IMG/VR virus record: IMGVR_UViG_3300021960_000013
Coordinates: 1-31,578 of that record
Source of the DNA: a virus
Length of the DNA stretch: 31,578 nucleotides
Reading direction: 5' to 3' (one strand)
The notes under the pieces were generated by a model that was not told the DNA's origin, searched no databases, and was given only the letters and a program-made list of their open reading frames with translations. Shown one piece after another: positions 1-31,578 of this stretch (positions are counted from its first letter, which is position 1; each line of letters begins with the position of its first letter). The translations under genes were made by a program, and so were the position numbers.

Positions 1-127
1 AAGGATGGATTTTACCAACCCAAACCATATGACAACTGGGTGTGGGATGACACACAGAAAAAATACATTCCACCCGTGGCATACCCAGGTGATGAAAACA
101 CAATGTATATTTGGGACCAAGACAACA
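1..127. repeat. Direct terminal repeat, left copy
   Basis: Bases 1-127 are identical to 31452-31578. An exact overlap of this length at both contig ends is what a circular or circularly permuted genome gives after assembly; 127 is also a common maximum assembler k-mer, so this is probably a joining overlap rather than a packaged terminal repeat. A gene reads in frame across it. Confidence 0.95.
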
Positions 128-153
128 CTCAGTGGGTGTTGTGGACAGCGTAA
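1..153 (+). CDS. Appendage/fibre-associated protein, C-terminal part (begins at 31236)
   Basis: Codons 73-122 of the gene that starts at 31236; the reading frame begins at base 1 and ends at TAA 151-153. The segment is Trp/Tyr/Asp-rich (for example WVWDDTQKKYIPP, ending WVLWTA). An alternative frame from base 5 is longer but has no ribosome site and is broken by the join. Confidence 0.8.
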   Translation, partial: KDGFYQPKPYDNWVWDDTQKKYIPPVAYPGDENTMYIWDQDNTQWVLWTA

Positions 154-205
154 TCAAGTAAATACATTTGTTATAACAAACCAACCTTATAAGGAGAACA
201 ATTAA

Positions 206-619
206 ATGAGCAACGCGGCTTCAAATTACCTCGAGGACAAACTTCTCGACCATACACTCAGAAACACAGCCTTCACACAACCAACCGGTTTGTGGGTGGC
301 ACTATTTTACGGCACAGCGGCAGCGGTGTTGGCCAACTTAGAGGCGGGCACACTATCAGACGAAATCACACTGGGCAACTACTCAAGACAGACGGTGGCA
401 TTCGATGCCTCTACCAGTGGAGCAACACAAAACACAGGCACGGTGACTTTTCCAGTGGCAACTGCCAACTATGACGGAGCGGTGACTTGTGTGGCAGTGA
501 TGGATGCTTCCACATCAGGCAATGTGTTATTCTATGGTGAACTCACAACTTCCAAAACGGTAACAACGGGCGACACTTTTCAAATCGCAACAGGCAACTT
601 ACAAATCAGCCTAACTTAA
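206..619 (+). CDS. Phage tail-fibre-type structural protein
   Basis: 137 aa preceded by AAGGAG at 191-196. The N-terminus (SNYLEDKLLDHTLRNTAF, then PTGLWVALF) matches a family of short phage proteins usually annotated as tail fibre or minor virion proteins (recognised from memory), followed by a Thr/Ser/Gly-rich beta-type remainder. It lies between the gene across the join and the long repetitive fibre. A virion role is likely; the exact location is unknown. Confidence 0.7.
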   Translation: MSNAASNYLEDKLLDHTLRNTAFTQPTGLWVALFYGTAAAVLANLEAGTLSDEITLGNYSRQTVAFDASTSGATQNTGTVTFPVATANYDGAVTCVAVMDASTSGNVLFYGELTTSKTVTTGDTFQIATGNLQISLT

Positions 620-641
620 TCCCAATTAAGGAGGGTGGTGT

Positions 642-2474
642 TTGACTACAACCGTTCAGAATGTATTCGCGGACACGCTGTCCACAGCCGTATTTGCCAA
701 CGGACCTACCTTAGCGACAGACAACAACTCCACCTCCTCAACCAGCACCGCCTCACAATCTTTCAGCAGTAATTGGCCGGGTTATGATCCCGATGGACCC
801 ACCAACACATATAATTCTTCCAAATATGTGTATCAAGTTATGTTCAATTACACATCCATCAATTTCACACTCGCCGTCAATTCAATTGATTCCTATGATG
901 TGGATGGACCAAGGACATTATCCTCAAGTAATTTAGGCACAGATTTTTATTACAGAGGCAGTGGCACTCAAGCCGGTGCCACAAATAATTTACCCGCCAG
1001 TGTGAGCACCACACAAACTTTCACCGGTGGCACCACGGCAAGCAACGGGGCATTCTCGAGGAGCTATTCTGTCACCAGAATTTATAATGTCGATGCTTCT
1101 TGGCACTGGGAAGGCAATCTATTTTCAATTGACGGTGTGGGTGGTGACACATTTGAAGACATATCAGTTCAATCCACACTAACAGGCACAGCAGGATTCA
1201 TTAGGGGAGGCTTTTCTTCTCCCGCCGTTGATGCCCAATTGTCCTGTCAAGCAGGAGTGACCAGACCAGCATCTGCTGACATCAGCAGTCAATTGGTGCC
1301 AACAATAACTTCAGCAGTCACACACGGATTTGATTTGTCCTCTGTGGATATTTTCTATGTCACAAATGCCGACAGCACACAGGGTGACTATGTGTTGGAT
1401 GGGGACAGCAGTGAGGGGGGTTATGTAAGTTTTATCGTTTTACCAGATCTCACAAATAGTTACCAAACAGATTTTCAATTCAGTGTGGTGGGAGGTATAG
1501 CACAATTTGGCGAAACCTCCATCAGTTCGGACATACAAACCACATTCAGTGGCATAGTAAGACCCAGCATACAAGGTCAAGCATCAATATCATCCGACAT
1601 ACAAGTTAATGTGACTGGAGCAAACTTATTAGGGTCATCCGCTATAATTTCGTCTGATGTTGCTACTTCAGGCACAGCAGGCAATTTATTAGAGATAGGT
1701 GGACAGAACTATCACAACTACTATGTGACAGACGATTACACCAGCCCGGAAGAGTATCAAGAATACAGCATACAATCTCAACTACAAGCATCAGGATTTA
1801 GATTATACAACGGAGAGGGCATATTAGAGAGTGCTTCACAGATTAATGTTACAGGCGGTTATCTTATTGCTTCAGGGTCGTTGTTGTATTCAGCTGATTG
1901 TCAATTTACAATCAACCAAACCGCAGGCACTTCAGCAGGCATAATCCACGGAGGATTTACCATACCATCGGTTGCTGATTTTGTCCAAGCCACAACAGCA
2001 ACAAATATCATAGACATAGATGACAATTTAATTGTCCAATCTCAATTGGCTACAACAGCAGGCTATCTACTATCAGGCGACACAGATGTAAACAGCGACA
2101 CACAATTGGCACTGGAAGGCACCATCATACCAGGCACTTCTTTGTTGGCAAGAATAGATTCACAACTCACAGCATTAGGCGGATATCTCAAAGATTTAGA
2201 GGCTTCCATACAATCAAATGGCTTTGCCCTAACCATAGCACAATATAAAATTGTTGATCCATACAGGACATTTAGGGTTACAAGCGAGACAAGACGTATA
2301 ATTGTTCAAAAAGAAAACAGATTATACACAATTGACACGGAGAATCGTGTAAATAAAGTTGGACAAGAAATTAGGTCTTACATAGTGCCTCAGGAAACAA
2401 GACAAATTAAAGCACAGCACCTAATTTTAGACAGAGGCACACCCGTTGGCAGCAACGAAAGGAGAATTGGTTAA
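642..2474 (+). CDS. Large repetitive tail fibre/virion protein
   Basis: 610 aa starting at TTG 642; no in-frame ATG lies near and AAGGAGGG (628-635) sits at the right distance. The first ~170 residues are Ser/Thr/Asn/Tyr-rich. From about residue 190 to 540 units of roughly 25-35 residues repeat SxxSDxQ, SQLxATxGYL and ISSDIQ motifs, suggesting a beta-helical or trimeric shaft. The end carries R-x-x-x-V/I-x-x-E-x-R repeats (TRRIIVQKENR, ENRVNKV, TRQIKA), a pattern I associate with marine phage virion proteins. The stop overlaps the next ATG. Confidence 0.7.
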   Translation: MTTTVQNVFADTLSTAVFANGPTLATDNNSTSSTSTASQSFSSNWPGYDPDGPTNTYNSSKYVYQVMFNYTSINFTLAVNSIDSYDVDGPRTLSSSNLGTDFYYRGSGTQAGATNNLPASVSTTQTFTGGTTASNGAFSRSYSVTRIYNVDASWHWEGNLFSIDGVGGDTFEDISVQSTLTGTAGFIRGGFSSPAVDAQLSCQAGVTRPASADISSQLVPTITSAVTHGFDLSSVDIFYVTNADSTQGDYVLDGDSSEGGYVSFIVLPDLTNSYQTDFQFSVVGGIAQFGETSISSDIQTTFSGIVRPSIQGQASISSDIQVNVTGANLLGSSAIISSDVATSGTAGNLLEIGGQNYHNYYVTDDYTSPEEYQEYSIQSQLQASGFRLYNGEGILESASQINVTGGYLIASGSLLYSADCQFTINQTAGTSAGIIHGGFTIPSVADFVQATTATNIIDIDDNLIVQSQLATTAGYLLSGDTDVNSDTQLALEGTIIPGTSLLARIDSQLTALGGYLKDLEASIQSNGFALTIAQYKIVDPYRTFRVTSETRRIIVQKENRLYTIDTENRVNKVGQEIRSYIVPQETRQIKAQHLILDRGTPVGSNERRIG

Positions 2475-2806
2475 TGGCACAACTCACAGGATTCAAACAA
2501 GACAATATAGGTGCTTACATTATTAAAGATCCTGCCGCCACATTAGATTATACCGTGGATTGGACAGATTGGCTACCTGCCGCAGAAGTAGTAAGTTCGG
2601 CAACGGTAACAATCACAAACACCGTGGGAGATAGCACAAGTCTATCAGTTGATTCAACAGCAATCAACGACAACAAAAAAGTCACAGCAAATATATCAGG
2701 CGGTGAAGGTGGACAAATTTACAATGTAGAATACACCATAACAACAGATGGTGGACTAACAGATTCAAGAAACTTTAGAATAAAATGTGTGGAGAGACAA
2801 TTATAA
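2474..2806 (+). CDS. Fibre-tail adaptor-like protein
   Basis: 110 aa, start overlapping the preceding TAA. The layout GAYIIKDPAATLDYTVDW, DWLP, then an Ig-like beta pattern (ISGGEGGQIYNVEYTITTD, RNFRIKC) matches small phage proteins often annotated as fibre-tail adaptors, from memory. It lies between the fibre and the terminase genes. Role inferred from family resemblance. Confidence 0.6.
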   Translation: MAQLTGFKQDNIGAYIIKDPAATLDYTVDWTDWLPAAEVVSSATVTITNTVGDSTSLSVDSTAINDNKKVTANISGGEGGQIYNVEYTITTDGGLTDSRNFRIKCVERQL

Positions 2807-3129
2807 TGGCAGCTCCAAATAATACAGGTAAGAAATACAGAACAATAGACAGAAATCTAATCCTTAGATTAGCATCAATACAATGTTCATTGCCAGAAAT
2901 AGCAGAAGCGGCAAACACAAACGTAGAAACACTCAAGAGAAGATTCATGGATGTGATTGAGCAGGGCAGAGCACAAGGCAAACAAAGTTTACGTAGAGTC
3001 CAATTCGATAAGGCTCTACAAGGTGACACCAAGATGTTAATCTGGCTTGGCAAGCAGGTATTAAAACAGCGGGATCAAGTGGATGACAGCGAAGGCACAC
3101 AACCACTACCGTGGAGGGATGAAGATTAA
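2806..3129 (+). CDS. terS: Terminase small subunit
   Basis: 107 aa from ATG 2806, which overlaps the previous stop and has GGAGAG at 2791-2796; an in-frame ATG at 2785 would add seven residues but lies inside the previous gene. A helix-turn-helix spans about residues 20-48 (SIQCSLPEIAEAANTNVETL). It is followed by KALQGDTKMLIWLGKQVLKQ, typical of small terminases. It would recognise genome DNA for packaging and recruit the large subunit encoded immediately downstream (TAATG overlap). Confidence 0.85.
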   Translation: MAAPNNTGKKYRTIDRNLILRLASIQCSLPEIAEAANTNVETLKRRFMDVIEQGRAQGKQSLRRVQFDKALQGDTKMLIWLGKQVLKQRDQVDDSEGTQPLPWRDED

Positions 3130-4358
3130 TGGCATTAAGTCCAGCACAACAAACAATCTGTAGCGATGAGTCAAGATTCGTGGTAGCAGTTACGGGAAGG
3201 CGTTTCGGAAAAACTCATTGTGCTGTAAGACAATTAGCCAAACACGCCGCTGCCAAAGACAGAGCAGAATGCTGGTATGTTAGTCCTTCATATAGGATGA
3301 GCAAACAAATCGTTTGGGACAAACTCAAAAGAAAATTAAAAGATTTACGTTGGGTAGAAAACACCAACGAAAGCGAAATGGTTATTCGTTTAAAGAACGG
3401 ATCAAGAATATCACTCAAAGGTGCTGACAATCCGGACTCGCTGAGAGGAGTGGGCTTAGACTTTTTGGTGCTGGACGAGTTTCAGGACATAGATCCAAGA
3501 GCTTGGACAGAAGTGTTAAGACCAACACTTTCAGACAAGATGGGCAAAGCGATGTTCACGGGCACACCTCGTGGAGTTGGCAGTTGGAGTCATGAAATGT
3601 TTGTTGAAGCACAATCAAGAGACGATTGGGGTGCTCACACATACAAAACAATCGATGGTGGCATAGTCACACAAGAAGAAATTAATCAAGCCAAACGAGA
3701 ACTTGACCATCTCACTTATCAACAAGAGTATGAAGCAACTTTTACAACTTGGCGTAAGAGTGTGGCATACAACTTCGACAGAAACAGACACATCAGACCT
3801 TACAATGGCACAATCGCAGAATTACATATAGGTATGGACTTCAATATTAGTCCGGGCACGGCAACTATTGCTGTGATTGACAATTACATCCACGTGATTG
3901 ACGAATTATATTTGGATGGCACACACACTCAAGAGATGTGTGATTGGTTGAAACAAAAATATGGACAATATAAAATGTTTGTTTACCCAGATCCTGCTTG
4001 TAAACAAAAGAGAACTTCAGCAGGTGGTAAAACAGATTTAAGCATCCTACAAAACAATGGATTCATTTGTAAACTTAGATCCAGTCATACTCCAGTTAAA
4101 GACAGAGTAAACTCACTCAACACTAAATTATTAAATGCCCGAGACGAAGTTGGTTTGTTTGTTGATCCTAAGTGTAAAAATTTAATTAAGAGTTTGGAAA
4201 GATTGAGTTATAAAGACGAAAGCAGTATAATAGAAAAAAATGGATACGAGCACATATTTGACGCTTGTTCTTATATGGTAGATTATTTGTATCCAATAAC
4301 AACTATTCATGAAACCAACCCAGTCCAAAGATTTACATTTAGAGGAGGAAAAATTTAA
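3129..4358 (+). CDS. terL: Terminase large subunit (packaging ATPase-nuclease)
   Basis: 409 aa. Walker A-like GRRFGKT at 23-29, Walker B FLVLDE at 112-117 (D116, E117) and coupling motif FTGTPRG at 143-149. The RNase H-like nuclease follows with acidic residues in GMDFN (D237), YPDPA (D288) and FDACSYMVDYL (D378, D385). All parts of a functional packaging motor are present at the usual length. It powers DNA translocation into the prohead through the portal encoded next. Confidence 0.96.
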   Translation: MALSPAQQTICSDESRFVVAVTGRRFGKTHCAVRQLAKHAAAKDRAECWYVSPSYRMSKQIVWDKLKRKLKDLRWVENTNESEMVIRLKNGSRISLKGADNPDSLRGVGLDFLVLDEFQDIDPRAWTEVLRPTLSDKMGKAMFTGTPRGVGSWSHEMFVEAQSRDDWGAHTYKTIDGGIVTQEEINQAKRELDHLTYQQEYEATFTTWRKSVAYNFDRNRHIRPYNGTIAELHIGMDFNISPGTATIAVIDNYIHVIDELYLDGTHTQEMCDWLKQKYGQYKMFVYPDPACKQKRTSAGGKTDLSILQNNGFICKLRSSHTPVKDRVNSLNTKLLNARDEVGLFVDPKCKNLIKSLERLSYKDESSIIEKNGYEHIFDACSYMVDYLYPITTIHETNPVQRFTFRGGKI

Positions 4359-5929
4359 TGGCAATCAATTATCCGGGTAAGGCGTTACCAGGCATACTCG
4401 AGTATGATTTGGAATATATCCAAAAGACACATCCGCTTTATAAGATGTATCTACCAAGATGGACATATTTGGGCGATGCTTACACTGGCGGCTACGATCA
4501 CTTTTTGGGCAAATATTTAGAGCCTTACTATTACGAAAGCACAGACGATTATATGAAAAGGTTGCGACAGGTTGCTTTGGACAATCATTGCCGCTCAGTA
4601 ATAGGCATTTACAATTCCTTCCTCTACAGAAAATCACCAAAAAGAAATTTAGGTATGTTAGAAAATTTACCAGCAATTGAACAATTCTACCAAGACGCTG
4701 ATTTAGATGGCAGAAGTTTTGACCAGTTTATGAGAGACGTAGCCACATATGCTATGGTATACGGAGTGGTGTGGGTAGCCATAGACAAACCAGTTTCTAA
4801 TGCCTACACAAGAGCAGATGAGTTAGCACAAGGCATCAGACCTTATGCCACTATGTTTACACCAGAGAATGTGTTGGATTGGAACTATGAAAGAACAGAG
4901 TCAGGTCTGTATAGATTAAATTATGTGAAACTCAAAGAAGAAACACAAAAAGAATACACCGTGATAAGAGAATACACATTAGACACAATTAGAGCATTTA
5001 AAGTAGGAGCTGACAAATCAAACGATGTAGAACTTATCCAAGAACAGCCCAATGAAATTGGGATGATTCCTATTTGCCCAGTTTATGCTCAACGTGGCAA
5101 CAAACGTGGAATTGGAATTAGTTTAGTAAACGACATAGCAGATATACAAAGAAGCATATACGAAGAATACAGCGAAATTGAGCAAATAATTAGACTTACA
5201 AACCATCCCGCACTCGTTAAGACAGCAGGCACTGATGCTTCAGCAGGAGCAGGTGCTATTATACAAGTCGAGGATGGCATAGACCCGAATTTACGCCCCT
5301 ATCTTTTACAGCCAAATGGCGCTTCAATTGATAGTGTGCTAAAGAGCATCAGCCAAAAAGTGGAATCTATAGACAGAATGGCATCGTTGGGTGGCATAAG
5401 AAGTGTCGAGTCCAGAAGATTATCCGGCGTGGGACTTCAGACTGAGTTCCAAATGTTGAACGCGAGATTGGCTGACATAGCATTAAACCTCGAACACGCC
5501 GAGGAAATGATTTGGCGTCAATTCGCTATGTATATGGGTATGGCCTTTGATGGAGAAATAAATTATCCAAGGTCTTTCTCAATACAGGACAAAGCCAACG
5601 ACATCAATATGCTAAAATTAGCCAAGGACAGCAATATATCAGATCCCTACATCCTTAAAGAAATAGATGAGAAAATATTCGAGACACTATTCGAAGAAGA
5701 CTACGAAACACACAGAATGGCAGAAGAGTCAGCACCATATGAAGAGAATATGATGGAAACACAAATGATGGAAACACAACCGCAGGCACAAGAACATTCT
5801 CCAGTGACGTCACCTGAGCAACTAATCACACACTTCAGACAAATGATTGAAGAAGGATATAGTAATGAAGAGATTAACCAACTCCATCCAGAATTGGCAA
5901 GACTTTTTAGCGGGTCTAATAGTTCATAA
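4358..5929 (+). CDS. Portal protein
   Basis: 523 aa, beginning at ATG overlapping the terL stop. Its place directly after terL, its length, and portal-like features support the call: a tyrosine-rich start, the helical stretch DIQRSIYEEYSEIEQIIRL (about residues 262-280), and SGVGLQTEFQMLNARL followed by a long helix. The acidic Met/Gln-rich C-terminus is probably flexible. It would form the dodecameric ring for DNA entry and neck assembly. The last 65 nt overlap the next gene. Confidence 0.88.
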   Translation: MAINYPGKALPGILEYDLEYIQKTHPLYKMYLPRWTYLGDAYTGGYDHFLGKYLEPYYYESTDDYMKRLRQVALDNHCRSVIGIYNSFLYRKSPKRNLGMLENLPAIEQFYQDADLDGRSFDQFMRDVATYAMVYGVVWVAIDKPVSNAYTRADELAQGIRPYATMFTPENVLDWNYERTESGLYRLNYVKLKEETQKEYTVIREYTLDTIRAFKVGADKSNDVELIQEQPNEIGMIPICPVYAQRGNKRGIGISLVNDIADIQRSIYEEYSEIEQIIRLTNHPALVKTAGTDASAGAGAIIQVEDGIDPNLRPYLLQPNGASIDSVLKSISQKVESIDRMASLGGIRSVESRRLSGVGLQTEFQMLNARLADIALNLEHAEEMIWRQFAMYMGMAFDGEINYPRSFSIQDKANDINMLKLAKDSNISDPYILKEIDEKIFETLFEEDYETHRMAEESAPYEENMMETQMMETQPQAQEHSPVTSPEQLITHFRQMIEEGYSNEEINQLHPELARLFSGSNSS

Positions 5930-6185
5930 AAAACGCTTCGTAGCGTGTCCAGACTATAAATCTGATTTGGTCAAACAAATGGATGAAGCATACATCCAAT
6001 TCCACAAAGACTACTACAAAGCCATGGTCAACGACAATAAGGTTGCTCATCGCAGAGCAAGGATGAGTCTTTTTAAACTATGGAAACTAAACCGTAAAGT
6101 AAGAGCAGAACTACAACACAGAAAAAGAAATTTGCCCACGTGGGCAGAAGCAGAACATCCAAGTTGGAAGGGCATTGAAGACTAA
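5865..6185 (+). CDS. Small basic protein of unknown function
   Basis: 106 aa from ATG 5865, chosen because GAAGGA (5852-5857) lies 7 nt upstream; an in-frame TTG at 5847 has no comparable site. It overlaps the portal end by 65 nt in another frame. The protein is Lys/Arg- and aromatic-rich and largely helical (CPDYKSDLVKQMDEAYIQF, RRARMSLFKLWKLNRKVRAE). No family recognised. Position suggests a head-assembly or neck accessory. Confidence 0.65.
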   Translation: MKRLTNSIQNWQDFLAGLIVHKKRFVACPDYKSDLVKQMDEAYIQFHKDYYKAMVNDNKVAHRRARMSLFKLWKLNRKVRAELQHRKRNLPTWAEAEHPSWKGIED

Positions 6186-6382
6186 TGCCTAAGAGTGTTG
6201 AAGAAAGATTGGCTGTGTTGGAAACTTCAACCAAAGAAATTAAAGACAACCATCTCCATCATATGAAACAGGACATAGACAGAATTGAAACCAAAGTGGA
6301 CAAGATAGACAATCGTATGTGGTGGATATTATGGGGCATCATAGCAACAATATTATTACCAATCATCAAGGATATGATGTAA
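6185..6382 (+). CDS. Coiled-coil single-pass membrane protein (XhlA-like)
   Basis: 65 aa. Residues 1-43 form a heptad-type coiled coil (VEERLAVLETSTKEI, IDRIETKVDKIDNRM), followed by one membrane helix (WWILWGIIATILLPII) near the C-terminus. This is the layout of haemolysin XhlA-like proteins, which can act with holins. Another small membrane protein is encoded at 6651. A lysis role is inferred. Confidence 0.65.
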   Translation: MPKSVEERLAVLETSTKEIKDNHLHHMKQDIDRIETKVDKIDNRMWWILWGIIATILLPIIKDMM

Positions 6383-6654
6383 TGGCAAAATACAGAGGTA
6401 AATCAGTCACACTTAACAGACCAATGAGAGGTGATGTAAAAAAGTTTAAGGTGTTTGTCAAAGACCGACGAACAGGAAACGTAAAAAAGATTAACTTCGG
6501 ACAAAAAGGAATGTCCATCAAAAGGAACAACGATGTAAGGCGTCGTAGTTTTATGGCGAGGATGGGAGGCGTGCTCAAAGAAGTTAAAGGACAAAAAAAC
6601 TTGTCCGCAGCCTACTGGTCTATACAGGCCTGGAAGAAAGGATTTAAATTATGA
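6382..6654 (+). CDS. Conserved small basic phage protein
   Basis: 90 aa from ATG 6382 (TAATG overlap); a longer frame from 6319 runs back into the preceding gene. Sequence: KKFKVFVKDRRTGNVKKINF, GMSIKRNNDVRRRSF, AAYWSIQAW. This pattern of a short beta segment, an R-x-N/D motif and YWS.QAW recurs in a small protein of many marine phages (from memory), in which the YW segment usually carries Cys; here none are present. Function unknown; very basic. Confidence 0.6.
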   Translation: MAKYRGKSVTLNRPMRGDVKKFKVFVKDRRTGNVKKINFGQKGMSIKRNNDVRRRSFMARMGGVLKEVKGQKNLSAAYWSIQAWKKGFKL

Positions 6655-6860
6655 CACCCGAACAAGTAGACAAATGGAGAATATGGCCAAGACTACTAAT
6701 AAGTTTGTATGGCTTGTGTTTCTTCAGAGCCACAGAATGGTTTATGAGTTTGCCAAACCCTACCATGGAACAGAGTGCTTACATATCTGTCATCGTTGGA
6801 GCAGGAGCGGCGTGGTTCGGACTTTATGTGGGTTCAGGACCTAAATCGGATAAGAAATAA
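6651..6860 (+). CDS. Small two-helix membrane protein, holin candidate
   Basis: 69 aa, start overlapping the previous stop (ATGA). Two hydrophobic segments: about residues 13-32 (LLISLYGLCFFRATEWF) and 44-62 (YISVIVGAGAAWFGLYV), with a lysine tail. Holin-like size and topology, next to an XhlA-like gene. Similar proteins are common in marine phages but not experimentally assigned as far as I know. Confidence 0.6.
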   Translation: MTPEQVDKWRIWPRLLISLYGLCFFRATEWFMSLPNPTMEQSAYISVIVGAGAAWFGLYVGSGPKSDKK

Positions 6861-6988
6861 TGCCTGTAAGAAAAGTCAAAGGTGGTTATCGTTGGGGCAA
6901 AAGTGGCAAAGTCTACAAAACCCGCAGTCAGGCTCAAAGACAAGCCAAAGCAATTTACGCCAGTGGATACAAAAAGAAAAACAAATAA
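6860..6988 (+). CDS. 42-residue basic protein
   Basis: Starts MPVRKVKGGYRWGKSGKVY and is followed by TRSQAQRQAKAIYASGYKKK; stop TAA 6986-6988. The start overlaps the preceding TAA (TAATG), as in the neighbouring genes. Short proteins with the GGYxWGKSGKxY...A...QAxAIYASGY pattern are found in many phages, so the tiny frame is credible. Strongly basic, perhaps nucleic acid-binding; function unknown. Confidence 0.7.
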   Translation: MPVRKVKGGYRWGKSGKVYKTRSQAQRQAKAIYASGYKKKNK

Positions 6989-7027
6989 AAAGAAAGAGAA
7001 CAAAATGAAAAAAGGCACAAAAAAGGG

Positions 7028-7224
7028 CGGAAAAAGATATTAGTAGTTGTTAGTCCTGCCCGCCGGAGCGTTCACTTAATAGACTTGTTCACCAAGTCGT
7101 CCCTGACAGGACTAATCAACTAATGCCCACATTATTTAGAGAGGCGTCAGCACAGCACCTCCGTTATCTCCGAACAAAACCGTTTTGGTTATTGTTTGTG
7201 TATTAAAGTCTAATCCTTAATACA
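7028..7224 (-). ncRNA. Candidate structured RNA antisense to the late operon
   Basis: The consensus minus-strand promoter at 7230-7258 would start an RNA at about 7223-7224, with no minus-strand gene downstream. Read on the minus strand it gives: a 5' terminal hairpin (8-bp arms 7217-7224/7199-7206); a weaker one at 7170-7192; a 6-bp hairpin 7141-7161; then a ~15-bp stem with one bulged base (7044-7058/7107-7122) enclosing a 6-bp hairpin (7082-7098) and a short stem with a UCCG loop, a UNCG type only in the minus orientation. U-runs follow from 7035 down. No tRNA, tmRNA, 6S or RNase P hallmark recognised. Confidence 0.6.
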
Positions 7225-7354
7225 TCTTTATTATAACACCTACACAAAAATTTGTCAACCAACACAAAATCTACACATTTGGCGGATGACGTGTATAAAT
7301 ATTTAGACACGGTCTTAACCGGCAGTGACACTACACTTAAAAAAGGAGATACAA
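7044..7354. other. Non-coding gap in the late operon
   Basis: 311 bp without a convincing gene. It holds the minus-strand promoter and structured RNA described separately. On the + strand, TATAAATA at 7294-7301 upstream of the scaffold gene could be a -10 box, but no -35 is clear. The scaffold ribosome site AAAGGAG ends near 7348. Confidence 0.7.
7230..7258 (-). promoter_or_regulatory. Sigma70 promoter for the 7224-7028 RNA
   Basis: Minus strand: TTGACA (7258-7253), 17-nt spacer, TATAAT (7235-7230). A perfect consensus match of the same type as the early-gene promoters, but pointing into a region without a minus-strand gene. Confidence 0.8.
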
Positions 7355-8041
7355 ATGACAGACGAAACTGGACAAACACAGGATGAAACTACCCAACCTG
7401 CTCAAGAACAAGCAGTTCAAGAGGAACAACAAGGGAAGGCACTAACACAGGATGAAATCAACAGATTAGTTGAAAATCGTGTGGCAAGAGAACGAGCTAA
7501 ATTTGAAAAAAAATACGCGAATGTAGATGTTGACCACTACAAGAGTTTAGTAGAGCAAGAAGAAGCACGCCAACAACAAGAGTTGGAAAAGCGTGGTGAG
7601 TATGAAAGATTGATGAAAGAGCAGGCTGAAAAGTTTAACTCTAAAATTAAATCATACGAAACGGAACTTCACTCTATTAAGGTAGATGGTGCTTTGTTGA
7701 GCGAAGCTTCTAAACTAAAAGCAATCAACCCAGAACAGGTTGCTTCGCTGTTGAGAAGTCAATTGAAGTTGAACGAAGCAGGCACCGTAGACGTGGTAGA
7801 CAAAAATGGATCTGTCCGTTACAACGATAATGGTGATCCTATTTCTGTATCGCAATTAGTGGATGAGTTCTTAACAGCGTCTCCCCACTTCAGAGCGGCA
7901 GGTCCGCAAGGTAGTGGTGCTCAAGGAGCAGTTGGCAAGCAAGCCCAAATAGGCATTGACTTAGCAAACTTGGACATGAAGAACCCAGCACACAGAGAGC
8001 AATACAAGAAATTGATGGCAGCAAAAGGCATTCGTTTATAA
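7355..8041 (+). CDS. Capsid scaffolding protein
   Basis: 228 aa from ATG 7355, chosen over 7325 because AAAGGAGA lies just upstream. The N-terminus is Gln/Glu-rich and disordered, then a long charged coiled coil (about residues 30-125: LTQDEINRLVENRVARERAK, QQELEKRGEYERLMKEQAEK), and a short C-terminal segment ending HREQYKKLMAAKGIRL. Composition, size and position immediately before the capsid gene are those of HK97-type scaffold proteins, which template prohead assembly and are then removed. No protease motif seen. Confidence 0.88.
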   Translation: MTDETGQTQDETTQPAQEQAVQEEQQGKALTQDEINRLVENRVARERAKFEKKYANVDVDHYKSLVEQEEARQQQELEKRGEYERLMKEQAEKFNSKIKSYETELHSIKVDGALLSEASKLKAINPEQVASLLRSQLKLNEAGTVDVVDKNGSVRYNDNGDPISVSQLVDEFLTASPHFRAAGPQGSGAQGAVGKQAQIGIDLANLDMKNPAHREQYKKLMAAKGIRL

Positions 8042-8088
8042 TTTTCTCTTTAGTCAAATAAACTAACAAAGCATAAAGGAGAAAAATT

Positions 8089-8982
8089 ATGCCAAATGAA
8101 ACAACTTCAGGTAGTGTAACGATTAACTCGTTTACAGGCCTGTCCGGACTATATTCAAATATCGTCCAATCAGCATTGTTCACAATGAACGAGAAAGCGA
8201 TGCTGAGACCACTCATCACTGAGTATGACATTTCAGGACAAAATGGAAAAACAGCACAAGTGCCAATCTATCCAATTAGTTCTACATACACAACAGGTGA
8301 AGGTCAAGACGCTTCTAACCAACAAATCACAGCGACCGTAGTTCAGATTGAAACAGACGAAATCGCAGCGATGACAACACTAACAGACACAGCAAGAGAT
8401 TCTGCGGCAGACAACGTGGCAGCTTCGATTGGTAAAATCTTTGGTGAGACAATCGCAAGAAAAATCGACGAAGACATCGTGGCATTATTCGCTGGATTCT
8501 CTAACGTAGTTGGTGACCACTCAACAGCAATGTCAGCTGACTTAATCTTTAAGGCAGTAGCAACACTAAGAAACAACTCAGTGTATGGACCATATGTTGG
8601 TGTGATTTCACCAAATGCGGCGTTCGATCTTAAAAAGCAATTGACTAACTCAGGTGCGTCAGCGATGAGCCACGCTTTATCTGACTTAGGCAACCAAGCG
8701 TTAAACGAAGGCTTTATCGGCCGCTTAGCAGGCGTTGACATCTATGAGTCGGCACTGATTGGAACTTCAGCAGTAGGTGATTCAGCAACAGGAGCTTCTT
8801 GTGCTGTTATGACATCTGACGCTTTAGCGATTGCTATTAAGAAAGACCTGAACATCGAGACGGAAAGAAACGCCTCAGTAAGAGGAACGGAAATCGTTTG
8901 CTCTGCTACATACGGCGTTAAAGAAATCTTTGACAATCACGGTGTGCTTGTTAAGTCTGACAACGTAGCAACTTTAAGCTAA
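8089..8982 (+). CDS. Major capsid protein (HK97 fold)
   Basis: 297 aa with AAAGGAG at 8077-8083. It follows the scaffold gene directly and has the features of small HK97-fold capsid proteins: an N-arm, E-loop-like region (QVPIYPISSTYTTGEGQD), a spine-helix candidate (VAASIGKIFGETIARKIDED), a P-domain segment (YVGVISPNAAFDLKKQL), and an A-domain end with ERNASVRGTEIVCSATYGVK. Forms the icosahedral shell. The flanking non-coding hairpins probably set its expression level. Confidence 0.92.
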   Translation: MPNETTSGSVTINSFTGLSGLYSNIVQSALFTMNEKAMLRPLITEYDISGQNGKTAQVPIYPISSTYTTGEGQDASNQQITATVVQIETDEIAAMTTLTDTARDSAADNVAASIGKIFGETIARKIDEDIVALFAGFSNVVGDHSTAMSADLIFKAVATLRNNSVYGPYVGVISPNAAFDLKKQLTNSGASAMSHALSDLGNQALNEGFIGRLAGVDIYESALIGTSAVGDSATGASCAVMTSDALAIAIKKDLNIETERNASVRGTEIVCSATYGVKEIFDNHGVLVKSDNVATLS

Positions 8983-8986
8983 TCTT

Positions 8987-9030
8987 AAAGTAAATATTAG
9001 TGTATTTGTGGTACCGTTCACATTTACTTT
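8987..9030 (+). other. Inverted repeat after the capsid gene
   Basis: Perfect 9-bp arms AAAGTAAAT (8987-8995) and ATTTACTTT (9022-9030) around a 26-nt loop, 5 bp after the capsid stop. The loop contains the only GTAC I found in the genome (9011-9014). A role in mRNA stabilisation or processing is possible. Confidence 0.5.
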
Positions 9031-9047
9031 CTAATACTGGCGTTAAT

Positions 9048-9075
9048 GTAAGGGCAGTTGAAAGATTGCCCTTAC
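9048..9075 (+). terminator. Stem-loop after the capsid gene (terminator or attenuator)
   Basis: Perfect 9-bp stem GTAAGGGCA (9048-9056) / TGCCCTTAC (9067-9075), 10-nt loop. No U-tract follows, so partial termination or mRNA stabilisation, giving more capsid than downstream product, is more likely than full termination. Confidence 0.5.
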
Positions 9076-9127
9076 TAAATAAAATAGACAAGAAGGACTT
9101 GTAGGTTAAAAAAAAAGAAGGACTATA

Positions 9128-9577
9128 ATGGCACTTTCAATAACAATATCCGACATAAAACGATACGAACCCAATATTTTGGACTATGGCGTAGATTCAT
9201 TCGAAACAGAAATGAGTGATGCTGCCGCTGATGTTACCAGAGATATTAGGATAAAGTGGTGGCCCACACAGGAAGCAGGTCGTTACGACATATCGATTAT
9301 AGGTCAATACATAGAAATGGACGACAGCAAGCTCACAGCAAGCCAGTGGACAAGAGCAGTTTGCTACTATGCTTTGGGTTACTATATTTTTCCCAAGTTG
9401 AGTTCATTCAATTCAGAGCAGGATATATTCGAAAGAAAATTTGATTACTATCGTAAAGCATATGATATGGAGTTCCAAAAAGTATTAATGGACGGCACAG
9501 AATATGACCACGATGGTGATGGCACCGTTGTAAGCACCGAGAAAGAACCAACTTATTACCTACGACTTAAAAGGTAA
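9128..9577 (+). CDS. Head-tail connector/adaptor protein
   Basis: 149 aa, with AAGAAGGA just upstream. Mostly helical with aromatic residues (DIKRYEPNILDYG, DVTRDIRIKWWP, WTRAVCYYALGYYIFPKL) and a long helix near 105-125. Length and position between capsid and tail genes fit gp6-type adaptors that sit under the portal. Family membership is inferred from context and pattern. Confidence 0.65.
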   Translation: MALSITISDIKRYEPNILDYGVDSFETEMSDAAADVTRDIRIKWWPTQEAGRYDISIIGQYIEMDDSKLTASQWTRAVCYYALGYYIFPKLSSFNSEQDIFERKFDYYRKAYDMEFQKVLMDGTEYDHDGDGTVVSTEKEPTYYLRLKR

Positions 9578-10035
9578 TGAGCACTCGCGAACTAATAGCA
9601 CAAAATATAGTAGAAGTTTTAGCAGATATGGCACCACCCCGTGCTGGTCTGGTCAGCAGAGAACCTGTTGATATAGAAAAAATAGCAATCACACAATTCC
9701 CTGCCATAGTCATAGAATCGGGCAACGAGCTTAGAGAAGACATAGCGATGGGACAATATCGCAGAGGCACAATAGAATTTACCATAAGGGGTTACGTGAG
9801 AAGTGACTCGAGAAACACACACATCATAAGTGTTGACCAAAAAAGAAATAATCTTATAGAAAGAATTGAAGAGACTCTTAACTCGGATAGAATGCGAGCA
9901 GTTGATTCCGCAGGCGAGGGATTGAATGTTACCACAAGAGTAAGCCAAATACAAATACAACCAAGAGTGCCTCCGTTGGGAGAATTTACTATGCTGGTTG
10001 AAGTCAAATACAACTTTAGAGGAGGAGCAGTATAA
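9577..10035 (+). CDS. Tail completion/terminator-like protein
   Basis: 152 aa, TAATG overlap with the previous gene. Alternating helix and strand pattern: MSTRELIAQNIVEVLADM, FPAIVIESGNE, GTIEFTIRGYV, NNLIERIEETL, FTMLVEVKYNF. This is typical of tail terminator/completion proteins (gpU/gp17 type) and the position before the tail tube gene fits. Assignment by pattern and order. Confidence 0.65.
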   Translation: MSTRELIAQNIVEVLADMAPPRAGLVSREPVDIEKIAITQFPAIVIESGNELREDIAMGQYRRGTIEFTIRGYVRSDSRNTHIISVDQKRNNLIERIEETLNSDRMRAVDSAGEGLNVTTRVSQIQIQPRVPPLGEFTMLVEVKYNFRGGAV

Positions 10036-10301
10036 TGGCAACAATGACAAGAGGCAATCAGAAAATACAGGTTGCGGATAAGAAAATACAAGATTTTGTA
10101 AGTAGAGGTTGGGTTGTAGAGGGACAAGCAGTTCCTAAACCAACTCCTACCACAAAAAAACCCACTAACAGCAAACGGATAAAACCAGTTGAAGCGGTGG
10201 TGGAACAACAACCAACTATCGACGATGAAGAACACGATTTTTTACAACAGAATCAGGGATTCATCGATGATAATCTTAACAACCAAGAAGGAGAAAACTA
10301 A
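10035..10301 (+). CDS. Small hypothetical protein in the neck/tail region
   Basis: 88 aa with overlaps at both ends. Begins MATMTRGNQKIQVADKKI, then FVSRGWVVEG, a Pro/Thr/Lys linker and an acidic Gln/Asn-rich tail. The first 30 residues resemble a short SAP/LEM-like helical module sometimes seen in phage head-tail clusters; the rest looks disordered. Function unknown. Confidence 0.6.
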   Translation: MATMTRGNQKIQVADKKIQDFVSRGWVVEGQAVPKPTPTTKKPTNSKRIKPVEAVVEQQPTIDDEEHDFLQQNQGFIDDNLNNQEGEN

Positions 10302-10726
10302 TGGCTGTTTTAACAGGAGAAAAGGGCACCGTTAAAGTCGATACCAACGACTCAGCGAACCCAACGGCAGTAGCGGATGTTAGATCTTGGACCATCACAC
10401 ACACCGCCGACACCGTGGAGACAACTTCCATGGACTCAGGTGGAGCAAGAACTTATGCTAAGGGTCTAACACAATTTACAGGATCAATGGAAGTGGTTTA
10501 CAACGATGACCACTTATCAACCAATGGTGCTGTTTTCAATCCAGAAGACTCACAAACAGGAACTTTATCTATAGAATTTTACACATCAACAGATGTTGGT
10601 GCTAAAAAATACTCAGGTGAAGTTTTAGTGACTTCAGTAACAAGAACATCATCTTACGATGACTTAATCACAGCAACCGTGGATTTCCAAGGTTCAGGTT
10701 CTTTAGTAGAGGCCGCTGTATCTTAA
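10301..10726 (+). CDS. Major tail tube protein
   Basis: 141 aa with a good ribosome site (AAGGAG near 10289). Beta-rich with the tail-tube pattern: GEKGTVKV, VRSWTITHTADTVETTSMDS, TQFTGSMEVVYN, YSGEVLVTSVTRTSSYDDL, TATVDFQGSG. Its position before the chaperone pair and tape measure supports it. It polymerises around the tape measure to form the non-contractile tube; no sheath gene is present. Confidence 0.88.
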   Translation: MAVLTGEKGTVKVDTNDSANPTAVADVRSWTITHTADTVETTSMDSGGARTYAKGLTQFTGSMEVVYNDDHLSTNGAVFNPEDSQTGTLSIEFYTSTDVGAKKYSGEVLVTSVTRTSSYDDLITATVDFQGSGSLVEAAVS

Positions 10727-10727
10727 G

Positions 10728-11018
10728 ATGTTACAAGTAAAGGTTACGGGTTTACGACAATTCGATACAGATGTCCAACGACAAGTGGACAATCTTATTG
10801 AACGTGTCAGCGATGACATTGTGGTTGTAGCCCGTGCCAATACACCCATAAGATTAGGCAAAGCAAGGAACGGTTGGAAGAAGAAAAGACTGACCAAAGC
10901 AGTGGTAATCGAGAACAGGGTGATTTACATAGACAAATTGGAACAAGGCAGTTCCAAACAGGCACCAGTAGGTATTATTGGTCCAACACTAAACGAAATA
11001 ACAAGGAGAAAATATTAA
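10728..11018 (+). CDS. Minor tail/neck protein (HK97 gp10-like)
   Basis: 96 aa. Starts MLQVKVTGLRQFDTDVQRQV, followed by VVVARANTPIRLGKARNGWK, and ends with a basic segment. This layout (short beta-alpha start, then T-P-x-x-x-G-x-x-x-x-x-W) is that of HK97 gp10-like head-tail joining proteins. Ends in a TAATG overlap with the chaperone gene. Confidence 0.65.
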   Translation: MLQVKVTGLRQFDTDVQRQVDNLIERVSDDIVVVARANTPIRLGKARNGWKKKRLTKAVVIENRVIYIDKLEQGSSKQAPVGIIGPTLNEITRRKY

Positions 11019-11362
11019 TGAACGTATTAGAAAATGCCAAAAAACACTTCGCTGAGAAAATAAACGGCGAGTTAAAAAAGATTACCGTCCACGAGTGGAA
11101 GACAGACATATTTTACAAGTCTGCTCACTCGTTTGCTGTGGAATCAAAAATATTAGATTTACAGCAACAGGGCAAAATAGTAGAAGCATTAGTTGAGAGC
11201 ATCATACAAAAAGCGCTCACAATAGATGGCAACAGAATGTTTACACAACACGACAAACTTACTTTAATGAACGAAGTAGATCCTGCTGTGCTCACTAAGA
11301 TAGCATCAGCAATAAATTCTGCTACTTTGGACGTTAAACAGGAGGAATTAGTAAAAAACTAA
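11018..11362 (+). CDS. Tail assembly chaperone G
   Basis: 114 aa from ATG 11018 with AAGGAG upstream; the frame opens earlier (10874) but that part lies inside the previous gene. Contains KITVHEWKTDIFYKS, EALVESIIQKALTIDG and a region rich in DK and EVDP, matching the G-type chaperone of long-tailed phages. It binds the tape measure and tube subunits during assembly. It ends in VKN-stop, where the last codons form a -1 slippery site. Confidence 0.85.
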   Translation: MNVLENAKKHFAEKINGELKKITVHEWKTDIFYKSAHSFAVESKILDLQQQGKIVEALVESIIQKALTIDGNRMFTQHDKLTLMNEVDPAVLTKIASAINSATLDVKQEELVKN

Positions 11363-11550
11363 AAAAGGACACTGAACTACTTCTGCTGTGCCAAGTGGCA
11401 CAGGATTTGGGCAAGAGCTTGGAAGAAGTAATGGAGTTGAGTGTCCAGGAGCTGATGATATGGAGTGCTTATTACAAATTAAAAGCGGATCAATCAAGGG
11501 AGACGATGTCAAATGTCAAGAATAGGCCTGGACATAGTCGTAAACGATAA
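11018..11550 (+). CDS. Tail assembly chaperone GT (-1 frameshift product)
   Basis: Predicted join 11018-11359 with 11359-11550, 177 aa. The heptamer A AAA AAC (11353-11359) lies in the zero frame (GTA AAA AAC TAA) directly before the stop. The -1 frame is open for 63 codons and encodes an acidic, Leu-rich helical T domain (LLLLCQVAQDLGKSLEEV, LMIWSAYYKLKA). Without the shift this ORF has no start. It ends inside the start of the tape measure gene. G/GT frameshifting at this spot is characteristic of siphoviruses. Confidence 0.88.
11353..11359 (+). promoter_or_regulatory. Programmed -1 frameshift site
   Basis: Canonical X XXY YYZ heptamer A AAA AAC in the correct phase, next to the G stop codon. 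A strong 7-bp stem (CTGTGCC 11386-11392 / GGCACAG 11397-11403, 4-nt loop) begins 27 nt downstream; farther than usual, so its stimulatory role is uncertain. Confidence 0.9.
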
Positions 11551-13708
11551 AACCGCTGCCGCGTTAGGCAATATAAACAAGCGGATACAGGGCATTGACA
11601 AAGAGATGTCCTCTATTAATGATAGGGGCAGATTACTGGTCAAAACTCTCGCTGGCATAGCCACTGGTTATGTGGTCAAGTCTATAATCTCAACCACAGC
11701 ACGATTCCAAGACTTGAGGATTGCCTTAAACGCGGTTACAGGATCCGCTGAAGAAGGACAGAAAGCATTCGACTATATTAGGCAGTTTGCTACAACCTCT
11801 ATCTTTACGGTTGATGATTTGACCAACACATTCATCAAACTACAATCCTCAGGTATCACACCAAGCACAAAATTATTGACTATGTTCCAAGATGTGGCAT
11901 CAGTCACTTCGGACAGGATGGGCACACTACAAGCCATCACTGACTTGTATTCAAGAACAACAGCAGGTGGTTTGGGATTGGTCGAACTACAAAGATTGGG
12001 AGACAGAGGTATCCCAGTGTTCGAGATTCTCAGCGAAAAATTAGGCATAGCAAGAAGAGACGTTGCTAAATTTGGTCAATCTATGGAAGGAGCACAAAAG
12101 ATACTTCGTGCTTTGGAAGAAGGATTCGAGGAAAGATTTGGTGGAGCAACAGCGGCACTATCAGGCAACTTGTCACAGGCATTCTCAAACTTGGAAGATG
12201 CTGTGGACAACGCCAAATACACATTGGGCGAGCAGTTTGCTCCGGTGCTAAGAGATTTAGTTTTAGACATCACAGATTTTATTGTTAAGAATGATGACCT
12301 AATCAAACAATTAGGAGAGGGCATCGGTCTTGGATTGGACAAAACCATACAATTCATGAAAGGTCTTGGAGACGAATTAGCAATAGTCAAAGATGCTCTT
12401 AATGATGTGGTAGCAGGTTACAACGCCCTGCCAGACTTTGTTAAAGAACTTGGCATCATCGGTGCTCTATTAGTGGGATGGAGAGGTAAAGCGTTGATAG
12501 TAGCCATAGTGGGCATCATAGGATCTATCTCCAGAGCCATAGACGACGTAATGGACAAAGATTTTACTATTGATCCAGGATTGGAGGGCGAAGAAAGATT
12601 AAAAGAAATCAACAAACAAATGAAATTGTTGGATGAAAGATTAGCAGAAGCAAAAGAAATACAAATTGATTTCATAAGAACTCCAGGCGGAGAGATGAGC
12701 ATAGACGATCTGGGATTGGGTGTTTTAGAAGACATAAACAAACTTCAAAAAATAAGAATGAACTTGGATATGGATGCCTTCCAGACATCAATGGCATTGG
12801 TAACAGCATCCACTAAAAAGACAGAGTCTACCAAAAAAGAAGAGCTGGTGTTAGGCGAATTAACGGAAGAAACAATTAAAAATACCGACGCTATAAAAGG
12901 CAACAAAGACATTATAGAAGGTATGCTCAAGCCCTACGATGATTTAGCAGAAGCAGGCAAAAGATTAATAGTTCAAGACATAGGAACGCCTGTTGAAGAA
13001 GCAAGAAAAGAATACGACAAGATTAAGAGAACCATAATAGAAACAGAAAGGGCTATGTCAGCCTTAGATCCAACTCTCAAGGAAGAGAGAGATTTGTTAA
13101 TGGAACTCAAAGCCAATTTGCCAGGACTTAACGATAGTTTGGCTATATTGGATGAAAGAATTTTAGATTTGGCTGCCATGGAGTCGCCTTTTTATCAGTT
13201 TGGACAACACATACAAGAACAAGCGGATATGATTAAACAATTAGGCACACTCAGTTCACAGGTCTACGATAGAATGGCCAATGACCTAACTGATTTTGTT
13301 ATGACAGGTAAATTTAATTTTGCTGACTTCTCTCGTTTTGTAATTAGAGAGTTGGTAAAAATTGCTGTCCAGGCTGCCCTTACATTTGCTATAAAATCCA
13401 TAGCAGGCAGTTTTGGTTTTGCTATACCAGGATTGGCAGAAGGTGGACCTGTAAGAAAAGGCAATCCTTACATCGTGGGAGAAGAGGGACCAGAGTTATT
13501 TGTGCCCAACTCATCCGGTAGCATCCTACCAAATGGACAAACCACCCAAAGCATTTCACAAACAGGCGAAGGTGATGTAAATGTAAACTTCAACATCACA
13601 ACGGTAGACGCTACAGGATTCGACGAACTTTTGGTGTCCAGACGTGCCACAATCGTTGGTATAATCAACGAAGGTTTAAATAGACAAGGAAAGAGAGCAT
13701 TGATATAA
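11513..13708 (+). CDS. Tape measure protein
   Basis: 731 aa. Begins with a helical region (INKRIQGIDKEMSSINDRG), then the tape measure core (FQDLRIALNAVTGSAEEGQK, ELQRLGDRGIPVFEIL at about 160-175), a hydrophobic stretch at about 309-340, long coiled-coil segments from 360 to 590, and a C-terminal PYIVGEEGPELFVPN motif near 650-665 that is common at tape measure ends. Length sets the tail at roughly 100 nm by the usual 1.5 Å per residue rule. Starts inside the GT extension. Confidence 0.95.
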   Translation: MSRIGLDIVVNDKTAAALGNINKRIQGIDKEMSSINDRGRLLVKTLAGIATGYVVKSIISTTARFQDLRIALNAVTGSAEEGQKAFDYIRQFATTSIFTVDDLTNTFIKLQSSGITPSTKLLTMFQDVASVTSDRMGTLQAITDLYSRTTAGGLGLVELQRLGDRGIPVFEILSEKLGIARRDVAKFGQSMEGAQKILRALEEGFEERFGGATAALSGNLSQAFSNLEDAVDNAKYTLGEQFAPVLRDLVLDITDFIVKNDDLIKQLGEGIGLGLDKTIQFMKGLGDELAIVKDALNDVVAGYNALPDFVKELGIIGALLVGWRGKALIVAIVGIIGSISRAIDDVMDKDFTIDPGLEGEERLKEINKQMKLLDERLAEAKEIQIDFIRTPGGEMSIDDLGLGVLEDINKLQKIRMNLDMDAFQTSMALVTASTKKTESTKKEELVLGELTEETIKNTDAIKGNKDIIEGMLKPYDDLAEAGKRLIVQDIGTPVEEARKEYDKIKRTIIETERAMSALDPTLKEERDLLMELKANLPGLNDSLAILDERILDLAAMESPFYQFGQHIQEQADMIKQLGTLSSQVYDRMANDLTDFVMTGKFNFADFSRFVIRELVKIAVQAALTFAIKSIAGSFGFAIPGLAEGGPVRKGNPYIVGEEGPELFVPNSSGSILPNGQTTQSISQTGEGDVNVNFNITTVDATGFDELLVSRRATIVGIINEGLNRQGKRALI

Positions 13709-13709
13709 T

Positions 13710-14336
13710 ATGGCATACATAGGCAGTTGGCCCACAACAATAGGTTTTAAGAGTGTGGATTTCGAAACAATCACATCCACAAGGGTAACAGAAACACAAT
13801 CAGGCAGAGCATTGAGACTTGCCACAGCAAATTCCAAGTTCGGAGTCAAAATTGTGTATCCAAGAGTTATGCCAGATGATTTTAGGTCTATACAAGCATT
13901 TGCCACGTTGGCACAGGGGTCTTTAAACAACTTCGACATCACACTGCCTAATATCAGTTACACAAGGGGCGGTTATCCAAACCAAACTATGTATGTCACC
14001 GCTGCCAAGGCAATAGGATCCACACAAATTGACATCTACTCAGATGCTGGCACAAACATCACCGTGTTGAAGGCGGGAGATGTGGTTAGGTTCGAAAATC
14101 ATACCAAAGTTTATATGGTGACAGCAGATACAACAATTGACGGCTCTTCTGTAGGCACGCTCAACATTACTCCGGGGCTACAAACTGCCATAGAAGATGA
14201 CTCCGCGGGGGGCAACACACAGGTCACCGTAAACGCGGTTCCTTTTAGGATGTTCATAAACGGTGACCAACAAAGTTTCAAGTATCAGACAGATGAGTCG
14301 GTAACATATGAGTTTAGTCTTGTAGAGGATATATAA
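13710..14336 (+). CDS. Distal tail/minor tail protein
   Basis: 208 aa, beta-rich. Begins MAYIGSWPTTIGFKSVDFET, includes RVMPDDFRSIQAFATLAQGS and ends VTYEFSLVEDI. Position between tape measure and the L-like protein is that of the distal tail protein or gpM. The pattern of an N-terminal tail domain with an inserted second domain (KAGDVVRFENHTKVYMV, about 125-165) suits tail-tip ring proteins. Assigned by order and pattern. Confidence 0.7.
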   Translation: MAYIGSWPTTIGFKSVDFETITSTRVTETQSGRALRLATANSKFGVKIVYPRVMPDDFRSIQAFATLAQGSLNNFDITLPNISYTRGGYPNQTMYVTAAKAIGSTQIDIYSDAGTNITVLKAGDVVRFENHTKVYMVTADTTIDGSSVGTLNITPGLQTAIEDDSAGGNTQVTVNAVPFRMFINGDQQSFKYQTDESVTYEFSLVEDI

Positions 14337-14337
14337 A

Positions 14338-14907
14338 ATGCCAAGACTTTTGGATTCAACACTTAGGTCACACTTAGAAGGCACCCAATTTATCCTCATC
14401 CAGATGGCGGACATACAAACTGCCACAGGCACAAATTATTTTACAGATTGTTTCTTTGATATAGATTACAACAGCAACACATACCAAGCACAGGGCACAT
14501 TTTTAGGCATTACAGGCGCAGAAGAAAGCCAAGAAGTCATCGTTGGTAAAACCAATATATCTTTGAGTGCCTTAGAAACTGCCAACATCTCTACATATGC
14601 CACATCAGCAATAATCAACAAGTCGGTCACACTGAGGCTGGCTTTCTTAAATCCTGTCACTTATGCTATCATAGGGGAACCAGTGGTAACATTCAAGGGC
14701 AAGATACAATCCTATGCTGTAAATGACGCTAAAAAAACTGCCACCATAGTGTTAGAGGTTGCTTCAACATTTGCTAATTTCGAGAAGACAAATGGCAGAA
14801 GAACTAATTTAGGCAGTCTACAAAGAGAGCACCCAACAGATTGGGGGTTCGAGTTCAGTGACCAAACCGTAGCAGACATACCATGGGGGAGACCATTCAA
14901 TGATTAG
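14338..14907 (+). CDS. Minor tail protein L-like/hub protein
   Basis: 189 aa. Contains an N-terminal MPRLLDSTLRSHL, beta segments (FFDIDYNSNTYQAQGTFLGI, KIQSYAVNDAKKTATIVLEV) and a C-terminal SLQREHPTDWGFEFSDQTVA. These resemble the DUF2163/gpL family of tail-tip proteins. The metal-cluster cysteines of lambda gpL are not present. Ends in an 8-nt overlap with the GNAT-like gene. Confidence 0.7.
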   Translation: MPRLLDSTLRSHLEGTQFILIQMADIQTATGTNYFTDCFFDIDYNSNTYQAQGTFLGITGAEESQEVIVGKTNISLSALETANISTYATSAIINKSVTLRLAFLNPVTYAIIGEPVVTFKGKIQSYAVNDAKKTATIVLEVASTFANFEKTNGRRTNLGSLQREHPTDWGFEFSDQTVADIPWGRPFND

Positions 14908-15394
14908 AGACTTTAGAAATGAAGATGTAAACGATGTAATAGAGTTAGCAGAAAGACACTGCCAAGAAAATGGCACAGGCTTGGGCGACTATGATGAACA
15001 AGAATTAATAAAATTAATCAAGCAAATTAAGATACACCCGGACTACAAAGGATTGGTGTTGGAAGAGAACGGCAAGGTGATAGGTTATGCCTGTTGCCAA
15101 ACACATTGGAATCCGTGGAACAGGAAAAAAGAAGGTCTGATACAATATTTCTATATCCATCCTTCATACAGGAACGGATACAAGAGCAAGAGTTTATTTG
15201 ACTCCTGCGAACATTTCTTCGAAACCATGGACTGCGATTATTTTGTTGCGACAGCTGTGGCTTTCAATGACCAATTCGAAGTGGACGAAGAAAACCAATT
15301 GTTCTTGGACAAAGCAGACCAATTGTATGGTAGATTGATGACACTGGCAGGCAATCAGTATGTAAAAGGATTAAAACAATGGACAAGGCACTAA
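14900..15394 (+). CDS. GNAT-like acetyltransferase in the tail module
   Basis: 164 aa. GNAT order: an N-terminal MIRDFRNEDVNDVIELAE, beta strands around GLVLEENGKVIGYACCQTHW (51-70), motif A region IQYFYIHPSYRNGYKSKSLF (81-100), and a C-terminal helix-strand part. The acetyl-CoA loop R/Q-x-x-G-x-G/A is degenerate (RNGYKS), so catalysis is not certain. It occupies the slot where lambda-like phages encode the K (NlpC/P60-type) tip protein. Overlaps both neighbours (8 and 16 nt), so it is a fixed part of the tail operon. Confidence 0.7.
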   Translation: MIRDFRNEDVNDVIELAERHCQENGTGLGDYDEQELIKLIKQIKIHPDYKGLVLEENGKVIGYACCQTHWNPWNRKKEGLIQYFYIHPSYRNGYKSKSLFDSCEHFFETMDCDYFVATAVAFNDQFEVDEENQLFLDKADQLYGRLMTLAGNQYVKGLKQWTRH

Positions 15395-17754
15395 TAGTAG
15401 CCGCGGCAATACCAGCTTTCTTGTTGCCCACAATGGCCAAGGCAGGACCAGTGATACCAATTGCCGCTGCCATAGGTGGTGCTATCGGATTAACAGGAGC
15501 CGCTGCCATAGCCGTTGGTGCTGTGGCCATAGCGGCAGTGGGTTATGTGGCAGTCAAGGCAATCGGTTCGGTGCTAACAGGTGCTCTGATGCCGGACATA
15601 CCAGGCTACAACGGTGGAGCTCCGGACCAATCAGCACAGATTGAGGGAGTTAAAATTACAAGGAAAGGCACAAACGAGCCAATCCCTGTGGTGTATGGTC
15701 ACAGACGTATCGGTGGTAAAATTATATTCGCAGAAACACACGGAGAAACTTCGGACGTAAACAACAGATATTTGACCGTGGTGTATGCCTTATGTGAGGG
15801 AGAAATAGCAGAAGTAAACAGGGTGTTCATAGACGAAGTGGAGTTACCAAATTCAAATCCCGCTTTTACCACAGAACACGCTCCATCTTCAGGTAGATAC
15901 AAGGACAGATTGACATTCCAATTGTTTGCGGGCACAGAGTCACAATCACAGAGCTCGTTGGCAAACGGAGCACCCAGTTGGGATGACCGTGGATCTAATG
16001 CCAGAAGAATGCCGGGCATCGCTTATGCTGTGATGAGATACGAATGGAAACACATCGAATCAAACGATGAAGCAGAAAACAATCCATATGGAGGTGGCAT
16101 TCCTAATGTGATGTTCGACATTATTGGTAAAAAAGTCTACGATGTAACCACACACACAGGCTACACCGAAGATTTGTCCAACGATTACGCCGATTTGACC
16201 AAAGGCATATCCTACAATCCAGTAAATCATCTTTTGGACTATATGATGAATCCTCGCTTCGGAGCCGGCATACAAAAAGAAGAAATTGACGCCAAGTATT
16301 TTTGGGTGGCAGCCAACAAGTGTAATCAACTCATCGACTATGACCAAAATGGCACACAGGATGGTCCTGCTATGCTGAGCAACGTGGTTTTGGACACGAG
16401 AGCAAAAATTATCGAAAACGTAAAAATATTAGTCCAAGGTTGTAGAGGTTTTATGCCTTACTCAAGAGGCAGATACAAAATTAGGATAGACGATGGTGGC
16501 AACAATTGGGACATAGATTCTGCTAATGTGGATGTGGTGTATGATGTCACAGAGGATGAACTTTTGTATGGTATGACGCTGAGTGGAGAAAACAAAGCAC
16601 AAAAATTTAACCAAGTCATAATCAAATATGTAGACCCCACAAAAAATTTCACAGAGCAACAGGTGGCGTGGCCGGAAGAAACTTCATCCACCTACACCAC
16701 AGCATTGGCAGAAGACAACGGAGAACAATTGGTGGGAGAGTTTATGTATGCTTCTGTAACCAACGTGGCCATCGCAAGGAACATAGCGAGAACAATTTGG
16801 TATAAATCACGTAACCAAAGATACATCCAATTCACAGGCACACCAGCACTGATGGAGTTGGAAGTGGGAGACATCATAAGGGTAACCAGCACCGTGTTCA
16901 ATCTAAGTCTACAGACATTTAGAGTGAGTAAAGTCAGCATAAACCCAGAAGCAACGGTCAGCATCGAAGCCACCGAGCACGATGCCAACATTTATCCCTT
17001 TGTGGCAGGAGAACAGATAGAAAATCCTCCACAGGTCTACCAAGCAGACTTTTATAGTTTGGTGCCTTTGCCTTTACCACAACCAGAACATCCAGTTTCT
17101 GTTAGACCACCCAGATTGACCGATCCTGTTATACCAAGTCCACCAGGTCTTAAGGGTGGTGTTCCATTACCTGTTCCTTTCTATTCCACAGCAGCCACCG
17201 TGCTACCTTTGGATGTCAATAACATATTGTCAGCCTTTAAAGATGGCAACGCCATAACAACCGTGACCAGTTTCAACGAGTTTGGCACAGGTGGAGGAAC
17301 TTCAGCACTCTTGGTGGGTGTGTCGGGACGTGAGTTTGCTATTGATCCCACATACACAGAAGTTTCAGGCTATGGTCAATTAAATTTCAGAGTTCAAGCG
17401 CCCAAGGACACCACAATAGACACATTAAGACTATACACATACTCAGTGGCAACAGGTGCTCTCAACAAGAAACAAGATTTCACATTCAACACACAGAACG
17501 CCCAAGCTCGTCCTTTGTATCTTTCGGTGGACTTCACAGATGACACTTATTTTGTGCCTCGTTGGGCAAACAATGATGCCAACAAAGAATACGTGGATGG
17601 TAGCACAGGTTCGTATCCTGCGATTGCCTACACGGATCTAAATTCCCAGGCAACCACAGGTAAAAATTTAGAGGCCGCCCTCAACAACGCCATACAAGGT
17701 ATTGATTTGGCAACAGACCCCGATGTGAGGGAGACCACACATAGTTTAGGATAA
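15379..17754 (+). CDS. Tail tip attachment protein (J-like)
   Basis: 791 aa. Residues 1-70 are an Ala/Gly-rich hydrophobic region (AAAIPAFLLPTMAKAG, AAAIAVGAVAIAAVGYVAVK) as in gpI, here apparently fused to the J core. The core follows: KGTNEPIPVVYGHRRIGGKI, YLTVVYALCEGEIAEVNRVF, NPVNHLLDYMMNPRFGAGI, FVAGEQIENPP. A Pro-rich linker (about 560-590) leads to a C-terminal beta domain probably involved in receptor contact. It would form the central tail-tip hub. Confidence 0.9.
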   Translation: MDKALIVAAAIPAFLLPTMAKAGPVIPIAAAIGGAIGLTGAAAIAVGAVAIAAVGYVAVKAIGSVLTGALMPDIPGYNGGAPDQSAQIEGVKITRKGTNEPIPVVYGHRRIGGKIIFAETHGETSDVNNRYLTVVYALCEGEIAEVNRVFIDEVELPNSNPAFTTEHAPSSGRYKDRLTFQLFAGTESQSQSSLANGAPSWDDRGSNARRMPGIAYAVMRYEWKHIESNDEAENNPYGGGIPNVMFDIIGKKVYDVTTHTGYTEDLSNDYADLTKGISYNPVNHLLDYMMNPRFGAGIQKEEIDAKYFWVAANKCNQLIDYDQNGTQDGPAMLSNVVLDTRAKIIENVKILVQGCRGFMPYSRGRYKIRIDDGGNNWDIDSANVDVVYDVTEDELLYGMTLSGENKAQKFNQVIIKYVDPTKNFTEQQVAWPEETSSTYTTALAEDNGEQLVGEFMYASVTNVAIARNIARTIWYKSRNQRYIQFTGTPALMELEVGDIIRVTSTVFNLSLQTFRVSKVSINPEATVSIEATEHDANIYPFVAGEQIENPPQVYQADFYSLVPLPLPQPEHPVSVRPPRLTDPVIPSPPGLKGGVPLPVPFYSTAATVLPLDVNNILSAFKDGNAITTVTSFNEFGTGGGTSALLVGVSGREFAIDPTYTEVSGYGQLNFRVQAPKDTTIDTLRLYTYSVATGALNKKQDFTFNTQNAQARPLYLSVDFTDDTYFVPRWANNDANKEYVDGSTGSYPAIAYTDLNSQATTGKNLEAALNNAIQGIDLATDPDVRETTHSLG

Positions 17755-17757
17755 ACC

Positions 17758-18570
17758 ATGGCAAATTATTACGATCCACAAGCAAGAGCACTATTTCCCG
17801 TATTATATGATTGGCAGAGTGGTATTGGCACTTGGGATGATTGGAATGTCAGTTGGCACACAGGGGATGGCGGATTTGTGTCTTCAGTGGGTGTGCCCGA
17901 CATAGAATATTACACTGATATCATAGACTTTGGCAGGGTAGCAGATTTAAATCCTTTGTGTAGTGTGAGCGCTGTGGGTGATGTAAACATAAAGGTCTAT
18001 GCCGACACCCAGATAGACTCCTCCAGTTACTTGCCGGGCAGTCCTGTAATAAACGCCGGCACCAGCACAACCTTATCAGGAGTTAGAGCAAGATATTTCC
18101 AATTTAAAATTGAAGTTTTTACACCCTTAGGTGGAGATCCGGCACTGACATCCATCAGCAAGGTCACCACAAAATTAAAAGGCACCAAACAGGTGGAATA
18201 CATCCAAGGAGATAGCGCCACACACGCCGGCAGCACTTCGGAGAGGATTGTGCCCATAACCCAAGAGTATAGTTTGATTAGCTCGTTACACGGCACAGCC
18301 TTATACACAGATTCCGGCATCGATTCAGCGGGATCCACAGGTGACCCATACGTGGACAACGGCTATGTGGACGTGGGTTACTTCAACACACCCACAGGAG
18401 ACGCTTCAGAAATACCTATAGTGGTAGTAAGAAGTTTGGCGGACAAAGCCAACCCCAAATATGCTGTGTTCACAACCAACGGCACCAATAGAGACCACTA
18501 TGTGTATCTACAAATAGCAGGATTGCCTAAATTAGTGTCGGATGCTACAGGCAACATCGTAGAGGCCTAA
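17758..18570 (+). CDS. Virion structural protein, tail-tip region
   Basis: 270 aa, beta-rich with many Gly, Asp, Thr and Tyr. It begins MANYYDPQARALFPVLYDWQ and has sandwich-like segments (VNIKVYADTQIDSSSYLPGS, ARYFQFKIEVFTPLGGDPAL). Position right after J suggests a tail-tip or fibre component. No precise family recognised. An A/T-rich hairpin follows the stop. Confidence 0.6.
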   Translation: MANYYDPQARALFPVLYDWQSGIGTWDDWNVSWHTGDGGFVSSVGVPDIEYYTDIIDFGRVADLNPLCSVSAVGDVNIKVYADTQIDSSSYLPGSPVINAGTSTTLSGVRARYFQFKIEVFTPLGGDPALTSISKVTTKLKGTKQVEYIQGDSATHAGSTSERIVPITQEYSLISSLHGTALYTDSGIDSAGSTGDPYVDNGYVDVGYFNTPTGDASEIPIVVVRSLADKANPKYAVFTTNGTNRDHYVYLQIAGLPKLVSDATGNIVEA

Positions 18571-18598
18571 AAAAGATGCTAAAAAACCTGCTTTTTTT
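18569..18598 (+). terminator. Possible weak terminator
   Basis: An A-run plus G pairs with C plus a T7 run (about 18569-18575 with 18590-18597) around a short loop, just after the 18570 stop. The stem is almost all A-T, so termination would be inefficient; a new ribosome site for 18638 follows. Confidence 0.35.
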
Positions 18599-18637
18599 AC
18601 ACACACACTTAAATATTGATGATAAGGAGTATAAAGA

Positions 18638-18868
18638 ATGCTAACAGACTTTGACCCATACGATTTTTTGTGTAGATTACAGGAGGAACAGGCGCACCTA
18701 AGACAAGCCCAGCAGTCCATCCTTAAAAACCAGCGAGAACTGGCAGCAGCCTACAACAAATTGAAAGACGACTACGAATCAGCCGCTAAACTAATCAACG
18801 AGATCAAGTCTAAGCACAATAGTTTGGCAGTTAAACACCAAGACTTGGAGATTAAATTAAACAAATGA
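18638..18868 (+). CDS. Small coiled-coil protein
   Basis: 76 aa with AAGGAG at 18623-18628. Almost entirely a coiled coil (LQEEQAHLRQAQQSILKNQR, YNKLKDDYESAAKLINEIKS) with no signal peptide or membrane segment. It overlaps the next start by ATGA. It may be a tail accessory or fibre chaperone; function unknown. Confidence 0.65.
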   Translation: MLTDFDPYDFLCRLQEEQAHLRQAQQSILKNQRELAAAYNKLKDDYESAAKLINEIKSKHNSLAVKHQDLEIKLNK

Positions 18869-19149
18869 AACAATTAGAGAAAATATATTGGTGGGATCCC
18901 ACAGGGATGGCCACTTGGCACGATATGGAAGCAATCAAAAGGTTGGAGCCCGCTCGCTGTGTTACAATAGCAGAAGTAATACACGAGACAGCGGATTGGA
19001 TCGTTACATCAGCATCACATTCCAACATAGAAGGTGCTGAAACAGAATACGCGGATATCACGGTATTGCCTAAGGGCTGTATCACACTGAGACAACCATA
19101 CATAGAAAAGGAGCACACCATAAATGACTTGGCCGACAAACAGCAGTAA
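18865..19149 (+). CDS. Small conserved-type phage protein
   Basis: 94 aa, 4-nt overlap with the coiled-coil gene. Pattern IYWWDPTGMATWHDMEAIKR, RCVTIAEVIHETADWIV, ITVLPKGCITLRQPY resembles a short protein found near tail fibre genes in various phages (W-x-D-x-T/S...W...PARC...PKGCI). No biochemical function known to me. Its end overlaps the next gene by 26 nt. Confidence 0.6.
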   Translation: MKQLEKIYWWDPTGMATWHDMEAIKRLEPARCVTIAEVIHETADWIVTSASHSNIEGAETEYADITVLPKGCITLRQPYIEKEHTINDLADKQQ

Positions 19150-19555
19150 CATAGTGACCACCAATTTGGATTCGGGCACAGATTCACCGGCAGCGGCACG
19201 TGCCAATTTAAAAACAGCATTGGACGAGCTGGCTAATGTGATAAACGGAAGGAACCAGGCATCAGGAGTAGCGGGATTGAACGCTTCCTCACAGATATCT
19301 GCCTCACAGATTCCCAACGAACTAAACTCAACATCAGGCAACGATATCACACTGGATCCTGCCACCAGCATAGTAACGGTTGAGAACATCATCAAGTTGA
19401 CACCACAGACCACGGCACAATTGAACGCCCAATCCGGATTGGCAGACGGGATGATTGCTTTCTGCTCGGATGCTGGAGACTCAGCAGGCGTGGGCATTCC
19501 TGTCTATTACACAGGCGGTCAGTGGAAGTCCATGATTGATGGCGCTAACATCTAA
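19124..19555 (+). CDS. Tail fibre/appendage protein
   Basis: 143 aa. Starts MTWPTNSSNIVTTNLDSGTD followed by SPAAARANLKTALDELANVI, a head segment common to phage and prophage tail fibres, then GVAGLNASSQISASQIPNEL and a compact C-terminal domain with DGMIAFCSDAGDSAGVGIPV. Likely a short trimeric fibre. Overlaps both neighbours. Confidence 0.75.
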   Translation: MTWPTNSSNIVTTNLDSGTDSPAAARANLKTALDELANVINGRNQASGVAGLNASSQISASQIPNELNSTSGNDITLDPATSIVTVENIIKLTPQTTAQLNAQSGLADGMIAFCSDAGDSAGVGIPVYYTGGQWKSMIDGANI

Positions 19556-19757
19556 GCAGTTACTGAACAAACTCAAAGAGTGGGGCATAGAGACCTATGT
19601 TCGCCCCCAGGACGATGGTCACACATTCAGGGTAAGGATACCCAAGCACACCAATCCCTGTGATCACCCCAACGGCAAGTGTAAGTCCCATAAGACAGCC
19701 AATCTACACACCAAAATCATAACCTGCCACGTGTGTAACAGGCGTTTCCAATTGTAA
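19539..19757 (+). CDS. Small zinc-ribbon-like protein
   Basis: 72 aa from ATG 19539; a TTG one codon earlier is possible. The first 30 residues (LTSKQLLNKLKEWGI, TFRVRI) precede a metal-binding-like part with C41, H43, C48, H51, C63 and C66 (CDHPNGKC then CHVCNRRF). Possibly a small zinc-binding regulator at the end of the late operon. Overlaps the fibre gene by 17 nt. Confidence 0.6.
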   Translation: MALTSKQLLNKLKEWGIETYVRPQDDGHTFRVRIPKHTNPCDHPNGKCKSHKTANLHTKIITCHVCNRRFQL

Positions 19758-19807
19758 ATATTTGAGCACACAAATTCTTAAGCCATTTTGATAGGTGTGC
19801 TAAATAT
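19758..19807 (+). terminator. Long stem-loop at the end of the late operon
   Basis: Arms ATATTT(G)AGCACAC (19758-19771) and GTGTGCTAAATAT (19795-19807) give 13 bp with one bulged G, starting right after the last late stop codon. No clean U-tract follows; it may terminate, protect the 3' end or be a processing site. Confidence 0.5.
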
Positions 19808-19905
19808 GTGTGGCCGACACTGGTGCTTATGATATCTTCCTATGCCTTGTTTAGACTAACATCGGTGTTGGCCTCACTCGCCCAAAAAAAACCCAAAAAA
19901 AACAC

Positions 19906-19934
19906 TTTAAACACATCAATTTTTGTGTTATACT
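19906..19934 (+). promoter_or_regulatory. Promoter for the 19941-20314 RNA
   Basis: TTTAAA (19906-19911), 17-nt spacer, TATACT (19929-19934). Weaker -35 than the early promoters but correct spacing; it lies at the upstream edge of the folded, terminator-bounded region. Confidence 0.55.
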
Positions 19935-19940
19935 AAATAC

Positions 19941-20314
19941 AACTACAAAGGCATAGCAAAGGCATTTCCAGGCACAAACACAAAGGGGAGTAAGCGACGC
20001 TCCGCCCGTGGCACACGCCATACTGGTCACACTCAACCCAAAGGGGTGTATACAACCCAACTTTGGTGACACCCAGTAAGACAGAGGCAGTCGAGGGCAT
20101 ATACGCTGTGATGGCGACATCACTTGGGTCAAGCAGGTTGTAGTGGCAACCCCCAACCGAGCGGTAAACCATGGTCTCACCACTTGTGAGTGGAGGCGTT
20201 GTGGTTTCTTATGGCTTCCCAACAATGAACACACGAAATTTAAATACGTGACACACAAAACGAGAGATAGCACCAGTGCTATCTAACAAGCGGCTTACGC
20301 CACTTGTTTTTTTT
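19941..20314 (+). ncRNA. Candidate ~375-nt structured RNA
   Basis: No protein is encoded. Stems on the + strand: TACTGG/CCAGTA (20021-20026/20073-20078) continued by TCAC/GTGA (20027-20030/20066-20069) across a 3-nt bulge; a 6-bp stem with a GCGA (GNRA) loop at 20108-20123; GGTTG/CAACC (20136-20151); AAACCA/TGGTTT (20166-20171/20202-20207) enclosing CTCAC/GTGAG; a 9-bp near-loopless dyad at 20265-20284; then a terminator. The conserved cores of RNase P RNA, tmRNA and group I introns are not visible. It could act as a regulator or replication primer; both are speculative. Confidence 0.6.
20286..20314 (+). terminator. Intrinsic terminator of the structured RNA
   Basis: ACAAG-c-GGC / GCC-a-CTTGT stem (20286-20307) with a TTAC loop, followed directly by eight T (20307-20314). 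A textbook rho-independent terminator on the + strand. Confidence 0.85.
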
Positions 20315-20356
20315 GGAGTTGGAGAGTTTAAGCCACAGAGCGTAGCGATGGGGCGA

Positions 20357-20385
20357 TTGACAGCAGTCAATCCAGAACTTATAAT
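20357..20385 (+). promoter_or_regulatory. Early promoter for 20392-21131, with operator-like dyad
   Basis: TTGACA (20357-20362), 17-nt spacer, TATAAT (20380-20385): full consensus. The ATG of the next gene begins 7 nt after the -10 box, so the message should be leaderless. A perfect 7-bp dyad, GATTGAC/GTCAATC (20355-20361/20366-20372), covers the -35 box and could bind a repressor. Confidence 0.85.
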
Positions 20386-20391
20386 TGACAT

Positions 20392-20688
20392 ATGAAATGG
20401 ACACAGACCACACACACACATAGACCCAACAAGGGAAGATGGGGTATCGGCATCCACAGAGATGAACTCATCCGGGATTTGCCTACTGACTATCTGGAAT
20501 GGGCAAGACAAGCCAGAATACCAAGATGGGGACAGATGGCACACATAGAACTTGCCAAGAGAGCAAGAGCACGTGAACACACACACGATGCCACTCATCG
20601 GATCGTTGAACAGACAGTCCAAAAAGGCCCACACACACGACAACTCTATTGTGAAACCTGTGGCAAGCACATCAAGTGGCTAAAGTAG
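20392..20688 (+). CDS. Small DUF3820-like/zinc-knuckle protein
   Basis: 98 aa, start at ATG 20392 at the predicted transcription start (leaderless). Residues 14-50 (GRWGIGIHRDELIRDLPTDY then LEWARQA) resemble the DUF3820 pattern (G-x-x-x-D-x-P-x-D-Y-L-x-W). The end, CETCGKHIKWL, holds a C-x-x-C pair. Possibly a nucleic acid-binding early protein. First gene of a two-gene + operon. Confidence 0.6.
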   Translation: MKWTQTTHTHRPNKGRWGIGIHRDELIRDLPTDYLEWARQARIPRWGQMAHIELAKRARAREHTHDATHRIVEQTVQKGPHTRQLYCETCGKHIKWLK

Positions 20689-21131
20689 ACACACCCCAAC
20701 ACTGCCGGGATATAATCCTCACAATCAACGGCAAGAAACAGCACACATATGACATATTGACTGACCTACGTAGGCAAAACGGTGACTTTAGAGACATAGA
20801 AGCACGGACTGAACGTGAGTTTACACTACTCCAGCGAGACTTAGAACAATTTGTGGAAGAATACAATTTGGCTGCTGAAAGAGAAGCAGATCAAAGACCA
20901 TACCAGTGGACCATCGAAGCATATATCAAGTGTAGAGTGGGAGACACATATATGGGCACATTCCAACACTTGTTGAAAGAGTTGAAACCCCAGTTAGACG
21001 CCACAGACACCATGGAAAGGCTCACCAACAAGCCAACCATATGGAAGCACAACATTGAGCAACATCGTGTAAGAATGAGACAAAAAAGAGCACAATTGAG
21101 ACAACAAACACACAAGACTACGAAGCCCTAA
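20676..21131 (+). CDS. Early protein of unknown function
   Basis: 151 aa from GTG 20676, overlapping the previous gene by 13 nt; no later ATG is plausible. It is helical and charged (RTEREFTLLQRDLEQFVEEY, IEQHRVRMRQKRAQLRQQ) with Trp and Tyr near the middle. No family recognised. Translation is probably coupled to the preceding gene. Confidence 0.55.
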   Translation: MAKVDTPQHCRDIILTINGKKQHTYDILTDLRRQNGDFRDIEARTEREFTLLQRDLEQFVEEYNLAAEREADQRPYQWTIEAYIKCRVGDTYMGTFQHLLKELKPQLDATDTMERLTNKPTIWKHNIEQHRVRMRQKRAQLRQQTHKTTKP

Positions 21132-21197
21132 TGTGAACGGCAGGGTTTTGAAGTGTAGATAGACAGATATAGGCGTGCCAGTGTATGTGTATAGAAC

Positions 21198-21257
21198 TTC
21201 AATTGACCCCAAATTGACTTCTGTGACCCCTTAGAATTGAATTTCAACACCAAATTC
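21198..21257 (+). other. Nested inverted repeats in the 3' region of the + early operon
   Basis: TTCAATT (21198-21204) pairs with AATTGAA (21235-21241), extendable to 11 bp with one mismatch; the alternative hairpin GAATTT/AAATTC (21239-21244/21252-21257) competes for the same bases. The loop holds the related words ATTGACCCC, ATTGACTTC and GTGACCCC. Confidence 0.5.
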
Positions 21258-21258
21258 C

Positions 21259-21309
21259 ACCCTGGATATCACCACAATCTGATGGTGTTCGAGGGCGAAA
21301 GCCCAGGGT
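21259..21309 (+). other. Compact three-way-junction RNA element with GAAA tetraloop
   Basis: Outer stem ACCCT/AGGGT (21259-21263/21305-21309), arm CACCA/TGGTG (21270-21274/21283-21287), arm GGGC-GAAA-GCCC (21293-21304). The GNRA loop exists only in the + orientation, so the element belongs to the + transcript, upstream of its terminator. Confidence 0.6.
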
Positions 21310-21338
21310 AATAAAATATTACTACACAATTCAGAGAC

Positions 21339-21371
21339 AAAAAAACCCCTGTGCTCATCCAGGGGCTCTTT
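21339..21371. terminator. Bidirectional intrinsic terminator
   Basis: CCCCTG (21346-21351) / CAGGGG (21360-21365), 8-nt loop. On the minus strand it is followed by seven U (21345-21339); on the + strand by CTCTTTT. It closes the + early operon and any minus transcript from the promoter at 21401-21428. Confidence 0.85.
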
Positions 21372-21394
21372 TGTGTGTTAGACTACATTAAACC
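21339..21394 (-). ncRNA. Candidate ~55-nt RNA (promoter-terminator minigene)
   Basis: From the predicted start near 21394 to the U7 tract at 21339. Only about 27 nt precede the terminator hairpin. Could be a tiny regulatory RNA, a primer, or a by-product of promoter occlusion control. Confidence 0.45.
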
Positions 21395-21400
21395 AATTAT

Positions 21401-21428
21401 ATTATAACAGATGGTAAATTATTGTCAA
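21401..21428 (-). promoter_or_regulatory. Minus promoter directly facing the terminator
   Basis: Minus strand: TTGACA (21428-21423), 16-nt spacer, TATAAT (21406-21401). No gene follows; the terminator at 21365-21339 would limit the transcript to about 55 nt. Confidence 0.75.
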
Positions 21429-21609
21429 CCTAATGATTGATCACCGAGTCACCTGGGTCTTGCCCACCGATCCCAATTGGGTGTGTCCACAGATTGATGT
21501 GTGTGTCGAGAGAGCCGGTGTGTGTGCGATGGGTGGGCCAATCTCGCCACAATCTATGGCGACTGTTCGATGACCTACTCGCATACAGGATGGTTATCCA
21601 TTGTCTGTG

Positions 21610-21677
21610 TTAGTGTGCCACTGCCTGCCAAAACATTCGCAAAACATTTGGGAGAGCAGGCAGTGGTCTGTCACTAA
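21610..21677. repeat. Long imperfect inverted repeat
   Basis: TTAGTG (21610-21615) + CCACTGCCTGC (21618-21628) pair with GCAGGCAGTGG (21656-21666) + CACTAA (21672-21677): 17 bp with one internal loop. Inside, CCAAA/TTTGG can pair again. No U-tract; possible replication, packaging or RNA structure element. Confidence 0.6.
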
Positions 21678-21687
21678 AACAAAAGCC

Positions 21688-21761
21688 TAAAACACAAGTA
21701 ATCAATGCCCTCTACAAAGTGGGGCCAGCGTCTCCACTGGATCTACCTCTTGTGCTTTATT
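21688..21761 (-). ncRNA. Candidate ~74-nt structured RNA
   Basis: Minus-strand transcript from the promoter at 21768-21795. Outer 7-bp stem GCACAAG/CTTGTGT (21755-21749/21698-21692), inner 6-bp stem CCAGTG/CGCTGG with a GAGA (GNRA) loop (21740-21725) and a shorter CCC/GGG arm, then U-rich sequence. Outline recalls a tRNA but is 8 nt too short inside, without T-loop or anticodon arm. Confidence 0.55.
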
Positions 21762-21767
21762 AATTCT

Positions 21768-21795
21768 ATTATACAGGATCCGAGCAATTTGTCAA
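21768..21795 (-). promoter_or_regulatory. Minus promoter for the 74-nt RNA
   Basis: Minus strand: TTGACA (21795-21790) preceded by TAGG, 16-nt spacer, TATAAT (21773-21768). Full consensus; divergent from the + promoter 33 bp away. Confidence 0.8.
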
Positions 21796-21828
21796 CCTAA
21801 ACTGAATAAAAAAAGATGGTTGGGAAGG

Positions 21829-21856
21829 TTGACTTTCTATCTGTAGGTTGTATAAT
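21829..21856 (+). promoter_or_regulatory. + promoter without a downstream gene
   Basis: TTGACT (21829-21834), 16-nt spacer, TATAAT (21851-21856). It would give an RNA starting near 21863 with a 6-bp hairpin ACCGCG/CGCGGT (21866-21888), running antisense into the minus gene at 21947. On the minus strand the same hairpin followed by GTTTGTT may help end that gene's transcript. Confidence 0.6.
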
Positions 21857-21946
21857 AGAACAAACACCGCGACCCCGTCATACGCGGTAGGTAACCGGCG
21901 CCGTCCACTATTGCTTGTAAAATTCGCCTAAGAAATCTCAATCCTG

Positions 21947-22318
21947 CTAACACCATCGTGCCAACTGATACACATTATTGATGACCACCAGTGTCTGGGC
22001 ACCGATTGAAGTGTTCAACCAGGCTGTCCTCCATTCTTCGGGGATTGAGCCAGTCAACTCACGGTGTAACACATTCCTAATCACGAAGAATCCAATGATG
22101 CCTTGGGGCGAGGCTCCCTGTAGGATGGGATTCACTTCTTTGACCATACCACAGCCGCCACCTATGATTGTGGTCACCACGTCTCCTATGGTCACACCAT
22201 CGAATATGTGCTGTTTGAGTTGGTGCTCGGGGCTTAACGGCGTGCCTGCGGTGGCCACTGAAGTGGAGAGGAGCAGGACAGCAAACAACAAACGCCCTGC
22301 TCCCATTGTGGCTGACAT
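21947..22318 (-). CDS. Small membrane protein with signal-like N-terminus (DUF5658-like)
   Basis: 123 aa from ATG 22318; a GTG at 22351 would add 11 residues and overlap the previous gene. N-terminal hydrophobic segment (RLLFAVLLLSTSVATAG) resembles a signal peptide. Then DVVTTIIGGGCGMVKEVNPI (D..TT..G...E.NP, as in DUF5658-type proteins), a second hydrophobic part (GIIGFFVIRNVL) and a third (QTLVVINNVYQLA). Probably an inner-membrane protein that alters the infected cell; last gene of the dehydrogenase transcript. Confidence 0.65.
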   Translation of the reverse strand: MSATMGAGRLLFAVLLLSTSVATAGTPLSPEHQLKQHIFDGVTIGDVVTTIIGGGCGMVKEVNPILQGASPQGIIGFFVIRNVLHRELTGSIPEEWRTAWLNTSIGAQTLVVINNVYQLARWC

Positions 22319-22335
22319 CCACCTGCCACAAACCG

Positions 22336-23220
22336 TTAGAATCTTATACACTGCCTCTGCCCCTGTTGGTCAAATGCTGATGGCCATTGTGCTCTTGGTG
22401 TGGGTGTTGACCATAACTGATCCACTTCAATCACACCCTTGTGGATCAAGTCGCGTGCCTGTGCCATTTTGTGATGGAAGCCACTTGCTCTTGGGGAGGG
22501 CAACACCACACTCACTGACTGCCAAAGCCATTGCTGGAAGTCCATAAGGAGTTTGGGGTGCTTCTCCGCTGCCAACACCACACAGCCATTCTGTGCCATT
22601 TGGACTGATTGTATCCTGTCGGTGGGACTCAAGTCCACACACCAATGATACTCGCCTCGGGGTGTGTCCACCACTTCTACACCCAATTGGTTGAAATAGT
22701 CTTTGTGATAGGTGCCCCACACCGTGACTTGCCACGTGGGTTTTTGTGTGAGCATATACTGGCAGATTACCTTGCTCAAAAATCCTGTGCCTATTATCAG
22801 CATCCTTGGAGTGTGATCTATGTGGCAGTGACTGACTGCTGTTTGTGCCTTGTAGCCCACACAATTAAGGGCACAAGCCACTGGCTCTAAGATGTATCTT
22901 GGCAGTGCTTCTGGCACCACCACGTAGGTTTGGGGCTCACACACATACTCGTCAGCGAAAGCAGGCTCACCTCTGGTGGCCACATAGTCGCCCACTTGGC
23001 AGTCCTGGACATCCTTGCCCACTTCAATGACCTGTGCCAAACCTTCGTGTCCCATACAATGTAAAGGTAGAGGGCCAAACTCGCCCTTGCCCATTGCCAC
23101 ATCGCTGGAACACACGCCAGTCAGCACACTACGGACACGGATCTGTCTGTCTGTTATGTCAGGCACTTGATATGTGGTTTCATACCATCCCTTGCCTTGT
23201 GTTGCTAATATTTTTGTCAT
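22336..23220 (-). CDS. Zinc-dependent alcohol dehydrogenase-like protein (MDR superfamily)
   Basis: 294 aa, shorter than the usual ~340. Catalytic-domain features: VCSSD with C37 and D40, CMGHEG with H58 and E59, VIEVGKDVQDCQVGDYVATR, and EPVACALNCVG. The four-Cys structural zinc lobe is missing. The nucleotide-binding motif reads GTGFLS, so the third glycine of GxGxxG is replaced, and cofactor binding may be altered. An oxidoreductase acting on a sugar or alcohol is likely; substrate unknown. It has its own promoter and shared SD leader (AAGGAGCAAACAAC) and lies next to a Gfo/Idh/MocA gene. Confidence 0.8.
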   Translation of the reverse strand: MTKILATQGKGWYETTYQVPDITDRQIRVRSVLTGVCSSDVAMGKGEFGPLPLHCMGHEGLAQVIEVGKDVQDCQVGDYVATRGEPAFADEYVCEPQTYVVVPEALPRYILEPVACALNCVGYKAQTAVSHCHIDHTPRMLIIGTGFLSKVICQYMLTQKPTWQVTVWGTYHKDYFNQLGVEVVDTPRGEYHWCVDLSPTDRIQSVQMAQNGCVVLAAEKHPKLLMDFQQWLWQSVSVVLPSPRASGFHHKMAQARDLIHKGVIEVDQLWSTPTPRAQWPSAFDQQGQRQCIRF

Positions 23221-23271
23221 AGTTGTTTGCTCCTTGGTGTTATATTGTAAACTCTTTGTGTGATTTGTCTA
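23218..23271 (-). promoter_or_regulatory. Promoter and SD leader for the dehydrogenase
   Basis: Minus strand: TAGACA (23271-23266), 16-nt spacer, TACAAT (23249-23244). The -35 begins with the TAG stop codon (23271-23269) of the upstream gene. Leader contains AAGGAGCAAACAAC just before ATG 23220. Confidence 0.65.
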
Positions 23272-24237
23272 CCTTCCCATTAATTGTGTGTAGACGCTGG
23301 CTCCAAATCCACCGGTGTTGCTGATTGTTTCACCTGTGATTTGTTCATGGATCCACACATCCTCACACATCTGCTGATCCCACCACCATTGGTCATAGTA
23401 GCCATCCATTTCGATGGTTTTGGCAATCATATCCTTGTAGCACCAATCCGGACACAAGCCCAATTCAGTGTGGCAGTTGCCTATGTGTATGGCTATGTCA
23501 TCTTCTTGGTTGCTCTTCCAATCCGCTGTGAGTTTTAATTTTATGGGTGAGTCTGGCAGTTCATATGTCAGCACACACAAATCGTCCACATCATACACGC
23601 CATCCTTTTGTATAGAGCCATAGTCTGTTTGTGCCATATCTTGAAGTGTGTAACGCTGTTCGAGTGTTCTTTGTGTGAGTTTTAAACGATGGTAGTCGTC
23701 GGGCAACAGCACACACACCATACTCAATAGGTGTGGCATAAGGTCTCTGCTGACTCCACCAAACGATTTGCTTTTGTCTGTGAACCAACTGCCTGGATTA
23801 GGCACTCTGTCCTTGTTGATCCAGTTTATGCGGATCTCTTGTTCAGGGTGTTGCCTGATGTAGGCTCTCAATTGAGGCCATATCTTCCTGTATTGGTTGT
23901 TCTTGGTCATAATCAGTTTTTTTTCACCGTTCTGTTGTGCCATATTGTGCCACCACTGGGCATCCTCGAAGCCTGGTTTTTCCACGAACACAACCCTGCT
24001 GTTGAAACCGACGTGGTGTGCTATTTCGCGGTGTAGATGATTGGGCAGGCAGATGTGGGCAGTGTCGTAGTCATAGTTGAAGTCCAAAGCATCGTCCACA
24101 TTAGTAAAGTCGGCTCCCTTGCTGACATCGGCGTCCACCGTTACCACGGTGTGCCCTAATTTTTTGAGTTGGTCGACGTATAATTGTCCAAATCCCAAAC
24201 CCACCACTAAACTTCTTTTTTGGTAGTTCTTATCCAT
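23269..24237 (-). CDS. Gfo/Idh/MocA-family oxidoreductase
   Basis: 322 aa. N-terminal Rossmann motif VVGLGFGQLYVDQL (GxGxxG intact), acidic end of strand two (VVTVDAD), family motif VEKPG (Lys-Pro) near residue 90, and the catalytic-type segment SRDLMPHLLSMV. The C-terminal alpha/beta domain follows (KLKLTADWKSNQEDDIAIHI, TGETISNTGGFGASVYTQLM). These enzymes oxidise or reduce sugars or inositols with NAD(P). Start overlaps the previous stop by 8 nt (ATGGATAA). Substrate unknown. Confidence 0.85.
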   Translation of the reverse strand: MDKNYQKRSLVVGLGFGQLYVDQLKKLGHTVVTVDADVSKGADFTNVDDALDFNYDYDTAHICLPNHLHREIAHHVGFNSRVVFVEKPGFEDAQWWHNMAQQNGEKKLIMTKNNQYRKIWPQLRAYIRQHPEQEIRINWINKDRVPNPGSWFTDKSKSFGGVSRDLMPHLLSMVCVLLPDDYHRLKLTQRTLEQRYTLQDMAQTDYGSIQKDGVYDVDDLCVLTYELPDSPIKLKLTADWKSNQEDDIAIHIGNCHTELGLCPDWCYKDMIAKTIEMDGYYDQWWWDQQMCEDVWIHEQITGETISNTGGFGASVYTQLMGR

Positions 24238-24856
24238 ATACTTTCTCCAATAGTGGCAATTGTCTGGTGTAGATGTCTGCCACGGATTTAAATCCTAAAT
24301 TGTTGATCACTTGTTCTTGGGTAAAAGTGTAGTCACGGACTTCTATTGCCTTGCTGATTGGCACGTCCTGCTCACACACATAATAGTCTGTGACATCGTC
24401 GCCATTTATCCTGCTCTTGAGATCCAAACTCTTTACCCAGTTCTTCTTCTTGACACTGATGCCACACCATTTGGCTCTGTATCTGTGCCACCAAACAGCA
24501 CCTATGTCCTCGGCCACGAAAGAATATCTTCTGTAGGTCTTGGGCTCTGGTCTTAATACAATTCTACCCTCCAAGTCCGAGGCAGAAACTCTCCTTTTTA
24601 GCAGGTCACACAATTTAGCGGCGTTGTCTAATATGCTGAGTGGTATGCTGGTGCTGGCGCCTGGAAGATTGTCGTTTTTGGTAAACCAAAGCACGTCCAT
24701 AGGCATTTGGTCTTCAGCCAAATGTGGCAATACCTTACATTCTGTTTGTAATAGACCTGACTGCTCAATCTGCTCTAAAGATTTGATGCCATAGTCTTGT
24801 TCAAGTTTGTCTGTAACCCAGTGATGGATTATAGTTTGCTGTTGAGTTGTTTTCAT
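24230..24856 (-). CDS. Unknown protein, leaderless first gene of the oxidoreductase operon
   Basis: 208 aa. ATG 24856 lies 7 nt after a consensus -10 box, so no leader or SD is available. Contains a hydrophilic start (TTQQQTIIHHWVTDKLEQDY), a central region with MPMDVLWFTKNDNLPGASTS and aromatic VWWHRYRAKWCGISVKKKNW, ending in a small helical domain (FTQEQVINNLGFKSVADIYT). No motif recognised. Co-transcription with the Gfo/Idh/MocA gene suggests a related role. Confidence 0.75.
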   Translation of the reverse strand: MKTTQQQTIIHHWVTDKLEQDYGIKSLEQIEQSGLLQTECKVLPHLAEDQMPMDVLWFTKNDNLPGASTSIPLSILDNAAKLCDLLKRRVSASDLEGRIVLRPEPKTYRRYSFVAEDIGAVWWHRYRAKWCGISVKKKNWVKSLDLKSRINGDDVTDYYVCEQDVPISKAIEVRDYTFTQEQVINNLGFKSVADIYTRQLPLLEKVYG

Positions 24857-24862
24857 ACTTTC

Positions 24863-24891
24863 ATTATACTTTCTGGCTTACAATATGTCAA
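24863..24891 (-). promoter_or_regulatory. Early promoter (leaderless) for 24856-23269
   Basis: Minus strand: TTGACA (24891-24886), 17-nt spacer, TATAAT (24868-24863). The upstream gene's stop TAG (24895-24893) sits two bases before the -35, as TAGGTTGACA. ATG follows the -10 by 7 nt. Confidence 0.85.
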
Positions 24892-24892
24892 C

Positions 24893-25414
24893 CTATGCTG
24901 TTTGCCCTTGTTTTTGCTGGCTTTCCTGTTGCCAAAACCATTGCTGGCAAGCGGCAAATATCTGCCTATTCCTGGAACCCTTAAGGTTGTTGGCCAAATA
25001 GGTGGGCAGTCTTTTGTCTGTTTTTGTTAGACCATTCTCCCAAGCCTCTAACAGACACTGGTCATCCCAGTCCTTGTTAAATTGGTTAAGGGCTTCCACT
25101 ACACCTTGGGACTCGAACATCTTTCCAGTGTATTCGCGCCATTCATCTTCCAGGTAAATCACGTGTGGCTGTTGTTTGGTGAGCAGTTCTTTAATCAGCA
25201 TACCATTTACCACTATGGCTACCACTTCTTGGGTTTGTAATTGATTCCTTGCCACAAGAGTTTGTGACTCCCAGTAGCCTTTGGTTTTATAATATTGATG
25301 GGGAATAAGTCTGCCAAAATAATCCTTGACCGTTTGCTTCCTATTTTTGTGTCTTGGCATACAGACCACATAGGACATCTCGCTGTAAATCTTTGTTTGT
25401 GGTTTTGGTAACAT
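24893..25414 (-). CDS. Early protein of unknown function
   Basis: 173 aa; start overlaps the preceding stop (TAATG). Basic and aromatic-rich: CMPRHKNRKQTVKDYFGRLI, then VVAIVVNGMLIKELL, YLEDEWREYTGKMFESQG, and a Gln/Trp-rich end (AACQQWFWQQESQQKQGQ). Possible nucleic acid interaction given the basic start; no family recognised. Confidence 0.7.
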   Translation of the reverse strand: MLPKPQTKIYSEMSYVVCMPRHKNRKQTVKDYFGRLIPHQYYKTKGYWESQTLVARNQLQTQEVVAIVVNGMLIKELLTKQQPHVIYLEDEWREYTGKMFESQGVVEALNQFNKDWDDQCLLEAWENGLTKTDKRLPTYLANNLKGSRNRQIFAACQQWFWQQESQQKQGQTA

Positions 25415-25626
25415 TACAAAGTCCTATATAGGACATCCATTTGTTCTTCGAATGTCTTACAATTATCCATCTTCACCAAGAAACGGAACATTTGCTCCGC
25501 TTCGTCGAAAGTTTTATATGTCCTATTGAATCGTTTACGTGGTCGTTCATTACGGTCACATACCACATATCCATCCGGTGTGATCCATATACTCTGACCA
25601 CGACCACTCTTGCTTAGTTGTTTCAT
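25414..25626 (-). CDS. Small basic early protein (AP2-like)
   Basis: 70 aa. SGRGQSIWITPDGYVVCDRN, PRKRFNRTYKTFDEAEQMFR: a short three-strand plus helix pattern resembling AP2/integrase-type DNA-binding modules, though this is a guess from the pattern. It has its own promoter and the shared SD leader AAGGAGCAAACAAC. Overlaps the next gene (TAATG). Confidence 0.65.
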   Translation of the reverse strand: MKQLSKSGRGQSIWITPDGYVVCDRNERPRKRFNRTYKTFDEAEQMFRFLVKMDNCKTFEEQMDVLYRTL

Positions 25627-25679
25627 TGGTTGTTTGCTCCTTGTTTGATTAATTTTACTATATTTACCTGTTCTGTCAA
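25624..25679 (-). promoter_or_regulatory. Early promoter and SD leader for 25626-24893
   Basis: Minus strand: TTGACA (25679-25674), 16-nt spacer, TAAAAT (25657-25652), leader with AAGGAGCAAACAAC before the ATG at 25626. Confidence 0.75.
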
Positions 25680-25693
25680 TCTAAGCCCTTATA

Positions 25694-25720
25694 AGCAGGA
25701 TTTTTTTGTGTTTTCCTGCT
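25694..25720. other. Intergenic hairpin
   Basis: AGCAGGA (25694-25700) / TCCTGCT (25714-25720) around a T-rich 13-nt loop, between gene 25744-26226 and the promoter of the next unit. It may mark the end of the upstream transcript, but has no U-tract on the minus strand. Confidence 0.4.
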
Positions 25721-25743
25721 GGCACAGGGCCCAGTTAAATTTA

Positions 25744-26226
25744 TTATGATGTAGCACCTTCGGTGATTTCTACAGGATCTTGTCCTTTTACAAAACGCCC
25801 AAGTTCATCTTGGAATACATTTTCGTCCACATACTGGTTGTAGATTTGTTGCCATCTTTTGTCCAGTCTATGCTTTGCCTGTAGTATTACTCTTCGAAGT
25901 TCGAATTCGTAGCCCATACGATTAGTCACACCCTCTCTGGGTGTAAGACTAATGCCAATATCTTCGTGGCATTTGTTGAAATCCAATTCCCAAAAGTTTT
26001 CTGGACACTCGAACATATTATGGCCTTCTGCTTCTCGTTTGTTGTAGTGTGACACCACTTCTGGAGAGTCTGGACATTTGTCACCTGAGTAAGATAGGTG
26101 TGGAGTCTCCAATATTTTATTGTGTTTCCACTGAGAGTCATGATATCTTTTTTGTGATACCCTAATCTTAGTGTTTAACAATTCTGTTCCATCTTGGAAC
26201 AATTTTGCTGGTCGTCTGTTAGTCAT
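25744..26226 (-). CDS. Early protein of unknown function
   Basis: 160 aa, hydrophilic. MTNRRPAKLFQDGTELLNTK, LSYSGDKCPDSPEVVSHYNK, MFECPENFWELDFNKCHEDI, then a helical C-terminal part (LRRVILQAKHRLDKRWQQIY). Three Cys and several His are spread without a clear zinc pattern. Own promoter and shared SD leader. No family recognised. Confidence 0.7.
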   Translation of the reverse strand: MTNRRPAKLFQDGTELLNTKIRVSQKRYHDSQWKHNKILETPHLSYSGDKCPDSPEVVSHYNKREAEGHNMFECPENFWELDFNKCHEDIGISLTPREGVTNRMGYEFELRRVILQAKHRLDKRWQQIYNQYVDENVFQDELGRFVKGQDPVEITEGATS

Positions 26227-26288
26227 TTGTTGTTTGCTCCTTGTTTGAGTTATATCTTCATTATAAATTCTTGGTTAAAATTTGTCAA
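26224..26288 (-). promoter_or_regulatory. Early promoter and SD leader for 26226-25744
   Basis: Minus strand: TTGACA (26288-26283), 17-nt spacer, TATAAT (26265-26260), leader of about 27 nt with AAGGAGCAAACAAC. The stop TAG of the upstream gene (26292-26290) again forms TAGGTTGACA. Confidence 0.85.
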
Positions 26289-26289
26289 C

Positions 26290-26487
26290 CTACACCAACT
26301 CTTCTTTTTCATCGTGTAAGTGCCACACAAATTCTTCTTCAACACCTATCCAATCCAACCACGGTTCGGTGATGCCTTTGTATTCAGCATAGTCGAACAG
26401 CAGTTCGTCTTTGCTTTGATGATCCAAACTCATATACTTTGACCTTGTGAGTCTGTCCATAATGTCCCTGATGTGTTCTGTTTTCAT
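26290..26487 (-). CDS. Small acidic early protein
   Basis: 65 aa: MKTEHIRDIMDRLTRSKYMS, ELLFDYAEYKGITEPWLDWI, ending in an acidic tail (EEEFVWHLHDEKEELV). Own promoter and shared SD leader. Small acidic early phage proteins often act as inhibitors of host enzymes or as DNA mimics; that is only a suggestion here. Confidence 0.65.
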   Translation of the reverse strand: MKTEHIRDIMDRLTRSKYMSLDHQSKDELLFDYAEYKGITEPWLDWIGVEEEFVWHLHDEKEELV

Positions 26488-26547
26488 CGTTGTTTGCTCC
26501 TTAATAAGTTAATAATATAATTGTATAGTCATTAGGCAATGTGTCAA
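26485..26547 (-). promoter_or_regulatory. Early promoter and SD leader for 26487-26290
   Basis: Minus strand: TTGACA (26547-26542) preceded by TAGG, 16-nt spacer, TACAAT (26525-26520), leader with AAGGAGCAAACAAC. Confidence 0.75.
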
Positions 26548-26578
26548 CCTATGTATAAATCGCTGTTTTATTGGTGTT

Positions 26579-27265
26579 TTAGTCGGTGTATGTGAACAAA
26601 TCACTGACGATTTCACGTCTTTTGCTTCTAATACTCTTGATGTGGTCGTATCTACACTTGAAGTCCCACAAATCTTCGTCTTCAAAAGGTCGAGTTGGTC
26701 TGGATTGTAGCCTATCCACGAACAAATCCTTGACCAATTGGCTATGGGTGTGTATGAGTTCCACATTTTCAAGTTCTTGGATGCGGAGATTTTCGCTTTT
26801 GAGTTTGTCTAAGAAGTGTATGCCAGTGGCAGTGGTCATCTGATGGTCATATCCTCTGCTCTTGCTACGTTTTATTCTTCTTTTGAGTATGGTGTCTTCT
26901 GTTTCATCCATATAATACACACAAACAGGGCTTAGGCGTGACAACTCTTCGAATATGGGATAACTCTGGTGTATGATGCCTTCCCATATCACATCGTATC
27001 CGTGGCTGTCAACATATTTGGCAGCCAATTTTAATTGTTCTGTATAATATATGCTGTCACCACCAGTGGTTATCTTGTCGGTGTGTTCTACATATTGTCC
27101 CACAATCACACAATCAGCAAGAGTTTGGTGACCATGGCATAAATTTATAATCTGTTGCCCTAACTTGTCTTTCATAATCACACTATATTTTGGATACAGC
27201 CTTTTGATGCTTTTGACTGCTGTGGTTTTACCACTACCTGCTGTGCCTCTGATACAATGGAACAA
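26579..27265 (-). CDS. P-loop kinase (AAA_33-like)
   Basis: 228 aa from TTG 27265; GAGGG lies upstream and no ATG is near, and the start puts Walker A GTAGSGKT at residues 7-14. VIVGQY (53-58), TTGGDSI (66-72) and a Walker B-like DVIWEG (91-96) follow, then a basic lid region (TILKRRIKRSKSRGYDH). The combination of G-x-Y, GGD and EG is shared with small phage P-loop kinases, some of which phosphorylate nucleotides or hydroxymethylated bases in DNA. Substrate unknown. Last gene of the 27706 operon, 2 nt after the previous stop. Confidence 0.8.
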   Translation of the reverse strand: MFHCIRGTAGSGKTTAVKSIKRLYPKYSVIMKDKLGQQIINLCHGHQTLADCVIVGQYVEHTDKITTGGDSIYYTEQLKLAAKYVDSHGYDVIWEGIIHQSYPIFEELSRLSPVCVYYMDETEDTILKRRIKRSKSRGYDHQMTTATGIHFLDKLKSENLRIQELENVELIHTHSQLVKDLFVDRLQSRPTRPFEDEDLWDFKCRYDHIKSIRSKRREIVSDLFTYTD

Positions 27266-27267
27266 AA

Positions 27268-27456
27268 TTATAGCCCTCTGTTTCTCAATTCCTGTTCTAT
27301 GGCTGTGATATCTCGATTAAGTTGATGATACACTGCCCAGTATTCGCTGTCTGTAATATCTTTACGTTCTGCCAAATCGTTGATTTCTTTCAACAAATTG
27401 TCCCTGCGGTCTTGGAGTGTTGTGGTCTCCAAATCTTCCAATCTCAGTTCAACCAT
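27268..27456 (-). CDS. Small coiled-coil protein
   Basis: 62 aa; starts within the end of the HTH gene (8-nt overlap ATGGTTGA). Two charged helices (VELRLEDLETTTLQDRRDNL, LNRDITAIEQELRNRG) form a probable helical hairpin. Function unknown; translationally coupled to its neighbours. Confidence 0.65.
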   Translation of the reverse strand: MVELRLEDLETTTLQDRRDNLLKEINDLAERKDITDSEYWAVYHQLNRDITAIEQELRNRGL

Positions 27457-27706
27457 AGACTTCCTCTAATTTTTCACCACGTTTGATGGACTCAACCACG
27501 CGCCACTCAGTGACATTGTATAATTTTGCCCAGTGCTTGGCAGTTTCACCTTGGTATGTGTATTTGCTGTCTCCTCGATTGTGGCTAATATTGTTTGGGT
27601 CGGGCAGGTCTGGTTGCCCGTTACGTTTTAATCGTTTTCTCATTGCCTCACGACTTACGCCGTGTTCTACAGCCAATTGAGAAAGTGTTTTTTTCTTTTC
27701 TGACAT
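27449..27706 (-). CDS. Helix-turn-helix DNA-binding protein
   Basis: 85 aa, leaderless start (ATG 7 nt after the -10). Residues 8-30 (LSQLAVEHGVSREAMRKRLK) form a clear HTH of the kind that binds DNA; a second HTH-like segment is at 55-80 (AKHWAKLYNVTEWRVVESIK). Likely an early transcriptional regulator of the phage, perhaps acting on the dyads near promoters. First gene of a three-gene operon. Confidence 0.78.
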   Translation of the reverse strand: MSEKKKTLSQLAVEHGVSREAMRKRLKRNGQPDLPDPNNISHNRGDSKYTYQGETAKHWAKLYNVTEWRVVESIKRGEKLEEVYG

Positions 27707-27712
27707 TTGATT

Positions 27713-27741
27713 ATTATAGTTTCTTTGTATTTACCTGTCAA
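27713..27741 (-). promoter_or_regulatory. Early promoter (leaderless) for 27706-26579
   Basis: Minus strand: TTGACA (27741-27736), 17-nt spacer, TATAAT (27718-27713), then 6 nt and ATG. Upstream of the -35 lies a strong hairpin (27748-27770). Confidence 0.85.
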
Positions 27742-27747
27742 CCTGTA

Positions 27748-27770
27748 ATGCCCCTTTAAATCAGGGGCAT
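27748..27770. other. Perfect 8-bp hairpin upstream of the HTH-gene promoter
   Basis: ATGCCCCT (27748-27755) / AGGGGCAT (27763-27770), 7-nt loop. It follows the end of gene 27785-28189 on the minus strand without a U-tract; either an imperfect terminator or an operator. Confidence 0.55.
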
Positions 27771-27784
27771 CACACAAAGATATA

Positions 27785-28189
27785 TTAATTAAATTCGAAC
27801 AATTTATTTGCCTGTTGATAGGCAGTTCTGATAATATTTGTTCTTTTGTTGACCGGGCGTGGTGCTTTGTCGTTGATTACATCCATCCAATCACACATCA
27901 TCATACACAATTGCCATCTCACAGATTTACTGGCTTTGGTTTGGCTAACCAATTTTCTTTCAATTGTGTCTATGGTTTGTATTTTGAAGGGAGGTTTAAT
28001 ACCCTGCGATATTAAATCTCTTATCTCAGTGATTATGGCAAAGCAGTCCTGTTTGTTGAGTTCCGCACAAAGGTCGAAGTAGTAGCCTATGCCACGAACA
28101 TCTTCCTCCATCTCTTTGCCTTGATCGTAGATTGCTCTACGTTCTTTGTATAGTCTTAAGAACTTAAGACTTGTGTCGTCGTTTGTCAT
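27785..28189 (-). CDS. Early helical protein of unknown function
   Basis: 134 aa with a strong SD (AAAGGAGG). Mostly alpha-helical: LKFLRLYKERRAIYDQGKEM, FDLCAELNKQDCFAIITEI, SKSVRWQLCMMMCDWMDVIN, TAYQQANKLFEF. No motif recognised and no clear promoter of its own; probably transcribed from upstream of 28571. Confidence 0.7.
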   Translation of the reverse strand: MTNDDTSLKFLRLYKERRAIYDQGKEMEEDVRGIGYYFDLCAELNKQDCFAIITEIRDLISQGIKPPFKIQTIDTIERKLVSQTKASKSVRWQLCMMMCDWMDVINDKAPRPVNKRTNIIRTAYQQANKLFEFN

Positions 28190-28217
28190 TTTGCCTCCTT
28201 TATAAGGTCTAAGTTAA

Positions 28218-28242
28218 GATGTGCTGGTCCACCCAGCACATC
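28218..28242. other. Perfect 10-bp hairpin between two early genes
   Basis: GATGTGCTGG (28218-28227) / CCAGCACATC (28233-28242), 5-nt loop. It follows the stop of the 28254 gene. No U-tract; possible attenuator, RNase site or protein-binding site in the leader of the next gene. Confidence 0.6.
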
Positions 28243-28253
28243 GGTGTATCGGA

Positions 28254-28571
28254 CTATTCGGCAAATCCACGTGACCAATAGCGATTCATATTGCTCTTGG
28301 TGTGTTCACTTCTTCGGATTATGCTGATGTTACCCTCAGTCCATGGTAATTTAGAGTCAACCCTAATCATAGTGTATTGACCCTTATGTCTGCCAGCCTG
28401 GCTTGACCTCCCACTGGACAACCATATGTCGTAGTATTGAGCCGGAGTAAGTTCATATAGTTCGTGCCTGTATTTTGCCTGAGCTTTGTGCCTGGCATAA
28501 CGGGTGCTCCAAGGTTGTGGTAAACCATAAGTTGATACACTTCTTGGTGTAAAGACTTTTTTGATTAGCAT
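28254..28571 (-). CDS. Conserved small phage protein, first minus-strand gene
   Basis: 105 aa. Contains YARHKAQAKYRHELYELTPA, YYDIWLSSG, YTMIRVDSKLPWTEGNISII, RRSEHTKSN: the pattern (AQ.KYR.E.. LT...Y...W, then R.D....W...N..I..R.EH) is that of a small phage protein related in layout to HNH-type host-takeover proteins, though catalytic His-Asn-His residues are not obvious. Function unknown. Divergent from the late + operon. Confidence 0.65.
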   Translation of the reverse strand: MLIKKVFTPRSVSTYGLPQPWSTRYARHKAQAKYRHELYELTPAQYYDIWLSSGRSSQAGRHKGQYTMIRVDSKLPWTEGNISIIRRSEHTKSNMNRYWSRGFAE

Positions 28572-28599
28572 ACATATATTTATAAATTAAATAAGAAAA
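28572..28599. promoter_or_regulatory. Divergent A/T-rich control region
   Basis: 28 bp between the first minus early gene and the first + late gene. For the minus gene, TTGACT inside the start of the + gene with TAATTT 17 nt on is a possible promoter; for the + side, TTGATT with TAAATT 16 nt on is possible. Both are weak matches. TATAAATT also resembles the late-promoter word TATAAATA. Confidence 0.4.
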
Positions 28600-29181
28600 A
28601 TGGAAAAGTCAATAGGAATAATCATAGGAAATGGTCCCAGCCAAAAATACTATAGAAATCAAGACGGATTTAAGGTTGTGTGTAATCTCAATTGGCACAT
28701 ACCACACGATGTGGTGTCCATAATTGATCCACAACCTATAGAATACATCTACAAAAATCAATTGCTGACAGACAAATTGGTTTGGACAAGCCCTAAAGCC
28801 AACAGACTGATCCAGCAATACCAATTACAACTGGAGGTAGAGCAGTGCCACAACACAGCAATACCCTACAACAATGCCCAATTCGCTTGTTTAAAATTAT
28901 TATCTTTGGCACACACAACCATCCACATATATGGCTGTGACACATTATGGAGCGATGATATGACCAGCAATCAAGACACCATGATACCAAGACCACACAG
29001 GGATTTGACTTTGTATGTCCAATGGCGTCAATTATGGCAAAAGATATTCACTGACAACAGACAAATAGACTTTTACATACACTCGCCTGTTAATATAGAT
29101 TGTGTGGAATATGGTGTAAACGTAAAATACCATCAACACCTTACATTTAATCAACAATTAGCATCTCAATCCAATAAATAA
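28600..29181 (+). CDS. GNGPS-motif protein (DUF115/MptE-like)
   Basis: 193 aa. Starts MEKSIGIIIGNGPSQKYYR: the IGNGPS loop is that of DUF115/MptE-like Rossmann proteins, some linked to glycan or flagellin modification. It continues VVCNLNWHIP, VSIIDPQPIEYI, YGCDTLWSDDMTSN and an HSPVNI end, consistent with a nucleotide-sugar-type fold. It begins the late fibre cluster and may modify fibre or host surface glycan, which is speculative. SD is poor (AAGAAAA). Confidence 0.65.
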   Translation: MEKSIGIIIGNGPSQKYYRNQDGFKVVCNLNWHIPHDVVSIIDPQPIEYIYKNQLLTDKLVWTSPKANRLIQQYQLQLEVEQCHNTAIPYNNAQFACLKLLSLAHTTIHIYGCDTLWSDDMTSNQDTMIPRPHRDLTLYVQWRQLWQKIFTDNRQIDFYIHSPVNIDCVEYGVNVKYHQHLTFNQQLASQSNK

Positions 29182-29185
29182 TAGT

Positions 29186-30274
29186 ATGGCGATTACACTC
29201 AGACAAGAATCCAATGCCCAAGCAACTACAAAGGGATCCGCTCTCTCATTCCAAGAACTTGATAATAACTTTATCCACGTTTTAGATAACGGCATCATTG
29301 TGGTGGGCGACGATTCAACAGGCACAGAGTTCACTCTGGGCAACACTTTAAAAATTGCTGGTGGCACGGGTATCACCACATCCATCACTGGCAACACACT
29401 AACAATAACCAACACGGTCACAGACACCGACACAGGTATCCTGGATGTGGTGGAAGACACCACTCCCCAATTGGGCGGATCATTGGATGTAAATGGCAAC
29501 TCAATTGTTTCTGTATCAAATGGTGACATCGTATTAGCACCCAATGGCACAGGTGTGGTTATGGTGGACCAAACAGAATTACAAATCCAACACGACACAT
29601 CAGCAGTGGATTACAACAACTATGGTGATTTTCCTTTGAAAGTTTATGATGATGGCACCACAGCAAGATTCCAATTAGGTCAATACCTAAATGGTTCTTC
29701 AGTGAGCGGATCGGGTTCCAACATCCAATACATCGGTCTACAATTTGATGACCAAGTCTACTCACAGCCGGCATCTTCGTCAACAGGCGACTTGGGTGTG
29801 TTCTTTGGTTACAATTTTGACACAGGTGTGGTAGCATTAAATTCAGGTGGCGGTTCTTTGGAGTTAGATGCTTATGGACACAATGGCGATTCCTACGCTC
29901 AGCAAGAGGTTGCTATATTTGGCACTCAACTGGCGCTGAAATCGGAAGCGGTGTTTGAAAAAACCTACAAAGAAACCGTAACCGCACTCACAAGTTCTAC
30001 ATCAATAAACGTGGATTGTTCTGCTACTTCTGTATCAAGGGTGGCACTATCACACTCCAGTCAATTTACTTTTTTAAATTTACCCACAGGCAGAAGTCAC
30101 ACACTGATCATAGTCAGCAATGGATCACACACTGGCACATTCAGTGATGACACATCCACAGCGATAAAATTCCCCGGTGGTGCCCCAACACTGACAGCAT
30201 CAGGCACTGACGTTGTCACGGTGTTCAACACAGGCACAGAAATACTGGGCAACATCGTAAAGGACTACCAATAA
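29186..30274 (+). CDS. Tail fibre protein
   Basis: 362 aa. Opening MAITLRQESNAQATTKGSAL and SFQELDNNFIHVL is a fibre head typical of marine phages; then DDSTGTEFTLGNTLKIAGGT, TSITGNTLTITNTVTDTD, DTTPQLGGSLDVNGNSIVSV and IVLAPNGTG, repeats of beta type found in shaft regions. The C-terminal half is a compact beta domain that may bind receptor or attach the next protein. TAATG overlap with the glycine-rich protein. Confidence 0.85.
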   Translation: MAITLRQESNAQATTKGSALSFQELDNNFIHVLDNGIIVVGDDSTGTEFTLGNTLKIAGGTGITTSITGNTLTITNTVTDTDTGILDVVEDTTPQLGGSLDVNGNSIVSVSNGDIVLAPNGTGVVMVDQTELQIQHDTSAVDYNNYGDFPLKVYDDGTTARFQLGQYLNGSSVSGSGSNIQYIGLQFDDQVYSQPASSSTGDLGVFFGYNFDTGVVALNSGGGSLELDAYGHNGDSYAQQEVAIFGTQLALKSEAVFEKTYKETVTALTSSTSINVDCSATSVSRVALSHSSQFTFLNLPTGRSHTLIIVSNGSHTGTFSDDTSTAIKFPGGAPTLTASGTDVVTVFNTGTEILGNIVKDYQ

Positions 30275-31236
30275 TGCCTTTGGGATTCGGTAGAAGCGTA
30301 TTTTCTACAGCAGCCGTGGGCGGCGTAGGTGCTGCCACTTATAGTGTGGATTACCTCATTGTAGCAGGCGGAGCTTCAGGCGGTGCTTGGGTTGGTGGAG
30401 GAGGCGGTGCTGGCGGATTGAGAAATTCATACAACAACGAAGGCACTGGTGGAGGTGGATCAACAGAATCCGCTCTCACATTCTCAAGTGGCACCGTTTA
30501 CACCATAACCGTTGGAGCAGGAGGTGCCGCAGCCACAGCAGAAGGTGGCACACCCACAGGTGGCAATTTTGGCAACGATGGCTCAGATTCATCTGTATCA
30601 GGTTCGGGCATCACAACAATAACCTCAGTGGGAGGTGGTGGAGGTGGTTACAACTATCTTTATGACTCTGGCACCTATACATACACCAAAGGCAGAGACG
30701 GAGGTTCAGGTGGAGGAAACTCCAGAACAAGTTCAGCACAAGCAGGTGGCGCAGGCGCAGGCACAGCCAACCAAGGATTCGCCGGAGGTCCTGGACCAGG
30801 AGGTGGCACATACGGTGGTGGTGGAGGAGGAGCCGGAGAAGCAGGCAACACCGACGGATTAGATGGCACCGGTGGATACGGTGGTGACGGTAAAGGTTTG
30901 ACTATCACAGGCAGCTCGGAAAGTTTCGCAGGTGGCGGAGCAGGATGCACCAGTTCTAATACTGGACCCAATTATAGAGGTGGAGATGGTGGTGGTGGAG
31001 CCGGTGGTGGAACTAATAAAACCACATCCGGTAGTGCTAACAGAGGCGGTGGCGGTGGAGGCCAACGTGAGGGAGGACACACCGGTGACTTGAGTGGAGC
31101 AGGAGGTTCAGGTGTTGTGATACTGAGAATGGCCACAGCAAATTATTCGGGCACCACATCAGGTTCGCCCACGGTGACCACATCAGGTTCGGACACCATA
31201 GTAAAATTCACAGGATCGGGGACTTACACAGCATAA
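30274..31236 (+). CDS. Glycine-rich tail fibre/adhesin
   Basis: 320 aa with about a third glycine. Starts MPLGFGRSVFSTAAVGGVGA, then VDYLIVAGGASGGAWVGGGG, many GGGGG runs between short hydrophilic loops, and ends GAGGSGVVILRMA plus a short Thr/Ser tail. This is the layout of glycine-rich phage adhesins, in which polyglycine II helices hold variable loops that touch the host surface (as known for phage S16 gp38). Likely receptor-binding. Contains the only TGCA found in the genome (30946-30949). Confidence 0.8.
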   Translation: MPLGFGRSVFSTAAVGGVGAATYSVDYLIVAGGASGGAWVGGGGGAGGLRNSYNNEGTGGGGSTESALTFSSGTVYTITVGAGGAAATAEGGTPTGGNFGNDGSDSSVSGSGITTITSVGGGGGGYNYLYDSGTYTYTKGRDGGSGGGNSRTSSAQAGGAGAGTANQGFAGGPGPGGGTYGGGGGGAGEAGNTDGLDGTGGYGGDGKGLTITGSSESFAGGGAGCTSSNTGPNYRGGDGGGGAGGGTNKTTSGSANRGGGGGGQREGGHTGDLSGAGGSGVVILRMATANYSGTTSGSPTVTTSGSDTIVKFTGSGTYTA

Positions 31237-31578
31237 TGGCACATTTCGCAGAATTAAATTCAGAAAATATTGTTCAAAGAATAATTGTGGTTGCTAATCC
31301 AGTATTAGATGATGGCGGCACAGAAAACGAACAATCGGGCATCACACATCTTCAATCACTATATGGTGCTGACACGGTGTGGAAGCAGTGTTCATACAAC
31401 AACAATATAAGATTTAGATTCCCTGCCATCGGTATGTATTACGATGCTGACAAGGATGGATTTTACCAACCCAAACCATATGACAACTGGGTGTGGGATG
31501 ACACACAGAAAAAATACATTCCACCCGTGGCATACCCAGGTGATGAAAACACAATGTATATTTGGGACCAAGACAACA
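31236..31578 (+). CDS. Appendage/fibre-associated protein, N-terminal part (continues at 1-153)
   Basis: The ATG at 31236 overlaps the TAA of the glycine-rich fibre gene (TAATG). The frame stays open to the end of the window and continues in phase at base 1, giving 122 aa in all. The protein begins MAHFAELNSENIVQRIIVV and is rich in Asp, Tyr and Trp. Its start resembles small proteins found beside fibre genes in marine phages (MAHFA-type, from memory). Its place directly after two fibre genes supports a role in the virion appendage, or as a fibre chaperone; function is inferred from context only. Confidence 0.8.
   Translation, partial: MAHFAELNSENIVQRIIVVANPVLDDGGTENEQSGITHLQSLYGADTVWKQCSYNNNIRFRFPAIGMYYDADKDGFYQPKPYDNWVWDDTQKKYIPPVAYPGDENTMYIWDQDN
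31452..31578. repeat. Direct terminal repeat, right copy
   Basis: Second copy of the 127-bp repeat, identical to bases 1-127. Removing one copy leaves a 31,451-bp circle. Confidence 0.95.

Follow-up and report, generated by a model that had tools for sequence, protein, structure and literature searches.

The locus and its phage

In the viral contig analysed here (the window; an IMG/VR virus record, 31,578 nt), the plus-strand genes stop at nt 19757 and restart at nt 20392, leaving a gap (19757–20391) and the question of what it encodes. The original prediction was that the gap holds no gene and specifies a novel structured RNA of about 375 nt, possibly a regulator or a replication primer. The only ORFs that overlap the gap are indeed antisense. 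The protein set of the window is that of a siphovirus-like phage with an ordinary terminase large subunit, and its tape measure gene is distant kin of those of Pelagibacter phages HTVC111P, HTVC112P and HTVC202P. As had been stated, a PHROGs scan of 30 window ORFs found no known replication gene, and most window proteins are without an assignment. The RNA described below adjoins late (tail) genes in the window, as it also does in the loci retrieved via the tail gene, and lies a few kb past the cumulative GC-skew maximum of the window. Two minus-strand genes at nt 22336–24237, with oxidoreductase-type domain matches (ADH_N; GFO/IDH/MocA), are possible auxiliary metabolic genes.

Homologous loci

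Eighty viral loci were fetched using the conserved gene just upstream of the RNA (nt 19124–19552). A sensitive BLASTn search located the RNA in locus L018, on the minus strand, and motif searches brought in L023 and L017, the latter a contig truncated at its 5′ end. The window and these three relatives have AAGGRCATAWACGC, GCGRTAAACNAT and GCGTWGTG in common, while the 5′ word common to the family, GGNG-TAARCNACG-CNCC-G[CT]CCG, is missing only where the L017 contig ends before the site. A covariance model (R1) of the four sequences gave weaker matches in L050 (E 1e-5), L040, L033, L109, L112, L114 and L027, most of which also carry the 5′ hairpin; the hairpin search added L104 and L108, and L122, L123, L127, L128 and L129 came from a pattern scan (the last three scoring E about 1e-8 with R1). 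A first pattern for the 3′ core returned known members and chance matches only and was discarded. With two facing bases left free, the scan yielded eight contigs that have the 3′ core (two known before), and on inspection the two bases were complementary in all eight.

About 12 distinct members make up the family. One is in the complete genome of Phage DSL-LC06 (OR003941; L158) from Dishui Lake, in which the RNA occupies a stretch without annotation near nt 749–1065, downstream of the same tail-region gene. This genome was located via the neighbouring protein only and its R1 score is weak (9.4 bits), and it was accepted as a member because P1, the strands of the pseudoknot and the conserved core words are present and synteny is kept. 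Its terminase has been grouped with those of Pelagibacter phages, and its predicted host is a member of the Pseudomonadota (PMC10611076). In L018 and L017, the orientation of the RNA relative to the late/structural genes is flipped.

Searches of annotated phages (BLASTn) with the window RNA and three relatives, one of them from subfamily E (see below), returned nothing, and among 84,980 genomes of prokaryote species no relatives of the gene at nt 19124–19552 turned up. In these genomes, the 5′ hairpin pattern gave 28 matches, none with the 3′ core, which were treated as chance; the pattern scans used motifs only and could miss diverged copies.

Coding potential and known RNA families

The gap might not specify an RNA at all, but be protein-coding DNA that is antisense or has decayed. 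Two antisense ORFs, of 140 and 79 codons, overlap it, and one antisense frame is open in both the window and L018. However, stops interrupt each antisense frame in the eight other homologues checked, and no protein frame stays open across ten homologues, a comparison in which a conserved frame would have counted against the RNA and which it has withstood. The helices described below covary with frame-breaking indels, which refutes the coding explanation, and we give it virtually no chance of being correct.

The window was compared with 4227 Rfam 15 families, including GOLLD, ROOL, RNase P, tmRNA, 6S and group I/II introns, at gathering and permissive thresholds. The only match, to GA-cis (18.2 bits; gathering 34.7), lies outside the RNA body, so that the stated lack of resemblance to RNase P, tmRNA and group I introns now extends to all of these families. 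Rfam matches were likewise absent from within the RNAs of L050, L109, L018, L023, L104, L108, L127 and L040, and ARAGORN found no tRNA or tmRNA gene in the window. An apparent resemblance of the consensus GRTAAACNATG to a segment of 16S rRNA was dropped, as there was no rRNA covariance-model match.

A covarying body with a pseudoknotted core

Folding of the single sequence was not informative. The plus strand of the gap gave an energy z-score of −1.13, with 16 of 100 shuffles folding equally well, so the earlier impression of a structured RNA is not acceptable from one sequence. The window RNA was aligned with L018, L023 and L017 (alignment A7, four divergent homologues), and the features of the conserved body are listed in Table 1. 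On a plain MAFFT alignment, RNAalifold predicted 57 pairs, of which 28 show compensatory changes. In A7, a named 46-pair structure that includes the crossing helix has 92.7% of cells paired and two-sided changes in 27 of its pairs; not one of 500 shuffles reached any of these measures, and sliding the partners gave at most about 43% pairing. Because so many pairs covary and no shuffle matches them, the compensatory changes are beyond chance, and the gap almost certainly holds a structured non-coding RNA.

Table 1. Predicted and conserved features in and around the gap (window coordinates).
Feature	Position (nt)	Strand	Sequence or pairing	Support
Promoter-like site	19906–19934	+	TTTAAA-17-TATACT, TG before −10	9/12 consensus matches
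Leader with three AGGCA motifs	19949–19974	+	AGGCA at 19949–19953, 19960–19964, 19970–19974
Conserved body of structured RNA	19985–20216	+		Alignment A7 with L018, L023, L017
P1, 5′ hairpin	19987–20003	+	GGAG, loop TAAGCGACG, CTCC; then GCCCG	44/44 standard pairs
P2 hairpin	20009–20020	+	TGGC-ACAC-GCCA	4/4 pairs changed on both sides
P3 helix	20021–20078	+	20021–20029 with 20070–20078	7/9 pairs changed on both sides
P3 inner extension		+	20039–20047 with 20055–20065	5/9 pairs changed on both sides
Pseudoknot helix, 5′ strand	20084–20088	+	GAGGC, pairs with 20174–20178	5/5 covary, A7 and A13
Long-range helix, 5′ side	20089–20106	+	AGTCG 20089–20093, ACGC 20103–20106, conserved AGGGCATATAC
P4, GNRA-capped hairpin	20108–20123	+	GTGATG-GCGA-CATCAC	Covaries in L018, L017
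Conserved strand	20163–20173	+	GGTAAACCATG, consensus GRTAAACNATG	Alignments A12, A13
Pseudoknot helix, 3′ strand	20174–20178	+	GTCTC, pairs with 20084–20088
P6 hairpin	20180–20193	+	CCACT-TGTG-AGTGG	Equivalents in L018 (CAGG-GTGA-CCTG), L017, L023
Long-range helix, 3′ side	20196–20216	+	GCGT 20196–20199, TGGCT 20212–20216
Tail hairpin	20266–20283	+	GATAGCACCAGTGCTATC	Sequence and predicted fold
Intrinsic terminator	20285–20314	+	AACAAGCGGCTTACGCCACTTGTT, then T run (T8)	Sequence and predicted fold
Promoter of next gene	20357–20385	+	TTGACA-17-TATAAT, palindromic −35 (TTGACAGCAGTCAA)	12/12 consensus match
Small basic C..C..HIKW protein gene (P0002)	20392–20688	+		Near RNA in most members

The standard pairs of P1 hold over 11 distinct sequences, its third and fourth pairs each occur as three types, and its loop hardly varies. 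P4 is the GCGA-capped stem of the original prediction; its counterparts are GTTGTG-GTGA-CACAAC in L018, GTTGCA-GTGA-TGCAAC in L017 and a shifted hairpin in L023. P6 is only weakly aligned in the plain MAFFT alignment.

The crossing helix reads GAGGC/GTCTC in the window and GAGAT/ATCTC, GATCA/TGATC or ACTGT/ACAGT in relatives. An unguided MAFFT alignment that takes in nine sequences of subfamilies A, B, C and D has all 45 cells of this helix paired and all five pairs covarying, a count that omits L122, L123, L040 and DSL-LC06 (spacing off by one or two bases); in a hand-set register, 60/60 are paired in 12 members. With this helix, the 3′ core is a pseudoknot. The long-range helix (20089–20106 with 20196–20216) crosses it, and as its ACGC/GCGT segment is invariant in A7, pairing there is predicted from complementarity, not from covariation. 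Covariation among homologues had been named at the outset as one way to check the prediction, and it is found in the body at large, in the pseudoknot and in P1. With no Rfam family and no conserved frame, the claim of a novel structured RNA has been borne out.

Predicted transcription signals

The predicted plus-strand promoter is present as a site, but its 9/12 match is by itself at chance level (two promoter-like sites in the scan against 1.8 expected). The elements TAAATA(C) and an AGGCA leader occur at the equivalent place in several relatives. The terminator hairpin with its T8 run was confirmed, also in the predicted fold, and was missed by a consensus scan; the body in L018 is likewise followed by a T-rich run (CTTGTTTTCTTTTGG). 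The promoter upstream and the intrinsic terminator downstream of the body are thus predicted signals. As for the length of about 375 nt, a structured RNA does lie there, but its conserved body is shorter (232 nt), and nt 20217–20314 form a hairpin tail and terminator that are not conserved.

The neighbouring small gene

The gene that follows the gap has a promoter whose layout is repeated in L018, L017, L023, L010 and L016. At the small HIQW gene promoter of these loci and the window, six in all, the −35 element is palindromic (TTGAC..GTCAA) and a likely operator. P0002 alone as a query gave no confirmed viral relatives. Only the C-terminal part of the small basic protein was modelled confidently by AlphaFold (pLDDT about 88–92), and Foldseek found no match to the predicted fold in the PDB. 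In DSL-LC06, an in-frame TGA appears to break the HIQW-type gene (about nt 608–800), whereas the RNA is retained.

Its position raises the possibility that the RNA is a cis-acting leader (riboswitch or attenuator) of this gene (nt 20392–20688). RNA and C..C..H[IV][QK]W gene are adjacent and co-oriented, with the gene downstream, in the window, L018, L017, L023 and L104, and in L050 and L020 the gene overlaps the 5′ end of the RNA, which could there be the 3′ part of an mRNA. Against this, a perfect sigma-70-type promoter and a terminator stand between RNA and gene in the window, where the two appear to be separate transcription units; in L050, L109 and L020 the gene precedes the RNA, and beside the RNA of L122, L123 and L127–L129 a motif search did not find it. 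The RNA is therefore not always followed directly by the same gene, as a riboswitch or attenuator should be, and the leader explanation is quite improbable. That the gene precedes the RNA in some phages, and in others follows it and has a promoter of its own, speaks for an RNA acting in trans and against a gene leader. The RNA probably acts in trans as its own transcript, and the joint claim, that the structured RNA exists and acts in this way, is likely to be correct. RNA and small gene are probably linked in function, not as leader and gene.

The AGGCA leader and sister RNAs

In the 75 nt before 13 members, AGGC[AT] occurs 34 times against 2.3 expected, an enrichment of about 15-fold, and the maximum in 2000 random draws was 9. 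The spacing of the AGGCA motifs is irregular.

Sister phages carry other RNAs. In L010–L012, L014–L016, L025, L030 and L053, about 0.7–1.6 kb past the tail gene and on the minus strand, the equivalent region holds a conserved RNA (subfamily E) that is unrelated in sequence, with a CACCCTCTGATTGTG hairpin and, near its 3′ end, GCTAAAAG. The leader of this RNA has 26 AGGC[AT] motifs in seven loci against 1.5 expected, and no Rfam match was found in L010, L011, L025 or L053; in L010 and L016, a small HIQW gene follows the RNA. A third structured RNA (F) occurs at L004:5845–6066 and L006:5675–5870, and also in L028, L056, L059, L072 and L079. It is closed by a 12-bp helix (ATATGACGGCTA with TAGCCGTCGTAT), and 13 of 39 predicted pairs show compensatory changes in L004, L006, L028, L056, L072 and L079. 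L054 and L070 have further unclassified gaps downstream of the tail gene, rich in hairpins and close to AGGCA motifs, which may represent additional RNA types.

The helices change fast and keep few fixed residues in their loops, and in sister phages the same leader precedes a body unrelated in sequence. This suggests that the leader stays constant while the body diversifies. The locus might be a dedicated "RNA slot" of this aquatic phage lineage, in which modular bodies behind a constant AGGCA leader are swapped or diverge quickly, sister phages carry unrelated folds, and the RNA serves as a counter-defence or host-takeover effector via a new leader-binding protein. The fold classes would be A–D, E (L010–L016, L025, L053) and perhaps F (L004, L006, L028, L072). 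We regard this idea as speculative and more apt to be wrong than right.

Possible functions

The mechanism that we propose, tentatively and with well under an even chance of being right, is that of a scaffold or decoy. The RNA would form a transcript of its own, about 375 nt long, and its single-stranded AGGCA repeats would recruit an RNA-binding protein of phage or host, for which the adjacent small basic C..C..HIQW protein is a candidate. The complex of leader and protein would form a ribonucleoprotein scaffold or decoy, while the knotted body would present conserved loops to a host target.

A serious rival to this ribonucleoprotein or decoy reading is base-pairing regulation, with the RNA acting as a small RNA or sponge for host or phage mRNAs and the body being only stabilising. 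The conserved unpaired strands TAARNNACG and GRTAAACNATG and the AGGCA repeats could serve as seeds, but seed sRNAs require nothing nearly as elaborate as a body with a conserved pseudoknot, and we consider this function rather unlikely.

A replication primer or origin RNA, which would prime or gate phage DNA replication, is improbable. The lack of a recognised replication gene among the ORFs scanned would fit such a role but is weak evidence, because most window proteins are unassigned; the upstream AGGCA repeats could be iteron-like, but are irregularly spaced; and the RNA is a few kb past the GC-skew maximum, which however tracks gene orientation. The suggestion of a regulator or replication primer in the original prediction is not directly supported. 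The terminator that ends the transcript and the orientation relative to late genes, flipped in L018 and L017, fit an obligatory primer poorly.

Comparison with known phage RNAs

The RNA matches no catalogued family, but its kind is already recognised: ornate RNAs without known function are carried by phages (PMC12286853). GOLLD is likewise a large, elaborately structured, phage-borne RNA of unknown function that is also seen in marine metagenomes, with a conserved 3′ region and a more variable 5′ part (PMC12286853). There is, however, no covariance-model match to GOLLD, the body here is about 230–320 nt whereas many GOLLD RNAs exceed 800, and the window RNA adjoins tail genes in a window without tRNA. 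ROOL is a structured RNA of phages and prophages that has pseudoknots and no known protein partner (PMC12286853). It differs from the window RNA, which has no covariance-model match to it, is less than half the length, and has an AGGCA-rich leader before its body.

The packaging RNA (pRNA) of phi29 is also a structured RNA encoded by a phage, and the position of the window RNA beside late (tail) genes, here and in the loci fetched through the tail gene, would suit a packaging or virion-associated RNA. The window RNA has no match to pRNA or any other Rfam family, though, and lies far from the terminase, which is of the ordinary type in this siphovirus-like phage, making such a role most improbable. 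In L104 and L108 of subfamily C, directly upstream of the RNA, are matches to Atu_At1 (RF02496), a Rhizobiales sRNA (L104:2286–2396, 56.1 bits; L108:1344–1454, 51.2 bits). These are just under the gathering score (60) and represent a separate element, which was not found in the window.

The family adds a pseudoknotted-core RNA, backed by covariation, to the phage-borne ornate kind represented by GOLLD and ROOL, and at least one published genome (DSL-LC06) has an unannotated gap that it explains. Its body of about 230 nt is far easier to probe, to solve by cryo-EM and to delete than RNAs of 600–900 nt. The shared leader offers a concrete handle on which protein binds AGGCA, and the "RNA slot" pattern, if true, would be as expected for an arms-race RNA effector.
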